NCBI GenBank assembly: GCA_022843175.1
Contig: JALHOE010000020.1
Span: forward strand, 1 to 64,000
Origin: Deltaproteobacteria bacterium
GTDB lineage: Bacteria > Myxococcota_A > Polyangia > Polyangiales > JADJMO01
DNA length: 64,000 nt
Direction: 5' to 3'
Part shown: one piece after another, positions 1 to 64,000 of the stretch
How positions within the stretch are numbered: position 1 is the stretch's first letter
How the letters are laid out: every line of letters begins with the position of its first letter
Position numbers and translations under genes: made by a program
Notes under the pieces: generated by a model
Told to the model about the DNA's origin: nothing
What the model saw: only the letters and a program-made list of their open reading frames with translations
Databases searched by the model: none

Positions 1-249
1 GTGAGGCCGCCCGCGGCCAAGCCGTCGATCCCCGCGCCCCCCGCGTCCCGGCCCGCCGCGCCGCCGCCGCGTCCACGTCCCGAGGTGAAGGGCGGCAACA
101 CGAAGGTCGCCGAGGACATGGACACGAGCGAGTTCTCACCGCTCGACAGCGGCGACTTCGACGAGGCCGACGACATCAACCTCGCGACCGGCGACTTCGA
201 GTCGATCCCCGAGAAGGATCGCCCGCCCCTCAAGCCCCCGCGGCCCTGA
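1..249 (+). CDS. C-terminal part of an unknown protein (5' end outside window)
   Basis: The frame is open from the first base to a TGA at 247-249, so the true start probably lies upstream of the window. The visible 82 residues are low complexity: a Pro/Ala-rich stretch (about residues 1-28), a Lys-containing hinge, then an acidic segment with repeated Asp-Phe pairs (about 42-67) and a Pro/Arg tail. No catalytic motif is visible. The MglA-like GTPase gene begins 15 bp downstream on the same strand, so the two are probably co-transcribed. In myxobacteria an MglB/roadblock gene often precedes mglA, but this tail does not look like a roadblock domain. Function unknown. Confidence 0.6.
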   Translation: MRPPAAKPSIPAPPASRPAAPPPRPRPEVKGGNTKVAEDMDTSEFSPLDSGDFDEADDINLATGDFESIPEKDRPPLKPPRP

Positions 250-263
250 TACGTTGAGGGGCG

Positions 264-1583
264 ATGGCGTCGCTCAACACTGCAGCGCGCGAGCTGGTGC
301 TGAAGATCGTCTACTACGGTCCGGGGCTCGGCGGAAAGACGACCTCGCTCCAGTCGCTGCACGACGCGGCGCCGCCGGAGCGACGCGGCAAGCTGGTGTC
401 GCTCGCGACGCCGGTCGATCGCACGCTGTACTTCGACTTCCTCCCCCTGCGCCTGCCGCCCCTGCGCGGGCTCGCGGTGCGGCTCCAGCTCTTCACCGTG
501 CCGGGGCAGGTCTACTTCAACGCCACGCGGAGGCTCGTGCTCTCGGGCGCCGACGGCGTGGTGTTCGTGGCCGACTCGCAGGCCGAGCGCATCGATAGCA
601 ACCTCGAGTCGCTCGAGAACCTCCGCGAGAACCTCGCCGAGCATGGCCGCGACCTCGCCACGCTGCCGCACGCGTTCGCCTTCAACAAACGCGATCTGCC
701 CCAGCTCCTCTCGATCGAGGAGCTCGACCGGCAGCTCAACGCGCATCGCGCGCCCTCGTTCGGCACCGTCGCGACCAAGGGCGACGGCGTGCAGGAGACG
801 CTCGACGCGATCACCAAGCTCGTGCTCGACGCCTACGAGAAGCAGCTCCCCGAGCCCTCGCCGGCCCACGAGGTCGCGGTGCCCGCCGAGTCGCCGTCGG
901 TGTCGATGAGCGGCGACGACGAGGTCGAGACGAGCGCCGCCGCGCGGCCGGTGCGCCACGATGATGACGTCGTCACCTCGCTCGGCGTCGACCGAACGGT
1001 GCTCGCCGACGTCGCCCGCATCGAGGCGGCCGCCGACAGCGATCGTCCGCCGGAGAGCGTCGAGAGCGTCGTCGGCACGGGCTGGGAGAAAGATCTCGAA
1101 CAGCTGGAGCGGCCGGCCACGCCCACCGGGCTGTCGTTCTCGCCGTTGTTCGCGCCGGGCGAGCGCGGGCTCATCGAGCAGATCGAGCAGTCGATCTCCC
1201 ACGGCGACTACGCGGACGCGGTCGGCATGTGCGACGCCGCGATCACCCGCCTGCTCACCTCGGTCGCGAGCATCGTCGGTCACGAGGCCACGCCGCCGAG
1301 CGCGCACGATCCGGCGCTGCCGCTCCTCCTCGGGCTCGACGGTCGCCGGTTCCTCGCGTTCCGCGCCCTCGCGCGTCGCGCGCGGAAGATCGGCGACGTG
1401 GGCCTCCGCGACGCGCTCGAGAGCTACGCGTTCGTCCTCGAGGCGCGCGTCGCCTTCGGCCAGTGGGACGCGCTCCGCGGCGCGGTCGGCGCGAACTCCT
1501 CGCCGCCACCGCCGCGCCAGGAACCGCCGCCGCCGTCCGGCATGCCGCCGCTCCCGCGCGGCACCATCGCGCCGCCGCGGTAG
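264..1583 (+). CDS. MglA-like small GTPase with long C-terminal extension
   Basis: Residues 1-195 match the gliding-motility GTPase MglA, a Ras-like switch that sets cell polarity in Myxococcus. Visible motifs are the P-loop GPGLGGKTT (19-27), a switch I region containing SLATPVDRTLYFDF (about 46-59), the TVPGQVYF G3 region (78-85) and NKRD (141-144) for guanine recognition. Canonical MglA is about 195 residues. This protein has 439, with an extra acidic then partly helical region and a Pro-rich end (about 415-439). The extension has no motif I recognise and may be an effector-binding domain. The start at 264 is 15 bp after the upstream stop. It could act in polarity or be a GTPase with another partner. 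The GTPase call is firm and the biological role is inferred. Confidence 0.9.
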   Translation: MASLNTAARELVLKIVYYGPGLGGKTTSLQSLHDAAPPERRGKLVSLATPVDRTLYFDFLPLRLPPLRGLAVRLQLFTVPGQVYFNATRRLVLSGADGVVFVADSQAERIDSNLESLENLRENLAEHGRDLATLPHAFAFNKRDLPQLLSIEELDRQLNAHRAPSFGTVATKGDGVQETLDAITKLVLDAYEKQLPEPSPAHEVAVPAESPSVSMSGDDEVETSAAARPVRHDDDVVTSLGVDRTVLADVARIEAAADSDRPPESVESVVGTGWEKDLEQLERPATPTGLSFSPLFAPGERGLIEQIEQSISHGDYADAVGMCDAAITRLLTSVASIVGHEATPPSAHDPALPLLLGLDGRRFLAFRALARRARKIGDVGLRDALESYAFVLEARVAFGQWDALRGAVGANSSPPPPRQEPPPPSGMPPLPRGTIAPPR

Positions 1584-1620
1584 CGAGCGCCTCCGGCCTC
1601 CGCACGCTAGGCTCCCCGCG

Positions 1621-2622
1621 ATGTTCGGTTGGGATGCGTGGCTCGGCGTTCTGCGCCGCCCGCTCGACGCGCTCTTCGGCGCGGAGCAGCGCGTGTTCCT
1701 GCCGTTCCTCGCGTCGTCGGCGCTGATCGCGGCCGTGGTGTGGGCGCGGCACGTGCGCGGCCGGCGCTCGCTCTCGAGCTATCTGTTCCCGCGGGCGGTG
1801 TGGCTCCATGCGTCGTCGCTGCTCGACGTGCGCGTCATCGTGGTGCGCGGGCTCTTCGCGCTCGTCCTCTTCGTGCCGGCGTTCCTCTCCACGATCGCCG
1901 TCGCCGTCGCCGTCGCGCGCGCGCTCCGTCACGGGCTCGGGATGCCGGTGCTCCACCCGTCCCTCGGCCTCATCGTCGGGCTGTTCACGCTCGCGGCGTT
2001 CGTCGCGGACGACCTGTCCCGCTACCTCGTCCACCGGCTCCTCCACCGCGTGCCCGCGCTGTGGGAGCTGCACAAGGTCCATCACAGCGCCGAGGTGCTC
2101 ACGCCGCTCACGCTCTATCGCGTGCATCCCCTCGAGGGGTTCGTCATGGCGCTCCGCGGCGCGATCACGCTCGGCGTGGTGACCGGCGTGTTCATGTGGC
2201 TCTTCCCCGGCCGCGTTCGCGGCTATCACGTGCTCGGCGTCGACGTCGTGGGCTTCGCGTTCGCGCTGCTCGGGGCCAACCTCCGCCACTCGCAGGTGTG
2301 GCTGTCGTACGGCCCCTGGGTCGAGCGACTCTTCATCAGCCCCGCGCAGCACCAGATCCATCACAGCGTCGATCAGCGCCACTACGACAAGAACTTCGGC
2401 TCCGCGCTCGCCGTGTGGGACTGGGCGTTCGGCTCGCTCTACGTCACGCGTCGGCACGAGAAGCTCACCTTCGGTCTCGGCGAGCAGAAGAATCACCGCG
2501 ACACGGTCGTGTCGGTGGTGCTCGACCCGCTCGCCGCGGCGCTCCGGGGTCGAGCCCCGGGTCGCCCCTCCGCCCCGCCGGAGGCCCTCCGCCCCGCCGG
2601 CGGTGCCACGACGGATCGGTGA
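1621..2622 (+). CDS. sterol desaturase / fatty acid hydroxylase family membrane protein
   Basis: This is a 333-residue integral membrane protein of the non-haem di-iron fatty acid hydroxylase superfamily. The His clusters that bind the two irons are visible: HRLLH (138-142), HKVHH (151-155), a His at about 169 and HQIHH (244-248). Hydrophobic segments lie near residues 27-42, 75-100, 114-130 and 180-225. Family members hydroxylate or desaturate sterols, fatty alcohols or carotenoids; the substrate cannot be read from the sequence. The frame is open far upstream, but that part lies inside the GTPase gene and is Ser/Arg-rich, so the ATG at 1621 is chosen. The last 30 or so residues are Pro/Arg/Ala-rich and look disordered. 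Confidence 0.9.
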   Translation: MFGWDAWLGVLRRPLDALFGAEQRVFLPFLASSALIAAVVWARHVRGRRSLSSYLFPRAVWLHASSLLDVRVIVVRGLFALVLFVPAFLSTIAVAVAVARALRHGLGMPVLHPSLGLIVGLFTLAAFVADDLSRYLVHRLLHRVPALWELHKVHHSAEVLTPLTLYRVHPLEGFVMALRGAITLGVVTGVFMWLFPGRVRGYHVLGVDVVGFAFALLGANLRHSQVWLSYGPWVERLFISPAQHQIHHSVDQRHYDKNFGSALAVWDWAFGSLYVTRRHEKLTFGLGEQKNHRDTVVSVVLDPLAAALRGRAPGRPSAPPEALRPAGGATTDR

Positions 2623-2680
2623 GGGTCGCGCAGACCTCGCCCACGGAAGCGAGCACCCGCGTCCGCGCGTTCCTCCGCCG

Positions 2681-3175
2681 ATGCGCGCGCTCCTCGTGGC
2701 AACACTCGTCCTCGCCTGCGAGAGAGAGGCCCATCCGATCGCGCCACTCCCGGAGCCCCCGTCACCGCCGGCGCTCGCCTCCGCAGCGATCGACGCTCGC
2801 GGCAATACGTTCGCGGTGCAGGGCGCGGTGGCCCGGGTCGAGCGCGATCCGCGTGGCGAGCTCCGGGTGATCGCGATCGAGCTGTACGGCGCGCCCGCGT
2901 CGTGCGCGGACACGCCGCGGAGCGACTCGTTGACGATCTCGATCGAGCCGCACGGCACGAGCGGGCGCTTCGAGCTCTACGACGACGACAGCGAGCTCCG
3001 CTGCCCCGGCCCGGATCGCAGCGCCGACGCCGCGGTCGTTCGGCTCGCCCTCGGGACCGAACGACCTCGGGCTCGAGGAACGGTGCGCGCCTCGGTCTTC
3101 GCGAAGTCCGTCGGGCCCGTCGCCGCCGAGCTCACGGGGGACTTCGAAGCGTTGGTCTGCGACCCGACTCCGTGA
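2681..3175 (+). CDS. small putative lipoprotein
   Basis: A 164-residue exported protein. The start at 2681 is chosen because it gives a short signal peptide, MRALLVATLVLAC, ending in a lipobox-like LVLAC with the lipidated Cys at residue 13. The mature part begins with a Pro/Ser-rich stretch and continues as a probable beta-rich domain with two further Cys pairs. No family is recognised. It lies 58 bp after the desaturase gene on the same strand and just before the rearranged locus at 3.2-3.9 kb. An outer- or inner-membrane surface location is inferred from the signal only. Confidence 0.6.
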   Translation: MRALLVATLVLACEREAHPIAPLPEPPSPPALASAAIDARGNTFAVQGAVARVERDPRGELRVIAIELYGAPASCADTPRSDSLTISIEPHGTSGRFELYDDDSELRCPGPDRSADAAVVRLALGTERPRARGTVRASVFAKSVGPVAAELTGDFEALVCDPTP

Positions 3176-3208
3176 CAGCTCGATACCGAGGTCCGCACTC
3201 CCCACGCG

Positions 3209-3298
3209 TCAGCCCAGCGTGCGGCGCCAGCGGGTGCTGAGCTCGAAGCCCTCGCGCATCGCGCGGAGCGTGCGCGCGGCGATCTCGAGATCGCGCGT
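3209..3298 (-). pseudogene. possible 3' remnant of a minus-strand gene
   Basis: Read on the minus strand, codons ending at a TGA (3209-3211) give about 29 residues that look like a normal protein C-terminus, with DLEIAARTLRAMREG followed by a Trp/Arg-rich end. Upstream of about 3298 the same frame becomes antisense to the acyl-CoA dehydrogenase fragment and is no longer protein-like. The fragment therefore seems cut off exactly where the plus-strand fragment begins. The family is not recognised. The segment is short and could be a chance frame. Confidence 0.3.
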
Positions 3299-3891
3299 CG
3301 ATCGTCGAGCGGGGCACGCCCGGCCTCGTCGTCGGCAAGGAGGAGGACAAGATGGGGCAGCGCGCGTCGGGCACCGTGGCGCTCTCGTTCGACGAGTGCC
3401 GCGTCCCCGCCGAGAACCTCGTCGGTCGTCGCGGCGGCGGCTACGCGATCGCGCTCTCGGCGCTCGGCGCGGGGCGCGGCGGCATCGGCGGGCTGTCGCT
3501 CGGGCTCGCCGAGGCGGCGCTCTCCTCGGGGCTCGCCTACGCGCGCGAGCGCCGCGCGTTCGGCAAGTCCCTGACCGACTTCCAGAACACGCAGTTCGTG
3601 CTCGCCGATTGTCGCACCGAGCTAGACGCCGCGTGGCTGCTCGTCATGCGCGCGGCGCGGCTCCTCGACGACGGCGACAAGGCAGTGGCCGAGACCAGCA
3701 TGGCGAAGCTGTTCGCCACCGAGGCCTGCGGTCGCGTCGTCGATCGCATGGTGCAGCTCCACGGCGGCTACGGCTACTCCCGCGATTACGCCGTCGAGCG
3801 CATCTACCGCGACGCGCGCGTCACGCGCATCTACGAGGGCACCAACGAGATCCAGCGGCTCGTCATCGCGCGCGAGCTGCTGCGGGGGTGA
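3299..3891 (+). pseudogene. acyl-CoA dehydrogenase, C-terminal half only (5' truncated)
   Basis: Homology to FAD-dependent acyl-CoA dehydrogenases starts at about 3301 with IVERGTPGLVVGKEEDKMG and runs to the natural C-terminus. It covers the middle beta-domain end and the whole C-terminal helical domain, including the catalytic-Glu signature RIYEGTNEIQR. Full-length enzymes have about 380 residues; only about 195 are present. The N-terminal FAD/substrate half is absent in all three forward frames upstream. An ATG at 3352 exists but falls inside the conserved family region, so it is not a genuine start. Residual translation could give a stable C-terminal domain, but without the N-terminal half it should not be an active dehydrogenase. 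It is probably a remnant of a deletion, an inversion or an assembly join. Confidence 0.75.
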
Positions 3892-3992
3892 GCCCGCGCT
3901 CGGGCTGCGGTGTGGCGACAGGAACGCTGAGGGCGCACTGCGGTTTGCGCACTGTTCCAGTATTTGGGAGGATGAGGCAGCGGGGAGGGACG

Positions 3993-6767
3993 ATGCGGTC
4001 ATCCGGGAAGTGGTGCTTCGCAGTTGTCGCCGCGTTGTGCGCGTGCTCCTCGGAACGGGCCGCGCCGATCGAACCGACACGCTCTGACGCGGTGGTTCGC
4101 GCCCTCCGGACGCTCGTGCCGTCGGCTCCCTGGTCAGGGGCCGCGCGATCCGCGGTCAGCGATCTTCGCGTCGACATTCCTGCGCGTTCGACAGGAGCCG
4201 TTCGCCTCGCGCGCGGCGCAGCCGTGCTCGACATCACGCCGCTCGATGTGCGCGATGTCTCCTTGGTGTCCGACGGAAACACCGCCAGCGCGGTCAACGT
4301 GTCTGCTGGTGTCGACATCCTCTATCTGAGCACGCCGTCGATGTTCGAGGACTTCCGCCTGCTTCGCGCGGAGACCGACTCAATTACGGTTCGGTATCAG
4401 CTGCGGAACGTCGCCGGCATCAAAGACATCCGCGTTTCGGGTCACCGCATCGAGGCGGTCAACGATGCCGGCGCGACGGTCTTCGGCACGGACGACGTCT
4501 TCGCCGTCGACAGCAGCGGCGAACGTCGGCTGGCCGACCTGGCGTTGGACAGCGCGTGGACGCTCACCGTCAGCGTCTCGTTGAAGAGGATGCGCTTCCC
4601 GGTCGCGCTCGATCCGGGCTGGTCGGCGATCGCGCCGATGAACTTCGCGCGTCGAGCGTACAAGATGGTCACGCTGTCCAACGGCAACGCGGTGGTCGCG
4701 ACCGGGGACGGAAGCGATCGCCGCATCGACGTTTACGATCGCGTCGCGAACAAGTGGACCTGGTGGCCATCGCTGTTCGGGCACACATCGGGTGCGCTCT
4801 TCGCGCTCCCGGGCGCCAAGGTGCTGATGGTGGGGGGGCACAACACGGCGCCGTTCTCCGGCGGCGGACTCGAAAAGCGGACGGAGATCTATGACCCGGC
4901 GACGATGACGGCGACAACCGGCGGTTCGCTCGCCGAGGCACGTCAGCAGTTCGCTGCGGTCACGCTCGCGAGCGGCAAGTTTCTCGTCGCCGGTGGCCTC
5001 GCGACGAGCAAGTCGCCCAATGTGTATATGAGCAGCGCCGAGGTGTACGACCCGGCGACCGACACCTGGAGCAGCGCGGGCAACATGGTCGGCGCACGCG
5101 CGTACCCGCAGGCGGTGCGGCTCGCCTCTGGCAAGGTTCTCGTTGCGGGAGGACTTGCCGACGATATGAACTCGAAGACCGCGACGATCTACGATCCGGC
5201 GACGAACTCGTGGAGCGCAACTGCTGCGCTGGCCATTGCGGGGCAGACCGAGGGCGGCGCGGTCCTGCTTCCATCGGGCAAGGCCATGCTGTTCGGCGGC
5301 TATAGCGGCGCGATCGTCGCGACGACGCAGGTCTACGATCCCGCGCTCGACACCTGGACGCTCGGTCCCGCGATGGCCGCTGCGCGCGCGTCCTTCGCCT
5401 ACGGGATGGTCGGCGGAAAGCTCGTCGTGGCTGGCGGGCTTACGCCAGCCGGGACCACCCTGAACACAGTCGAGATCTTCGATCCGGCGACCTCGACGTG
5501 GTCCGCGGGTCCACCCATGTCGGCGAATCGGCGCTGGGTCTCGGGCACCGTCCTCGGGTCGGGGGAGTTCTTGGTCGCTGGCGGCTACGACGGCTCGAAG
5601 GAGCTCGCGAGCGCAGAGGTCTACAGCGCGGCGAGTGGGTGCACGACGACCGCGATGTGCGCTGCGGGCGAGTTCTGCTCGATGGGCTCGTGTCGCGCGT
5701 TGCTCACCAACGGCGCTGCCTGCACCGATCCGACTCACTGCAAGAGCGGGCTCTGCGCCGACGGACTCTGTTGCGACAAAGCCTGCACGGGGCCCTGCGA
5801 AGCGTGCAGCGCCACGCTGAAGGGCGGCGGCGTGGACGGCACCTGCGCGAGCGTCGCCGCCGACACGGATCCGAAATCGAAGTGCGCTCTTGATCCCGGC
5901 TACCCCGGCAACTGCAGGGCCGATGGCATGTGTGACGGCGCAGGTGCGTGCCGCTCCTTCGCGAAGGCGAGCACCGCGTGCGGCGACACGACGTGCGTGG
6001 ACGGCAAGGTCAGCGGCCAACTCTGCGACGGCTCCGGCGCCTGCAAAGCCGCGGCGGGGACCTCCTGCGGCGCATACAAGTGCGATGCGACGGGCAAGGC
6101 CTGCAAGGCGACCTGCGCATCTGCGGCGGACTGCATCGACGGGTACACCTGCACGTCCGGCGCGTGCGTCACCACCATGACGACGGGCCGCAAGGATGGC
6201 GAGGCGTGCGCGGAGGCCTCGCAGTGCACCAGCGCCAACTGCGTGGACGGCGTGTGCTGCAACGTGGCCTGCGATGGCCAGTGTCAGGCGTGTGACGTGC
6301 CGGGCAAGGTCGGCACGTGCGCCGTCATCGCTGGCGCACCCCACGGTGCGCGCGTGAAGTGCGGCGACGGAGCCTGCGCCGGAAAGTGCGACGGAGTCGA
6401 CTCGCAGAGGTGCGTCTATCCGGCGGCGGGCGGCGCGTGCGAATCCGCGTGCGTCAGCGAGGCCCTCGAGACACGCGGCTGCGACGGGAAAGGCGCCTGC
6501 ATCGCGATGAGCACCACCCCCTGCGCTCCGTATATCTGTCAGGGCAGCGCGTGCGGGACGACGTGCGCGAAGAACGCGGATTGCGCGCCCGCGAGCGTGT
6601 GCAGCGACGGCAAGTGCTTGCCCATCGCGACCGACCCCGGCGTCGAGACGACCGGATGCGGCTGTGAGGTTGTCCGCGCCGGTGAGGGCGGTGGGGCGCT
6701 CGCACTGCTCGGGTTGCTCGCGACCTACGCGCGGCGGCGTCGCTCATCGCGGCCGACCGCGACGTGA
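3993..6767 (+). CDS. Kelch-repeat, Cys-rich surface protein with MYXO-CTERM-like tail
   Basis: A 924-residue secreted protein. The ATG at 3993 follows GGGGAG at good spacing and gives a signal ending in ALCAC, consistent with a lipoprotein; an ATG 21 bp upstream is the alternative. Residues about 210-545 hold at least six Kelch units, each with a GG pair and a Y/F-DPAT-x-TW motif, forming a beta-propeller. Residues about 545-880 are Cys-rich, EGF/Dickkopf-like modules with repeated CxxGxC patterns. The end has TGCGCE, a hydrophobic helix and an RRRR cluster, matching the myxobacterial C-terminal sorting signal. A role at the cell surface in binding is inferred. Having both an N-terminal lipobox and a C-terminal anchor is unusual. 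Confidence 0.85.
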   Translation: MRSSGKWCFAVVAALCACSSERAAPIEPTRSDAVVRALRTLVPSAPWSGAARSAVSDLRVDIPARSTGAVRLARGAAVLDITPLDVRDVSLVSDGNTASAVNVSAGVDILYLSTPSMFEDFRLLRAETDSITVRYQLRNVAGIKDIRVSGHRIEAVNDAGATVFGTDDVFAVDSSGERRLADLALDSAWTLTVSVSLKRMRFPVALDPGWSAIAPMNFARRAYKMVTLSNGNAVVATGDGSDRRIDVYDRVANKWTWWPSLFGHTSGALFALPGAKVLMVGGHNTAPFSGGGLEKRTEIYDPATMTATTGGSLAEARQQFAAVTLASGKFLVAGGLATSKSPNVYMSSAEVYDPATDTWSSAGNMVGARAYPQAVRLASGKVLVAGGLADDMNSKTATIYDPATNSWSATAALAIAGQTEGGAVLLPSGKAMLFGGYSGAIVATTQVYDPALDTWTLGPAMAAARASFAYGMVGGKLVVAGGLTPAGTTLNTVEIFDPATSTWSAGPPMSANRRWVSGTVLGSGEFLVAGGYDGSKELASAEVYSAASGCTTTAMCAAGEFCSMGSCRALLTNGAACTDPTHCKSGLCADGLCCDKACTGPCEACSATLKGGGVDGTCASVAADTDPKSKCALDPGYPGNCRADGMCDGAGACRSFAKASTACGDTTCVDGKVSGQLCDGSGACKAAAGTSCGAYKCDATGKACKATCASAADCIDGYTCTSGACVTTMTTGRKDGEACAEASQCTSANCVDGVCCNVACDGQCQACDVPGKVGTCAVIAGAPHGARVKCGDGACAGKCDGVDSQRCVYPAAGGACESACVSEALETRGCDGKGACIAMSTTPCAPYICQGSACGTTCAKNADCAPASVCSDGKCLPIATDPGVETTGCGCEVVRAGEGGGALALLGLLATYARRRRSSRPTAT

Positions 6768-6788
6768 TGCGCGACGGGAGACCCCTTG

Positions 6789-7355
6789 ATGCGATGGTTT
6801 GTCACGCTGCTGCTCGTCGGATGTTGGGAGTCGTCGACGCCGACCGGGCCCGACCCGGTCGTTTTCACCGACGCGAGCGTCGGTGATGCGCGTGCGAAGT
6901 GCTCCAACTCGCCGGGCGGATCGCCTTGTTGTCACGGCGCGATGGATTGTCGCGTCGTCAGCGCATGCGGCGGCACGTGCCAGGTCTGCTCGTTCTGCAG
7001 CGGCGGCGTGTGGGGCCCAGAGAACGGCGACGACTGTCATTTCGGTCCCTGTGCCGACCGCGACACAGGGATCGCCGAGCCCGAGCTCGCTGCAGCGCCC
7101 GTCTTCGACCCACCCCCTGGTTCCTATTCCGGCATCGTGACCGTGAAGCTGTCTACCGGGTCGGTGGGCGCCTCGGTCTTCTACACCACCGACGGCACCA
7201 ATCCGAACCCATCGAGCCCGCGGTATACGGCGCCACTCACGCTCACGATGACGACGACGCTCAAGGCCATCGCCGCCGCCCCGGGATGGCGGCCCTCGCC
7301 AATCGCAACCGGCGTGTACGTAGTGACGATGGCCGACGCCAGCGACGACGGCTGA
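6789..7355 (+). CDS. lipoprotein with chitobiase C-terminal-type domain
   Basis: A 188-residue exported protein. The signal MRWFVTLLLVGC ends in a lipobox, predicting lipidation at Cys12. Residues about 37-75 contain nine or more Cys, probably disulphide-linked. Residues about 100-180 fit the chitobiase/beta-hexosaminidase C-terminal fold, with FYTTDGTNPNPSS, the typical Y-T-x-DGT-x-P motif, followed by TTTLKAIAAA. This immunoglobulin-like module often sits in extracellular carbohydrate-related proteins; no catalytic domain is present here. It follows the Kelch protein by 21 bp, so the two are likely co-transcribed. An in-frame TTG one codon earlier is an alternative start. Confidence 0.75.
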   Translation: MRWFVTLLLVGCWESSTPTGPDPVVFTDASVGDARAKCSNSPGGSPCCHGAMDCRVVSACGGTCQVCSFCSGGVWGPENGDDCHFGPCADRDTGIAEPELAAAPVFDPPPGSYSGIVTVKLSTGSVGASVFYTTDGTNPNPSSPRYTAPLTLTMTTTLKAIAAAPGWRPSPIATGVYVVTMADASDDG

Positions 7356-7363
7356 CGCCCAGC

Positions 7364-8476
7364 CTACCCCGCTTGCCCGAGCGAGAAGGTCTCGACGAGG
7401 CTGTCGAGCGCGAGCGCGAGCGGCGGGCGGAGCGCGGTCCCGGCGAACGAGTCGGCGAGCGTGCGCGCGACCGGGCTCGTGCGTCGGTAGTTGCGGCCGC
7501 CGCCGAGCGCGAACAGCTCGGCGCAGAGCTTCGTCGATTCCTGACTGACGAACGTCTTGGTACGAAGCACCCGCGCCGCGTACTCGCTGCCGGCGCCCGG
7601 AACGAAGCCTCGCGCCGTCTCGAGCAGATAGGCGCGCATGGCTTCGTAGCGCATGACCGCCTCGGCCAGCCGGAGGCGGAGCGCGGGCGACTGCGGCGCC
7701 GGCGTACCCATCGCTCGAAGGATCGCGCGCGCGCAGCCGAGCGGGATCGCCGCGAAGAGGCAGAACCAATACTGCAGGGGCTGGACGACGTTGATGAAGT
7801 CGGGGAAGCCCATCATCTCGCGCGTTGGGCTGTCGTTGTAGCGGACGGTGTGGCTCTCGGTGGGGCGCATGCCGAAGCCGTCCCAGTCATCGAGGAGCTC
7901 GACCCCCGGAGCGTTCACGTCGACGAAGAAGAACTCGACGACGCCCGCTCCGGGGAGATCCTCCGGGCTGACCTTCGCGGTCGAGAAGAACGTCGCGGCG
8001 TGGCGGCCCGAGGTCGCGAGGATCTTCTCGCCGGAGAGGGTGAACCCTCCGTCGGAACGCTTCCTCGCCACGGTCTTCGTCGCTGCGAGCGAGCCCCCGG
8101 CGCCCTTCTCCGAGTTGCACGCGGCGTAGATGCGGCGGCGGCGAAAGTCGCTCGCGACACGCTCGATCTGATCGGCGAGGGCTCCACGGTGTGCCTCCGG
8201 AGCGAGCTCCGAGCCGAGGCCGAAGATGCCCGCTAGACCGAGCGGCATGCACGCGATGAGCGCGGTCGACGGAGAGGCCGCAGCGATCGCCTCGACCGCA
8301 ACGACCATCTCGGCGAGCGAGGCGCGAGAGCCTCCGAGGCTCGGGGGGAGCGGCGCGGCGATGACGCCGGCGTCGTAGAGGGCGGTGATGCTCGCGGCGG
8401 GGAACGTCTCCGGCTCGCGGTGCTCGCGCTCGGCGATGGACTTCAGGACGTCATCGAGACTGTGCAGGCTGTTCAT
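7364..8476 (-). CDS. acyl-CoA dehydrogenase-like flavoprotein
   Basis: A 370-residue member of the acyl-CoA dehydrogenase superfamily. The N-terminal helical domain has PPSLGGSRASLAEM, the beta-domain has GEKILATSGRHAATFF, and a helical C-terminal domain follows. The classical YEGTNEI catalytic-Glu motif is missing; the equivalent region reads LFALGGGRNYRRTSP. It therefore resembles the branch that includes flavin-dependent hydroxylases and acyl-ACP/acyl-CoA oxidoreductases acting in secondary metabolism or desulphurisation, rather than beta-oxidation enzymes. The ATG at 8476 is preceded by a strong GGGGGGAAAA ribosome site. It is divergent from the GFA-family gene and convergent with the lipoprotein gene that ends 8 bp away. 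Substrate unknown. Confidence 0.75.
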   Translation of the reverse strand: MNSLHSLDDVLKSIAEREHREPETFPAASITALYDAGVIAAPLPPSLGGSRASLAEMVVAVEAIAAASPSTALIACMPLGLAGIFGLGSELAPEAHRGALADQIERVASDFRRRRIYAACNSEKGAGGSLAATKTVARKRSDGGFTLSGEKILATSGRHAATFFSTAKVSPEDLPGAGVVEFFFVDVNAPGVELLDDWDGFGMRPTESHTVRYNDSPTREMMGFPDFINVVQPLQYWFCLFAAIPLGCARAILRAMGTPAPQSPALRLRLAEAVMRYEAMRAYLLETARGFVPGAGSEYAARVLRTKTFVSQESTKLCAELFALGGGRNYRRTSPVARTLADSFAGTALRPPLALALDSLVETFSLGQAG

Positions 8477-8553
8477 TTTTCCCCCCGGTCGCGAACGTCT
8501 CCGCAGCATACGCGGTCTCCTGAACTTCCAGCGGCCGACGGGGTCTTGGGCGC

Positions 8554-8961
8554 ATGAGCATTCAGATCGCGTGCGGGTGCGGCGACGTCGCCCTCGACAT
8601 CGAGGGCGCGCCGCTCGCCCAGTTCTTCTGCCACTGCGACGATTGCCAGGCCGTGCACGGCGCCGCCGTCGTGCCCGTCGCGCTCTATCGCATCGATCAG
8701 ACACGCCTCACCCGCGGCGCGCCGGTGCAGTGGGCGCGCGCGGCGACGCCACGCGCGAGCTGCGTGCGCTGCGGCACCAGGCTCTACGCCGAGCCCCCGA
8801 TCCCCGGGCTCCGCAGCGTGATGGCCGCCCTTCTGCCTGAGTTCGCGCCGCAGTTTCACATGCAGTGCCGCTTCGCGCGCGTGCGCGTCGCCGACGACCT
8901 CCCCCACTACGCCGGCCTGCCCCCGCAGTTCGGCGGCGCGGACGAGCGCGTCGCGTGGTGA
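8554..8961 (+). CDS. GFA (CENP-V/GFA) family zinc protein
   Basis: A 135-residue protein of the glutathione-dependent formaldehyde-activating family. The zinc-binding Cys pattern is present: CGCGD near residues 7-11, FCHCDDCQ (25-32) and CVRCG (67-71). Family members use a zinc-ribbon fold. Some bind the glutathione-formaldehyde adduct, but many have no proven activity. It is transcribed away from the flavoprotein gene with a 77-bp shared upstream region. The C-terminal 30 residues are less conserved. The family is clear, while formaldehyde activity is not established by sequence. Confidence 0.85.
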   Translation: MSIQIACGCGDVALDIEGAPLAQFFCHCDDCQAVHGAAVVPVALYRIDQTRLTRGAPVQWARAATPRASCVRCGTRLYAEPPIPGLRSVMAALLPEFAPQFHMQCRFARVRVADDLPHYAGLPPQFGGADERVAW

Positions 8962-8973
8962 TGCATCGGCGGA

Positions 8974-9402
8974 TCAGCCCTGTGGCAAGCGCTTGATCCA
9001 CGCGGGGACGTCGGGCACGAAGAAGGCGACGCTGTCGTCTCGGAAGTCGATCTTGAGGAGCTTGCGCCCCACGGATTTGCCGAGGTGCGATCTCACCGTG
9101 CTGACCTGTTTGATGTCGGCCAGTGGGATGTGCAGCTCGTTGCTGCCAACCAGCGGGAGAAACGTGAGCGCGTCGCGCGTGAGCACGAGCCCGCCGTTGC
9201 CGCGCATCTGAAGGGCCCCCTTCGAGGTGAGGCCGAAGTTGTTCGCCATGTCATCGGCGAAGACGATGACATCGGCGGGGAACTTCGCGACGATCGTCCT
9301 CTTTGCTGCCGCGGCGGTCGCGCGGCTGACGAGGCTGAAGAGCAGCAGGAAACCGACGATGGCGGCGATGACGCCGGCGAAGATGAGCGCGGCGTTGGCC
9401 AT
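8974..9402 (-). CDS. small membrane-anchored protein, PH-like domain
   Basis: A 142-residue protein with one N-terminal membrane helix (about residues 5-25), followed by a soluble part with alternating beta strands (LVLTRDALTFLPL, ELHIPLADIKQVSTV, KLLKIDF). This resembles the bacterial PH/GRAM-like proteins that have a single helix and a cytosolic beta domain. It lies 22 bp after the TonB-dependent receptor gene and is probably the third gene of that operon. Its link to iron uptake is only positional. It is convergent with the GFA gene, with 12 bp between stops. Family assignment is tentative. Confidence 0.65.
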   Translation of the reverse strand: MANAALIFAGVIAAIVGFLLLFSLVSRATAAAAKRTIVAKFPADVIVFADDMANNFGLTSKGALQMRGNGGLVLTRDALTFLPLVGSNELHIPLADIKQVSTVRSHLGKSVGRKLLKIDFRDDSVAFFVPDVPAWIKRLPQG

Positions 9403-9424
9403 GGATGGTCTCGAGTTGACAGTA

Positions 9425-11596
9425 TCAGAGGTCGATCTTCAAGCCGGCCATCAACGTCCGCGGCGCCCCCGGGCGTGCTCCGAACGGCCGGCGGCCCACC
9501 AGATACGCCTGATCGGTGAGGTTGCGGGCGTTGACGTAGACGCCGAGCCAGCTCGTGAGCTTGTACGAGCCGCTCACGTCGACGACGAACGACGCGTCCG
9601 TCGCGAGCCCGGTCGGCATCGCGCCCTGGCCGGCCGTCTCGCGCATGCGGCTGATGTACATCGCCTGTGCGGCCACGCCCCACCGCTTGGTCTCGGCGCC
9701 GACCATCGTCGAGAGCTGATGACGCGGCACATACGGCAGCTCGTCGCCCTCGACCACGTTTCCGAACTGCGGATCGGCGGAGTTGAAGCTGGAGAGGAAC
9801 TTCGAGCGGGTCAGCGTGTACGAGACGCGCAGCGGGATCGCGACGCCGATCTCGGTGCGGATCTCGCTCTCCACATAGCCCTCGGCGCCGTACACGTGCA
9901 CGCCGCCGGCGTCGTATTGACGGTCCTGGTCCGCGCCCACGCACCCGTTGGAGAAGGTGCAGACGTCGGTGAGGTTTCGGTAGTCGTTGAAGAACCCGAG
10001 CACCTCGGCGCGAAGACGCTTGCTCGTCCAGCGGACGCCGCCCTCCCAGTTGATCGAGTCCTCCGCCCGCGTCACCGACGACGAGCCGGGAGGCGGCGGC
10101 GAGAACCCGCGGTACACGCCGCCGACGACGCCGAGGTTCTTCGTCGCGGCGACGTACGTGCCGATGCCGGGGAGGAACACGCGGTCCGAGCCGATCGAGC
10201 GCGAGACGTCGCGGTAGTCGTCGAACTGCGACCGGAAGAACTCCGCCCGCACGCCCGGCGTCACCACGAACCGCTTCCACGCGAAGGCGTTGGCCGCGTA
10301 GAGCGCGAGGGCCAGCGTCGAGGCCTTGTTGTCTGCGGTGATCTCCGTCGCTCGACCGTCGGGGCGCAGCTCGCCGCCGCTCATCACGAAGCCGTCCTGC
10401 GTGTGGTGTCGCTCGATCGAGTCGTAGTGGATGCGCGCGCCGTACTCGAGGCGGTTCTCGAACGAGTCGCGCTTCACCGTCCAGCGGGCGACCGTCTGCA
10501 CGCCCTGCGAGACGAACGTGCGATCGTTGGGCCCGATGAGGATCGCGCTCTCGGGTCCGGTCGAGTCGACCGTGCCCGTGAGGATGCCGTAGAAGAGCGC
10601 GTTGGCCGGCGCGCCCGGCGAGGCGAGCACGTTGCGGATGTCGGCGCCGCGCACGCCGTTCACCTTGCGCCAGACGCGGTGGTAGTCGTGGCGGTAGACG
10701 TTCGTGGTCAGGTCGAGCGCGCCGCCGAGCTTCGCGTGGTGGGTCGCGACCACCGAGAAGCGATTGACCTCCATCCGATCGAGCTTGCTCGAGACGTAGC
10801 GCCGGTAGGGGGTGTTGCGGAAGTCTCCGTCCGTCAGCCCGAGGTAGGTCTCGTTGGAGATCTCGCTCGAGTAGGTGACCTTCAGCCCGACGTCCTGCTG
10901 CGCGAACGCGCTCCCCGGCAGGATCCACGACACCTTTCCCATCACCTCGCGGCGGGTGAACCCGGTGTCGCCGCCGCCGTCGAGCTGCTTGAAGCCGCTG
11001 CTGCCGAGGTGAATGCCCTCGATGAGCACGCCCACGGTGTCCGACGAGAGGCCCTGTCGCGCGTGCACCTTGTTGTAGCCGAAGCTGCCGAACGCGAGGT
11101 CGAACATCCCGTGCGGCGAGGTCGGCACGTCCTCGGTCGCGAGGTCGATCGCGCCGCCGATCGTCTGCGGTCCGTAGAGGATCGCCGACGGCCCCTTGAG
11201 CACGCGGACGCCCCGCATGCGCGCCATGATCGGGAAGTAGTAGGCCGCCGGCGCGGAGTAGGGCGCCGGGCCGAACAGGACGCCGTCCTCCATCAGCGTG
11301 AGCTTCTTGCTCCGATCGGAGTTGCCGCCGCGGATGCCGATGTTGGGGCGGAGGCCGTAGCCGTCCTCGCCGCGCGCGTAGACGCCGGGGATGGTGAGGA
11401 AGACCGAGGTCGGATCGTCGTATTTGAAGCGCTGGAGCGCCTTGTTCTTCACCGAGTGCACCGACCCGCCGGTCTCGGTCTCCTTGCCGCCGACGACGGT
11501 GAGCTCCTTCTCGGTCTCGGGCTTCTTGGCATCGTCGGCGAACGCGCGCGACGAGAGCAGCGCGATCGAGACGGCTAGATATGGGGATGCGCGCAT
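9425..11596 (-). CDS. TonB-dependent outer-membrane receptor, FecA-like
   Basis: A 723-residue outer-membrane receptor that would import a ligand using TonB energy. After a signal peptide (about residues 1-20, cut near AFA) a candidate TonB box, ELTVVGG, lies near residue 31. The plug domain follows (about 50-160) with PNIGIRGGNSDRSKKLTLMEDGV and VLKGPSAILYGPQTIGGAID, then a 22-strand-type barrel. The C-terminus ends in aromatic/hydrophobic alternation, AGLKIDL, although without the usual final Phe. The LEDGV and RGG plug features resemble Fe(III)-citrate receptors such as FecA. It begins 3 bp after the imelysin gene stop, so the two are co-transcribed and probably co-regulated by the Fur-like site upstream. 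The ligand (ferric chelate) is inferred from context. Confidence 0.9.
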   Translation of the reverse strand: MRASPYLAVSIALLSSRAFADDAKKPETEKELTVVGGKETETGGSVHSVKNKALQRFKYDDPTSVFLTIPGVYARGEDGYGLRPNIGIRGGNSDRSKKLTLMEDGVLFGPAPYSAPAAYYFPIMARMRGVRVLKGPSAILYGPQTIGGAIDLATEDVPTSPHGMFDLAFGSFGYNKVHARQGLSSDTVGVLIEGIHLGSSGFKQLDGGGDTGFTRREVMGKVSWILPGSAFAQQDVGLKVTYSSEISNETYLGLTDGDFRNTPYRRYVSSKLDRMEVNRFSVVATHHAKLGGALDLTTNVYRHDYHRVWRKVNGVRGADIRNVLASPGAPANALFYGILTGTVDSTGPESAILIGPNDRTFVSQGVQTVARWTVKRDSFENRLEYGARIHYDSIERHHTQDGFVMSGGELRPDGRATEITADNKASTLALALYAANAFAWKRFVVTPGVRAEFFRSQFDDYRDVSRSIGSDRVFLPGIGTYVAATKNLGVVGGVYRGFSPPPPGSSSVTRAEDSINWEGGVRWTSKRLRAEVLGFFNDYRNLTDVCTFSNGCVGADQDRQYDAGGVHVYGAEGYVESEIRTEIGVAIPLRVSYTLTRSKFLSSFNSADPQFGNVVEGDELPYVPRHQLSTMVGAETKRWGVAAQAMYISRMRETAGQGAMPTGLATDASFVVDVSGSYKLTSWLGVYVNARNLTDQAYLVGRRPFGARPGAPRTLMAGLKIDL

Positions 11597-11599
11597 TGG

Positions 11600-12778
11600 T
11601 CAGTCCATGTCGCCGGCGACACGCTTCGGTAGCTCGAGCTTCAGCACCGAGATGAACTCGGTCTTGAGGGTGTCGGTGACGGCCTTGATCGCGAGCTGCA
11701 CCTTCTTGATCGACTCGAGATCCCCCTTGGCCATCGCCTCTTCGAACGAGGCGTGGGGGAACTTGTCGATGACGTCGAGGGCGGCCTTGAGGTCTCCCTC
11801 GAGGTCGTCGGCGATCGCGTTGGCGCCGACGGCGTCGAGCAGATCGTCGAAGGCGAGGCCGGTGCCGTCGGCGGAGCAGCCGATGAGGAGCTTTCGCAGG
11901 GCGACGACGTTGCTCCGCACGTGCTGCTTGGCGCGCACGGCGTAGCGAGACTCGAGGAGATCACCGCAGGGCGGCGCGGCGCACGCCGCGGGATCGACGA
12001 GGCCGATCGGGATCGCGACCTTGCGATCCTTGGTGACCTCGTCGACGTAGTAGAGCGCGTCGACCACGGAGTTGAGCGCGGACTCGAGCGTCGGGTACAC
12101 CGCGCTGCCCTTGCCGGCGGTGCTCATCGTGCCGAGGAAGTTCCCCTTGCTCGGCTCCCACAGGTCGAGGAGCGTCGTGCTGCGCGTCTGCAGATCCTTG
12201 GCGAGCACCTTCGCGTACGCGGCGCGCCGCGCCGCGAGCTCGTCTTTCGAGAGCGCGGCCCACGCGCCGGACGCGTTGATGTCCTCCGACGAGCCACACG
12301 CGTTCTCGGCCCCCTCGTAGAAGAGGAGGTATTCGAGAGCGCCGAGGCCACGCGTCGTCACCACGCTCGTCTTGTCGAAGTCCGCGGCCTCGTACGACTT
12401 GTTGACGATGGCGCGATCGATCTGGCAGCGCCCGAGGAGCGGCCACGCGTAGAACGGATCGCGCAGCCCCTGACCACCGGGCAGCGCCGTGCCCCCGAGC
12501 GGACCGAACTGCATCAGCTCCGCCTCCTGCCACGCGTCCATCGCGGCGGTCCACGTCGTGCGCGTCGGGTTCGCAGCGAGCTGCTTCGCGGTCGCGTCGA
12601 ACGCGCGGTACGTGTCGAGCGCGCACGTGCCGAAGGCGGTGACGAGCGCGCTCTTGTCGAACGATCCGGCGTCGAGCGCGGTGGTCTGGGGCCGTGACGT
12701 GGGCTTGCTGCAGCCGAGCGCGAACGTCAGCGCGAGGGCGACGATCCGAATACGGCGAAGGGTTGACGAAGCTCTCAT
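11600..12778 (-). CDS. imelysin-family (M75-like) lipoprotein
   Basis: A 392-residue exported protein with a lipobox ending at Cys23 (ALGC). It belongs to the imelysin/IrpA/EfeO-like family, periplasmic helical-bundle proteins linked to iron uptake. The family signature around GxHxxE appears as RGLGALEYLLF (about 142-152): the Glu is present but the His is replaced by Gly. This variant is found in a non-peptidase branch of the family. A second conserved helix region is TWTAAMDAWQEAEL (about 74-87). It is the first gene of the operon with the TonB-dependent receptor. Its start lies just downstream of a Fur-like palindrome and a plausible promoter. Iron binding or delivery is inferred, and peptidase activity is unlikely. 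Confidence 0.88.
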   Translation of the reverse strand: MRASSTLRRIRIVALALTFALGCSKPTSRPQTTALDAGSFDKSALVTAFGTCALDTYRAFDATAKQLAANPTRTTWTAAMDAWQEAELMQFGPLGGTALPGGQGLRDPFYAWPLLGRCQIDRAIVNKSYEAADFDKTSVVTTRGLGALEYLLFYEGAENACGSSEDINASGAWAALSKDELAARRAAYAKVLAKDLQTRSTTLLDLWEPSKGNFLGTMSTAGKGSAVYPTLESALNSVVDALYYVDEVTKDRKVAIPIGLVDPAACAAPPCGDLLESRYAVRAKQHVRSNVVALRKLLIGCSADGTGLAFDDLLDAVGANAIADDLEGDLKAALDVIDKFPHASFEEAMAKGDLESIKKVQLAIKAVTDTLKTEFISVLKLELPKRVAGDMD

Positions 12779-12791
12779 TGACTACACCGGG

Positions 12792-12820
12792 AGTATCTTC
12801 TAAATGAAAGTGACTTTCAA
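12792..12820 (-). promoter_or_regulatory. candidate promoter of the imelysin/receptor operon
   Basis: On the minus strand TTGAAA (12815-12820) is followed after exactly 17 bp by GATACT (12792-12797), four of six matches to the -10 consensus. Transcription would start near 12785, leaving a leader of only about 7 nt before the ATG at 12778, with no clear Shine-Dalgarno. The Fur-like palindrome overlaps the -35 element and spacer, the expected place for repression. Confidence 0.45.
12805..12819. promoter_or_regulatory. Fur-like operator (7-1-7 inverted repeat)
   Basis: TGAAAGT-G-ACTTTCA is a perfect 7-1-7 inverted repeat in the gap between the divergent imelysin and delta-60 genes. It has the geometry of Fur boxes and resembles the TGAAAAT-n-ATTTTCA form. 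Its position over the -35 of the imelysin promoter, in front of an imelysin and a TonB-dependent receptor, supports iron-dependent repression. It could also affect the divergent plus-strand gene, whose start at 12849 is 30 bp away. Confidence 0.55.
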
Positions 12821-12848
12821 CTTCGTTTTTCGAAAAGGGAGCCACGAT

Positions 12849-14309
12849 ATGCGCACCAAGAGCCCGACGGTCGTCTTTTTTTCCGCTCTCCTCCTCGCTG
12901 GCTGCAGCGACGACGAGGCGCCGGCTGCGGCGGACACCGGGTCGGTCACCGACGACACCGGCTCTCCGACGACCGAGACCTCGGTGACCGACAGCGCGGT
13001 CGAGGACACCGGCACGGTGACCGACGCGCCCGTCGATGCGCCCTCGAGCGAGGCAAAGGCCACGGTGCTCAAGCTCTCGGACACGCTGCACGATCGCCTC
13101 TTCGCCGTGACCTTCGACGCGGCCGGCAACCTGTACGCAGCCGGCTCGATCGCCGAGGGCACCGCCGCGGACGCCGACTTCTCGATGATCGTCGCGAAGT
13201 TCAAGCCCGACGGCACGCTCGACATGGCCTTCGGCAACAAGGGCGTCGCGAAGAAGAACGTGATCGCCAAGAAGGGGGGCGAGCTCGCCCGCGCCGTGGT
13301 CGTGCAGTCGACCGGCAAGATCGTCATCGGCGGCACCGTCGAGCACGAGGGGGCGACCGACGATCGCGATCGCGACCTCGCGCTCGTGCGCTTCAACGCC
13401 GACGGCGCGGTCGACACCGGCTTCGGCACGGCGGGTGTGCAGATCCTCGATCTCAGCGCCGGTGAGGTGGTCGGCACGACCTACGTCGCGGACGCGTTCT
13501 GGGACCTCAAGCTGACGCCCGGTGGCGATGGCATGTTCGTGTTCGGTTCGGCGAAGGCCCCGGGGCGCACCGACACCGACTTCGCCGTGGTGAAGCTCAA
13601 GGCCGACGGCACGCGCGACACGTACGGCACGGGCGGCGTGGCGTTGGTCGACATCAGCATGAAGAGCGCGACCCCGAAGACGGGGATCGTCTTCGCCGAC
13701 GGGAGCGTCATCGGCTCCGGGTACTGGACCGACGGCGACAGCATCGTTCGTCCCGCGGTCTTCAAGCTCAAGCCCGACGGCGCGCTCGACACCGGCTTCG
13801 CCACCACTGGCGTGTTCAGTCCAGTGGTCCTCGCGTCGGTCAGCGAGGTCTACGGCGTCGCGATGCAGGGCGACAAGATCGTCACGGTCGGCTACGGCCG
13901 CGCGTCGATGACGGAGTCGCTCGACTTCCTCTCCCTCCGCCTCACCGCCGCGGGCGCCCTCGACACCAGCTACGGCACGATGGGCTACACCCGCGTCGAC
14001 GCCTCGATGCAGAACGACAACGGCCGCGCGCTCGTCGTTCTCCCCGACGAGCGCGTGCTGATGGTCGGCGGCGGTCGCCCCACGGCGATGAACGTCGACG
14101 GCATGGTCTCCGTGCTCACCAAGGACGGGAAGGCCGACACGACGTGGAGCCCCGGCGGCTACCGCCTCTTCGACTTCGGCGGTCCGAGCGACATGCTGTG
14201 GGGCGTCGCGCTCTCGCCGAAGAAGGACTCGGTCGCCGCCGTCGGCGTGAGGGCGGGCGTCACCGACGGCAACGACGACGCCGTGCTGGTAACCATCCCC
14301 GTGAAGTGA
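12849..14309 (+). CDS. delta-60 repeat lipoprotein
   Basis: A 486-residue lipoprotein. The ATG at 12849 is chosen over an in-frame ATG at 12804 because it follows GGGAG and starts a signal ending in LLLAGC (Cys18). The earlier ATG lies inside the Fur-like palindrome. A Thr/Asp/Ser-rich linker (about 20-65) follows, then six to seven delta-60 repeats, recognisable by K-x-K/N-x-DG-x-LD-x-FG-x-GV (for example FKPDGTLDMAFGNKGV). They form a beta-propeller of the kind common in myxobacterial exported proteins. The gene is divergent from the iron operon and may share its operator. It is tail to tail with the vWA-like gene: the two stop codons are adjacent at 14307-14312. Ligand unknown. Confidence 0.85.
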   Translation: MRTKSPTVVFFSALLLAGCSDDEAPAAADTGSVTDDTGSPTTETSVTDSAVEDTGTVTDAPVDAPSSEAKATVLKLSDTLHDRLFAVTFDAAGNLYAAGSIAEGTAADADFSMIVAKFKPDGTLDMAFGNKGVAKKNVIAKKGGELARAVVVQSTGKIVIGGTVEHEGATDDRDRDLALVRFNADGAVDTGFGTAGVQILDLSAGEVVGTTYVADAFWDLKLTPGGDGMFVFGSAKAPGRTDTDFAVVKLKADGTRDTYGTGGVALVDISMKSATPKTGIVFADGSVIGSGYWTDGDSIVRPAVFKLKPDGALDTGFATTGVFSPVVLASVSEVYGVAMQGDKIVTVGYGRASMTESLDFLSLRLTAAGALDTSYGTMGYTRVDASMQNDNGRALVVLPDERVLMVGGGRPTAMNVDGMVSVLTKDGKADTTWSPGGYRLFDFGGPSDMLWGVALSPKKDSVAAVGVRAGVTDGNDDAVLVTIPVK

Positions 14310-16517
14310 TCACCGGCCGATACAGACGGTGAACACCTCGCTGCCGTTCTTCGGCTCGGCGTCGCCGAGGAAGCGGACCTTGCCCTTCGCGCCGCGCGCG
14401 AGGCATCGCTCGCCGACGACGGCGGCGTCGTTGGTGTAGCACCAGCCGCCGCCGACCGACGGGGTGTAGAACTTCGGATCGGACACGCACGCGCGCGCGT
14501 CGGCCTCGGGCGCGCGCGCGCCGGCGAGCTGGCGCATCTCGCACACGAGGTGCTTCTTGCCGTCGTTGCCCGTGAGGTAGACGTTTCCGCCCTCGGCGCG
14601 CGCGGGCGTGGAGATCGAGAGCGGGCCGTCCTTGGTCTGGACGCTGATCGGCAGGTTGAGCTGCGCGGCCGCGACGTCCGCGGCGACCGGCGGATAGAAG
14701 CTGTTCTCTTCGCGGCACGGCGCGGCGCCGGGCGTGCAGTAGCCCTTGCCGATGTCCTCGCAGCGTCCCTTGCCCTCGTGGGTGTCTGCTGCGAACGACT
14801 CGAGGATGAAGCAGCTCACGTTGCCCGAGGCGTCGACCTTGACGTCGCTGCGGATGCACTGCTGATCGACGGCCGAACGAATCTTCGCGCTGATGCCCTG
14901 CACCGCGGGCCGGTAGCTCTCGGCGCAGATCGACGCGACGAAGCCGCTCGCATCGAGGTCGTGGAGGATCCGCAGGTGGCGGAGGCCGGGGTAGGCCTTG
15001 AAGTACGGCTGCTGCCCGGACGCGTCGCACAGCGGGCTGTCGCTCGGGCAGTCGTCGCCGCCCTCTGCCGTCGAGCGCGGGGCGATGCACGCGTACTGCA
15101 GATCGTTGAAGCTCTTCTCGAGGGCCTTGCGCTCGCCGCCGTGCACGGGGTCGACGCTGCGATCGCCGGTGTACGTGCGGAGGCCGAACGCGGTGCGGGG
15201 CAGCACCGACTCGATCATGTGCGGATCGCGCCTGGAGAGGTCGGGCGAGATCATCTTCGCCCAGTCGGCCTCGGTGAGCGTCTTCGGCTTCTGGCTGTCC
15301 ATCACCAACATCTCGGGAACGCCGACGATGCCGGCGACCACGATCATGTCGATGGTGCGCTTGCCGGAGGCGAAGATCGGGTTCGGCGCGAGCTTGCCGT
15401 TGGAGCCGACGATGCTCCGTGCGGTGAACGCGTCGACGTAGCGCTTGCGCGACCAGAGCGCGTTGTAGCCGAACCGCTGCAGCTGATGGAACCCGCGGAG
15501 GTTGAGGTGGTCGATGTCGCCGCTGGCGCTCGGCCAGCCCTGCTTGCAGGCGGGGTTGCTCGGATCGTCGTCGCAGCTCGCGCAGTTGTACTTGGTCTTG
15601 AGGAGCTGCATGCCGGCGAGATCGTCGGGCTCGAGGTCGTCGGGCACGTTGGCGCAACCCTCCCATGCGCGCGGCATGCGCGGCGCGCCCATCGGCTTCC
15701 AGTTGCGGCCGGAGGGCTTCATCGAGAAGTCGTTCTCGTCGGCGAGCACGACGACCGCGAGCAGCGAGTCGTCGCGGAGGAACGCCTTGCGCTGCGCGAG
15801 GATCGTCGCGTCGTCGCCCGTCACGCGCACGTCGCCGCTGCACGCGTAGGGGCCCGCCTCCGCCGGGAGGTTGCAGTTCACCTTCGCCTCCCCGTAGGGC
15901 GCGGGATCCGCGAGGAACCGATAGACCGCCTCCCACGTCGCCTCGAAGCCGCAGCCCTTGTCGTCGACCGACTGCACGACGCACGACGCCGCGTTCTGCA
16001 GCGCGACGGCGCCCGCGTCACCGACGAACTGCGCGTTCTTGTCGCGCGAGGCCTCCTGCACCCACGTGAGCGGCTTCCCCGGCGTGATCGCGGGGCACGA
16101 GCTCGGCAGCGCGTTGGTCTTGCGCGGAAGGAGGTGCGCGCGGTCGTCGGTCTCCTGCCCGTACCACCCGGCGTGACACGAGCCGGTGCCCATCGAGCCG
16201 AGCGACGAGGTGATCACCCCGATGTGCACGTCGAACACCTGACTCACTCGGCCCGTCTCGGGATCCTTGAACGGCTTGGTGAGGTCGGCGATCAGCTCGG
16301 GGATTCGCCGGCCGAGCTCCGACTGCTTGTCGCGCATCGACTGCGAGTTGTCGACGACGATGAGGAGGTCGAGCTTCTCCGGCTTCTGCACGAAGAGCCG
16401 GTTCACGCTCACGCGCGTGGTGTCCGCTTCGATCGTGCCGACCGGACGATCGAGGCAGCCAGCGAACAACGCGGGCACACTGGTGAACACAAGCGGCGCA
16501 AGACGAGCCAGGCGCAT
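14310..16517 (-). CDS. large lipoprotein with vWA-like domain
   Basis: A 735-residue exported protein with lipobox ALFAGC (Cys21). Residues about 48-300 contain a von Willebrand A-like domain: hydrophobic LDLLIVVDNSQSM gives the MIDAS DxSxS (Asp56, Ser58, Ser60), followed later by VVVLADENDFSM. The rest is Cys-rich, with many paired Cys suggesting disulphides, and is typical of Polyangiales vWA lipoproteins. A role in metal-dependent adhesion or assembly on the outer surface is plausible but unproven. The stop abuts the stop of the delta-60 gene, and the start is divergent from polA with a 146-bp gap. Confidence 0.8.
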   Translation of the reverse strand: MRLARLAPLVFTSVPALFAGCLDRPVGTIEADTTRVSVNRLFVQKPEKLDLLIVVDNSQSMRDKQSELGRRIPELIADLTKPFKDPETGRVSQVFDVHIGVITSSLGSMGTGSCHAGWYGQETDDRAHLLPRKTNALPSSCPAITPGKPLTWVQEASRDKNAQFVGDAGAVALQNAASCVVQSVDDKGCGFEATWEAVYRFLADPAPYGEAKVNCNLPAEAGPYACSGDVRVTGDDATILAQRKAFLRDDSLLAVVVLADENDFSMKPSGRNWKPMGAPRMPRAWEGCANVPDDLEPDDLAGMQLLKTKYNCASCDDDPSNPACKQGWPSASGDIDHLNLRGFHQLQRFGYNALWSRKRYVDAFTARSIVGSNGKLAPNPIFASGKRTIDMIVVAGIVGVPEMLVMDSQKPKTLTEADWAKMISPDLSRRDPHMIESVLPRTAFGLRTYTGDRSVDPVHGGERKALEKSFNDLQYACIAPRSTAEGGDDCPSDSPLCDASGQQPYFKAYPGLRHLRILHDLDASGFVASICAESYRPAVQGISAKIRSAVDQQCIRSDVKVDASGNVSCFILESFAADTHEGKGRCEDIGKGYCTPGAAPCREENSFYPPVAADVAAAQLNLPISVQTKDGPLSISTPARAEGGNVYLTGNDGKKHLVCEMRQLAGARAPEADARACVSDPKFYTPSVGGGWCYTNDAAVVGERCLARGAKGKVRFLGDAEPKNGSEVFTVCIGR

Positions 16518-16663
16518 GGGACGCTCCCTCGGGAAGGTGAGTTGTTCGGGCGCGTACGTCGCGCTCCGTCTGTGCTCGGGTCTTGGAGCCGTCGTCGCGC
16601 GTCCGTCAGAAAAAAGATCGGACGCGCTTGAGACCCGCGCGCGCTCTGCCTACTGAGTTGGCG

Positions 16664-19477
<2,814 letters not shown>

Positions 19478-19493
19478 GGGCTACGCTGGCGCG

Positions 19494-19892
19494 ATGGCGT
19501 ATCGCGAACAGGAGACCGCAGTCCTTGTGGTCGCCTTCAACGGGTGGCTCATCGGCGTCGATCCCGCGACCGGCAAGGAGCGCTGGGAGCACCACCTCGG
19601 CGGCTCGGCCATCCGGCTGCTCGTCGCCGGCGACCGCATCTACGCGGCCAACCAGCAGTCGTTGCACGCGTTCGCGTATCCGAGCGGCGAGGTGCTGTGG
19701 CGCGTCGCGGTGAGCGGAGGCGACACGATGATGCTCGTCGGCGATCGCATCTACCTCGGTTCGGCCGGTGTGATCGAATGCGTGACCGCCGACGGTCGCG
19801 CCCTCTTCCGCAACAACTTCCCCGGCAAGGGCCACGGCCCGGTCGCCTTCGCGCTCCCCGGCGAGTCCGCCCGGGCGGATCGGGACACGTAG
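19494..19892 (+). CDS. small PQQ-like beta-propeller repeat protein
   Basis: A 132-residue protein with no signal peptide. It contains two to three PQQ/WD-like blade motifs, for example GVDPATGKERWEHHLGG and AFAYPSGEVLWRVAVSGG, in which G-x-x-x-W closes each strand set. Full propellers need six to eight blades, so this may form an incomplete propeller or act as an oligomer. It lies 16 bp after polA and probably shares its transcript. No enzymatic motif is visible. It may be a cytosolic scaffold, though its function is unknown. Confidence 0.7.
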   Translation: MAYREQETAVLVVAFNGWLIGVDPATGKERWEHHLGGSAIRLLVAGDRIYAANQQSLHAFAYPSGEVLWRVAVSGGDTMMLVGDRIYLGSAGVIECVTADGRALFRNNFPGKGHGPVAFALPGESARADRDT

Positions 19893-19905
19893 ACAAAAAG
19901 ACAGA

Positions 19906-19969
19906 ACCGCGGGGTTGGCCCGCGGTCGCCTGCTGGAGCAACCGCGCTCTTACGAGCGCGGCTCCGTCG
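19906..19969. repeat. hairpin element A of a dispersed intergenic repeat family
   Basis: Between the convergent PQQ-repeat and RRM genes are two perfect hairpins: ACCGCGGG with loop GTTGG and CCCGCGGT (19906-19926), and CCGCGCTC with loop TTAC and GAGCGCGG (19942-19961). The middle GCGGTCGC...GCAACCGC forms a further imperfect stem. The end GGCTCCGTCG matches element B at 26.4 kb. It may act as a bidirectional terminator, but no long T-tract follows. Confidence 0.65.
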
Positions 19970-19986
19970 TTGTGTGACGTCAGCGA

Positions 19987-20307
<321 letters not shown>

Positions 20308-20573
20308 AATCTTCTTCCTGAGTCTGGCTCTGCGCGCATCGCCGGTGGAACCGAGCGATGCGCAGTAGTGAAAGCCTTTCGACCGAGCGAACCTTGAATT
20401 CGGGCGAGGGGCCCGGCGATTCGGCTTGATGCCTGAATCCACCGGCCACGAGTGTCTGAAGGAGCCCGACCCAGTCCGCGACCTCAGAAGAGAGAGCGTG
20501 CGTTGCCGAATGCCAGTGACGTCGTGAGCGAGGGGATATGTAGCTCAAGTCCGCCGGTTGGCAACCTGTCATT

Positions 20574-20939
20574 TCAAGTGACGCGTGCGCGCACCTGTTT
20601 TCGGATCTTCTTCACGAACGTCGTGGTGCAGCGCCCGTGGCTGTTCTCGTGATCCATGATCTCCTGGATCAACCGCGTTTTCGCGTCGGCGGCGACGAGC
20701 GTGCTGTCTCTGACCTCGCCGGCGAGCACGGAACCCTCGGCGGTGGCCGGCCAGGTCTGTTTCGCAGCGGCGGCGGCGGCCGATTTGTGGTGGGAGGGCT
20801 TCGTCTTGGTGACGTCGCGGTAGCCGCCCTCGTCCGAGCGGCGACCGGAGCCGTGACAGCTCGGGCAGGTGGTCAGGTTGCCGAACGAATTCGAGATCCG
20901 CCCATCACCCATGCAGATCCCGCAGGTCTCGCTCGTCAT
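20574..20939 (-). CDS. small DnaJ-type zinc-motif protein
   Basis: A 121-residue protein with two CxxCxGxG-type elements near the N-terminus: CGICMGDG (about 6-13) and CPSCHGSG (about 25-32). These bind one zinc in DnaJ-like Cys-rich domains. The middle is Ala/Lys-rich, and the end carries HENSHGRCTTTFVKKIRKQ, with a possible extra His/Cys site and a basic tail. There is no J domain. Its ATG overlaps the stop of the upstream ORF (ATGA), so translation is coupled. Family and role unknown; a nucleic-acid or chaperone-adaptor function is possible. Confidence 0.65.
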   Translation of the reverse strand: MTSETCGICMGDGRISNSFGNLTTCPSCHGSGRRSDEGGYRDVTKTKPSHHKSAAAAAAKQTWPATAEGSVLAGEVRDSTLVAADAKTRLIQEIMDHENSHGRCTTTFVKKIRKQVRARVT

Positions 20940-21187
20940 CGATCACCCTTAGCACGCGCTGAGCGCCGGCGTGGGCGCGGCTCTGCGATGAAGCTGTACG
21001 CGCTGCTCTCGTTGCGCACCGTGGCCCGGAACGGCGGCGGATCTTCGGAGACCGGCTGTTCCAGGGGCGCCGTCGGTTCGACGCGCGGCAGCTCGAGCGT
21101 CACGTTCTCGGATCTCGCCAGGTGCGCGCCCAGCCGCTGCGTGTAGCGATGCACGCACTCCGCCCTGGGCGGCTTGTCCGTGCCCAT
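20936..21187 (-). CDS. small hypothetical protein coupled to the zinc-motif gene
   Basis: An 83-residue ORF whose TGA overlaps the ATG of the zinc-motif gene by 4 bp, typical of coupled translation. The sequence is Arg/Pro/Glu-rich with no clear domain, signal peptide or membrane segment. The N-terminal MGTDKPPRAECVHRYTQRL looks helical. It is supported mainly by the ATGA overlap and codon bias. Function unknown. Confidence 0.5.
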   Translation of the reverse strand: MGTDKPPRAECVHRYTQRLGAHLARSENVTLELPRVEPTAPLEQPVSEDPPPFRATVRNESSAYSFIAEPRPRRRSARAKGDR

Positions 21188-21261
21188 GTGCTCCTCGCCT
21201 CTACGACGACGGTCGCTGTGAGGTCATCGCAGCATGACACGGATCGCCGCGCGGCGCCGGG

Positions 21262-22254
21262 TTACGCTGCCAGCCGGCTCCAGTCGAGCAGCGTGGCGCG
21301 CTTGCGAGCGACGCGGAACTCGACGGTGGTGCGCTCGCCGACGACGTCACCGCCGATCTCGAAGTTGACCGGGCGATCGAACTCCATGCGGCACGCGTCG
21401 AGGAGCCAGTGCGCGTCGTTGGGGAGCGGGTGGTGGCCGCGCCACAGCTGTCGCACGCGGCGCGTCGCGCGGAGCGTGGTCTCGGAGTAGATGCGGGTGG
21501 CCATGCGGCCGCTCCGTGCGTGCGCGAAGGGAAACGCGCGGAACCCGAGCCCGAGATCGCGCACGGTGCCGCAGCCGCAGACGCTCAGCGGCCCCTCGTA
21601 GAGGAGGGCGCCGGCCTCGCCGTTGTCGACCGGGACCGGCGCGCCGTTCGCGTCGATGCCGAGCGCGGGGGAGCCGAGGTTGTAGAGCCGGACCTGGGTG
21701 CGCGGTCGCACGACCATGCGCGGAATGGTGCGGCCGAAGAGCGACGCCATGTAGAGCGGGAACCCGCCGATGTAGTTCGCGGCGCGGTGGGGCAGGGCGC
21801 GCGTGATCGACTGATAGTCGCCGAGGATCTCGGCGTCCCATCCGGTGCCGGCCCACGGCGACAGCATGCCCTCGACCTCGACGAGCTGGAACGAGCGCGT
21901 GGGCCATGCGCCGCGGTGCGCGCCGAGCCGGCGCATCGCGTGGCCGAACCGCGGCGATTTGGTGGCGCGCGCCCAGCCGTTGCCGGTGCCGAGCGGCACG
22001 AGCCCGATCGTGGGGAGCGAGTGGCCGGCGCGGTCCCACTCGTTGAGCAGCGACACGGCCGTGCCGTCGCCGCCGCCCGACACGATGAGGCTCGGCTGTT
22101 CGGCGCTGTCCCGGAGACTGGCGAGGAACACGCGCGCTTCTTCGAGGGAATGGGTGAGACCGACCCGTGCTTCGGGCAGGTGGGTGCGAACTGTTTGCTC
22201 GAGCGCGCGAGAGCCGCGCCGCGCTCGGAGGTTGATCACGACCGCGGTAGACAT
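21262..22254 (-). CDS. diacylglycerol kinase-fold lipid kinase (YegS-like)
   Basis: A 330-residue protein of the DAGK catalytic family. The nucleotide-binding signature is visible: LIVSGGGDGTAVSLLNE (about 56-72, with GGGDGT) and VPLGTGNGWARA (about 86-97, with PLGTGN). The C-terminal half is the beta-sandwich lipid-binding domain. The family phosphorylates diacylglycerol, sphingoid bases or related lipids at the membrane surface; the exact substrate is open. The N-terminus AVVINLRARRG is the expected first strand. It is divergent from the glycine-zipper gene, with a 132-bp gap. Confidence 0.88.
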   Translation of the reverse strand: MSTAVVINLRARRGSRALEQTVRTHLPEARVGLTHSLEEARVFLASLRDSAEQPSLIVSGGGDGTAVSLLNEWDRAGHSLPTIGLVPLGTGNGWARATKSPRFGHAMRRLGAHRGAWPTRSFQLVEVEGMLSPWAGTGWDAEILGDYQSITRALPHRAANYIGGFPLYMASLFGRTIPRMVVRPRTQVRLYNLGSPALGIDANGAPVPVDNGEAGALLYEGPLSVCGCGTVRDLGLGFRAFPFAHARSGRMATRIYSETTLRATRRVRQLWRGHHPLPNDAHWLLDACRMEFDRPVNFEIGGDVVGERTTVEFRVARKRATLLDWSRLAA

Positions 22255-22386
22255 CGACAGGATCAGTAACTCCCGTCGGCAAGCGCATCTGTCAGCCCTC
22301 GGTCATAGGATCATCAGTCGCGCACGCGGGACGCCCACGGTCGAGGTCACGACCCGCCGCGCACGGGTTGTGCTTCTCCAGAAGCC

Positions 22387-22944
22387 ATGGCGACCAAGAC
22401 CCTCGTGACGGCGTTCGAAGACGTACGCACCGCGGAGGCAGCCGTGCACCGGCTGCACGAGGCCGGCTTCGCGCGCGACGATCTCGGGTGGGTCGCCAGG
22501 ACCCACAACGGCGAAGAGGTCGCCCACGGCAACGCGTCGGCCGTCGGCTCGTCGGCGCTCGAGGGCGCTGGGGTCGGAGGTGCGCTCGGCGGCCTCGCGG
22601 GGCTGCTCCTCGGCTTCGCGGCGCTCGCCGTCCCCGGCATCGGTCCCGTGGTCGTGGCCGGTCCGATCCTCAGCGCTCTCGCGGGCGTGGGCGTCGGCGC
22701 GGCTGCCGGTGGCGTCATCGACGCGCTCGTCCACGTCGGCGTGCCGCGCATCGAGGCCAAGCGCCACGCGGACCGGCGCACGGCGGGTGGCGCGATCGTG
22801 ACGATCACGGTCGACGACGACGACGAGGAGTTTCGCGCCCTCGCGATCCTGCGCGGTGAGCTCGTCGAGCCGAAGACGGTGCCGCGGATGGCCGCTGCGC
22901 CGTACACCGAAGAGTCGCGTCCCTCGATTCAGTCGCTCGTGTGA
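22387..22944 (+). CDS. glycine-zipper stress-type protein (GSP17M-like)
   Basis: A 185-residue protein. The N-terminus (about 1-45), TLVTAFEDVRTAEAAVHRLHEAGF, matches general-stress-protein 17M-like domains, small alpha/beta modules. Residues about 58-112 are Gly/Ala-rich and hydrophobic, with repeated GxxxG (GGALGGLAGLLLGF, GVGVGAAAGG), suggesting a membrane-inserting glycine zipper. The C-terminal part repeats a beta/alpha unit containing IVTITVDDDDEE. It probably responds to envelope or osmotic stress; this is inferred from the family. Its stop is 1 bp from the convergent thioesterase gene's stop. Confidence 0.75.
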   Translation: MATKTLVTAFEDVRTAEAAVHRLHEAGFARDDLGWVARTHNGEEVAHGNASAVGSSALEGAGVGGALGGLAGLLLGFAALAVPGIGPVVVAGPILSALAGVGVGAAAGGVIDALVHVGVPRIEAKRHADRRTAGGAIVTITVDDDDEEFRALAILRGELVEPKTVPRMAAAPYTEESRPSIQSLV

Positions 22945-22945
22945 G

Positions 22946-23350
22946 TCACGCGTAGCGCGCGAGCGCCTCGCGCAGCTCGGCCGGGAGCGGGCGCTTGCTC
23001 GGGCCGTCGAGCTCCGCGCACGCGACGACGTAGTCGATCTTCGCGCACTCCACGCCGCCGCGGCCGATGCGGACATCGAACGTGACGCTGGTGGTGCCGA
23101 ACCGGGCGACGCGCGTGGTGACGACGATCTCGTCGCCGAAGCGAAGCGGCGCCGAGAAGTCGGCGGCCACGTGCACACACGGCAGGCCGACGCGCTCGGT
23201 GACCACCCACGCCGCGTACCCGCCGGGCCGCGCGTCCTCGAGCAGCCGCTCGAGCGCCTCGTGCGCGAGCGCCACGACCTTGGGGAAGTAGGCGAAGCCT
23301 GCGGCGTCGATCTCGTCGAAGCGCACCGGCCGGCGGAAGACGTGCGCCAT
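22946..23350 (-). CDS. 4HBT-family acyl-CoA thioesterase
   Basis: A 134-residue hot-dog-fold protein. RFDEIDAAGFAYFPKVVALAHEALE is the 4-hydroxybenzoyl-CoA thioesterase signature, with the catalytic Asp at about residue 15. Family members hydrolyse acyl-CoA thioesters in the cytosol; YbgC-type members associate with the Tol-Pal envelope system, but no tol genes are adjacent here. Its ATG shares one base with the stop of the zinc-ribbon gene (TGATG), so the two are translationally coupled. Confidence 0.85.
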   Translation of the reverse strand: MAHVFRRPVRFDEIDAAGFAYFPKVVALAHEALERLLEDARPGGYAAWVVTERVGLPCVHVAADFSAPLRFGDEIVVTTRVARFGTTSVTFDVRIGRGGVECAKIDYVVACAELDGPSKRPLPAELREALARYA

Positions 23351-24606
23351 CACACCGGCACTTGGACGACGAGCCCGCGCGGGCCGTAGAACCGGCCCTC
23401 TTCGTCGTCGGCGGCCTTCGGCTTGGTCTTCTTCTTCTTCGGCGCCTCTTCCTCGGTGTCGGTGGAGGGCTTGCTCTTCGACTTCTTGGCCTCCTGCGCC
23501 TGCACGATGAAGAAGGCGATGACGCCGATCACCGCGAGGATGAAGGTGACGAAGAAGAAGATCTTCCAGAACGAGTAGGGAGCTTCGCCGGTGACCTCGC
23601 CGGTCTGCCCGTTGACGAGGAAGCGATACGGTTTGTCGTTGTAGCGGTAGGCCGCGATCCACACCGGCAGCAGCACGTGCTTGAAGGTCTCGCGGGAGAA
23701 CTGGTTGTTCACCACGAGGCCGCGATGGGTGTCGCCGGGCACGTCGCGCGCGCAGAGCGCTTCTTGCTGCGCGGCCATCTTCCCGCGCCCGATGTTGTGC
23801 GCGTTCTGGAGATCGATCGCGTACGCCTCGGCGCGCCACCCCGCGAGGTATTGCGGGCCGTAGGGGACGAGCAGCTTGGTGTTGAAGGTGGTGAACTTCT
23901 CGATCAGCTCGGGGGGCAAGCCCTTCGAGGCGCACACCAGCGTGTCGTCGTAGTCGTCGTCGCGGCGGCCCCACGCCGACTCCCACCGGGTGTGCTGCAC
24001 CTGGCGCGTGCGGGTGACCGACTCACCGTTCTCGTAGGTCGTGTACTCCTCGGTCTCGTAGTAGTGATAGCCGGCCTCGGCGGTCCAATCGCTGTGCACG
24101 TGCGCGTCGAACGTCCAGTAGGGGACGTACACGCCGCCCATCTCCTGCACCTTCGCCATCTTCTTGAGGTCGTTGGGGCGGAACCACAGGTCGGCGAGCC
24201 ACGCGGCGAAGCGGTCGTTGGCGATCTTCTTGTCGATGGAGAACGGCACGAGCGACTCGGGCCGGATCGCCCCCGCATCGGTCTCGACCTGCAGCACCTG
24301 ATGCGACCCGCAGAAGGCGCATTTGGTCGTGCGTTCGCCCTCGCCGACGTTGACCGTCGCGCCGCAGTCCTTGCAGTTGATCGTCTGCACCGCGACGCCG
24401 AGGCCGCGCGCCGCGCGCCGGAAGCCCTCTTCGATCGGGATCTCGTCGATCTGACGATCGGGCTGCACCGGCATCTGCTGCTGGTGCCCGCAGTAGGGGC
24501 ACTGCATCGCGCGCTTGCTCGCGTCCCAAGCGAGCGCGCCGCCGCACTGCTGGCAGGGAAAGGTGTCGACCGCGTTGGAGGGCTGGACGTTGGGATCCTG
24601 GTTCAC
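23350..24606 (-). CDS. zinc-ribbon membrane protein
   Basis: A 418-residue protein with two N-terminal zinc ribbons: CQQC/CPYC (Cys18, 21, 36, 39) and CKDC/CAFC (near 80-105). A long central domain follows, with GGVYVPYWTFDAHVHSDWTA and YHYYETEEYTTYENGE. A membrane helix lies near residues 345-370 (FFFVTFILAVIGVIAFFIV), and a Lys/Glu-rich tail ends the protein. Similar proteins are annotated as TFIIB-type zinc-ribbon or helicase-like, but no helicase motif is present. The GTG at 24606 is chosen because GAGGA precedes it and the upstream extension is Arg-rich. It is coupled by TGATG overlap to the thioesterase. Function unknown; the ribbons may bind protein or nucleic acid at the membrane. Confidence 0.75.
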   Translation of the reverse strand: MNQDPNVQPSNAVDTFPCQQCGGALAWDASKRAMQCPYCGHQQQMPVQPDRQIDEIPIEEGFRRAARGLGVAVQTINCKDCGATVNVGEGERTTKCAFCGSHQVLQVETDAGAIRPESLVPFSIDKKIANDRFAAWLADLWFRPNDLKKMAKVQEMGGVYVPYWTFDAHVHSDWTAEAGYHYYETEEYTTYENGESVTRTRQVQHTRWESAWGRRDDDYDDTLVCASKGLPPELIEKFTTFNTKLLVPYGPQYLAGWRAEAYAIDLQNAHNIGRGKMAAQQEALCARDVPGDTHRGLVVNNQFSRETFKHVLLPVWIAAYRYNDKPYRFLVNGQTGEVTGEAPYSFWKIFFFVTFILAVIGVIAFFIVQAQEAKKSKSKPSTDTEEEAPKKKKTKPKAADDEEGRFYGPRGLVVQVPV

Positions 24607-24648
24607 GGCGTCCTCGGAATACCGTTGCGCGCGCGTGGCGTCATCCCG

Positions 24649-24668
24649 CCGCCGGCGGCCGCCGGCGG
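24649..24668. repeat. 20-bp perfect palindrome in a divergent promoter region
   Basis: CCGCCGGCGG is followed directly by a second copy of itself, making a 20-bp sequence equal to its own reverse complement. It lies between the divergent zinc-ribbon and Uma2 genes, 43 bp upstream of the GTG at 24606. It could be a protein-binding site or a simple GC-rich artefact. Confidence 0.4.
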
Positions 24669-24775
24669 ACCGCCGGATCCGCCGGGCGCAAATGCGAGAT
24701 TCTTCGCACGAAGCGCGCGGCACGCCGCTCGCTCACGGGGTTGCGATGTCCATACGCGTCGCTCACTCTGAGGGC

Positions 24776-25522
24776 ATGCCTTCGCTGCTGCCCCGGGACC
24801 CGCCGCGTGGGGAAGACCTCCCCTTCGACGACGGCGAGCCCATGGAGTCCAAGCGCCACCGCGACCAGATGAACCTCCTCATCGCGCCGCTCGAGCAGGC
24901 GTGGCGCGATCGCAACGACTTCTTCGTCGCCGGCAACATGGCGATCTACTTCAGCGAGACGCAGGCGAGAAACCAGGACTTCCGCGCGCCCGACTTCTTC
25001 CTCGTCCTCGACACCTCGCGCCGCGAGCGCAAGAGCTGGGTCGTCTGGGAGGAGGACGGGCGCACCCCCGACGTCGTCATCGAGATCACGTCGGAGTCGA
25101 CCGAGGAGCTCGATCGCGGCCGCAAAAAGGACATCTACGCGCGTGTCCTCCGAGTGCCGTTCTACGCGATCCACGATCCGTTCAGCGGCCGGTTCGACGC
25201 GTTTCGCCTCGACGCGCTCCACCGCGACTACGTCCCGCTCGAGCCGCTGCTCGGCTCGGGAGTGCTGGAGCCCGATGAGCGGGGCCGGGTGCTCTGCGAG
25301 CCGCTCGGGGTCGTGCGCGGCGCGCGCTACGGCATCGAGGCTCCGTGGCTCCGCTGGATGTACCCGGACGGGACGCTCGTGTCCGAGCCCGCCGAGCGCG
25401 CCGAGCGCGAAGCCGAGCGCGCCGAGCGCGAAGCCGAGCGCGCCGAGCGCGAAGCCGAGCGCGCCGACCGCGCCGAGGCCGAGCTCGCAAGGCTACGCGC
25501 GGAGCTGGCCAAGAAGCGCTAA
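24776..25522 (+). CDS. Uma2-family (DUF820) restriction-fold protein
   Basis: A 248-residue protein of the Uma2 family, with a PD-(D/E)XK nuclease-like fold. Expected elements are the acidic N-terminal helix region (MESKRHRDQMNLLI), PDFFLVLDT, PDVVIEITSESTE with the putative metal ligands, and DIYARVLRVPFYAIHDP. The C-terminus carries three perfect copies of a 7-residue unit, AERAERE, forming a charged coiled coil. The start at 24776 follows TGAGGGC; an ATG at 24746 is the alternative. Nuclease activity is unproven for the family. It is followed 12 bp later by purU. Confidence 0.85.
   Translation: MPSLLPRDPPRGEDLPFDDGEPMESKRHRDQMNLLIAPLEQAWRDRNDFFVAGNMAIYFSETQARNQDFRAPDFFLVLDTSRRERKSWVVWEEDGRTPDVVIEITSESTEELDRGRKKDIYARVLRVPFYAIHDPFSGRFDAFRLDALHRDYVPLEPLLGSGVLEPDERGRVLCEPLGVVRGARYGIEAPWLRWMYPDGTLVSEPAERAEREAERAEREAERAEREAERADRAEAELARLRAELAKKR
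25391..25453 (+). repeat. three tandem 21-bp coding repeats in the Uma2 gene
   Basis: Three identical 21-bp units begin at 25391, 25412 and 25433, each encoding AERAERE; a degenerate fourth follows. They are in frame, so copy-number change would lengthen or shorten the predicted coiled coil without a frameshift. Confidence 0.8.
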
Positions 25523-25534
25523 CGTCCCGCTGAA

Positions 25535-26374
25535 ATGCCCAGCGCCACCTTCCTCGTCGCCGCGCCGGACCAGCCCGGGCTCGTGGCCCGGCTCTCCGGC
25601 TTCTTCTACCAACTCGCGCTCAACATCACCGAGTCGAGCAACCACAGCGAGGAGAGCCGCTTCTTCATGCGCCTCGTGGTCGACCTCGGCAAGGAGACCA
25701 CGACCCGGCGCTCCATCGAGGAGTCGTTCGGAGCGCTGTGCAAGGAGCTCTCGGGCGAGTGGTCGGTCGGCTACGAGGACGTCCGCGCGCGCGTCGCGAT
25801 CATGGTCACCAAGGACCCGGCGTGCCTCTACGACCTCGTGCTCCGCCAGCGCAACGGCGAGCTCCCGTGCGAGATCCCGGTGATCATCTCCAACCACGCG
25901 GCGCTCGAGCCCGTGGCCGAGAGCTTCCGCATCCCGTTCTTCTCTCTCCCGGTCACCACGGATACGAAGCCGGTGCAGGAGCGCCACGTGCTCGAGCTCC
26001 TCAAGCGCCTGCACATCGATCTGGTGGTGCTCGCGCGCTACATGCAGGTGCTGTCGGACGACTTCCTCCGCCTCGCGCCGCCGGTGATCAACATCCACCA
26101 CGGCTTCCTGCCGGCGTTCCAGGGCGCGAAGCCGTACCACCAGGCCTACGCGCGCGGCGTGAAGATGATCGGCGCGACCGCGCACTACGCCACCAAGGAC
26201 CTCGACCAGGGCCCGATCATCGAGCAGGACGTGGCGCGCGTCGGCCACCACATGACGCCCGACGAGCTCGTGCGCGTCGGCCGCGACGTCGAGCGCGTGG
26301 TGCTCGCGCGCGCGGTCCGCGCGCACCTCGAGCGCCGCGTCCTCGTTGAGGGCCGCCGCACGGTCTTGCTCTAA
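25535..26374 (+). CDS. purU: formyltetrahydrofolate deformylase
   Basis: A 279-residue enzyme that hydrolyses 10-formyl-THF to formate and THF, balancing one-carbon pools and feeding PurT-type purine synthesis. The N-terminal ACT domain (about 1-80) carries FLVAAPDQPGLVARLSGFFY. The formyltransferase-like domain (about 85-275) carries NIHHGFLPAFQGAKPYHQAY, with the catalytic Asn/His, and GATAHYATKDLDQGPIIEQ, with the catalytic Asp. Length and motifs match the family. It may share a transcript with the Uma2 gene 12 bp upstream. Element B of the hairpin repeat family follows its stop. Confidence 0.96.
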   Translation: MPSATFLVAAPDQPGLVARLSGFFYQLALNITESSNHSEESRFFMRLVVDLGKETTTRRSIEESFGALCKELSGEWSVGYEDVRARVAIMVTKDPACLYDLVLRQRNGELPCEIPVIISNHAALEPVAESFRIPFFSLPVTTDTKPVQERHVLELLKRLHIDLVVLARYMQVLSDDFLRLAPPVINIHHGFLPAFQGAKPYHQAYARGVKMIGATAHYATKDLDQGPIIEQDVARVGHHMTPDELVRVGRDVERVVLARAVRAHLERRVLVEGRRTVLL

Positions 26375-26386
26375 CTTGCGAGGGCT

Positions 26387-26468
26387 ACGGAGCCGCGGGC
26401 GTGAGCCCGCGGTTGCCCATGAGAGCAACCGCATGAGAGCAGCCGCGGGCTCATGCCCGCGGCTCCGT
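26387..26468. repeat. hairpin element B, with 14-bp perfect terminal inverted repeats
   Basis: The left end ACGGAGCCGCGGGC (26387-26400) and right end GCCCGCGGCTCCGT (26455-26468) are exact reverse complements. Inside are hairpin 26393-26412 (loop GTGA), stem GGTTGC/GCAACC (26411-26430) and hairpin 26441-26464 (loop TCAT). The right part supplies the last codons and the TGA of the minus-strand lipoprotein. It lies between convergent genes, like element A. Confidence 0.75.
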
Positions 26469-27710
26469 CGTTTGGTGATCAGCGAAGCTCGGACCTTGGA
26501 GATCCACGCCCGACACCCAGCCCGGGCGCGTGAACACGGTCATCGTCGGGAGCGCGCGGTCGAACGCCACGATGCGCGGCAGGATGCGAACGCCGGTGTT
26601 CGGCCGGACGTTGAGGAACCCGGCGGTGCCCGAGGGCCCGGTCTGCTTCTCGCCGGTCGAGAGCAGGCCGCTGATCAGGTAGCCGACGATCGCCTCGTCG
26701 CGCGGGTCGATGTCGAAGGAGACCCCCGGCGCGTTGCGGTAGAGGCAGTCGCGCACCGTCACGAGCAGATGCCCGCGGTCGGCGCGCGCCTCGGCGATGG
26801 GCCCGGTGAACAGATCGAACACGCTCTTATCGAACACACCGAACCCGCGCGTGAGGTCCGAGCGAACGGGGCCATAGAAGAGGAGGATGGGCATCACCCC
26901 ACCGCCCGACGCCTCGAAGTATCCGTCGAACTGCTCGCCCGGGAGCGTGAGCGCCGCGCGTCCGTTCTCGTCGGTCACCACCGGGCCGGCGACCGGCGTC
27001 GCGCAGGTTTGGTCCTGCTGCCGGCAAGCGCGGACCGAGATGCCGGGCCATGGCTTGGTGTCGATCGTCGAGTTGAGCGTCAACGTCACGGTCAGCGACG
27101 CGCGCGCCGCCGTGACCGGAGGCGGCGGCGGCGCATCGAGACATCGCCAGTGCGAGGGTAGGCACGACGTCGTGCACGACGTCTCGGCGCAGGTGCCGAG
27201 CGCACGGGCCAGGGTGATGCCGTTCGGGCGCTCGCGCTCGCAGCGGGCGAGGCAGGGGGAGTCGACCGCGCTGCACGTGCGCTCGCACGCCACGAGCTCC
27301 ACGCAGTCCGCGTTCGCGAGGCACGCGGTCGACTCGGAGCAGCACTTGCCCTCGACGCACGCCGTGCAGAGGGCGGTCGGACCGACGTACCCGCCGCACG
27401 CGAGGCCGCACGCGCGCGAGCAGCGGGCGGCGAGGCAGGAGTCGACTGCCGCCGAGCGCAGGACGCCCTTCGGACGCGCTTGTCGGCACTTGGTCGTGCA
27501 CTCGGGATCGTTCCTGCACCCCGCTACGCAGCCGACGTACCCCCGACAATCGGGATCGCCCTCGCAGGCTCCGAGCGCGTCGCAGCAGGACGTCTGCGCG
27601 CAGGAGGTGCAAGCGGCGACCGGCGACGCATATCCGCACGCGGGGATCGGGGCTGGCTCGTCGCCGCTCTTGCAGCACACGAGCGCGATCGCGAGGAGAA
27701 GGCGCTTCAT
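26451..27710 (-). CDS. Cys-rich lipoprotein with beta-rich C-terminus
   Basis: A 419-residue exported protein. The signal MKRLLLAIALVCC ends in a double Cys that may serve as a lipobox. Residues about 24-185 contain two copies of a Cys-rich module (C-x-x-C-x-x-x-x-C-C and CVEGKCCSESTACLANADC) with regular spacing. Residues about 195-410 look like a beta-sandwich with a carboxypeptidase-regulatory-like motif (VVTDENGRAALTLPGEQFDGYFEA). Its ATG overlaps the stop of the upstream gene (ATGA), so translation is coupled. The final residues EPRA and the stop lie in repeat element B, which suggests the original C-terminus was altered by the element. Function unknown. Confidence 0.75.
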   Translation of the reverse strand: MKRLLLAIALVCCKSGDEPAPIPACGYASPVAACTSCAQTSCCDALGACEGDPDCRGYVGCVAGCRNDPECTTKCRQARPKGVLRSAAVDSCLAARCSRACGLACGGYVGPTALCTACVEGKCCSESTACLANADCVELVACERTCSAVDSPCLARCERERPNGITLARALGTCAETSCTTSCLPSHWRCLDAPPPPPVTAARASLTVTLTLNSTIDTKPWPGISVRACRQQDQTCATPVAGPVVTDENGRAALTLPGEQFDGYFEASGGGVMPILLFYGPVRSDLTRGFGVFDKSVFDLFTGPIAEARADRGHLLVTVRDCLYRNAPGVSFDIDPRDEAIVGYLISGLLSTGEKQTGPSGTAGFLNVRPNTGVRILPRIVAFDRALPTMTVFTRPGWVSGVDLQGPSFADHQTTEPRA

Positions 27711-28678
27711 GGCGGCGGGGCCGGGAGGCTGCAGTCGGTGAGCTCGAGCGGCCGGCAGCGCTGGTCCAGGCACCAAGAGGGCGCCGCGCAGGCCCCTCCA
27801 TAGCTGAAGGGGCCTCCGCACGCGGCGCCGTCCGGAAGCGTCGGCACGCACTGTCCGAGCTTGTCCGGGAGCGGCGTCGCGCAGGAGAGGCCGTGGACGC
27901 AGAGCGTGAGGTGGCCGTCGGAACGCAGGCCGCAGGTCTCGCCGAGCCGCGCGAGGGGGAGGCGGGTGCACCGCTTGGTCGTCGGCTCGCAGATCAGGTT
28001 GCGTCCGAGCGCGCACGGCCTCTCGGGATCGTCGGCGCAGGGCTCGTTCTCGAGCGGGGCGCGCACGCATCGCGACGCGACGCACGAGAGCTCCACGCTG
28101 CACGGCTCGGTGGCGCTGCACGCGTCGTTCAGCTTCCGCGGGAGCGCGCAGAACCCGGCGTGACACAGGAGCCCGCGCTCGCAGAGCGTGCCGGGCGGGC
28201 AGGGGGCAGCGACGCCGACGCGGCGCACGCACTTGCCACAGGGGCCGTTGCACGCGCCGCTCTGGCACTGCATGCCGAGGGCGCAGCGGGCACCGTCCGG
28301 CAGGCTGCCCCGATAGTCGCAGGCGGCGGGCCGCTCGCTCATGAAGAACCCGCGCATGCGTTGCTCGCAGGTCGCGCCCTCGTCCGCGGCGACACATCGC
28401 TTGCGCTCCTCGAGCGTGACGGTGATCCCGTGGCCCGTGAGGCGGGTGAGGCCGAGCAGGGTGCGCGCGCGGCACGTCGCGTCGTCACCGTAGAGCGCGG
28501 CGAACTCGGAGGGCCCACAGCGAGCGAGCCCCGCGCATTCCTGACGCGCGACCTCCTCGAGGAGCCGGCCGAGCTCGTCTCCGTCCGGCGTGGCGTCCGC
28601 GGGCGCGACGGCGATCGGGGGCGCCTCGCACCCGGCCATGGCGAGCCACAGGCAGAGCCAGCGGACCTCCCTCCTCAC
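27707..28678 (-). CDS. Cys-rich lipoprotein
   Basis: A 323-residue exported protein. The signal MRREVRWLCLWLAMAGC ends in a lipobox at Cys17. After a short linker and a helical segment (about 33-100), the rest is Cys-rich, with Dickkopf-like units such as CALGMQCQSGACNGPCGKC and CERGLLCHAGFC repeated to residue about 320. The many even-numbered Cys suggest extracytoplasmic disulphides. Such proteins are abundant on myxobacterial surfaces. It is the first gene of a coupled pair with the Cys-rich lipoprotein at 26451-27710. Confidence 0.75.
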   Translation of the reverse strand: MRREVRWLCLWLAMAGCEAPPIAVAPADATPDGDELGRLLEEVARQECAGLARCGPSEFAALYGDDATCRARTLLGLTRLTGHGITVTLEERKRCVAADEGATCEQRMRGFFMSERPAACDYRGSLPDGARCALGMQCQSGACNGPCGKCVRRVGVAAPCPPGTLCERGLLCHAGFCALPRKLNDACSATEPCSVELSCVASRCVRAPLENEPCADDPERPCALGRNLICEPTTKRCTRLPLARLGETCGLRSDGHLTLCVHGLSCATPLPDKLGQCVPTLPDGAACGGPFSYGGACAAPSWCLDQRCRPLELTDCSLPAPPP

Positions 28679-28849
28679 CCGGCGAATCTACTGCACGGCC
28701 GCTTCGCGGATGGACAGGATCCGTTACCCGCAGAAAACACCTGAGAATCGCAAGGTATTCCGGTCGTTGCGGCGGCGGTGCGTCGAACCTATCTTGGCTC
28801 CTGTCGCGCGTGGGATCCGTTTCCCGCCGCAGACAAGGAGCTCGCCGAC

Positions 28850-30325
28850 ATGGGCATCTTCGACTTCGTGAAGCAGGGCGCGCAGGAGATGTGTATCGCG
28901 CGGCCCGATCCGGCCAAGCAGTTCATCGTCTACAAGCACCCGGATCAGACCGTCCCGGCCTACTCCCAGCTCACCGTCGACAGCGACGAGTGCGCGGTCT
29001 TCTTCAAGGACGGCAAGGTCGTCGGCATCCTCGGGCCCGGCCGCCACACGATGCAGTCGTCGAACATCCCGTTCCTCGGCAACATCGTCGACAAGTTCAC
29101 CGGCGGTAACCTCTTCATCGCCGAGGTCTTCTTCGTGAAGACGGCGCCCGTGCGCGGCGTGAAGTTCGGCGGCACCATCGCCGACCTCGAGGACCCGATG
29201 ACCGGCCTCATCGTGAGCCCGCGCATCTTCGGCGAGTTCGCGGTCCAGGTGATCGACCCGGCCACGTTCATCGTGCAATACGTCGGGCAGGCCGCCGCCG
29301 GCGACAACGAGCAGGTGCTGGACTGGATCAAGGGCCAGTTCATGCTCGGCGCGCGCACCGTCATCGGTCAGCTCTGCGACCAGGAGCAGATCTCGGTCCT
29401 CAAGACCGCGTCGATGACGAAGCAGATCGCCGACCGCTTCATCCGTGAGTGCCCCGAGCTCGCTTCGTGCGGCCTGCGCATGGCGCAGATGGGCATGTTC
29501 AACCTCAACTTCAGCCCGGAAGATCTCGCCGAGCTCAAGAAGTTCCAGTCGATCCTCGCCGAGAAGAAGCGCGACATCGCGGTGGCGAAGATGGACGTGC
29601 AGGCGGGCACCTACGAGGGCCAGGCCGCAGCCGCGCGCCAGCAGGCCGTGATGGACCAGAAGTTCCAGAACGACTCGCGCTACGTGCAGCAGCTCGCCGG
29701 CAACTACAACAACTACGCCGTCGGTCAGGCGATGATCGGCGCCGGCGCCGGCATGGCCCAGGGCGGCGGCGACGGCGGTGGCGCCGGCATGATGGGCGCG
29801 CAAATGGCCGCTGGCATGGCGATGGGCGGCGCGATGGGCCGCGGCATGTACGGTCAGGGCGGCGGCCCCGCGCAGGTGCCGCAGTTCACGCCGATGGGTC
29901 CGGGCGCTGGCCCGGGCGCAGGCGGGCCGTACTACTTCAGCGGTCAACAGGGTCAGCAGGGCCCCTTCCAGAACGCGCAAATGCTCGCCACCGCGCTCAT
30001 CCAGGCGATGGGTCCGGCCGGCGCCGGCATGACCCAGGTCTGGGCGCAGGGTTGGGACAGCTGGAAGCCGGCCGCCTCGGTCCCGGAGATCTCGCAGTTC
30101 CTCCCGGCGGGCGCGCCTCCGCCCCCGCCTCCTCCTCCGCCTCCTCCTCCGCCCCCGCAGGTCGTCGAGACGTTCCACGTGCAGTTCAGCGAGGGCGTCA
30201 TCCAGGTCACCGGCGTCGGTGGTCTCAAGGAGGAGCTCAACCGCCGTCAGGCCAACCCCGACCAGGTGATGATCTGGAAGCCCGGTCTGCCCGGATGGGT
30301 CCCCGCGCGTCAGATGCTCGCGTAA
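28850..30325 (+). CDS. SPFH-domain protein with Gly/Met-rich linker and GYF-like C-terminus
   Basis: A 491-residue protein. The N-terminal part (about 1-260) starts MGIFDFVKQGAQEM and is of the SPFH/virion-core type, with GKVVGILGPGRHTMQSSNIPF and a helical end (AEKKRDIAVAKMDVQA) as in stomatin-like oligomerising proteins. A Gly/Met/Ala-rich linker follows (about 295-370), then a run of 14 prolines (about 420-433). The C-terminal 55 residues resemble a GYF_2 domain (WKPGLPGWVPARQML), which can bind proline-rich peptides, possibly its own linker. AAGGAG precedes the ATG at 28850. It probably forms a membrane-associated scaffold. A shorter paralogue lies at 32872. Confidence 0.85.
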   Translation: MGIFDFVKQGAQEMCIARPDPAKQFIVYKHPDQTVPAYSQLTVDSDECAVFFKDGKVVGILGPGRHTMQSSNIPFLGNIVDKFTGGNLFIAEVFFVKTAPVRGVKFGGTIADLEDPMTGLIVSPRIFGEFAVQVIDPATFIVQYVGQAAAGDNEQVLDWIKGQFMLGARTVIGQLCDQEQISVLKTASMTKQIADRFIRECPELASCGLRMAQMGMFNLNFSPEDLAELKKFQSILAEKKRDIAVAKMDVQAGTYEGQAAAARQQAVMDQKFQNDSRYVQQLAGNYNNYAVGQAMIGAGAGMAQGGGDGGGAGMMGAQMAAGMAMGGAMGRGMYGQGGGPAQVPQFTPMGPGAGPGAGGPYYFSGQQGQQGPFQNAQMLATALIQAMGPAGAGMTQVWAQGWDSWKPAASVPEISQFLPAGAPPPPPPPPPPPPPPQVVETFHVQFSEGVIQVTGVGGLKEELNRRQANPDQVMIWKPGLPGWVPARQMLA

Positions 30326-30397
30326 TGCAGCTCTAGCGGCGAGCGACTCTCGGAGCGCGCGGCGGCGGAAGCTGTCGCGCGCTTCTACTGCCCCTCA

Positions 30398-30446
30398 AGT
30401 AACCCTCTCCCACACGCGGGAGAGGGTTACTGCTTTTGTCGTTTTC
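30398..30446 (+). terminator. rho-independent terminator after the SPFH gene
   Basis: A perfect 14-bp stem, AGTAACCCTCTCCC (30398-30411) with loop ACACGC and GGGAGAGGGTTACT (30418-30431), is followed by GCTTTTGTCGTTTT. The strong hairpin plus T-rich tract fits intrinsic termination of plus-strand transcription, 72 bp past the SPFH stop. Confidence 0.75.
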
Positions 30447-30448
30447 GA

Positions 30449-30489
30449 TCTCCCGCTCCCGCTTGCGGGAGAGGGCCGGGGTGAGGGTC
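30449..30489. repeat. REP-like element of the GGGAGAGGGCCGGGGTGAGGG type
   Basis: Next to the terminator is a second hairpin, CTCCCGC-TT-GCGGGAG (30456-30471), followed by AGGGCCGGGGTGAGGG. This layout matches the widespread intergenic repeats of GC-rich proteobacteria and myxobacteria. It shares the GGGAGAGGG core with the terminator stem, so the two hairpins may be copies of one element. Confidence 0.6.
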
Positions 30490-30540
30490 CGGGAGCAAGC
30501 CTTCGAGCGCGCGAGCAAGAGCGGAACACTGCGGCGCAGG

Positions 30541-31179
30541 TCAGTCCCTCACCCACAGCTCCAGCGCCCCCCCCGCGATCATCTCCCGATGCGTCGCGCG
30601 AAACCCCTCCGGCCTCGGGGCGCCGAACCCGTGGTAGGTGACGACGCGCGTGCCCCTGCGCGTTCCGGCGAGTCGTTCCCGCGTCCTCGCGATCGAGCGC
30701 GCGTGCAGCGCGGGGCCGAGCGGCAGCTCGCGATCGATCCAGGTCTTGGGGTCGGTGTTCTCGTAGAACGGGTTGAACATGTAGATCCCGTCGAACGGGG
30801 ACCAATCGAGCTCGAGCGCGTCGCAGGCGAGGAAGCGGGTCGTGTCCGCGCGGAGCAGGCTCGCTGCCTGCTCGGCCGCGGCGGCGAGCCAGCGGCGCTG
30901 CTCGACGCCGACGAACTCGGCGCCGGTGACGAGCGAGCCGACGATGCACGCCTTGCCGCCACCCGCGCCGACGTCGAGCACGGTGGCCGCGGGGTGACGC
31001 CGCGAGACGAGCAGCTCGGCCGCGCGGCGCGCGACGGCGACGGGCGTGAAGTGCGTGCCCGAGAGGTAGCTCACGGCGTCGGGGTAGACCCGATCGAACA
31101 CGTCGTCGGAGACCTCGACCCCCGTCCGCAGAGCTTCGCGGAGGACGTCGAAGAGCTCCGGTCGCCGCAGCTCCTCCAT
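30541..31179 (-). CDS. SAM-dependent methyltransferase
   Basis: A 212-residue class I methyltransferase. Motif I, VLDVGAGGGKACIVGSL (with GAGGG), binds the SAM methionine end; motif II is EFVGVEQRRWLAAAA, and a later FDGIYMFNPFYEN corresponds to motif IV (NPF). The substrate cannot be inferred; NPF-like motifs occur in N-methyltransferases as well as others. The ATG at 31179 shares one base with the stop of the IgGFc-like gene (TGATG), so translation is coupled. An in-frame GTG one codon earlier is possible. Confidence 0.8.
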   Translation of the reverse strand: MEELRRPELFDVLREALRTGVEVSDDVFDRVYPDAVSYLSGTHFTPVAVARRAAELLVSRRHPAATVLDVGAGGGKACIVGSLVTGAEFVGVEQRRWLAAAAEQAASLLRADTTRFLACDALELDWSPFDGIYMFNPFYENTDPKTWIDRELPLGPALHARSIARTRERLAGTRRGTRVVTYHGFGAPRPEGFRATHREMIAGGALELWVRD

Positions 31180-32819
31180 CACTTGATCGGAATCGGCGCG
31201 ATGCGCCCGAGATTCAGGCCGCCGGGGTACTGGTAGCTCGTGTACGCGCCGTAGCCCTGCACCTGCACGCCGACCGGCTCGGTCGCCGTGAGCACGTGCG
31301 CGCCGCCCTTGCCCGGTCCGAGCTTGATGCGCGTGACGCCGAAGGAGGAGCTGACCGCGGTCGGCTTCGCGGCGACGGGCGCGCCATCGAGCGTGAGCGT
31401 CGCCCCCATCGGCTGCACGACGTCGATGTAGCTCGTCTCGTAGTCGTCGGGGGCGAGGAAGACGTACTTGAGGCGGTACTGTTCGACGGCGGTCGCCATG
31501 CTCTGCGCGGGATCGCCCTGCCGCGAGCCGCTGATCGGGCCGGCGCCGACCTGGAACGTCGTGACCGTGAGCTCGTGGTCTCCGGTGATCTCGAAGTCTC
31601 CGCTGACGATGCCGAGGTTGACGATCTCACCCGCGTTGATCGTCGCTGGCGCCCCGGCGGGGGTGCTGCCGGCGTAGGTGAGCTTGGTGCCGTCGACGTT
31701 GCCGACGAGCTTCACGACGTGGCTCGCGGCGATGCCCGCGGGGCCGGTCGGCGCGGTGACGAAGTAGCGCCTGCCGAGCGTCTCGACCGGCAGGAGCGAC
31801 TCCTCGAGGTGGTCGCACGCGGGCCGGTCGCCCGGCACATAGGAGCACGCGATGCCGGCGATCACCTGGATCGGGTTGGTGGCCTTGATCAGGGTGCCGC
31901 TCAGATCGCCGGTGCCGATGACCTCGATGGCCTCGCCCGCCGCGACGTCGAACGTGGCCGAGCCGCCGGCCGGCACGTTGGCGATGCCCCCGCCCGCGAC
32001 GATGGAGCCGGAGGCCCCGAGCTTCACGGTGACCTTGGTGCCATCGACGCTGCCGGTGATCACGAAATAGGGCGGGAAGGTGAACGAGGGCGACATGTCC
32101 TCGGCGGGCTTCGTCCACGCGGCGGGGCCGGCGACGCGATAGTTCCCCGTCCACGCGGTGGAGGGGAGGAGCAGCGACGCGTCGTTGGTGTACGAGAAGC
32201 ACTCGGTCACGCCGAGGCACGCGGTCGTGCACTTCGACCAGTCCTTGCCGGGCGGGCCACCCTTGCCCGCGTACTCGATGGCGTTGAACTGGTAGACCGC
32301 CACCGGCACGCTCGAGACGAGGTGATACGCGCCGTTCTTCGCGCGCACCGTCGCGGTCTTGGCGTCCGAAGAGCACACCACGAAGCCGCCGAAGCCGCCG
32401 AACTTCGCAGACTTCAGCTCGTCGACCCACGGCAGGTAGATCTTCTGCAGGCTGTTCGGAGCGACCTTCACGGTGGCCACGGTCATGCCGCCGCGCGACA
32501 CCTCGACGCTCGCTTCGGACTCGCCGGTGTTGGCGACCACGACCGCGTAGTCGAAGTCGGGGCGCACGATGTTGTCGGTGACCGTCGGCCAGAAGTCGCA
32601 GCCCACGTAGGTGCGCGACGCGGCGGCCTGTGCGCACGTCGTGGGGTCGGGGATGATCGGCGAGCCGTCGTTGGGGGGCGCGTCGGTGAGACCACCGACG
32701 TCGCCGAAGCTGACGTCCGAGCCCGTGTCCGCGCCGAGCCCGCCGGGCGGAGGATCTTTCTCGTTGCCGGCGGAGCACCCGAGCACCAGAGCCGCGAGCG
32801 CGAGCGAGCGGTTGACCAT
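31179..32819 (-). CDS. IgGFc-binding-like lipoprotein
   Basis: A 546-residue exported protein with lipobox LVLGC (Cys15) and an Asp/Gly/Pro-rich linker to about residue 60. The rest fits the IgGFc-binding N-terminal-type domain common in myxobacteria, with three or more beta-sandwich repeats: FPPYFVITGSVDGTKVTVKL, then HVVKLVGNVDGTKLTYAG, and near the end VGVQVQGYGAYTSYQYPGGL. The vertebrate name is historical; in bacteria these are surface proteins of unknown ligand. It is divergent from the short SPFH paralogue, 52 bp between starts, and coupled to the methyltransferase downstream. Confidence 0.85.
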   Translation of the reverse strand: MVNRSLALAALVLGCSAGNEKDPPPGGLGADTGSDVSFGDVGGLTDAPPNDGSPIIPDPTTCAQAAASRTYVGCDFWPTVTDNIVRPDFDYAVVVANTGESEASVEVSRGGMTVATVKVAPNSLQKIYLPWVDELKSAKFGGFGGFVVCSSDAKTATVRAKNGAYHLVSSVPVAVYQFNAIEYAGKGGPPGKDWSKCTTACLGVTECFSYTNDASLLLPSTAWTGNYRVAGPAAWTKPAEDMSPSFTFPPYFVITGSVDGTKVTVKLGASGSIVAGGGIANVPAGGSATFDVAAGEAIEVIGTGDLSGTLIKATNPIQVIAGIACSYVPGDRPACDHLEESLLPVETLGRRYFVTAPTGPAGIAASHVVKLVGNVDGTKLTYAGSTPAGAPATINAGEIVNLGIVSGDFEITGDHELTVTTFQVGAGPISGSRQGDPAQSMATAVEQYRLKYVFLAPDDYETSYIDVVQPMGATLTLDGAPVAAKPTAVSSSFGVTRIKLGPGKGGAHVLTATEPVGVQVQGYGAYTSYQYPGGLNLGRIAPIPIK

Positions 32820-32871
32820 CGGTGCCCGAGCGTATCGCGTTCAAGAATCTGCGCTACGTTCGTCCCCGCGC

Positions 32872-33621
32872 ATGGGCATCTTCGACTTCGTCAAACACGG
32901 GACCGAGGAGATGCGAATCGCGCGTCCCGAGGGGTCCCGCGAACCGCTCGTCGTTCATGGCGAAGCGTCGCTCCCCCTCTTCGCGCAGCTCGCGGTCGAT
33001 CCCGACGACGCGGTGGTCTTCGCCAGCTCGGGCCGGGCCCTCGGCGTGGTCGGACCGGGGCGCCACGTCGTGCACCCATCCAAGCTGCCGTTCCTCGAGG
33101 GGCTGGTCGACGAGGCGGGGCGTCTCCCGGTGCAGTTGGTGTTCGTTCGGCTCACGCCGATCGAGGGCCTGCAGTTCACCGCCAAGCTCGATCCCCTGTC
33201 GGATCCGTGCTCGCTCGCGGCCGTCTCGCCGCTGCTCGACGGCGTGCTCACCGTGCAGGTCATCGATCCGGTCGCGTTGGTCGAGCAACACCTCGCCGGC
33301 GGGGACGCGCGCCCCATGCTTGCGCGGCGCGGCATCGTTGCCACGCTGGACTCCGTTCGTCTCGCGCTCGATGGGCGCCGCGTCGCGGTGTTCGCCGGCA
33401 AGGATCTCCCGCCGCGGCTCGAGGCGCGAGCCCACCGTTCCGCGCCCCGGGGCGGTGTGATGGCGTGCAAACGGTGCGGCGAGACCGGCGAGAACGGGAA
33501 GTTCTGCGCCGCGTGCGGCAGCCTCGTGACCGACCTCGATCAATGCGTCGAATGTCGCGCCGAGCTGCGCGCAGGGGCGCGGTTCTGCGAAGCATGCGGG
33601 GTGCGTGTCCATGCGACCTGA
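32872..33621 (+). CDS. short SPFH-like paralogue with C-terminal double zinc ribbon
   Basis: A 249-residue protein. Residues 1-170 match the N-terminal part of the SPFH protein at 28850: both start MGIFDFVK, share an EM-x-IARP motif, and then GVVGPGRHVVHPSKLPFLEG against GILGPGRHTMQSSNIPFLGN. The oligomerising helical region is missing. In its place residues about 200-245 hold two zinc ribbons (CKRCGETGENGKFCAACG and CVECRAELRAGARFCEACG). It may be a cytosolic partner or regulator that co-assembles with the longer SPFH protein. It lies 14 bp before the zinc-ribbon Ser/Thr kinase gene, so the two could work together. Paralogy is seen directly; function is inferred. Confidence 0.75.
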   Translation: MGIFDFVKHGTEEMRIARPEGSREPLVVHGEASLPLFAQLAVDPDDAVVFASSGRALGVVGPGRHVVHPSKLPFLEGLVDEAGRLPVQLVFVRLTPIEGLQFTAKLDPLSDPCSLAAVSPLLDGVLTVQVIDPVALVEQHLAGGDARPMLARRGIVATLDSVRLALDGRRVAVFAGKDLPPRLEARAHRSAPRGGVMACKRCGETGENGKFCAACGSLVTDLDQCVECRAELRAGARFCEACGVRVHAT

Positions 33622-33635
33622 CCTAGTCTGACACC

Positions 33636-35078
<1,443 letters not shown>

Positions 35079-35147
35079 TCCAGCCGAACGACATCGCGCG
35101 TTTGCGCGCGACCGGCGTGATAGTCTGCCTGTAGCGAAGCGGTCCGC

Positions 35148-36662
35148 ATGGAGATCAAACAGCAGCTCAAGCTGAGCCAGCACCTGGTGATGACGCCGCA
35201 GCTCCAGCAGGCCATTCGCCTGCTGCAGCTGAACCAGTTGGAGCTCCGCGACGAGATCAACCACGAGCTCGAGAACAACCCGGTCCTGGCGGATGAGCTG
35301 ACCGACCCCAAGCAGCAACTCGCTGAAGGGGCCGACAACATCCTCCCGGGTACGAATGTCGGCGGCGAGGAGCGCGTCGGCATCACCGAGGTGAACGAGG
35401 CCCCCATCAGCATGGAGGAGCGCGTTCGCGAGAAGGCCGTCGGCGAGGTCGACTGGGAGCAGTTCCTCGAGAACCGCACCCAGCAGCAGGCCCTCCCCAC
35501 CACCCGAGGTGGGTTCGAGGAGCTGCCGCCGATCGAGGCCAACCTCACCAAGCTCGAGTCCCTCGAGGACCACCTGCTGTGGCAGGTCCAGAACTCCGAT
35601 TTCAACGACGAGGAGCGCAGCTTCGCCGAGCTCGTCATCGGCAACCTCGACGACCGCGGCTTCCTCGATCTCAAGGGCATCGAGCGCGAGGACGGCACGC
35701 GCACGCCGGACCTCACCGTCGAGGACCTCGCCCGCGAGGCCGGCCTCAACCCGGAGGACGCGGAAGACGTCCTCGAGCTCATGCAACAGATGGATCCGGT
35801 CGGCGTCTGCTGCCGTGATCTGCGCGAGTGTCTCAAGGTCCAGGCCGAGCTCTACGGCTACGACGACACCGAGATCGCGATCATCGACCGCCACCTCCAC
35901 AACCTCGAGAAGCGCAACTGGGGCGCGATCGCGAAGGACCTCAAGTGCTCGCCCGAAGAGGTGATCGAGGCCGCGAAGCAGATCCAGAAGCTCGAGTCGC
36001 GCCCCGCGCGCAACTTCACCACGACCGACGAGAAGTCGATCGCGATCACGCCCGACGTCTACGTCATGAAGGACTCGGACAAGTGGGTCGTCGTCGACAA
36101 CGACAAGGGCCTGCAGCGCCTCTACATCAATGAGTCCCTCGCCAAGCGCCTCCTCAAGGACCCGCAGGCCAAGGAGTTCATCGGCGAGAAGCTGCGCAAC
36201 GCCCAGTGGCTGATCCGCGCGATCGAGCAGCGTCGCAAGACGATCATCCGCGTCACCGAGTGCATCGTCGAGAAGCAGAAGGAGTTCTTCGATCGCGGGG
36301 TCGCCTTCCTCAAGCCGATGATCCTGCGCGACGTGGCCGAGACGGTCGGCATGCACGAGTCGACGATCTCCCGCGTCACCACGAACAAATACGTCCACAC
36401 CCCGCAGGGCCTGTTCGAGCTGAAGTATTTCTTCAACTCGGCGATCCGCCGCACGGCCGACGAGGACATCGCGTCCGAGGCCGTCAAGCAGGCGATCAAG
36501 CGCCTCATCGACGGCGAGGACAAGGAAAACCCCCTCTCCGACCAGGCCATCGTGGAGCTGCTCGAGCGGAACGAGGGCATCCAAATCGCCCGCCGCACCG
36601 TGGCCAAATACCGAGAAGTCATGGGCATTCTCGCGTCGAGCAAACGCAAGAAGATGTTCTAG
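35148..36662 (+). CDS. rpoN: RNA polymerase sigma-54 factor
   Basis: A 504-residue sigma-54. Region I is Gln/Leu-rich (about 1-50, LKLSQHLVMTPQLQQAIRLL), followed by an acidic region II, the core-binding domain (about 130-330) and the DNA-binding part with an HTH (MILRDVAETVGMHESTISRV). The RpoN box ARRTVAKYRE lies at 481-490, specific for the -24 GG element. The start is the first ATG in frame with the conserved MEIKQQL. It is the first gene of a locus with hpf and PTS genes, as in many proteobacteria. The matching activator is encoded at 43.4 kb. Confidence 0.98.
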   Translation: MEIKQQLKLSQHLVMTPQLQQAIRLLQLNQLELRDEINHELENNPVLADELTDPKQQLAEGADNILPGTNVGGEERVGITEVNEAPISMEERVREKAVGEVDWEQFLENRTQQQALPTTRGGFEELPPIEANLTKLESLEDHLLWQVQNSDFNDEERSFAELVIGNLDDRGFLDLKGIEREDGTRTPDLTVEDLAREAGLNPEDAEDVLELMQQMDPVGVCCRDLRECLKVQAELYGYDDTEIAIIDRHLHNLEKRNWGAIAKDLKCSPEEVIEAAKQIQKLESRPARNFTTTDEKSIAITPDVYVMKDSDKWVVVDNDKGLQRLYINESLAKRLLKDPQAKEFIGEKLRNAQWLIRAIEQRRKTIIRVTECIVEKQKEFFDRGVAFLKPMILRDVAETVGMHESTISRVTTNKYVHTPQGLFELKYFFNSAIRRTADEDIASEAVKQAIKRLIDGEDKENPLSDQAIVELLERNEGIQIARRTVAKYREVMGILASSKRKKMF

Positions 36663-36880
36663 CCGGGCCGGGGTGGCCCGCTTCCGCCGCCTCTCTCGCC
36701 CCTTCCTCCCACCCCTCCCTCAGCCCGGCCGCCCCCCCTCTTACTTGACTCCTGGGTCGCGCGGCCGTCGCCTTGATGTCACCATCTACTTTGGGCTTAC
36801 GGCTGCTTACCGGAGGGAATGCTTACCCGGTCTCGGTGATTGATCAGTCAGTCATTTCAAGTGTCTCGTGGAGGGCTCGC

Positions 36881-37249
36881 ATGAACATCGCGATCACGTT
36901 CCGCCACATCGAGTCGACCGACGCGCTCAAGGAGTATTGTCAAGACAAGGTCGGCAAGCTTCAGAAGTTTCTCCGTAAGCCGATGAAGGCGAGTGTGACG
37001 CTCTCCGTAGAGAAGGGTCAGCAGATTGCCGAGGTGAACATCAACGCTGGCTCGGAGCACTACACGGCCAAGGAAACCAGCGAGAACATGTACGCCTCGC
37101 TCGACCGCGTCTGCGACAAGGTGATGCATCAGATGCAGCACGCCAAGACGGTGAAGGTCGGCAGCAAGCGCGGCAGCATGAGCGCCGGCGAGTTCGCGCG
37201 GATCTCGCAGATCGAGGTCGAGCGCGAGCTGGCCGCCAACGAGGACTGA
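36881..37249 (+). CDS. hpf: ribosome hibernation-promoting factor, short form
   Basis: A 122-residue HPF/YfiA-type protein (also called raiA) that binds 30S ribosomes and helps form inactive ribosomes in stationary phase. MNIAITFRHIESTDALKEY and the beta-alpha-beta layout match the family. The chain is much shorter than long HPF (about 180), so it lacks the C-terminal dimerisation domain. The ATG at 36881 follows GTGGAGGGC; the longer upstream reading has no family match. It is conserved next to rpoN. A 218-bp gap precedes it, so it may have its own promoter. Confidence 0.93.
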   Translation: MNIAITFRHIESTDALKEYCQDKVGKLQKFLRKPMKASVTLSVEKGQQIAEVNINAGSEHYTAKETSENMYASLDRVCDKVMHQMQHAKTVKVGSKRGSMSAGEFARISQIEVERELAANED

Positions 37250-37259
37250 CCGAGGCCTC

Positions 37260-37338
37260 GGAGCCGCGAGCGTCGCGAGTCGGGTCGCCAGTACCGGATC
37301 ATCGGAAAGGCAACCCGCTCCCCGGCGGTCGCGGCTCC
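37260..37338. repeat. hairpin element C, terminator-like
   Basis: The ends GGAGCCGCG (37260-37268) and CGCGGCTCC (37330-37338) are exact reverse complements, and inside CGGGTCGCC...GGCAACCCG forms a one-mismatch stem, as in elements A and B. AATCTTTTTG follows directly, so on the plus strand it could stop transcription between hpf and ptsN. Confidence 0.65.
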
Positions 37339-37390
37339 AATCTTTTTGTGGGCTTTACGCCGCCGCAAAGGCGCGCGACAAGGGTAGGCG

Positions 37391-37861
37391 ATGCGCCTCG
37401 TGGAGATCCTGGCCGAGGACCGCGTGGTCGTCGCCCGCGGGCTCGCCAACAAAGAAGCTGCCCTGCGCGCGGTGGCGGGCCTGCTCGCGAACGGAGCCGC
37501 GGTGCCCGACAGCGTCGTGCGCGCGGTGCTCGAGGAGCGCGAGGCGCTCCAGTCCACCGGCATCGGCGACGGCGTGGCCATCCCCCACGGCTTTCTCGGC
37601 GAGCTCGCGACGCAGATCGCCGCCCTCATCGTGGTGCCCGAGGGCGTGCCCTTCGACGCGATCGACGGCCGCCCGGCGAAGATCATCCTCGGCGTCGTCG
37701 GCCCCAAAAAGGGCATGCACGCCCAGGTCGAGCACCTGCGAATCCTCGCGCGCGTGTCGAAGGTGCTGCGCGAGCCCGGTCTGCGGGACAAGCTGATCGG
37801 CGCGGCCGACTCCCTCACCGTCTATCAACTCCTGAGGGACGCGGACGCGCGAGCACCCTGA
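37391..37861 (+). CDS. ptsN: PTS EIIA-Ntr protein
   Basis: A 156-residue EIIA of the nitrogen-PTS family. The phosphorylated His is His66 in GVAIPHG, and the VPEGVPFDAIDGRPAKIILGVVGP and later helices match PtsN. It receives phosphate from HPr and regulates targets such as potassium transport, sensor kinases and carbon/nitrogen balance, rather than transporting sugar. The TGA at 37859-37861 overlaps the ATG of hprK (TGATG), so translation is coupled. Confidence 0.95.
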   Translation: MRLVEILAEDRVVVARGLANKEAALRAVAGLLANGAAVPDSVVRAVLEEREALQSTGIGDGVAIPHGFLGELATQIAALIVVPEGVPFDAIDGRPAKIILGVVGPKKGMHAQVEHLRILARVSKVLREPGLRDKLIGAADSLTVYQLLRDADARAP

Positions 37862-38889
37862 TGGCAGAGCAAGGGGGACATCCGCCCAGCGAGGGGCTCC
37901 AGGCTGCGGACTCGGTCCTCGGTGAGGACGAGGGTGTCACCGTGCAGGAGCTCGTCGAGGATGAGACCCTCGGGTTCGCGTTGCACGCCGGCAAGCGCGG
38001 CCTCAACCGTCTCATCCGCAACGCGCGCGTGCAGAAGTCGGGGCTCGCCCTGGTCGGGCACTTCCACGGCCTCGAGTCGTGGCGCGTGCAGATCCTTGGC
38101 GCGACCGAGGTCTCGTTCCTCGAGACGCTGCCGGCCGAAGCGCGTCGACGCGCCTGCGAGGGGTTCGCGGGGCTGCGTCCGTGCGCGGTGATCGTCACGC
38201 GTGGCGTCGAGCCGCCGCCCGAGCTCGTGGTGGCGTGCGAGGCCACCGACACGCCGCTCCTCGTGACCGATCTCAAGTCGTCGACGTCGATCAACGTGGT
38301 GCACGCCTGGCTCGACGAGAAGCTCGCGCCGCGCACGCGGATCCACGGCGTCCTCGTGAGCATCTTCGGTCTCGGCGTCCTCCTCCTCGGCCGCAGCGGC
38401 ATCGGCAAGAGCGAGTGCGCGCTCGACCTGGTCATGCGCGGGCACCGCCTGGTCGCCGACGACGTGGTCGAGTGCGCGGTCGTCCGCTTCCAGTCGCCCC
38501 ACGGCCCTCCGCGGCGCGTCGTGGTCGGGTCACCCGCGCCGCTCCTCGAGCATCACATCGAGATTCGCGGCCTCGGCATCCTCAACGTCAAAGACCTGTT
38601 CGGCGTCACCAGCGTGTGCGACCGCATCCAGCTCGATCTCGTGATCAAGCTCGAGGGCGTCACCGAGGGGCACCAGCTCGACTTCGACCGCCTCGGCGTC
38701 GACGAGCACTTCCACGAGGTGCTCGGGGTGAAAATCGCCGAGGTCACGATCCCGGTCCGCGCCGGCCGAGACGTGGCCGCCATCCTCCAAATCGCGGCGC
38801 GCAACGAGCTCCTCAAGCGCGCGGGCCACCACGGCGCCAAGGCGTTCCGCGACCGCCTCGAGCAGGCGCTGCTCCCGAGTCACAAATGA
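37861..38889 (+). CDS. hprK: HPr kinase/phosphorylase
   Basis: A 342-residue bifunctional enzyme that phosphorylates HPr on its regulatory Ser and removes that phosphate. The N-terminal domain (about 27-155) is followed by the kinase domain with His162 (IHGVLVSIFG), Walker A GRSGIGKS (177-184), VADDVVE (198-204) and the HPrK signature EIRGLGILNVKDLFG (about 234-248). All are intact. It is found in Gram-positives and several proteobacterial and myxobacterial lineages that also have EIIA-Ntr. It overlaps ptsN by 1 bp and rapZ by 4 bp. The chosen ATG excludes a long upstream frame inside ptsN. Confidence 0.96.
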   Translation: MAEQGGHPPSEGLQAADSVLGEDEGVTVQELVEDETLGFALHAGKRGLNRLIRNARVQKSGLALVGHFHGLESWRVQILGATEVSFLETLPAEARRRACEGFAGLRPCAVIVTRGVEPPPELVVACEATDTPLLVTDLKSSTSINVVHAWLDEKLAPRTRIHGVLVSIFGLGVLLLGRSGIGKSECALDLVMRGHRLVADDVVECAVVRFQSPHGPPRRVVVGSPAPLLEHHIEIRGLGILNVKDLFGVTSVCDRIQLDLVIKLEGVTEGHQLDFDRLGVDEHFHEVLGVKIAEVTIPVRAGRDVAAILQIAARNELLKRAGHHGAKAFRDRLEQALLPSHK

Positions 38890-39932
38890 GCGTGAGCCAG
38901 AACCCCCCCACCCAGGGACGAACCCAGGTCGTCGTCGTCACCGGTCTCTCCGGCGCCGGCAAGTCCACGGCGATTCACGCGCTCGAGGACCTCGGCTTCT
39001 ACTGCTGCGACAACCTACCCACGGGCTTCGCGCCCGAGATGGTCGATCTCTGCGAGCGGGGCGACATCCACCGCATCGCGCTCGGGTTCGACGCGCGGCT
39101 CGGCAACTTCCTCGTCGCCATCGACGAGGTGATGGACGCGCTCGACGCCTCGGGCACCCGCGACCTGCACGTGCTGTTCATCGACGCGAGCGACGAGTCC
39201 ATCGTTCGTCGCTTCAGCGAGACGCGCCGTCCCCACCCGCTCGCGCCCGAGGGCGACGTGCTCGAGGGAATCCACGAGGAGCGCGAGCGGCTCGCGCCGA
39301 TGCGCGCACGAGCCACCCGCGTGCTCGACACCACCCGGTTCACCGTGCACGAGCTGCGGCGCGCGCTCGTCGCCCAGTTCTCGCCCCTCTCGTCCAAGGG
39401 CGGAGACCCGGGGCGGATGATGACCCGCATCGTCTCGTTCGGCTTCAAGTTCGGCGCGCCGGTCGACTGCGACATCGTCCTCGACGTGCGCTTCATCGCC
39501 AACCCGTTCTTCGTGCCGCACATGAAGCATCGGCCCGGCACCGACGCAGACGTCGCCGCGTTCGTGCTCGAGACGCCCGAGGCGCAGACGTTCGTCAAGC
39601 AGGTCGAAGAGCTGCTCGCGTCGACGATCCCGCTCTACGCGCGCGAGGGGAAGGCCTACCTCACGGTGGGCATCGGGTGCACCGGCGGCCGTCACCGCTC
39701 GGTCGCGGTCTCCGAGGAGCTGACTCGACGCCTGCGCGAGCGAAGCTTCCCCAACGTCCACGTGATGCACCGCGACGTAGCCAGGGGCGACGTCGCCGGC
39801 TCGCGCGGCTCCGATCCGGGGCCGATCGAGCCGCCCGGGCTGCCCTACACACGGCCGTCGCGCGCACTGGAAGAACGCCTGTCGACGCCGGACGCCGCGC
39901 GGACCGATACTAGTGAGAGGAGGGGCTCATGA
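38886..39932 (+). CDS. rapZ: RNase adapter / nucleotide-binding protein RapZ
   Basis: A 348-residue RapZ (YvcJ-like) protein. The N-terminal P-loop domain has VTGLSGAGKST (18-28) and YCCDNLPTGF. The C-terminal domain has the conserved LTVGIGCTGGRHRSVAVSEEL. In E. coli RapZ binds GlmY/GlmZ sRNAs and controls GlmS; here the RNA target is unknown. The C-terminal tail (about 300-348) is longer and less conserved. The ATG lies at 38886 in an ATGA overlap with hprK, and the stop overlaps the HPr start (ATGA). Conservation next to ptsN and HPr supports a shared regulatory circuit. Confidence 0.95.
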   Translation: MSVSQNPPTQGRTQVVVVTGLSGAGKSTAIHALEDLGFYCCDNLPTGFAPEMVDLCERGDIHRIALGFDARLGNFLVAIDEVMDALDASGTRDLHVLFIDASDESIVRRFSETRRPHPLAPEGDVLEGIHEERERLAPMRARATRVLDTTRFTVHELRRALVAQFSPLSSKGGDPGRMMTRIVSFGFKFGAPVDCDIVLDVRFIANPFFVPHMKHRPGTDADVAAFVLETPEAQTFVKQVEELLASTIPLYAREGKAYLTVGIGCTGGRHRSVAVSEELTRRLRERSFPNVHVMHRDVARGDVAGSRGSDPGPIEPPGLPYTRPSRALEERLSTPDAARTDTSERRGS

Positions 39933-40213
39933 CGACCGAGGCAGAGGTGCGCGGGCGATACCAAATCGCCAACGCCCTCGGGCTGCACGCGCGCGCGGCG
40001 ACCAAGCTCGTCCAGCTCGCGAGCAAGTATCCGTGCGAAATCACCATTGGCCGCGACGGGCAGACCGCCAACGCGAAGAGCGTGATGGGCGTGCTGCTGC
40101 TGTGCGCATCGAAGGGCACCTGGCTCGACATCGTCGCGCGCGGCGAGCGCGCACAGGAGTGCCTCACCGCCATCGAGGGGTTGATCGCAGGGCGATTCGG
40201 CGAGCCGGAGTAG
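39929..40213 (+). CDS. ptsH: phosphocarrier protein HPr
   Basis: A 94-residue HPr. The phosphorylated His is His20 in LGLHARAA, which accepts phosphate from EI. The regulatory Ser is Ser51 in NAKSVMG, the site for HprK. Both are intact, so it can carry two signals. It overlaps rapZ by ATGA and precedes ptsI by 3 bp. It could equally be named NPr because no sugar EIIBC is nearby. Confidence 0.96.
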   Translation: MTTEAEVRGRYQIANALGLHARAATKLVQLASKYPCEITIGRDGQTANAKSVMGVLLLCASKGTWLDIVARGERAQECLTAIEGLIAGRFGEPE

Positions 40214-40216
40214 CGG

Positions 40217-42136
40217 GTGAGCTCCGATTCGCCGCCGAGCAGCGAGCTGCCTTCCGTCGGTCCCCTCTACGGGATCGCGGGGTCGCCGGGCGTGGCCATC
40301 GCCACGGCGCTCGTGCTCGAAGCCGGCACCGGTCGCATCCCACGCCGCTCGGTGCTCAAAGAGGAGCACGAGGGCGAGCTCGCTCGCTACGCGGACGCGG
40401 TCGAGGACGCGCAGGCGCAGATCGCCGAGGTGCACGCGCGCGTCGCGTCGAACCTCCCGGCCGAGCACCTGAAGATCCTCGAGGCCTACCAGATGATGCT
40501 CGCCGACCCGACGCTCGCCGGGGCGGTGAAGCACGAGATCATCGACAAGGGGCGTAACGCCGAGTGGGCGGTCGAGGTCGCGATCCAGAACATGGTCCGC
40601 GAGTTCGACAGCGTGGACGACGCGTACCTCCGCGAGCGCAAGCACGACGTGGCGTTCGTCGGCGATCGCCTGCAGCGCGCGCTCTCCGCCAACATCCCGT
40701 CGATCCCGTCCTTCCGCCTGAGCAAGCCGCTCGCCGTCGAGGACCTCGGCCCGCGAATCTCGGGTGGGCCGCGCATGCGAAGGCCCACGCCGCCGCTCGG
40801 CGTTCGCGTCGCGCAGCCCACGATCATCGTCGCGCACGATCTGTCGCCCGCCGACACCGCGGCGATGATCCGCGAGCCGATCGTCGGCTTCATCACCGAG
40901 GTCGGCACGCGCACGAGCCACACGTCGATCATGGCGCGCGCGCTGGAGATCCCGGCCGTCGTCGGCGTGTCCGGTGTGCTCGAGCACGTCCGCACCGGCG
41001 ACACGATCATCGTCGACGGCATTCGCGGCGAGGTCCACATCCGGCCGTCGCGCGAGCTCCTGGAGCGCGCGCGCGTCCGCGGCGACAAACACTCCTCGCG
41101 CACGCAGCTGCTGCGGATGCGCCTCCGCGAGCCCACGACGCTCGCGTGCGGCACGCCGGTCAACCTGCTCGCGAACGTCGAGCTGCCGCACGAGGCGCTC
41201 CTGGCGATGGAGCACGGCGCCGAGGGCATCGGCCTCTATCGCACCGAGTTCCTCTACATCGACAAGAAGGAGCTCCCCACCGAGGACGAGCAGTTCGAGC
41301 TCTATCGCACGATCGCCCAAATGGTGAATCCGCGGCCGGTCACGCTCCGCACGTTCGATCTCGGTGGCGACAAGATGGCGAACAACGTCTCCGTCCCCGA
41401 GGAGATGAACCCGGCGCTCGGTACCCGCGCCATCCGCCTCGCCCTCCGCGAGCCCGACATCTTCCGCGCGCAGCTCCGCGCCATGCTCCGCGCCGCCGCC
41501 TTCGGGGACATCCGCGTGATGATCCCGATGGTCTCGTCACTCACCGAGCTGCGGGCCGTGCGCGCGCTCGTGGCCCGCGCCGAGCGCGAGCTCGACGACA
41601 AGGGGGTCGCCCGCGGCGCGGTGCCGATCGGCGTGATGATCGAGGTCCCGGCCGCGGCGATCTGCGCAGACCTGTTCGCGCGCGAAGCCGACTTCTTCTC
41701 GCTCGGCACCAACGACCTCGTGCAGTACGCGCTCGCCATCGACCGCGGGAGCCACGAGCTCGCGCGGCTCGCGTCGCCCTTCGATCCCTCGATCCTCCGG
41801 CTCATCAACATGACCGTCCGGGCCGGGCACGCCAACGACATTCCCGTCTCGGTGTGCGGCGCGATGGCCAGCGATCCGCTCGCCGTTCTACTCCTCATCG
41901 GGATGGGCATCCGCGATCTGTCCATGGAGGCCGCGGCGATCGCGGAGATCAAGGAGACGCTCCGCCGCGTGACGGCCGACGAGTGCGAGGCGCTCGCCGC
42001 CGAGTGCCTCCAGCTCGGAACGGCCGCGGAGGTCGAGCTGGCGGTCGCCGAGGGGTTCGCCACGCGGCTGTCGGACATCCTCGGCTCGGACGAGCTCACC
42101 CCTCCTCCGCCGCCGCCGCGCCGCTCCCCGGTCTGA
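40217..42136 (+). CDS. ptsI: PTS enzyme I
   Basis: A 639-residue EI that transfers phosphate from phosphoenolpyruvate to HPr. His235 in RTSHTSIMAR is the phosphorylated His. The C-terminal PEP-binding domain has LYRTEFLY, LRTFDLGGDK, FFSLGTNDLVQYALAIDR and the catalytic Cys in SVCGAMASD. E. coli EI has 575 residues. The extra length lies in a 15-residue N-terminal leader, an insert near 157-200 (SKPLAVEDLGPRISGG with a Pro/Arg-rich part) before the His domain, and a Pro-rich tail. There is no GAF domain, so it is not the PtsP type. GTG start at 40217, 3 bp after the ptsH stop. Confidence 0.95.
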   Translation: MSSDSPPSSELPSVGPLYGIAGSPGVAIATALVLEAGTGRIPRRSVLKEEHEGELARYADAVEDAQAQIAEVHARVASNLPAEHLKILEAYQMMLADPTLAGAVKHEIIDKGRNAEWAVEVAIQNMVREFDSVDDAYLRERKHDVAFVGDRLQRALSANIPSIPSFRLSKPLAVEDLGPRISGGPRMRRPTPPLGVRVAQPTIIVAHDLSPADTAAMIREPIVGFITEVGTRTSHTSIMARALEIPAVVGVSGVLEHVRTGDTIIVDGIRGEVHIRPSRELLERARVRGDKHSSRTQLLRMRLREPTTLACGTPVNLLANVELPHEALLAMEHGAEGIGLYRTEFLYIDKKELPTEDEQFELYRTIAQMVNPRPVTLRTFDLGGDKMANNVSVPEEMNPALGTRAIRLALREPDIFRAQLRAMLRAAAFGDIRVMIPMVSSLTELRAVRALVARAERELDDKGVARGAVPIGVMIEVPAAAICADLFAREADFFSLGTNDLVQYALAIDRGSHELARLASPFDPSILRLINMTVRAGHANDIPVSVCGAMASDPLAVLLLIGMGIRDLSMEAAAIAEIKETLRRVTADECEALAAECLQLGTAAEVELAVAEGFATRLSDILGSDELTPPPPPPRRSPV

Positions 42137-42198
42137 ATGTCGGGGGGGGCCGGCGCGTCTCTCTCCTGCGGCATCCCACTTGCTAAGCTGAGCGCACC

Positions 42199-43407
42199 AT
42201 GTCCTCTCGTTTGCTCCGGTCCGTCGCCCTCGTCGCGTCCCCGCTCGCGGTGACTGCGCTGCTGTTCGCGCGGCCCGCCCCGGCCGGCCCGCCCGGTCCG
42301 TGGGTGTTCATCCCCGCACCCTCGAGCTCGGCGCCCAAGGGCAAGCCGTCCGCGTCGGCGTCGGTGGGCAAGGCACCGTTGCCCGGAGTTGGCGCTGTCG
42401 ACGGGATGGAGCGTGCACGGCTGGCCACAGTCGTCATCGAGCGCAACAAGAAGCCGATCGCGCTCGGCATCATGCTCAGCGAGAAGAACGTCATCCTCAC
42501 GGCGCGCTCGCCGATCGTGCTCGGCGGAACGACCGACCTCGAGATTCGCTTCCCGGACGGCAACGCCACCACCAAGGTCAAGCTGCACCACGAAGACGAA
42601 TCGTGGGACCTCGCGTTGCTCGTGCCCTACTCGTCCAAGGGCACCGAGGGCGCCAAGGCGTCCGACTCCGACCCCACGTCCCCCACGCAGACGTTCTCAA
42701 CCTTCGTGCTCCTCAAGAGCGGCAAGGTGCAGCCGCAGTCCACGCCGGTCCTCGGCCGCCGCGACTACCTCGCGCCCGACGGCGAAATCCTCAAGGACGC
42801 GCTCGCGATCGATCCCAAGAACGTGGCGATCGGCACCCCGCTCGTCGACAGCAACGGCGGCGTGGTCGGCGTGGTCGGTCGCGCGTGCGCGCCCGGCACC
42901 GGCAAGGCGGGCGCCAAGTCGGCGTGCACGCCGGCGCTGTTCGGCGCGAGCATCGCGCAGATCCGCAAGTTCCTGAAATCGGCCCCCGCGATCAAGGCGC
43001 CCACGCCCTGGCTCGGCATCGTCGGCCTCACCGACAAAGCCGGCGTCCGCGTGATCCAGGTTCAAGAGGGCAGCCCGGCCGCCGCCGCCGGTCTCAAGGC
43101 GGGCGATCCGGCGAGCGCGGACTACGTGCTCGCGGTCGACGGCGCGCTGGTCAAGACGTCCGAAGAGCTCGGCGATGCGGTGAAGAAGCGCGCGCCGGGC
43201 GAGGAGCTCAAGCTGCTCGTCGCGCAGGGCGGCAAGGTGCGCGAGGTGAAGGTCACCCTCAAGTCCGCCGACGACGGCGACTTCGCGCCCGGCAAGGGAA
43301 CGAGCGCGCCGGCGCCCGCGCCGTCGATCGTCGTTCCGCTCCCGCCCCTGCCGCCGTTCTTCGGTCCGCCCGCCGGCAAAGCTAAGCTGAACGGCGACGC
43401 GATCTAG
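42199..43407 (+). CDS. HtrA-like protein with inactive protease domain and PDZ
   Basis: A 402-residue secreted protein with a signal peptide (about 1-29, cleaved near APAG). It has the trypsin-like layout of DegP/HtrA but lacks key residues. The His position reads [11 protein letters not shown] instead of a LTNxHV motif. The Asp is kept (SWDLALLVP, Asp137). The Ser loop reads [14 protein letters not shown] instead of GNSGGP. A PDZ domain follows (about 270-350, with [22 protein letters not shown]), then a Pro-rich tail. It should bind peptides but not cut them. It lies 62 bp after ptsI and 15 bp before the sigma-54 activator, suggesting a periplasmic sensor or adaptor role. That link is inferred. 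Confidence 0.8.
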
Positions 43408-43422
43408 AGTTAGGCTGCGGCC

Positions 43423-44826
43423 ATGGCGAATGCGCACCTGCTCGTCGTGGACGACGAGCCGAACATCCTCACGTCGCTCTCGACCGCGCTGCGACTCGAG
43501 GGATACGCCGTCGATGTCGCTGGAGGCGTCCGCGTCGCGGAAGAGAAGCTCGCCAAGCGCGCCTACGACTTGCTCCTGCTCGACGTAGCGCTGCCCGACG
43601 GCGACGGCATCGAGATGCTCACGCGTCTGCGCGCCGTCCGCAACGAGATCCCCTGCATCGTGATGAGCGGCCACGGCACGATCGACGCTGCGGTGCGCGC
43701 CACTCGGCTCGGCGCGCTCGACTTCCTCGAGAAGCCGCTCTCGACCGATCGCCTGCTGCTCGTCCTCGACAACACGCTCCGCCTCGTCAAAGCCGAGGCC
43801 GAGGCCAAGGAGCTCAAGGCGCAGGCCGGCTTCGAGGGCGACATCCTCGGCGAGTCCGCCGCCATGGGCATGCTCCGCGAGCGCATCGCGCGCGCGGCCA
43901 AGGCGAAGGACGCCAACGTGTTGGTGTTCGGCGAGCGCGGCACCGGCAAGGAGCTCGTCGCCCGTGCGATCCATACCCAGTCGCCGCGGAGCAAGGGCCC
44001 GCTCGAGAAGCTCAACTGCGCGGCGGTGCCGGGCGAGCTCATCGAGAGCGAGCTGTTCGGTCACGAGGCGGGCGCGTTCACCGGCGCCACCAAGGCCCGG
44101 CGCGGCAAGTTCGAGCGCGCCAACGGCGGCACGCTGTTCCTCGACGAGGTCGGCGACATGCCCTTGCCGATGCAGGCCAAGCTGCTGCGCGTGCTACAGG
44201 AGCGCGAGATCGAGCGCGTCGGCGGCGGCGACACGATCAAGGTCGACGTGCGCGTCGTCGCTGCGACCAACCGCGACCTGCCGCAGGCGGTCGCCGCGCA
44301 GACCTTCCGCGCAGACCTCTACGACCGCTTGCACGTCGTGCCGATCGAGCTCCCGCCGCTCCGCGCCCGCCGCGAGGACGTGCCCAAGCTCGCGCGCCAC
44401 TTCCTCGAGCTCGCATCACGCGCCAACGACCGGCGCGGCATGACGATCACCGAGGACGCGCTCGCCGTGCTCGCCAGCTACTCGTTCCCGGGCAACGTGC
44501 GCGAGCTGCGCAACCTCATCGAACGCTTGGTGATCCTCTCGCCCGACGAGACCATCGACGCCGAGCAGGTCCGCTCGTTCCTTCCCCAGGCGGGCGCGCC
44601 GCCCACCGGCGGGCTGTTCCGTGCGGCCGTGCCGTTCCGCGTGCTCGTTGAAGAGGCGGAGCGCACGATCCTGTCCGAGGCGCTCAAGCACTACGGCGGC
44701 CAGATGGCGGCCACGGCGCGCGGCCTCGATCTCGAGCGCAGCCACCTCTACAAGAAGTTCCGCGCACTCGGCCTCCGCGACAAGTCGAAGGACGAAGAGG
44801 ACGCCCCCGAAGACGCGATCCGCTAG
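43423..44826 (+). CDS. NtrC-family sigma-54-dependent response regulator
   Basis: A 467-residue activator. The receiver domain (about 5-118) has Asp10/Asp11, the phosphoacceptor Asp54 ([13 protein letters not shown]) and Lys104. The AAA domain (about 138-380) has GERGTGKE (170-177; the usual Ser is Arg), GAFTGA (217-222) for sigma-54 contact and Walker B LFLDEVGD. The C-terminal Fis-type HTH contains [19 protein letters not shown]. It resembles NtrX. No histidine kinase is adjacent, so its phosphate donor must lie elsewhere. It lies 6.8 kb from rpoN on the same strand. Confidence 0.94.
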
Positions 44827-44847
44827 CCGCGCGCGCGTCAGCTAATC

Positions 44848-44953
44848 TAGGCGCGCGCGTCAGCGAGCGCCTGACGACGCAGCAACGCTGGCCTCGCACA
44901 GACGCCTTTGGGCTGCCTGCACGGGTCCAGGCGCTCGCTGACGCGCGCGCCTA
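44848..44953. repeat. perfect 26-bp inverted repeat with 54-nt loop
   Basis: The left arm (44848-44873) starts TAGGCGCGCGCGTCAG and the right arm (44928-44953) ends CTGACGCGCGCGCCTA. All 26 bases pair exactly. The right arm contains the stop codon of the minus-strand esterase (44951-44953). The left arm is preceded by a shorter copy of its own start, GCGCGCGCGTCAGC (about 44831). It lies between convergent genes and could be a bidirectional terminator, a regulatory RNA stem or a small mobile-element relic. Confidence 0.8.
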
Positions 44954-45868
44954 TTGGATCCGCAGGACCCGGTCGTGCCACAGGAGCATTTCGATCCCCC
45001 CGGGCCCCTGGTTCCACACGTAGTCGTGCGGCCCCTCGCTCACGAAGAACTGATGGGTCACGTTCCGCGCCCATAGCTTCTCGTCGAGCGCGCTCAGCGC
45101 GACGCGGTAGCTGTCCTCGGTGGACGTGACGATGCGGAGCGGGCGGCCCTCGATCTTCTCGGCGATGATCGCGGCGAGCGCCTCGGCGCCGGTCTCGTCG
45201 TTGACCGCGGGTTGGAGCGCGCCGACGGCGCCGAACAGGTCGGGGCGCGCGAGGCCGATGCGAAGCGCGGTGATGCCGCCGAGCGACACGCCGTCGATGC
45301 CCGTGGCGGTGACGGTGGCGAGCACCGGCGTCTCGGCGCGCAGCTTGGGGAGGAGCTTTTCGCCGAGCCACTTGCCGTAGGTGTCGTAGGGGAGCTCCCC
45401 GCCGATGCTGCGCGGCAAGTAGGGGCACGCGATCACCAGCCCCCCGTAGGGCCGCTTCGCGAGGTCGGTGTTGATCTCGGCGAGTCGCGTCGGGGTCACG
45501 AGCCCCTGAAACGCCTGTTCGTCGAGCGGCGGCGTGCGGAGGCGGTGGATGACTTTGTCGAGTTGGTAGTCGACGAGCCAGCCGTAGGCGCCCTTCTTCG
45601 GCGAAGCGGTCTCGCCCATTCCGTGGAGCGCCACGAGGAGCGGGAGCTTGCCCACTGCGCCCTTGGGGACGAGGACGACGCAGCGATGGTCGCCATCGAG
45701 CTCCCAATCGAGGACGTCGAGCTCGGGCGGGGCAGGGGCCGGCGGCGCGCTCATCGAGGGCTGCGCCGCGGCGGACGGCGCGGGCGGATCTTGTTGTTTG
45801 CGGCGACACGCTGCGAGCGCGGCTGCGGCCGTGGTCGTGGTCGTGAAGAGGAAGGCGCGGCGCTCCAT
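44951..45868 (-). CDS. alpha/beta-hydrolase esterase, exported (copy 1)
   Basis: A 305-residue protein. The N-terminus MERRAFLFTTTTTAAAALAAC has an RR-containing region and a lipobox-like LAAC, suggesting a lipidated, possibly Tat-exported protein, followed by an Ala/Pro linker. The hydrolase fold has LLVALHGMGE, nucleophile GVSLGG (with Ser), STEDSYR for the acid and GPHDYVWN for the catalytic His. It resembles the esterase-D/feruloyl-esterase group; substrate unknown. It is a tandem paralogue of the upstream gene, which ends 2 bp from its start. The stop codon lies in the right arm of the 26-bp inverted repeat. Confidence 0.85.
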   Translation of the reverse strand: MERRAFLFTTTTTAAAALAACRRKQQDPPAPSAAAQPSMSAPPAPAPPELDVLDWELDGDHRCVVLVPKGAVGKLPLLVALHGMGETASPKKGAYGWLVDYQLDKVIHRLRTPPLDEQAFQGLVTPTRLAEINTDLAKRPYGGLVIACPYLPRSIGGELPYDTYGKWLGEKLLPKLRAETPVLATVTATGIDGVSLGGITALRIGLARPDLFGAVGALQPAVNDETGAEALAAIIAEKIEGRPLRIVTSTEDSYRVALSALDEKLWARNVTHQFFVSEGPHDYVWNQGPGGIEMLLWHDRVLRIQ

Positions 45869-45869
45869 G

Positions 45870-46799
45870 TCATCCCCCCTTCTCGACGCGGGCGAGCGTG
45901 CGATCGTGCCACAACAGCATCTCGATCGAGCCCGGGCCCTTGTTCCACGGGTAGTCGTGCGGGCCGGGCGTCAGCGCGAACTCGTGGGCGATGCCCTTGG
46001 CGGTGAGACGCTTGTCGAGCTCGGTGAGCGTGAGCCGGTAGAGGTCCTCGGTGGAGGTGACGAAGCGGAACGGACGCCCGCGGAGCCCCTGCTGCAGCAG
46101 CTGCACCGCCCAGTCGATCATCGGGCTATCGATGATCGCCGGTTGGAGCGCGCCCACGACGCCGAACAGATCGGGCCGCGCCATGCCGATGCGGATCGCC
46201 GACCATCCGCCGAGCGAGACGCCGTCGATCCCGGTGGCGCGCGCGGTGTCGAGCGCGGGGAGCTCGCTCCGCACCCTCGGCAAGAGCCGCTCGCCGAGCC
46301 ACTTCGCGTAGAGCTCGATCGGCATCGCGCCGCCGATGTCCTTGGGCAGATAGGGGCACGCGACGATCACGCCGCCGAGCTCGCGGTCGGCGAGGCTCTC
46401 GTTGATCTCGGTGAGGCGCTCGGAGGTGACGAGCCCCTGCAGATCTTCCGGGTGGAGCGGCGGATCGAGGAGGCGGTCGTAGGCGACGTCGAGCGCGTAG
46501 GACTTCGGCCACGCGCGCGCGCCGATGACGGGGTCGATCGTCTCGCCGAGGCCGTGGAGCGCCACGAGGACGGGTAGCTTCGTGCCCGGAGGGATCGGGC
46601 GCGGGACGAGGACGGTGGCGCGCTTCGGGCCGCCGAGCTCGGTCGGGAACGTCCACTCGAGGACCTCGACCTTGCGATCGATGCGCGGCGGTCGGGGCAC
46701 GGGTGCAGCGGCGGCGGGCGCTGCCGCGGGCTTGACGCGCTCGGCCGCGCACGCCGTGAGGGCAGCGAGCGTCGCGAGGAACGTCCTTCGATCGCCCAT
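45870..46799 (-). CDS. alpha/beta-hydrolase esterase, exported (copy 2)
   Basis: A 309-residue paralogue of the esterase at 44951-45868. The ATG at 46799 gives MGDRRTFLATLAALTACAAE, again RR followed by a hydrophobic stretch and a lipobox-like LTAC. The motifs match: LLVALHG is present here as LVALHGLGE, nucleophile GVSLGG, STEDLYR and GPHDYPWN. Shared text around IACPYLP, GIDGVSLGG and GIEMLLWHD/SIEMLLWHD shows a tandem duplication. GGGGGGA at its 3' end doubles as the ribosome site for copy 1. It is divergent from the transporter gene. Confidence 0.85.
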   Translation of the reverse strand: MGDRRTFLATLAALTACAAERVKPAAAPAAAAPVPRPPRIDRKVEVLEWTFPTELGGPKRATVLVPRPIPPGTKLPVLVALHGLGETIDPVIGARAWPKSYALDVAYDRLLDPPLHPEDLQGLVTSERLTEINESLADRELGGVIVACPYLPKDIGGAMPIELYAKWLGERLLPRVRSELPALDTARATGIDGVSLGGWSAIRIGMARPDLFGVVGALQPAIIDSPMIDWAVQLLQQGLRGRPFRFVTSTEDLYRLTLTELDKRLTAKGIAHEFALTPGPHDYPWNKGPGSIEMLLWHDRTLARVEKGG

Positions 46800-46857
46800 G
46801 CCTCGGCATACCGCGAGAACTTGGCCGGAGGAACCTCCGAGTCCGTACGATCGGAGC

Positions 46858-48066
46858 GTGGCCGCGATTCGGTCGTTGATGCCCGTGGGGGGCCTTCCCA
46901 TCTGCGGCAAGCGCCTGACGCTCGCGCGTGCGCTGCTCGGCGGCAGCGCGACCGCGGCGCTCCTGCCGGAGATCGTCAAGCGACACGGCGGTGACGCGGC
47001 CACCTGCCTTCAGCTCGGCGCCCTGTTCGCGATCGGGACCCTCTCGTCGGAGCTTCCCGCGGCGATCTTCGGCGACCGCGACGGCGAGGCGCGTTCGTGG
47101 CTCCGTCGCGCTGGCTACGTGCAGGCGCTCGCGCTCGTCGCGTTCGCGCTCGCGCCCGATCTGTTCTCGCTCTCGCTCGCGATCGTCCTCGCCGGCGTCG
47201 GCGCGGGCCTCGCCACCGGGGCCGAGGCGCGCGCGGCGCTGTCGATCGGTCGCGACGCGCAGTCGGTCGCGCGGCTCGAGGTCGCGGCGCTGCTCGGCAA
47301 GGGCACCGCGTGCGTCGCGATCGCGCTCCTCGCGACGGCCCTCGGCATCGGCGCGCGCGGCGCGATCCTCGCCTCGGCCGTGTTGTGCGTCGTCGCCGCA
47401 CGGGTCGCCGGCTCGCTCGCTCCGGGCGACGCGGTGGTGCAGGTGGCGAACGGGCGCCGTCTCGGCGAGCCGCGGGGCGATCGGAGGAGTTGGCGGTCGG
47501 TCGGCGTGATCGCGCTCGTCGTGAGCGTCGCGTCGCTCAGCCTCGTCGCGCGCGGGACCGACCCGCTCGACGCGTTCACCGTCGCCGCGCGCGGCGGTGG
47601 CTTGCTCGGGTGCGCGGTGCTGTTGACGGCCAAGGGCGTCATCGCGCGGGCGCTCGCCCCGTCGATCGCGCGCGGCCGGATGAACGCCGTCGCGCTCGCC
47701 GCGACGCTTTCGGCGGTGCCCCTGTTGATCGCGCCACGGCTGCCGGCGTTGGTGATGCTCGTCACCGTCGCGATCGCGTGCGGGATCGCCGGGGGTGCGG
47801 CCGCCGCCGCGCGCGGCGTGCTGCTGGTGCGGCTCGGACGAGAGCGCGTGGGCACCGGCGCGGCTATCGAGGCGACGGTCCGCCGCGTGGCCGTCGCGCT
47901 CGCTGCGTTGGTGCTCGCACCGGTCGTCCGCGCGCCCGGCTTGGTGGGGCCCTACGCGCTCGCGGGGACCATCGCGATCCTCGGCGGGGCCGCTGTGCTC
48001 GTCCCGCGCGGTCTCGCGTTCGCACGGCTCCATCGCTCAGCCTCGCCAAGCATCAGCTCGGGCTGA
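46858..48066 (+). CDS. major-facilitator-like membrane transporter
   Basis: A very hydrophobic protein of about 402 residues with around ten to twelve membrane helices (LALVAFALAPDLFSLSLAIVLAGVG is cut by Gly-rich turns typical of MFS). A GDRDGEARSW loop after helix 2 resembles the conserved MFS motif between helices 2 and 3. No substrate can be assigned. The GTG at 46858 is used; an ATG at 46879 is equally possible, since neither has a strong ribosome site. It is divergent from the esterase pair. Confidence 0.65.
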   Translation: MAAIRSLMPVGGLPICGKRLTLARALLGGSATAALLPEIVKRHGGDAATCLQLGALFAIGTLSSELPAAIFGDRDGEARSWLRRAGYVQALALVAFALAPDLFSLSLAIVLAGVGAGLATGAEARAALSIGRDAQSVARLEVAALLGKGTACVAIALLATALGIGARGAILASAVLCVVAARVAGSLAPGDAVVQVANGRRLGEPRGDRRSWRSVGVIALVVSVASLSLVARGTDPLDAFTVAARGGGLLGCAVLLTAKGVIARALAPSIARGRMNAVALAATLSAVPLLIAPRLPALVMLVTVAIACGIAGGAAAAARGVLLVRLGRERVGTGAAIEATVRRVAVALAALVLAPVVRAPGLVGPYALAGTIAILGGAAVLVPRGLAFARLHRSASPSISSG

Positions 48067-48121
48067 TCGGCGACGTCTGTCGCGGCGGCGCCGTAGGCTG
48101 GGTACTGCTACAATCGGCTCG

Positions 48122-48724
48122 ATGGCCGCGCCGCGGGAGCGACCCAAGACCGACGCCGAGCTCCGCGCCGAGCTCGACGCGCTCCCCGAGCACGTGAAGG
48201 GCGAGATCATCGACGGCGAGCTGTTCGTTCAGCCGCGGCCGCGCTTCCGTCACGCGCGGGCATCCGCGTTCCTCGGCCGCCACGTCGGCGGCGCCTTCGA
48301 CTTTGACGAGGATGGACCTGGCGGTTGGTGGACCCTGGTGGAGCCGGGGATCGAATTGCCCCGCGCACCGGAGGTGTCACCCGACGTCGGCGGATGGCGC
48401 CGCGAGCGGATGCCGGTGCCCCCTGCGCATGGAGAGCCGATCACACTTGCACCCGACTGGGTGTGCGAGGTGCTCTCGCCGTCGAATCAACGCTGGGACC
48501 TGCTGAAGAAGTTCCCGTTCTACGCCCGGGAGGGGGTGCCCTGGCTGTGGGTGATCGATCCCCGGCAGCGAACGCTCGAGGTCCGCGAGCTGCGCGACGG
48601 CGCATGGAGCGTACGGTCCACGCACGGCGATGAAGAGAGAGTGCGACTGCCGCCGTTCGAGGCGATTGAGATTCCGCTCGCACGGATGTGGATCCGCGAG
48701 GGTTCGACCGCGCCGGCGGAGTAA
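48122..48724 (+). CDS. Uma2-family (DUF820) restriction-fold protein
   Basis: A 200-residue Uma2 protein. Visible landmarks are VKGEIIDGELFVQPRPRFRHA, the acidic SPDVGGWRRER with the putative metal Asp, DWVCEVLSPSNQRWDLLKK and VPWLWVIDPRQRTLEV. Unlike the Uma2 protein at 24776 it has no coiled-coil tail, and its N-terminal part is more canonical. Uma2 proteins are often multi-copy in myxobacteria and cyanobacteria, with no settled function. Confidence 0.85.
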   Translation: MAAPRERPKTDAELRAELDALPEHVKGEIIDGELFVQPRPRFRHARASAFLGRHVGGAFDFDEDGPGGWWTLVEPGIELPRAPEVSPDVGGWRRERMPVPPAHGEPITLAPDWVCEVLSPSNQRWDLLKKFPFYAREGVPWLWVIDPRQRTLEVRELRDGAWSVRSTHGDEERVRLPPFEAIEIPLARMWIREGSTAPAE

Positions 48725-48830
48725 GCGGTTCGGAAGCTCGTTCCAGTGGCCCGCCCTCGTGCGGAAAACCGCGCTCCCGCTCTGGCACGCAACTGAATCC
48801 AGCGGCCGGTCGAACTATGCTCGGTACCGC

Positions 48831-49748
48831 ATGCGAGCTTCGGTTCTCCTCGTCACCCTGCTGATCGCCACGCCGGCGACAGCCGCCCCCTCCCTCGAGG
48901 AGCGCTACAAGGCCGCCGTGAAGCTGGAAAACGCGGGCAGCCTGGTCGAAGCCCTTGCCGCGTTCGAGGCGATCCCGGTCGAAAAGCGCGACTTCAATGC
49001 CCGGCTGCACATCGCCGGATGCAAGCGAAAGCTCGGGAGGATGTTGGAGGCGGCGCGCGACTACGAGGCCATTCGCGACGACCCGAAGGCGGACATCGCG
49101 ACGAAGGAGACCGCCGACAGCGATCTCGACGTCGTTCGCGCTGCGACGCCGAAGCTGAAGGTGACGCTCGCGAAGGGAACCAGCGACATTGCGATCTCGA
49201 TCGACGGCGCAGATGCGCTAGCGCCGTTCGAGCGCCTGGTCGATCCGGGATCGCACGCAGTGCTCGCCAAACGCGCGGGCGTGGTGGTCTTCGAACGAAA
49301 GGTCATGCTCGCGGAATCGACCACGGTCGATGTCGTCATCGACGCGCCTTCCGCCATTGTTGGCCCTTCCGCGCCGCCACCCACCGGCGCGCCGCCGAAG
49401 GCCGTCGATGCCGGTACTTCCGACTGGCGACGCCCGACCGGTTTCATCGTCGGTGGCGTGGGCCTCGCGGCGCTCGGTCTCGGCATCTGGTCGGCGCTGC
49501 GAGTCGGAACGCTCGAGAGCGAGCGCGACGACCTCGCCGCGAAGGGCGACTCCGCCGCATACGATCGCGCGTCGGAAGCACGCGGCGCACAGACGATCGG
49601 CCGGGTCGCGTTGGCAACCGGTGTCCTGGCGTTGGGCGTGGGCACGTTCCTCGTGCTCTCGAGCAAGAGCGAACGCGTCGTTGCGAACTCGGTACGGATT
49701 GCGCCCACTGCGGGCGTGTGGGGTCTGCGGTTGGAGGCGTCATGGTGA
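48831..49748 (+). CDS. exported TPR-containing protein
   Basis: A 305-residue protein. The signal peptide MRASVLLVTLLIATPATA precedes two or three TPR-like helix pairs (about 20-105, YKAAVKLENAGSLVEALAAFEAIP). A beta-rich region like a PEGA domain follows (about 115-185), then a Pro/Ala linker. Two hydrophobic helices (about 206-226 and 260-282) flank a charged loop. Such TPR/PEGA proteins are typical of Polyangiales and often lie next to surface or kinase genes. It overlaps the RCC1 gene start by 7 bp, so the two are coupled. Codons here use more A/T at third positions than the housekeeping genes. Confidence 0.75.
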   Translation: MRASVLLVTLLIATPATAAPSLEERYKAAVKLENAGSLVEALAAFEAIPVEKRDFNARLHIAGCKRKLGRMLEAARDYEAIRDDPKADIATKETADSDLDVVRAATPKLKVTLAKGTSDIAISIDGADALAPFERLVDPGSHAVLAKRAGVVVFERKVMLAESTTVDVVIDAPSAIVGPSAPPPTGAPPKAVDAGTSDWRRPTGFIVGGVGLAALGLGIWSALRVGTLESERDDLAAKGDSAAYDRASEARGAQTIGRVALATGVLALGVGTFLVLSSKSERVVANSVRIAPTAGVWGLRLEASW

Positions 49749-51352
49749 GGCGAGCTCTACTGGTAATCGGTGTCTCCCTACTCGGTGGCTGCGGCCTGTT
49801 CGAGGGCGTCGAGGATCCGGTGCTCGTCACCGACAGCGCGACACCGGATTCAGAGTCCGACTCGAGCGCCGAAGTCGAGATCGACACCAACCCACGGGCG
49901 GAGACGGGCGAGGGGGACACGGGCGCCTCCGAGGACAGCGGCGTCGATACGACGATCGTCGACAGCACACCAGACACGACGACCGTTGAGACGACGCCCG
50001 ACGCGGGGTCCGAGATGGACGTTGCGTCCGACGTCGCCGTCGACACTGCGCCGGTTCCTTGCTCCGAGGGCGTGGTCTCGTGCAGCGGCGCGAAGCTCGA
50101 GAAGTGCGTTGGCGGAACAAAGACGTTGGTGGACACGTGCGTGACACCGGAGCTGTGTGCGGCAAGTGGTGCGGGGCCATGCAAGATGCCGGCGTGTGCG
50201 GTGGCCGAGAGGCGCTGCAGCGGAAAGAACCTCGAGACCTGCAACGCGGGACGGACCGATTTCGAGGTGAGCGCTGCTTGCGGACTCACCTGTTCGGCGG
50301 GGACGTGTCTGACGCTGAAACAAATCGAAGGCGGCGAAGAGCACAGCTGCGCGCTCATGAGCAACGGAACCGTTCGCTGCTGGGGAGCCGGAGGCGTGCT
50401 GGGGATTGGGACGTCCGACGCCAAGCTCACGCCAACGGAGATCCCCGGCCTCAAGGACGTCGCGCAGTTGGCCGTGGGCCAGGATCACGCGTGTGCGAGA
50501 TTGGGTGATGGAAAGGTCAGGTGCTGGGGCACCAACCTCTGGGGTCAAATCGGCGACGGCGTGATCGGTGGCGGACGGCTGTCCCCCGTCGAGGCGACTG
50601 GTGTCGTCGATGCCATCGAAGTGGCGGCGGGGGTTGCGTTGACGTGTGTTCGCAGGATTGACGGAACTGTCTCATGCTGGGGACAGCAGATGACCAAGAC
50701 GATGCCGTCCTCCGAGTCAGCACTACATGCATCGCCGAAGGCGATTGGTATTACCGGAGTCTCGCAGCTCGCCGTTGGCGGGTACCACGCGTGCGGTCTG
50801 AAGACAGACGGCACTGTGTACTGTTGGTGGGGTGCGAATTCGCTGGGCGAACACGGCGACGGCACCACCGACCCGACCATGACATTCACGAAGGCCTCCA
50901 TCGCGGGCGTGAAACAGATCGCTGCCGGTGTTCGCTTCACCTGCGCGCTGATGTCTGCAGACAACACGGTAAGGTGTTGGGGCGGCTTGTTCGACGCGCC
51001 CAACAGCTACGGATCGACTCCCGCTACCGTCGTCGGATTGACGGGCGTTGCATCGATCAGCGCCAAGGGCTTCAACGTGTGCGCCAAGCTGATCGCGGGC
51101 GGCAGCAAGTGCTGGGGGCAGAACTACAACGGCGAGGTCGGCGACGGTACGAGCGTTACGCGCCTACTACCCGTTGCGCCCACCGTCCTCTCGTCCGCGC
51201 TCGCGGGCGGCGCGCTCTCGCACGGCGGGTATCACACCTTCGTGTTCGAGCCGACGTCGGCGTACGCCGTTGGCTTCAACGACGATGGTCAGCTGGGCAT
51301 CGGCAAGAAGGGCGGCGACTCGTTCGCTACGGCCGAGAAGGTCCTCTGGTAG
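49742..51352 (+). CDS. RCC1-repeat lipoprotein
   Basis: A 536-residue lipoprotein. The signal ends in LLGGC (lipidated Cys near residue 17). An Asp/Thr/Ser/Glu-rich stalk (about 22-110) leads to a Cys-rich module (about 112-190). The rest holds about seven RCC1 repeats, each with G-x-x-H-x-C-A/G-L and V-R/Y-C-W-G (for example EHSCALMSNGTVRCWG), forming a seven-bladed propeller with a Cys pair per blade. The start overlaps the TPR gene by 7 bp. The 3' end overlaps pdxA by 26 bp tail to tail. Surface binding is inferred. Confidence 0.85.
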   Translation: MVRRALLVIGVSLLGGCGLFEGVEDPVLVTDSATPDSESDSSAEVEIDTNPRAETGEGDTGASEDSGVDTTIVDSTPDTTTVETTPDAGSEMDVASDVAVDTAPVPCSEGVVSCSGAKLEKCVGGTKTLVDTCVTPELCAASGAGPCKMPACAVAERRCSGKNLETCNAGRTDFEVSAACGLTCSAGTCLTLKQIEGGEEHSCALMSNGTVRCWGAGGVLGIGTSDAKLTPTEIPGLKDVAQLAVGQDHACARLGDGKVRCWGTNLWGQIGDGVIGGGRLSPVEATGVVDAIEVAAGVALTCVRRIDGTVSCWGQQMTKTMPSSESALHASPKAIGITGVSQLAVGGYHACGLKTDGTVYCWWGANSLGEHGDGTTDPTMTFTKASIAGVKQIAAGVRFTCALMSADNTVRCWGGLFDAPNSYGSTPATVVGLTGVASISAKGFNVCAKLIAGGSKCWGQNYNGEVGDGTSVTRLLPVAPTVLSSALAGGALSHGGYHTFVFEPTSAYAVGFNDDGQLGIGKKGGDSFATAEKVLW

Positions 51353-52361
51353 TCGCGAGTCGTGCTGCGAGGCTCAGCGCTGAGCGCATTCCCGCAGCGT
51401 CCGCGCGCCCCGTCCCCGCGAGGTCGTACGCCGTACCGTGATCGACGCTCGTGCGGATGATCGGCAACCCGAGCGTGATGTTCACCGCGTCGCCGAACGC
51501 GACGAGCTTCGACGGGATCGTCGCCTGGTCGTGGTACATCGCGACGCACGCGCCGTATGCCTTCTCGTGAACCGTGCGCCGGATCGCCGACTCCGCGGGC
51601 AACGGGCCGACGATCGCGCGTGACGTGCGCGCGCGCGCCTGCTCGATGCCGGGCATCAGGATGCGCGACTCCTCGTCGCCGAGCAGGCCCGACTCGCCCG
51701 CGTGCGGGTTGAGCGAGAGGACCGCCACCGCGAGCGCGGGATCGACCCCGAGCTCGTCGAGCAAGCGGGCCGTCCAATAGGCGGCGCGCGCGACATCCTC
51801 GGCGCGGAGCACGCTCGCGACCCTCGCGAGCGGCAGGTGGGTGGTCGCGAGCGAGATGGTGAGCTGCTCGGCGTAGAAGCACATCACGGTGTCGACGCCG
51901 CCGAGGCGTGCGCCGAGGTGCTCGGTGTGACCGAGGAAGCCCTTCGAGCCGGGGGCGCCCGACGATGCGATCGCAGACTTCGACGCCGGTCCGGTGACCA
52001 GCGCGTCGCACGCGCCGCGCGCGACGAGATCGCAGGCGGCGTCGATCCACGCGAGCTGCGCCGCGCCGCCCTCGGCAGTGGGGACTCCGGGGCGCATCGC
52101 GGCGTCGCTCAGAGCAGGGCCGACCTGGAGCACCGCGACCTCCCCGGGCGCTACCCCACGGGCCTCGGCCGCCGAGCTGACCGGCCGCAGGTGGAGCCCC
52201 GGGGATCCCCGGGACTTCAGTAACCGGATATCGCCGACGAGCAGCAGCTCTGCCGTGCGTTCGGTCGCCGCCGCAAGCGCGATTTCGGGCCCGATTCCCG
52301 CGGGACATCCGATCGAAACGGCGAGGAGGGGTCGCACGACTCCCGTTAGGTTAGCAGTCAC
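51327..52361 (-). CDS. pdxA: 4-hydroxythreonine-4-phosphate dehydrogenase
   Basis: A 344-residue enzyme of the DXP-dependent pyridoxal phosphate pathway. SIGCPAGIGPEIAL is the nucleotide-binding start. The metal-binding His residues are seen in GHTEHLG, MYHDQATIPSKL and RTSVDHGTAYDLAGTGRAD, so it should be active. A few residues before the first strand are Thr/Asn-rich; a GTG at VVRPLL is an alternative start. The last 26 bp overlap the RCC1 gene on the opposite strand. No other vitamin B6 gene is nearby. Confidence 0.95.
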   Translation of the reverse strand: MTANLTGVVRPLLAVSIGCPAGIGPEIALAAATERTAELLLVGDIRLLKSRGSPGLHLRPVSSAAEARGVAPGEVAVLQVGPALSDAAMRPGVPTAEGGAAQLAWIDAACDLVARGACDALVTGPASKSAIASSGAPGSKGFLGHTEHLGARLGGVDTVMCFYAEQLTISLATTHLPLARVASVLRAEDVARAAYWTARLLDELGVDPALAVAVLSLNPHAGESGLLGDEESRILMPGIEQARARTSRAIVGPLPAESAIRRTVHEKAYGACVAMYHDQATIPSKLVAFGDAVNITLGLPIIRTSVDHGTAYDLAGTGRADAAGMRSALSLAARLATTRGPSRP

Positions 52362-52478
52362 GACCCGTGTGCGTCCTTGTGGTAGCTCACGCCGCCACTT
52401 AGGAAATCTTGATTCGGGTCGTAATCACGTTGGGACACGGTATAGCTCAGGGACGCCCCCCAACCCGGCGTAAGAGGG

Positions 52479-53855
52479 ATGATGCGCGCACACGTTCGCT
52501 TTGCTTCTGTGTTCGTTCTCGGTGCTGCCATTTCGGTCGGCTGCGGCGGCGGTAGCGGCGGCACGGGCGAGGAGGTCGAGACCGGCCTCGTCGAGGACAC
52601 CTCCACCGATACCAGCGGCGGCGAGGTTGAGATCGACAGCGGCGCGGAGGACAGCTTCAACCCGATGCTCGACACCGGGAGCGAGGCCGCGCCCGACACG
52701 TCGGTCCCTGACACGGCCCCCGAGGCAACGCCGGACGTCGATGTGGACAGCGGCACGCCCGACACCGGCACGCCCGACACCGGCACGCCCGACACCGGCA
52801 CGCCCGATACGGGGCCGCCCGACACCGGCCCGGTCGACACCGGCCCGGCCTGCGTGGTCGGCGCGCCGTGCGACGACGGCGACAAGTGCTTCACCGGCAA
52901 GACGCTCAACGCGGCGTGCGCCTGCGGCGGCGGCACCGCCGTCGTGTGCAACGACTCGAACACCTGCACCACCGACACCTGCGAGACGGCCACCGGCTGC
53001 AAGTACACCAACGTCGGCGACGGCACCTCGTGCGGCGCGGGCAAGAAGTGCAGCGCGGGTGTCTGTGCGGACCTCTGCACGGTCGGCGCCGCGTGCGACG
53101 ACGCGAACACCTGCACCACCGGCGAGACATTCGACGCAACCTGCGCGTGCACGGGCGGCACCGCCAACACGTGCGACGACTCCAACGTCTGCACCACCGA
53201 TTCGTGCAATCCGACGACAGGATGCTCGAATGCGCCGGTCGCGGAGGGCACGATGTGCGCGGCGGGCAAGGTGTGCAAGTCCGGAGGCTGCGTCGATCCG
53301 ACGGCAAGCCTTCCCACGCTGAACATCGTCAGCCCCACCGAGGGACAGAAGATCCAGTTCATCACGGGTACGAGCTGTCAGAGCATCAGCACCAGCATCG
53401 CGTACACGGCGCCGAATGGGTTCGGTCAGATGCGTTGGCGCTTCGTGGTTCCCTCGTCGACGAACGTCGGTGGGTTGAAGACCTGCAGCGGTCTTCCGGC
53501 CTACGGCTACTTCATGGACGCTCCGATGTACGACGGCTCGTTGGGCGGCACGTTCACCGAGGCCGTCTCGACCGCCGGCATCTACAGCGGGCCGTCGGGC
53601 ACCGGGCGCTGGTGGTGGTGCACGACTCCGGGCACCGGCGGCATGTCGAAGGTGAGCCTCAACCCGACGACGAGCGTCGCACCAGGCGCTCCCGGCGACG
53701 CATTCTCCACGCTCTCGAACTACTGTTACTGGAAGGGAATCCCCGGCGCGGCTGCGCCGGCGACCGGCCAGTGGACGCTGGAGGTCGAGTTGCGTGACAA
53801 GAGCGGCAACATCGTGACCGCTTCTCGTAAATTCTGGCTGCATAGCGCGCCCTGA
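52479..53855 (+). CDS. stalked Cys-rich lipoprotein with tandem repeats
   Basis: A 458-residue exported protein. The signal ends in ISVGC, followed by Gly/Ser, giving a likely lipoprotein (ATG at 52479 or 52482). An acidic stalk (about 27-124) includes GTPDT pentapeptide repeats. Two Cys-rich modules follow (about 125-275) with the pattern CDD-x-N-x-CTT/CDDSNVCTTDSC, like myxobacterial EGF/TIL-type modules. The C-terminal 170 residues are a probable beta-sandwich (NIVSPTEGQKIQF). It is 15 bp upstream of the MYXO-CTERM-type gene and likely co-transcribed. Ligand unknown. Confidence 0.75.
   Translation: MMRAHVRFASVFVLGAAISVGCGGGSGGTGEEVETGLVEDTSTDTSGGEVEIDSGAEDSFNPMLDTGSEAAPDTSVPDTAPEATPDVDVDSGTPDTGTPDTGTPDTGTPDTGPPDTGPVDTGPACVVGAPCDDGDKCFTGKTLNAACACGGGTAVVCNDSNTCTTDTCETATGCKYTNVGDGTSCGAGKKCSAGVCADLCTVGAACDDANTCTTGETFDATCACTGGTANTCDDSNVCTTDSCNPTTGCSNAPVAEGTMCAAGKVCKSGGCVDPTASLPTLNIVSPTEGQKIQFITGTSCQSISTSIAYTAPNGFGQMRWRFVVPSSTNVGGLKTCSGLPAYGYFMDAPMYDGSLGGTFTEAVSTAGIYSGPSGTGRWWWCTTPGTGGMSKVSLNPTTSVAPGAPGDAFSTLSNYCYWKGIPGAAAPATGQWTLEVELRDKSGNIVTASRKFWLHSAP
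52752..52850 (+). repeat. 15-bp tandem coding repeats (GTPDT)
   Basis: Three identical copies of GGCACGCCCGACACC start at 52752, 52767 and 52782; degenerate copies continue to about 52850. All are in frame and encode a Thr/Pro/Asp stalk. Slippage would change stalk length without a frameshift. Confidence 0.8.
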
Positions 53856-53870
53856 GGGAGGTTCCGAGTC

Positions 53871-55010
53871 ATGCGATCCGTTCGGCAATTTCTTGGAACG
53901 CTCGGCGTCGCGGCCGCGACCCTGTTCGCGACGGCTGCGTACGCGCCCCGTGCAGCCGCCGCGCCCGGCACCTGCAAGTGCAACTCCGGCTGTCACGCCA
54001 ACCCCGGTCAGTGCGTGAAGGGGGCCGCCTGTAACGTCGGCTACGCGCCGTCGTGCGGGTATCGCGATCCCGACGGTGGTGCTTCCGAATGCCCGAAGGT
54101 CGGCTACATCTCCTGCAACGGCGAGTGCAGCTGCCAGCCCATCCCCGGCTTCTGCGAGACGATCGGCGGCGCGGAGTTCTGCGACGCCGGGCCCGAGCCG
54201 ACGCCGGACACCTCCGTGCCCGACACCTTCGTGCCCGACACCTTCGTGCCCGACACCTTCGTGCCCGACACCTTCGTGCCCGACACCTTCGTGCTCGACA
54301 CGACGGTCGTCGACACGTTCGTTCCCGACACGTTCGTCCCGCCGGACACCTTCGTCCCTCCGGACACCTTCGTTCCGCCGGACACCTTCGTTCCGCCGGA
54401 CACCTTCGTTCCGCCGGACACCTTCGTTCCGCCGGACACCGCGCCCCCCGTCGACTCCTGCGTTCCGCTCGAGTGCCCGCCGGGCACCAAGGCGATCGCA
54501 GTCCCCGGCGAGTGCGATCCCTTCTGTTCCCAGCCGTGCGGCTCGGGTGAGTTCAAGTGCTCGGGCCTCGTCGGCACCGAGTGCAAAGAGGGCTTCTGCG
54601 TCCCGAAGTGCCTCACCACGGGCTGCGCCGACTGTAAGAAGTGCAGCCTCGGCGACGGCCTCTGCTTCGACGACCCCGCGTCCTGCGCGGACGGCGGCAC
54701 GCTCCCCGACGGCGCTCCGATCGGTGACGGCGCCACGCTCCCCGATGGCGCTCCGATCGGCGACGGCGGGGTCGATCCCGACGGGACCACTGGCGACGGT
54801 GGCACCAACCCCGACGGTACGGTCGATCCGGACGCGAGCTCCGGCTCCGACACCGGTGACATCTTCGGCCAGCCCGAGGTCACGCCGGAGACCGCCACCC
54901 AGGGCGGCTGCGGGTGCGCGGTTCCCGGCAACAACACCGACACCACGCTGATGGCGGTCGCGGGCGCGGCTGCGCTGGCGCTGGTGGTCGCTCGACGCCG
55001 CCGCAAGTAA
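53871..55010 (+). CDS. stalked surface protein with MYXO-CTERM-type anchor
   Basis: A 379-residue exported protein. The signal peptide (about 1-31) ends AAAAPG. A Cys-rich head (about 35-105) is followed by a repeat stalk (about 116-191) of VPDTF and VPPDTF units, a second Cys-rich part (about 194-268), then a Gly/Asp stretch with TLPDGAPIGDG repeats. The C-terminus has GGCGC, a helix (LMAVAGAAALALVV) and RRRRK, the myxobacterial sorting/anchor signal. A long rigid stalk holding binding heads off the cell is the obvious model. Confidence 0.85.
   Translation: MRSVRQFLGTLGVAAATLFATAAYAPRAAAAPGTCKCNSGCHANPGQCVKGAACNVGYAPSCGYRDPDGGASECPKVGYISCNGECSCQPIPGFCETIGGAEFCDAGPEPTPDTSVPDTFVPDTFVPDTFVPDTFVPDTFVLDTTVVDTFVPDTFVPPDTFVPPDTFVPPDTFVPPDTFVPPDTFVPPDTAPPVDSCVPLECPPGTKAIAVPGECDPFCSQPCGSGEFKCSGLVGTECKEGFCVPKCLTTGCADCKKCSLGDGLCFDDPASCADGGTLPDGAPIGDGATLPDGAPIGDGGVDPDGTTGDGGTNPDGTVDPDASSGSDTGDIFGQPEVTPETATQGGCGCAVPGNNTDTTLMAVAGAAALALVVARRRRK
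54216..54443 (+). repeat. 15-bp and 18-bp tandem coding repeats (VPDTF / VPPDTF)
   Basis: Five identical GTGCCCGACACCTTC units run from 54216 to 54290, then three diverged units to 54335. Six 18-bp units of the type GTTCCGCCGGACACCTTC follow to 54443, three of them identical. All stay in frame, so copy-number change would only alter stalk length. Confidence 0.85.
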
Positions 55011-55047
55011 CGCAAGTTACGGCTGCGAAACTGGCGACCCGCGCGCG

Positions 55048-55320
55048 ATGAACTCGCGGGCGGGTCGTCGAACTTTTGTGCGCGCTGATCTGATCCTCAC
55101 CGTTGCGCTCGCGGCCGTGGCCGCGTCGTGGTTCACGCTGCACGTCGCGTTGAGCGTGGGGCTCTTGCGGCGTCCTCCGCGCTGGCGGGGGCTGGTCGGG
55201 TTCGTCGTCGCGCCGCTCGCGCCCGTCTTCGGGTTCACTGCCCGCCTGCGCGTGCGCAGCGCGCTGTGGATCGTGCTCGCCGTCGCGTACGCGGTGCTGC
55301 GCTTCCGCGCTTACGCCTGA
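55048..55320 (+). CDS. small hydrophobic membrane protein
   Basis: A 90-residue ORF with two to three membrane helices (about 14-34, 48-62 and 70-85) separated by Arg-rich loops, in keeping with the positive-inside rule. It has no family match I recognise. It starts 37 bp after the stalked surface gene, and its stop overlaps the convergent nucleotidyltransferase gene by 10 bp. CGACCCGC...GCGGGTCG around its start could form a hairpin, which may instead be a terminator for the upstream gene. Confidence 0.55.
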   Translation: MNSRAGRRTFVRADLILTVALAAVAASWFTLHVALSVGLLRRPPRWRGLVGFVVAPLAPVFGFTARLRVRSALWIVLAVAYAVLRFRAYA

Positions 55321-56687
55321 CGCGCCTTGGTCTCGGGGAGGGTCGGCAGGAGCTCGGCCGCGCGCGCGAGCAGCAGCGCCGGGTCGTTGCGCGACGGATC
55401 CTCGAGCACGTCCTCGAGCAGGCGCTCGAGCAGCATGCCCATCTTCGGGCTCGGCTTCATGCCGAGCTGCTGCATCAGCTCGCGGCCGCCGATGGCGAGG
55501 TCGCGCGTCGTGAGCGCCTCGCCGCGGGCGAGGATGTCGGCCACGCGCGACTTGAGCTCCACGAGCGGTGCGAGGTCGGCCGCGGCGTCGCGGTCCTTGC
55601 CGCGGATGTCGGCCTCGTTGAGCGCGTAGAGATCCTCGAGCCGCTCCTTGCCGATTCGACGGATCCATCGCCGCACCGCCGCGTCGGTCCAGGTTCCGTC
55701 GTAGCAGACGAGGTGGTGACGAACGAGGTGGGTGACGCGCTCGCGCTCGTCGTTGGAGAAGCGCAGGCGCGCGAGGATCGGCTCGACCATCTCGGCACCG
55801 AGCCGCTCGTGCTCGTAGAAGGTGTAGTCCTGCGTCTTCTCGCTGAAGGCGCGGGTCTTCGGCTTGCCGATGTCGTGCAGCAGCGCAGAGAGGCGCAGCA
55901 CCGAGTCGCCCGCCGCGGCGTCGACGCAGGCCATCGCGTGGCCCCACACGTCGTAGCGGTGCCACTTGTTTTGATCGCACCCGACCTGGGGCAGGAGCTC
56001 CGGCGCGCTCACCTCCAACAGCCCATGCTCGCGCATGACCTCGAACGCTCGCGACGGCGCGCGCGCCTTGAGCGCCTTGAGCCACTCGTCGCGCACGCGC
56101 TCCGCCGAGACCTTGCGGAAGGTGTCGAGGGTGGGGCGGATCGCCGCCGCCGTGGCCGGATCGAGGTCGAAGTCGAGCGCGGCGACGAACCGCGCGGCCC
56201 GGAGCGCGCGCAGGCCGTCCTCGGAGAACCGGTCGAACGCAGAGCCGACCGCGCGGAGCACCCGACGCTCGAGGTCCTTCTGGCCGTCGAACGGATCGAT
56301 GATGTGCGCGTCGAGCGGCTCGAGCGCGATCGCATTAACGGTGAAATCGCGTCGCGCCAGGTCGGCGGTGATGTCGTCGACGAACACCACGCTGTCGGGG
56401 CGGCGACCGTCGCTGTACGTGGTCTCGCCGCGGAGCGTTGTCACCTCGTAGCTCTCGCCCTCGTGGTGCACCGTGACCGTGCCGTGCTGGATGCCGGTGG
56501 GGATCACGCGACGGAACGCGCGCTGTACCTCTTCGGGGCGCGCGCTGGTGGCGATGTCCCAGTCGGACACCTTCGCCGAGCGCAGCAGATCGCGTACGCA
56601 GCCGCCGACGATCCACGCGCGATGGCCCTTCTCGCGCAGCCGCGCGCAGACGGCGAGCACCCCCCGGGGGATCGCGTAGGCGGTCAT
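55311..56687 (-). CDS. CCA-adding / poly(A) polymerase family nucleotidyltransferase
   Basis: A 458-residue class II nucleotidyltransferase. The head has AWIVGGCVRDLLR and the metal-binding SDWDIATSA (D-x-D). Next come RRDFTVNAIA and the signature around DRFSEDGLRALRAARF. An HD domain (LLHDIGKPKTR) lies in the C-terminal half. CCA-adding enzymes with an HD domain repair tRNA 3' ends; close relatives are poly(A) polymerases. Motifs visible by eye do not separate the two. If no other copy exists in the genome, the CCA role is more likely. Confidence 0.9.
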   Translation of the reverse strand: MTAYAIPRGVLAVCARLREKGHRAWIVGGCVRDLLRSAKVSDWDIATSARPEEVQRAFRRVIPTGIQHGTVTVHHEGESYEVTTLRGETTYSDGRRPDSVVFVDDITADLARRDFTVNAIALEPLDAHIIDPFDGQKDLERRVLRAVGSAFDRFSEDGLRALRAARFVAALDFDLDPATAAAIRPTLDTFRKVSAERVRDEWLKALKARAPSRAFEVMREHGLLEVSAPELLPQVGCDQNKWHRYDVWGHAMACVDAAAGDSVLRLSALLHDIGKPKTRAFSEKTQDYTFYEHERLGAEMVEPILARLRFSNDERERVTHLVRHHLVCYDGTWTDAAVRRWIRRIGKERLEDLYALNEADIRGKDRDAAADLAPLVELKSRVADILARGEALTTRDLAIGGRELMQQLGMKPSPKMGMLLERLLEDVLEDPSRNDPALLLARAAELLPTLPETKARQA

Positions 56688-56699
56688 TCGTGCACCTGC

Positions 56700-58622
56700 T
56701 CAGGTGATGTTGTAGACGGGGCCGCCGGGGGTGCGACGTGTTGCCTCGAGCAGATCTGCGCCCCGCGCGTGCTCGCCGGTGGCCTCGACGACGACCGCGC
56801 CGACCTCGACGCCGGGCGGCATCTGCGAGCGCATTTGCGTGAGCACCTGCTCGACGAGCGGCTTGGCGATCTCGGCCGTTTGCCCGACGAGGGCGACCGC
56901 GAACGAGCCGACGCCGGTGAGGCCCGCGGTGCATGCCGTGAGCGACAGGAGCAGCATGTCGAACAGATCGACCGCAGCCTTGGCCGCACGACGAAGCGCC
57001 TGCATCTCCTGGATCGTCAGCCGGCCCTGGCCGTCTCGGGCCGGGGTGCGGAGGTAGAACCACGCCAGGGTCAGCGGGTAGCCGGCCCAGCGCGCGAACG
57101 CGAGATCGCCGTCGAGCGCCTGCCGGAAGGCCTCTTCGTGGATGAGGCCCGTGAGCCCGTCGCGCGAGCGAAGGAACTGGAGCGCCTTCTCGTGGAGGTT
57201 GGAGGCCTCGCGGAACGACACCAGCTTGACGCGGAGCTCGCCGACCATGGCCTCGTTGCCGTGGAGCAGCGTGATCGCCTGCTGGCGCTCGTAGCTTCCC
57301 TCGCCGTAAACGCCGTTGGTCGAGGGGCGCGGCTCTTTCGCGTCCTCGAGGAGCCAGCAGCCGTTGTTCTGGAAGGCGAGGACCGAGTGCACCGCGCTGA
57401 TGGTGGCCTCGGGCACGACCAGGTCGACGTTGATGCGAGAGCCCGGCACGCTCGGCGCGCGACCGAGCACGAGCTTCGTCTTGTCCAACGGGAGCACGCG
57501 GCCGATCAGCTCGCGCGCGTTCGATGCATAGGTAATCAATAGACCCTGCGCGTCGGGTCGGAACGGCGTGGCCGAGCCGCGATAGGGCGGGTTGGCGCCC
57601 GGATCGATGCGCTCGCGGGCCACCTGCAGCGGGTTGGTCGCGACGGTGTTCGGGTTGAAGAAGCGGAGGTGCCGCGCTTGCGGGCGGCGCGTCGGGTCCT
57701 TCCAGAGCAGACGGTGGATCTGCTTGAGCTCGTCGGTGGCGAGGCCCGGAGGGATGCCGAACGGGAGCTGCTTCTCGATGGGGTGCGACGGCGGGTGATG
57801 ACCGGGCTCGGGCACCTTGGCCGACAGCATCTCCCAGATCGTCATGCCGAGCGCGTAGAGGTCGTCCTCGACGCTGGCGCCACCCTTCTCGAGGCGCTCG
57901 GGCGACATGTAATTGGGGGTGCCGCCGTCGGCGCCCTTCTTCTCGCCGCGCATGGTGGCGACGGTACGGGCGCGCTCTTTGGCGAAGCCGAAGTCCACGA
58001 TGTACGCGGAGCCGGTGCCGCGGTCGACCATGACGTTGCCGGGCTTGAGGTCGCCGTGGACGATGCCCGACGCGTGGATCGCGGCGAGGCCAGCGGCCAC
58101 GTCGCGCGCGATGCGGCGCCACTCGTCGGCGCTGACGCCGCCCATCCGCTTCTTCTCGCGGATCCATTGGTGGAGCGTGACCCCGTCGACGAAGTGCATC
58201 GTGACGACGGGGCCGAACGGCGATTGGTGCAGGTCGTGGACGCGGGCGACGTTCGGGTGATTCACCGAGCGTGCCAGCTCGACCTCTTTGCGGAGGGCCT
58301 CGTCGTCGCCGGGGAGGCGGGTGTCGCGACGGACGACCTTCACCGCGACCGCGGACGAACCGAAGTTGCGGTCGCGCGCGAGGAACACCTCTCCCATGCC
58401 GCCCTTGCCGAGCGACCGGACGATCTCGAAGCGGTCCACGAGGACCATGCCCTCGCGAACCTCTGCTTCTTTCTCCTTGAACATCCCCATGACCCGGACC
58501 CGATCGGAGCACTCAGCGCACGAAGCGACGTGGGTGCTTACTTCCGAATCGCTACGCGGGTCGACGCCATCGAGCAGAAGCTCTACGACCCGAGCACACG
58601 GCCCGGCAGCGCGAGACGTCAC
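56700..58622 (-). CDS. Ser/Thr kinase-FHA-degenerate GGDEF fusion
   Basis: A 640-residue regulator with four parts. Residues 24-42 hold an anti-sigma-like zinc motif H-x3-C-x2-C (HVASCAEC). The kinase (about 62-350) has GKGGMGEVF, Lys95, HGDLKPGN (189-196, Gly replacing the usual Arg of HRD) and DFG (210-212). An FHA-like domain (about 385-470) has LVLGRAPSVPGSRINVDL and ISAVHSVLAF. The C-terminus resembles a GGDEF fold (RDGLTGLIHEEAFRQAL), but the catalytic loop reads GVGSFAVALVG, so no diguanylate cyclase activity is expected. The start is GTG. No membrane helix is seen. The FHA domain probably recognises phosphothreonine made by this or another kinase. Confidence 0.88.
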   Translation of the reverse strand: MTSRAAGPCARVVELLLDGVDPRSDSEVSTHVASCAECSDRVRVMGMFKEKEAEVREGMVLVDRFEIVRSLGKGGMGEVFLARDRNFGSSAVAVKVVRRDTRLPGDDEALRKEVELARSVNHPNVARVHDLHQSPFGPVVTMHFVDGVTLHQWIREKKRMGGVSADEWRRIARDVAAGLAAIHASGIVHGDLKPGNVMVDRGTGSAYIVDFGFAKERARTVATMRGEKKGADGGTPNYMSPERLEKGGASVEDDLYALGMTIWEMLSAKVPEPGHHPPSHPIEKQLPFGIPPGLATDELKQIHRLLWKDPTRRPQARHLRFFNPNTVATNPLQVARERIDPGANPPYRGSATPFRPDAQGLLITYASNARELIGRVLPLDKTKLVLGRAPSVPGSRINVDLVVPEATISAVHSVLAFQNNGCWLLEDAKEPRPSTNGVYGEGSYERQQAITLLHGNEAMVGELRVKLVSFREASNLHEKALQFLRSRDGLTGLIHEEAFRQALDGDLAFARWAGYPLTLAWFYLRTPARDGQGRLTIQEMQALRRAAKAAVDLFDMLLLSLTACTAGLTGVGSFAVALVGQTAEIAKPLVEQVLTQMRSQMPPGVEVGAVVVEATGEHARGADLLEATRRTPGGPVYNIT

Positions 58623-58694
58623 TGTTCCCCGAGCGTCGCTTGGCGACGGCCGAAAGACAACCCCGTTCTTCCGGCCCGCTTGGTTCGGTGCAGA

Positions 58695-59723
58695 TCAGCC
58701 GCCGCCACCGGTGTCGGACCCCGCGTCGGAGCCGCCCCCAGCCGGGCACTTCGCGCCCGAACCGGCAGCCGGCTTCATGTCGGAGCACTGGGTCGGTCCC
58801 AGCGTCCAGGTGCAGAAATCGAGGTAGCTCAACCCGACGATCTCGGTGAAGGTGTCGCCCTTTTTGACGGTCGGCGCCGTGGCGGCGCCGCGGTAGTAGA
58901 TGTCGTTGGCGACGACCAGCTTCGAGCCCTGGACCACGAAGCCGCCGAAGGAGAGGTCGGAGTCCGCGGTGACGGGGCCGATCTTGACCCGGCCGCCGGC
59001 CCACTGAAGGAGCTCGGTCGAGTCCTGGGCGAGCTTCGCCGGCTCGACCGCGGCGGGCGCGGGGAGCGTGCCGGTGCCGGTCACCGTGACCTCGCAAGCG
59101 CGGATCTGCGGCATCTTCTCGGGCGAGGGGGGCGGCAGGGCCGGCGTGGCCTTGGCGCACGACATCGATGAAGCGCCGAACTCGCTGTAGGTGCCCTTGA
59201 AGTCGATCTTGTCGCCCACCTTGATGGTGTTCGGGATCGCGTCCTTGTCGTCTGCGCAGGTGAAGCGGCCGCCGTCGAGCGCGATCGGCTTGTCGCCGTA
59301 GGCGATGATCTGCACGCCGGACCACGGCGTGAACGTCGCGTTGGGATCGGCGACGAAGATCGAGAAGAGGCACGGGTCGTCCGCGCTGTTCGGGTTCTGC
59401 GTGCGCCACTTGATGCTGGTGACGATCGCGCCCGTGACCTTCACGCCGTCGTTCTGGATGACCTTCTTCGCGGACGTCGGGTTGCGGAGCTCGGCGATCG
59501 TGCCCTCTTTGAGGACGCTCGGGCAGGGGCCCGTCGCGGTGTCGCCGCTCGTCTCGCTGGTCGTGCCGCCCGTGTCGGTGACGCCGTCGTCCGTACCCGG
59601 GGTACCCGTGTCCTTGACCGTGGTTCCCGGCGGGGTGGTGGTGTTCTCTTCGCCGCAGGACGCGACACCGAGCGTGGCGCCGACGAGGGCACCGAGGAGG
59701 ACAACGACATGCACGCGCTTCAT
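58695..59723 (-). CDS. putative lipoprotein with Thr/Gly-rich linker
   Basis: A 342-residue exported protein. The signal MKRVHVVVLLGALVGATLGVASC ends in a lipobox (Cys23). GAGGAG precedes the ATG. A Thr/Gly/Asp linker (about 24-66) is followed by a beta-rich domain with two similar halves (KVTGAIVTSIKWRTQN and later CEVTVTGTGTLPAP), reminiscent of OB-fold-like repeats. The end is Gly/Ser/Asp-rich (GSDAGSDTGGGG). The family is not recognised. Confidence 0.65.
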   Translation of the reverse strand: MKRVHVVVLLGALVGATLGVASCGEENTTTPPGTTVKDTGTPGTDDGVTDTGGTTSETSGDTATGPCPSVLKEGTIAELRNPTSAKKVIQNDGVKVTGAIVTSIKWRTQNPNSADDPCLFSIFVADPNATFTPWSGVQIIAYGDKPIALDGGRFTCADDKDAIPNTIKVGDKIDFKGTYSEFGASSMSCAKATPALPPPSPEKMPQIRACEVTVTGTGTLPAPAAVEPAKLAQDSTELLQWAGGRVKIGPVTADSDLSFGGFVVQGSKLVVANDIYYRGAATAPTVKKGDTFTEIVGLSYLDFCTWTLGPTQCSDMKPAAGSGAKCPAGGGSDAGSDTGGGG

Positions 59724-59805
59724 AGGCAGCTCCTCAATAAGTGGGACCGGGCCTTGTGCCAGATCGACGCTCCAAATGCCAGCGCGACCCGGCTCGGACG
59801 GAAAT

Positions 59806-61035
59806 TTATGGACTGCAGCGCGCGACCGACAGCTCGAGACCGCTCCCGACGATGCGGCTCGCGAGCACCCGGTCGTGGTGGGTGGCGATGATGCGGCGAT
59901 CGCGCAGGACCGGCTCGATGGTCGCGCTGCCGGTGGTGAAGGCGGGCGTGAGCTGCGCCGAGCCGTCCTGGCCGAGCCATGCCACGAGGGCGCCCGAGGG
60001 CCGTGCGATGAGCGCCGCGACGCCGGGCGCGACGTCCTTTTCGGCGATCGAGATCCGCGCTGGCTCGCCGAGCGTGCCTGCGTTGTCGATCGTGGCGCGG
60101 AGGGCGAAGAGCGCACCACCGTCGCCGTCGGTCGGGCGCGGATCGTCGCGCACCACCACCACCAGACCGGCGTCGCCCCACAGCGCGGAGAACGTCTGCA
60201 CGTGACCCTCGGCGGCGGTGAGCGCGCGCACCGGACCGACGCGACGCCCCGTGGCCACGTCGATCACCGCGGCCTCGAGCCAGCGATAGGCGAGCAGCTG
60301 CGACGGCTCGCCGCCGCTGTCCGGTTCGGGCTCGGGTCGCTCGGCGCTCCACACCAACACCGCCCGATCGCCGCTCGGCGAGAGGCTCAGCGTGGGCCAC
60401 GCCGCGTCGCTCTCCTTCGGCGAGACGACGTCGTCGTCTGCGCCGGCGTCGGCGGGCGTGGTGGTGGTGCGGACGCGGATGCGACCGATCCCGGCCTTCT
60501 CGTCGACGTCGTCCCACGCGACGAGGCCGGGGAGGAACGCCGTGACCTCCGACTCGTCGTGGCCCTCGGTGACCTCGAGCAATGCCTGCTGCGCACCGAC
60601 CGGGACGACGCGAAAGAGGCGTGATTTTTCGGCGAATCCGAGCGTGCCGAAGTAGCGCTTGCCGGACTTGTCGATGGTGACCAGCGGCGCGTGCGCGCCG
60701 GCCGGAAGCTGCGCGATCGAGCGGAGCTGGCCCTCGAACGAGACCTCGAGCACGTGCGCGACGCCGGCCAGACCGGCGGTGCGCGCGCCGACGACGAACG
60801 AATCGACGTCGGCCGTTGCCCCGCCGAGCTCCGCTCCGTAGGCGACGGGACCGTCGGCAGCGTCGTCGCCGGGCGCGGCCCCGAACACGGTGGGCTTACC
60901 CACCAGCGTGCAGCGCGAGGCGGGCGCGGCGGGCGTCGCGGACGCCGAGGGGGCGGTGACCACGGGAGCGGTCGTGGCCCCGCCGCACTTCGCGCAGGAG
61001 GCGAGGAGCGGAACTGCCAACAACGCGAAGCGCAT
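59806..61035 (-). CDS. putative propeller-like lipoprotein
   Basis: A 409-residue exported protein. The ATG at 61035 gives MRFALLAVPLLASC, a clean lipobox (an in-frame start 24 bp upstream would place the signal internally). After an Ala/Pro linker, residues about 45-400 contain repeated strand-rich units such as LAGVAHVLEVSFEGQLRSIAQL and AWPTLSLSPSGDRAVLVWSA, typical of a WD40/TolB-like propeller. No catalytic motif is seen. It is 40 bp after the AAA/TPR regulator gene, on the same strand. Confidence 0.65.
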   Translation of the reverse strand: MRFALLAVPLLASCAKCGGATTAPVVTAPSASATPAAPASRCTLVGKPTVFGAAPGDDAADGPVAYGAELGGATADVDSFVVGARTAGLAGVAHVLEVSFEGQLRSIAQLPAGAHAPLVTIDKSGKRYFGTLGFAEKSRLFRVVPVGAQQALLEVTEGHDESEVTAFLPGLVAWDDVDEKAGIGRIRVRTTTTPADAGADDDVVSPKESDAAWPTLSLSPSGDRAVLVWSAERPEPEPDSGGEPSQLLAYRWLEAAVIDVATGRRVGPVRALTAAEGHVQTFSALWGDAGLVVVVRDDPRPTDGDGGALFALRATIDNAGTLGEPARISIAEKDVAPGVAALIARPSGALVAWLGQDGSAQLTPAFTTGSATIEPVLRDRRIIATHHDRVLASRIVGSGLELSVARCSP

Positions 61036-61075
61036 CGTGCGCACAACGCCCCGTACCACGACTGCGTTCCGGCGG

Positions 61076-64000
61076 TCAGCCGCGCGCGACCGCTTCGAGC
61101 GCCTGGTGCGCCACCGCGACGCCCTCGTTCCAGCCGATCGCCTCGGCGAGGGTCTGCGCGCTGCGATAGCTGTCCTCGGCCTCTTCGCGCCGCCCGAGCC
61201 TTGCGAGGTAGTGCCCGAGGTTCACGTGAATGCGCGCCTGCGCCATGCGATCGCCGGCCTCGACGGCGAGCCGGAGCGCGCGCGTCGACTCCGCCGACGC
61301 CGCGCGAAAGTCGTCGCGCTTGGCCGCGATGTGCGCGAGGTTCGCGAGCGCGCGCGCGGCGGCCCCGGCGTCCTGCACCTTCTCGGCCTGCGCGAGCGAG
61401 CCGCGGAAGTAGTCGGCGGCGCGCACCGCGTCGTCGCGGCGGAGATAGAGGCGACCAACGGCGTTGAGGAGGTTCGCGAGCCGCAGCCGCAGCGCGCCCT
61501 CGCTGGTGCCGATCGACGTGCCGCGGGTGACGCCCTCGGCGAGCTTGGACGTCATCTCGAGGCCGGTCAGCGCCGTGGCGAGCGCCTTCTGCGTCTCGTT
61601 GGCCTCTTCGAGCGCGGTCGTTAGATCGAGGTACAAATCGCACGCCAGGTCGGCGTCGCGGCTCTCGAGCGCGCGATCGAGCGCGCGTTGGAGGAACTGC
61701 GCGGCCACCCCCGGTCGGCCCGCGCGGCGGTTGGCGGCGCCCCGGATCCGATCGGCGCGCGCCGCGAGCGCGCCCCTCTGCGCCGGCTCGATCGCGAGCT
61801 GCTCGAGCATCGCCACCGCGCCGTCGACGAGCTGCACGTCGCCCACGTGCGACAGCGCGTCTGCGTAGGCGAGCATCAGCTTGGCGGCGCTCGCGGGATC
61901 GAGCGCGGCGAGGTGGTTGGTCGCGCGCTTCAGCTGCGCGGCCGCGGCCTTCGCTTCGCCGCGCGCGAGCAGCTCCCCGGCGGCGTCCTGCAGACGGGCG
62001 ACCGCGGGGCCGATCTCGCCGGCGAGCTCCCAGTGGCGCGCGAGCTCCTCGAGCGGCACCGGATCGCTCTTGGTCGCGGCGCGGATCGCCTCCCAGCGCT
62101 CGGCGAGCGCGCCGTGCAGCGTCTTGCGTTCGGCGAGCGGGATGGTGTCGTAGAGCACCTCGCGGACGCCGTCGTTGGCGAAGCCGACCTTGCGCGCCCC
62201 CGCCTCGGTGCGCGCCCGCTCCTCGAGGAGCCCGCGCTCGAGGAGGTCGCGCACCGCGGTGTCGACGTCGATCTCGACGCCGGCGAGGGCCTGCAGGTCG
62301 GAGAGATCGATCTCGTTGCCCGCGACCGACGCGAGCAACAGCGCGCGCTGCGCGTCGGGATCGAGCGAGCGCAGGCGCGCCTCGACGAGCCCGCGCAGGC
62401 CCTCCGCGACGAGCTTCGCGCCCTCGGCGAGGACGTATCGCCCGGCGTCGAGGACCAACCCGCCCGCGCCGCGCAGCGCCTCGACGATCGACTCGAGGAA
62501 GAGCGGATTGCCGCCCGCGCGTTGGAGGATCTGCTGCGCGACGCTCGGCGGCACCTCGCCGTCGGGGAGCATCGACTCGAGTAGCCTCGTGGCCGGCTCG
62601 GCGCCGAGCGGGCCGAGCGTGATCCGCTTGAAGTGCGGCGCGTTCCAGTCGCTCCAGATGCCCGCGCGGGCGCTCAGGATGAGCATCGACGGGCGCTTGG
62701 CGATCGCGGCGGCGAGCTGGGCGAGGAGGGCGGCGGAGCCGGAGTCGATCCACTGCAGATCCTCAATGATGATCCCGATGTCGCCCTTGCGGAGCGCTGC
62801 GTTGATGAAGTTGCGGATCGCCGCGGAGCCCTCGCGCGCGACGACCTCGGGCGGGTTGTCGCCGGGGCTCGTGAGCCCTGCGGCCTGCCGCACGCCGGTG
62901 GACGCGGAGCTGCCCGCCGACGTCTGCCCAGAGCGGCCGAGGAGCAGGCCGACGAGGTGCTGCTGATCGGCGGCGCCGAGGCCGAGGCCCGCGAGGGAGC
63001 CACGATCGCCCGCGAGCGTGCGCACGACCTCGGGCGGCGCGCCGCGGCCGACGCCGGTGTAGACCAACACCAGATCGCGGAAGGTGCCGAGCTGCGTCGC
63101 GCCCGTGGGGCGGCACGCCACGCGGAACCAGCGGATGTTCATGTCACCCATCCGCTTGGTGGCCTCGCGGATGAGCGCGGTCTTACCCATGCCCGCCTCG
63201 CCGCGGATCGCGACGACCTGCCCCTTGCCCTGCTCGAAGGCCTCGCGCGCGGCGGACACGATCTGCTCGATCTCGGCGTCGCGGCCGACGAACGGTCGCA
63301 GCGCGCCCGACACGAACTGGTGCGAGAGATCCTCGCGCACCGAGTACAGACCGCCGCGTGCGGGCGTGGTGGTGAAGCCCTCGCCGACGCGACCCTTGAT
63401 GGACTCGTCGAGGAGGATCTCTCCCGCGCGCGCGAGCTCGGCGTTTCGACCGACGGTCTGCGCCGCGGCGCCGAGGACCGTGGGCCCGTTCGCGCCGGGC
63501 GTGACGAGGAAGACGCCGCTCGCGATCGCCGCGCGGAACCACCGGGCGCTCGCGGCCTCGCGCTTGATCGCAAACGCCGCCTCGACCGCGCGCGCGACGA
63601 GCGTCTCGGCCTCCTCGGCGGTGGCGTCGATGCCGAAGAGCGCGGTGACCCGCGTGCCGCCGGCGCCCTGGATCAGCGCCCGATACTGCGCGAGCATCCG
63701 CGAGACGAGCTCGAAGCGATCGCCGATGCGACCGGCGAGCTCCTCGGGATCGCCCGCGTCGTCGCTGCCGATGAGATCGATCGCGAGCACCGAGAGCGTG
63801 CGCCGCTCCGACGCGGCCTCGCTCTGCGCGCGCCGCAGGTCGCCGAGCAGGCGGTCGGGCAGAATGCCGGAGAGGCCGGCGAGGCTGTTGTTCTCGGGGG
63901 CGCGCACCGGCGCGCGCCGCTGCGTGGCGCCGGCGAGGACGGCGCCGCAGCTCGGACAGAAGCGCGAGCTCGGATCGACCGGCTGGCCGCACGAGCGGCA
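61076..64000 (-). CDS. zinc-ribbon/cyclase-like/AAA/TPR regulator (5' end outside window)
   Basis: The frame is open to the window edge. A GTG at 63907 is a possible start, but the bases beyond it encode CRSCGQPVDPSSRFCPSCG, a zinc ribbon, so the gene begins upstream. About 975 codons are visible. Part 2 resembles a class III nucleotide-cyclase homology domain (SVLAIDLIGSDD) without the usual metal Asp pair, so it is probably inactive. Part 3 is an AAA/ORC-type ATPase with GEAGMGKTALI as Walker A and IIIEDLQWIDSGSA as Walker B. Part 4 is a C-terminal series of TPR-like helix pairs. This matches large cyclase-ATPase-TPR regulators of myxobacteria. No HTH is visible. It probably senses protein partners through the TPRs. 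Confidence 0.85.
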   Translation of the reverse strand, partial: CRSCGQPVDPSSRFCPSCGAVLAGATQRRAPVRAPENNSLAGLSGILPDRLLGDLRRAQSEAASERRTLSVLAIDLIGSDDAGDPEELAGRIGDRFELVSRMLAQYRALIQGAGGTRVTALFGIDATAEEAETLVARAVEAAFAIKREAASARWFRAAIASGVFLVTPGANGPTVLGAAAQTVGRNAELARAGEILLDESIKGRVGEGFTTTPARGGLYSVREDLSHQFVSGALRPFVGRDAEIEQIVSAAREAFEQGKGQVVAIRGEAGMGKTALIREATKRMGDMNIRWFRVACRPTGATQLGTFRDLVLVYTGVGRGAPPEVVRTLAGDRGSLAGLGLGAADQQHLVGLLLGRSGQTSAGSSASTGVRQAAGLTSPGDNPPEVVAREGSAAIRNFINAALRKGDIGIIIEDLQWIDSGSAALLAQLAAAIAKRPSMLILSARAGIWSDWNAPHFKRITLGPLGAEPATRLLESMLPDGEVPPSVAQQILQRAGGNPLFLESIVEALRGAGGLVLDAGRYVLAEGAKLVAEGLRGLVEARLRSLDPDAQRALLLASVAGNEIDLSDLQALAGVEIDVDTAVRDLLERGLLEERARTEAGARKVGFANDGVREVLYDTIPLAERKTLHGALAERWEAIRAATKSDPVPLEELARHWELAGEIGPAVARLQDAAGELLARGEAKAAAAQLKRATNHLAALDPASAAKLMLAYADALSHVGDVQLVDGAVAMLEQLAIEPAQRGALAARADRIRGAANRRAGRPGVAAQFLQRALDRALESRDADLACDLYLDLTTALEEANETQKALATALTGLEMTSKLAEGVTRGTSIGTSEGALRLRLANLLNAVGRLYLRRDDAVRAADYFRGSLAQAEKVQDAGAAARALANLAHIAAKRDDFRAASAESTRALRLAVEAGDRMAQARIHVNLGHYLARLGRREEAEDSYRSAQTLAEAIGWNEGVAVAHQALEAVARG

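Follow-up and report, generated by a model that had tools for sequence, protein, structure and literature searches.

In the Bdellovibrio bacteriovorus diguanylate cyclase DgcB (Bd0742), an FHA domain precedes the GGDEF domain, and the available text of PMC6733907 describes this FHA domain as binding the protein's own phosphorylated tail through a T14 peptide, with the authors stressing V17 at the +3 position. The same text mentions in one sentence Sorangium cellulosum BE21_29150, a 974-aa protein ordered kinase, tail, FHA, and GGDEF. SgmT of Myxococcus xanthus joins a histidine kinase to a C-terminal dead GGDEF domain with an intact I-site, with no FHA domain in the portion of PMC3509222 consulted. 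A Clostridium thermocellum protein of 1826 aa combines a Ser/Thr kinase, TPR repeats, and a C-terminal GGDEF domain, again with no FHA domain reported in the accessible part of PMC1262709.

We analyzed a 64,000-nucleotide stretch of myxobacterial DNA, hereafter the window, which encodes a 640-aa protein with the following parts.

56700..58622, minus strand: whole gene, kinase-FHA-pseudoGGDEF, 640 aa (GTG start, single open frame)
58509..58598, minus strand: putative zf-HC2-type zinc motif, residues 9-38 (C9, H31, C35, C38; below the Pfam cutoff)
57669..58430, minus strand: Ser/Thr kinase domain, residues 65-318, HGDLKPGN at 189-196 (Pfam, family alignment)
57624..57662, minus strand: kinase-FHA linker, residues 321-333, T329-x-x-L a candidate FHA self-ligand (alignment)
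57258..57464, minus strand: FHA domain, Pfam stretch residues 387-455 (Pfam, alignment)
56703..57170, minus strand: degenerate GGDEF domain, residues 485-640, core GVGSF at 570-574 (profiles, model, alignment)

The protein shares with DgcB an FHA domain followed by a GGDEF fold, and T329 is a candidate counterpart of the DgcB self-phosphothreonine peptide with its aliphatic +3 residue; unlike DgcB as described in PMC6733907, it has a kinase ahead of the FHA domain and has lost the acidic core and I-site. It resembles SgmT in placing a dead GGDEF domain at the C terminus of a myxobacterial kinase but, going by the description in PMC3509222, differs in kinase type, I-site, and the presence of an FHA domain. 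With the Clostridium protein of PMC1262709 it has in common the Ser/Thr kinase and C-terminal GGDEF domain, but not the length, the TPR repeats, or the reported lack of FHA. The order of parts matches the one given for BE21_29150 in PMC6733907; at 974 aa, BE21_29150 is longer than all open frames of the listed strong matches except a 1151-aa stop-to-stop frame (G131). In looking for proteins like BE21_29150 we started from 65 GGDEF matches in six related genomes and 42 in five more, 107 in all; motif screens of 24 long-frame loci picked from them (20 plus 4; eight genomes sampled) revealed no kinase-FHA-live-GGDEF protein. The initial annotation knew of no described family with this order. We likewise found no description of the kinase-FHA-pseudoGGDEF family in the open-access literature searched, but the order itself had been mentioned once, for Sorangium in the text of PMC6733907, and the FHA–GGDEF arrangement of DgcB is well described. 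Two proteins from genomes of the second family (f12, described below) also join an HRD kinase to a degenerate or weak GGDEF-like domain, without FHA, at L130:1731-3467 (plus strand; core GPSSL by eye; PF00990 E 1.2e-4, below the cutoff) and L138:3095-5002 (minus strand; core RRDTL by eye; E 9.9e-14, above the cutoff), implying that kinase–GGDEF-like fusion arose more than once or predates the family.

The protein family occurs in two families of one order. Strong homologues were found in 5 of 5 genomes of f1, to which the window belongs, and in 104 of f12, another family of the same order. Of 317 genomes in the class, 115 were hit by a family profile at 1e-4, and 109 of these hits were strong (5 f1 and 104 f12). 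In each of the six genomes with weak matches, which were left out (G034, G148, G162, G187, G253, and G254), the C-terminal profile met a GGDEF-type protein, three times an FHA–GGDEF protein; the cores were GGDEF or GGEEF in four, SGDEF in one, and AGDKF in another. Searching 144 relatives with the C-terminal domain gave 74 matches at E ≤0.001, 72 of them strong (5 f1 and 67 f12) once the weak matches in G006 and G038 were left out, and each of the 37 genomes matched at 1e-6 among 377 of the phylum belonged to f1 or f12. Genera g66, g64, and g56 hold two copies, and at least two f12 genomes (G121 and G136) gave no family match. Identity to the window protein is 85 to 95% within f1 and 49 to 54% in f12. 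For residue counts we aligned 29 rows, the window protein and 28 other loci, having dropped L031, L034, L035, L061, and L062 as duplicates and L053 as partial; loci from L078 onward are outside these counts. The order of kinase, FHA, and GGDEF-like fold noted in the initial annotation, the HGD loop, and the degenerate state of the GGDEF-like fold are real and conserved, and the kinase-FHA-degenerate GGDEF protein of 56700-58622 is confirmed as a conserved signaling protein rather than a one-off, with the zinc motif still putative.

The zinc motif appears confined to the window's family. Pfam placed zf-HC2, an anti-sigma-type zinc finger, at residues 15 to 38 below its cutoff, both with the whole protein (E 0.16) and with the N-terminal residues alone (E 0.0059; two of five members match). 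C9, H31, C35, and C38 are invariant in the five f1 members, and HxxxCxxC occurred upstream of the kinase in none of 24 f12 frames examined, which makes the motif an f1 feature. With start codons picked mechanically, the majority of f12 proteins start just ahead of the kinase.

Pfam assigned the kinase domain to residues 65 to 318 (E 1.4e-40), and the G-loop, K95, E113, HGD, DFG, and PE are invariant in all 29 members, with motif roles assigned by eye. All 29 therefore have the fold, catalytic Lys, Glu, and Asp, and DFG of PF00069 Ser/Thr kinases, as HGD retains the catalytic Asp. A pseudokinase reading of HGD was rejected because the catalytic Asp, Lys, and Glu and the DFG motif do not vary. 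Loss of the HRD Arg marks a non-RD kinase, a type that fits the activation loop of f12 proteins, which by eye contains few phosphorylatable residues. The conserved residues thus suggest a kinase that is probably active and non-RD. Within the window's genome (G000; 9.75 Mb), at least 151 kinase matches to the 640-aa protein were found, and HGD was rare, occurring in 2 of the best 30 of them with this protein included; HGD is also present in L024. Another kinase match lies just outside the window at G000:C20:64214-64915.

The FHA domain scored above the curated Pfam cutoff (PF00498; residues 387 to 455; E 2.1e-4), with the GR, SxxH, and NG motifs in place; all 29 members share G387, R388, S409, H412, N436, and G437. 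Phosphothreonine recognition, as initially proposed, is therefore supported as a predicted function. In the linker, T329 is present in 27 of 29 members, the remaining two (L057 and L060) having Thr one residue earlier, and L, I, or V occupies the +3 position in all 29. By analogy with DgcB, T329 is a candidate phosphothreonine ligand for the FHA domain of its own chain; its conservation could instead be structural.

Two results count against a GGDEF-like reading: Pfam matched GGDEF (PF00990) in none of the 29 members, and searching the C-terminal sequence against solved structures gave nothing beyond a chance hit. The family profile aligned with a GGDEF profile from the window's genome at hhalign 96.3% (score 61.9, against ≤18.9 for 50 column shuffles), the latter profile containing some partial and two spurious stretches; with an earlier profile, built from three clean sequences, the values were 95.3% and 55.6. 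When the FHA and C-terminal domains were compared together with six FHA–GGDEF proteins, hhalign reached 99.7% (score 175, against ≤22.7 for 30 shuffles) in a collinear alignment of 226 columns spanning both domains. As in DgcB, FHA directly precedes GGDEF, and this collinear homology points to a DgcB-like module behind the kinase with its cyclase dead.

A structure-model check of the C-terminal part agreed with these profiles. AlphaFold, given five sequences, produced a best model with mean pLDDT 51.2, the other four models having 31 to 35; at residues 141 to 280 of the best model, pLDDT was 63 to 82 in 11 of 14 ten-residue blocks and 44 to 50 in the other three, and the FHA half was of low confidence. 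All 12 Foldseek hits of the modeled C-terminal part at E ≤0.001 were GGDEF structures, and it superimposed on WspR (VIA Z 13.6, 3.0 Å over 139 residues) and on full-length DgcB (6hbz; Z 12.6, 4.1 Å over 148 residues). A model of modest confidence thus matches solved GGDEF domains, consistent with the GGDEF-like fold first suggested for this region, which profile comparison and structure matches both recover where PF00990 gives no hit. In f12 proteins, the chain ends by eye inside the region of the last helix. Chance resemblance to GGDEF was ruled out by the shuffles, the fold search, and the profile searches.

The signature residues for catalysis and product binding have been lost from this fold. 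The core reads G[VIP][GL][SKR]F in 28 of 29 members, with A as the first residue in the other, and neither D nor E occurs at core position 3 or 4 in any of the 29, unlike the GG(D/E)EF of diguanylate cyclases. R525, aligned with the second Asp of DxD, is present in all 29. At position 523, the counterpart of the first metal Asp, the window protein has Tyr, and with Y523 and R525 it lacks the DxD-type metal ligands that follow the first strand; since 14 of 29 members carry D or E there, not all ligands are gone in all members. An RxxD I-site five residues before the core was absent from all 29, as was any Arg at the I-site position, which sets the family apart from c-di-GMP receptors of the SgmT and PopA type. 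RxxD appears farther upstream in three members (two genera), and eight of nine GGDEF domains with a G(D/E)EF core in the window's genome have it at I-site spacing. A live cyclase and a classical I-site receptor were each ruled out at the sequence level, by the missing acidic core and by the missing RxxD at its usual spacing. The initial annotation's non-catalytic GGDEF is accordingly the predicted state of this domain, and the nucleotide sensing proposed with it finds no support here, since acidic core and usual-place RxxD are absent in 29 of 29.

In this domain, R525, R534, and R544 are invariant in all 29 members, and K or R stands at core position 4 in 23. In ten pairs, dN/dS was 0.06 to 0.28 for the pseudo-GGDEF domain, 0.08 to 0.21 for the kinase, and 0.09 to 0.44 for FHA, values that are rough because some synonymous distances are large. 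The degenerate GGDEF domain is under purifying selection. With its signature catalytic and product-binding residues gone, what was once an enzyme probably now serves the kinase in regulation or docking.

In most f12 loci, the kinase gene lies beside one for a protein of about 220 aa that belongs to no Pfam family (e.g., L109:3374-4090, minus strand, and L117:8436-9098, plus strand), and Kyte-Doolittle hydropathy, the only method used, gave one hydrophobic segment in 10 of 10. We tabulated 77 neighbor rows, 10 of them f1 (rows repeat genomes; L053 was dropped). Of the 67 f12 rows, 62 had the neighbor within the locus on the same strand; an ATG or GTG lay ≤230 bases from the kinase stop in 53 of these 62 and only far upstream in 2, and in 7 no such start was found. 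In f1, it was beside the kinase gene in none of 10 rows and lay on contigs other than that of the kinase gene in all five genomes (e.g., G000:C24:33551-34186, plus strand, within L152). A profile search of 138 relatives found the kinase in 66, the neighbor in 65, both in 63, and neither in 70, at a cutoff (E ≤1.1e-14) that was chosen after the list was seen and has G121 right at it. Co-occurrence was imperfect: G121 and G136 have the neighbor without a detected kinase, and G032, G068, and G075 have the kinase without the neighbor. Much of this pattern follows from shared descent; adjacency is the stronger argument. The f12 neighbor is probably an input, membrane anchor, or substrate.

A tRNA nucleotidyltransferase/poly(A) polymerase-like (cca) gene at window 55311-56687 (minus strand) begins 12 bases past the kinase stop, and the same order occurs in L108, the one further f1 locus compared; it was found in none of 13 f12 loci, and we therefore claim no tie to tRNA repair. 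The window also encodes an AAA_16 ATPase with TPR repeats (61076-63907, minus strand) and, inside two open frames, tandem repeats at 54203-54468 (15 bases) and 52746-52844 (18 bases), which encode DTFVP-like and DTGTP-like repeats.

The explanation we favor, and to which we give about an even chance of being correct, is that an active non-RD kinase marks linker T329, its own FHA domain reads the mark, and the pseudo-GGDEF domain serves as a dimer or docking scaffold. On this view, a cytosolic Ser/Thr kinase has been joined to an FHA–GGDEF module of the DgcB type with a dead cyclase. The kinase would phosphorylate T329 in its own linker, and phosphorylated T329 would be bound by FHA, either in the same subunit or in its partner, as DgcB FHA binds its own tail. 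The pseudo-GGDEF domain may provide a dimer or docking surface that is moved by this phosphothreonine switch and sets kinase output or location; its dimerization is an assumption based on how GGDEF proteins generally behave.

In an alternative arrangement, FHA would recruit other phosphoproteins in trans and the pseudo-GGDEF domain would pair with live cyclases, so that the kinase steers c-di-GMP synthesis elsewhere. GGDEF domains are known to act as dimers, 13 GGDEF matches (two being pieces of one region) occur in the window's genome, and FHA–GGDEF cyclases are present in related genomes. Shared neighbors of 14 loci were grouped by clustering, and in G119 a GGDEF protein lies some 13 kb away; we consider such pairing unlikely. 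Slightly less probable still is that the pseudo-GGDEF domain senses c-di-GMP or another nucleotide through a remodeled site whose ligand controls the kinase in an SgmT-like manner. The basic residues replacing the catalytic loop (R525, R534, R544, and the frequent Lys or Arg at core position 4) and the acidic residue kept at 523 in nearly half of the members would suit such a site, and the dead GGDEF domains of SgmT and CdgA are described in the available text of PMC3509222 and PMC3271064 as binding c-di-GMP; yet SgmT, according to that text of PMC3509222, uses an intact RxxD, which none of the 29 aligned members has at that spacing, against eight of nine GGDEF domains with a G(D/E)EF core in the window's genome. 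The lost acidic core and I-site might suggest that the C-terminal domain is decaying and no longer functions, but this is highly improbable given purifying selection comparable to that on the kinase, about 68% identity within f12 and 46% between f1 and f12, and the invariant new residues.

Taking our favored explanation of a self-reading kinase further, a dead cyclase may have been rebuilt around a new, invariant Arg-rich site and may now regulate a non-RD kinase able to read its own phosphothreonine. Joined by a membrane protein inherited along with it, the kinase would make up a transmembrane pathway not yet described, belonging to the myxobacterial order in question. We regard this proposal in its full extent as speculative and rather doubtful. 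With a writer (the kinase), a mark (the candidate linker Thr), and a reader (FHA) in one chain beside a c-di-GMP-free GGDEF fold, the protein would also put to the test the proposal made in the available text of PMC6733907 that FHA–GGDEF proteins receive phosphate from a dedicated kinase, and it offers a compact test case for how a second-messenger enzyme may become a protein-kinase regulator.
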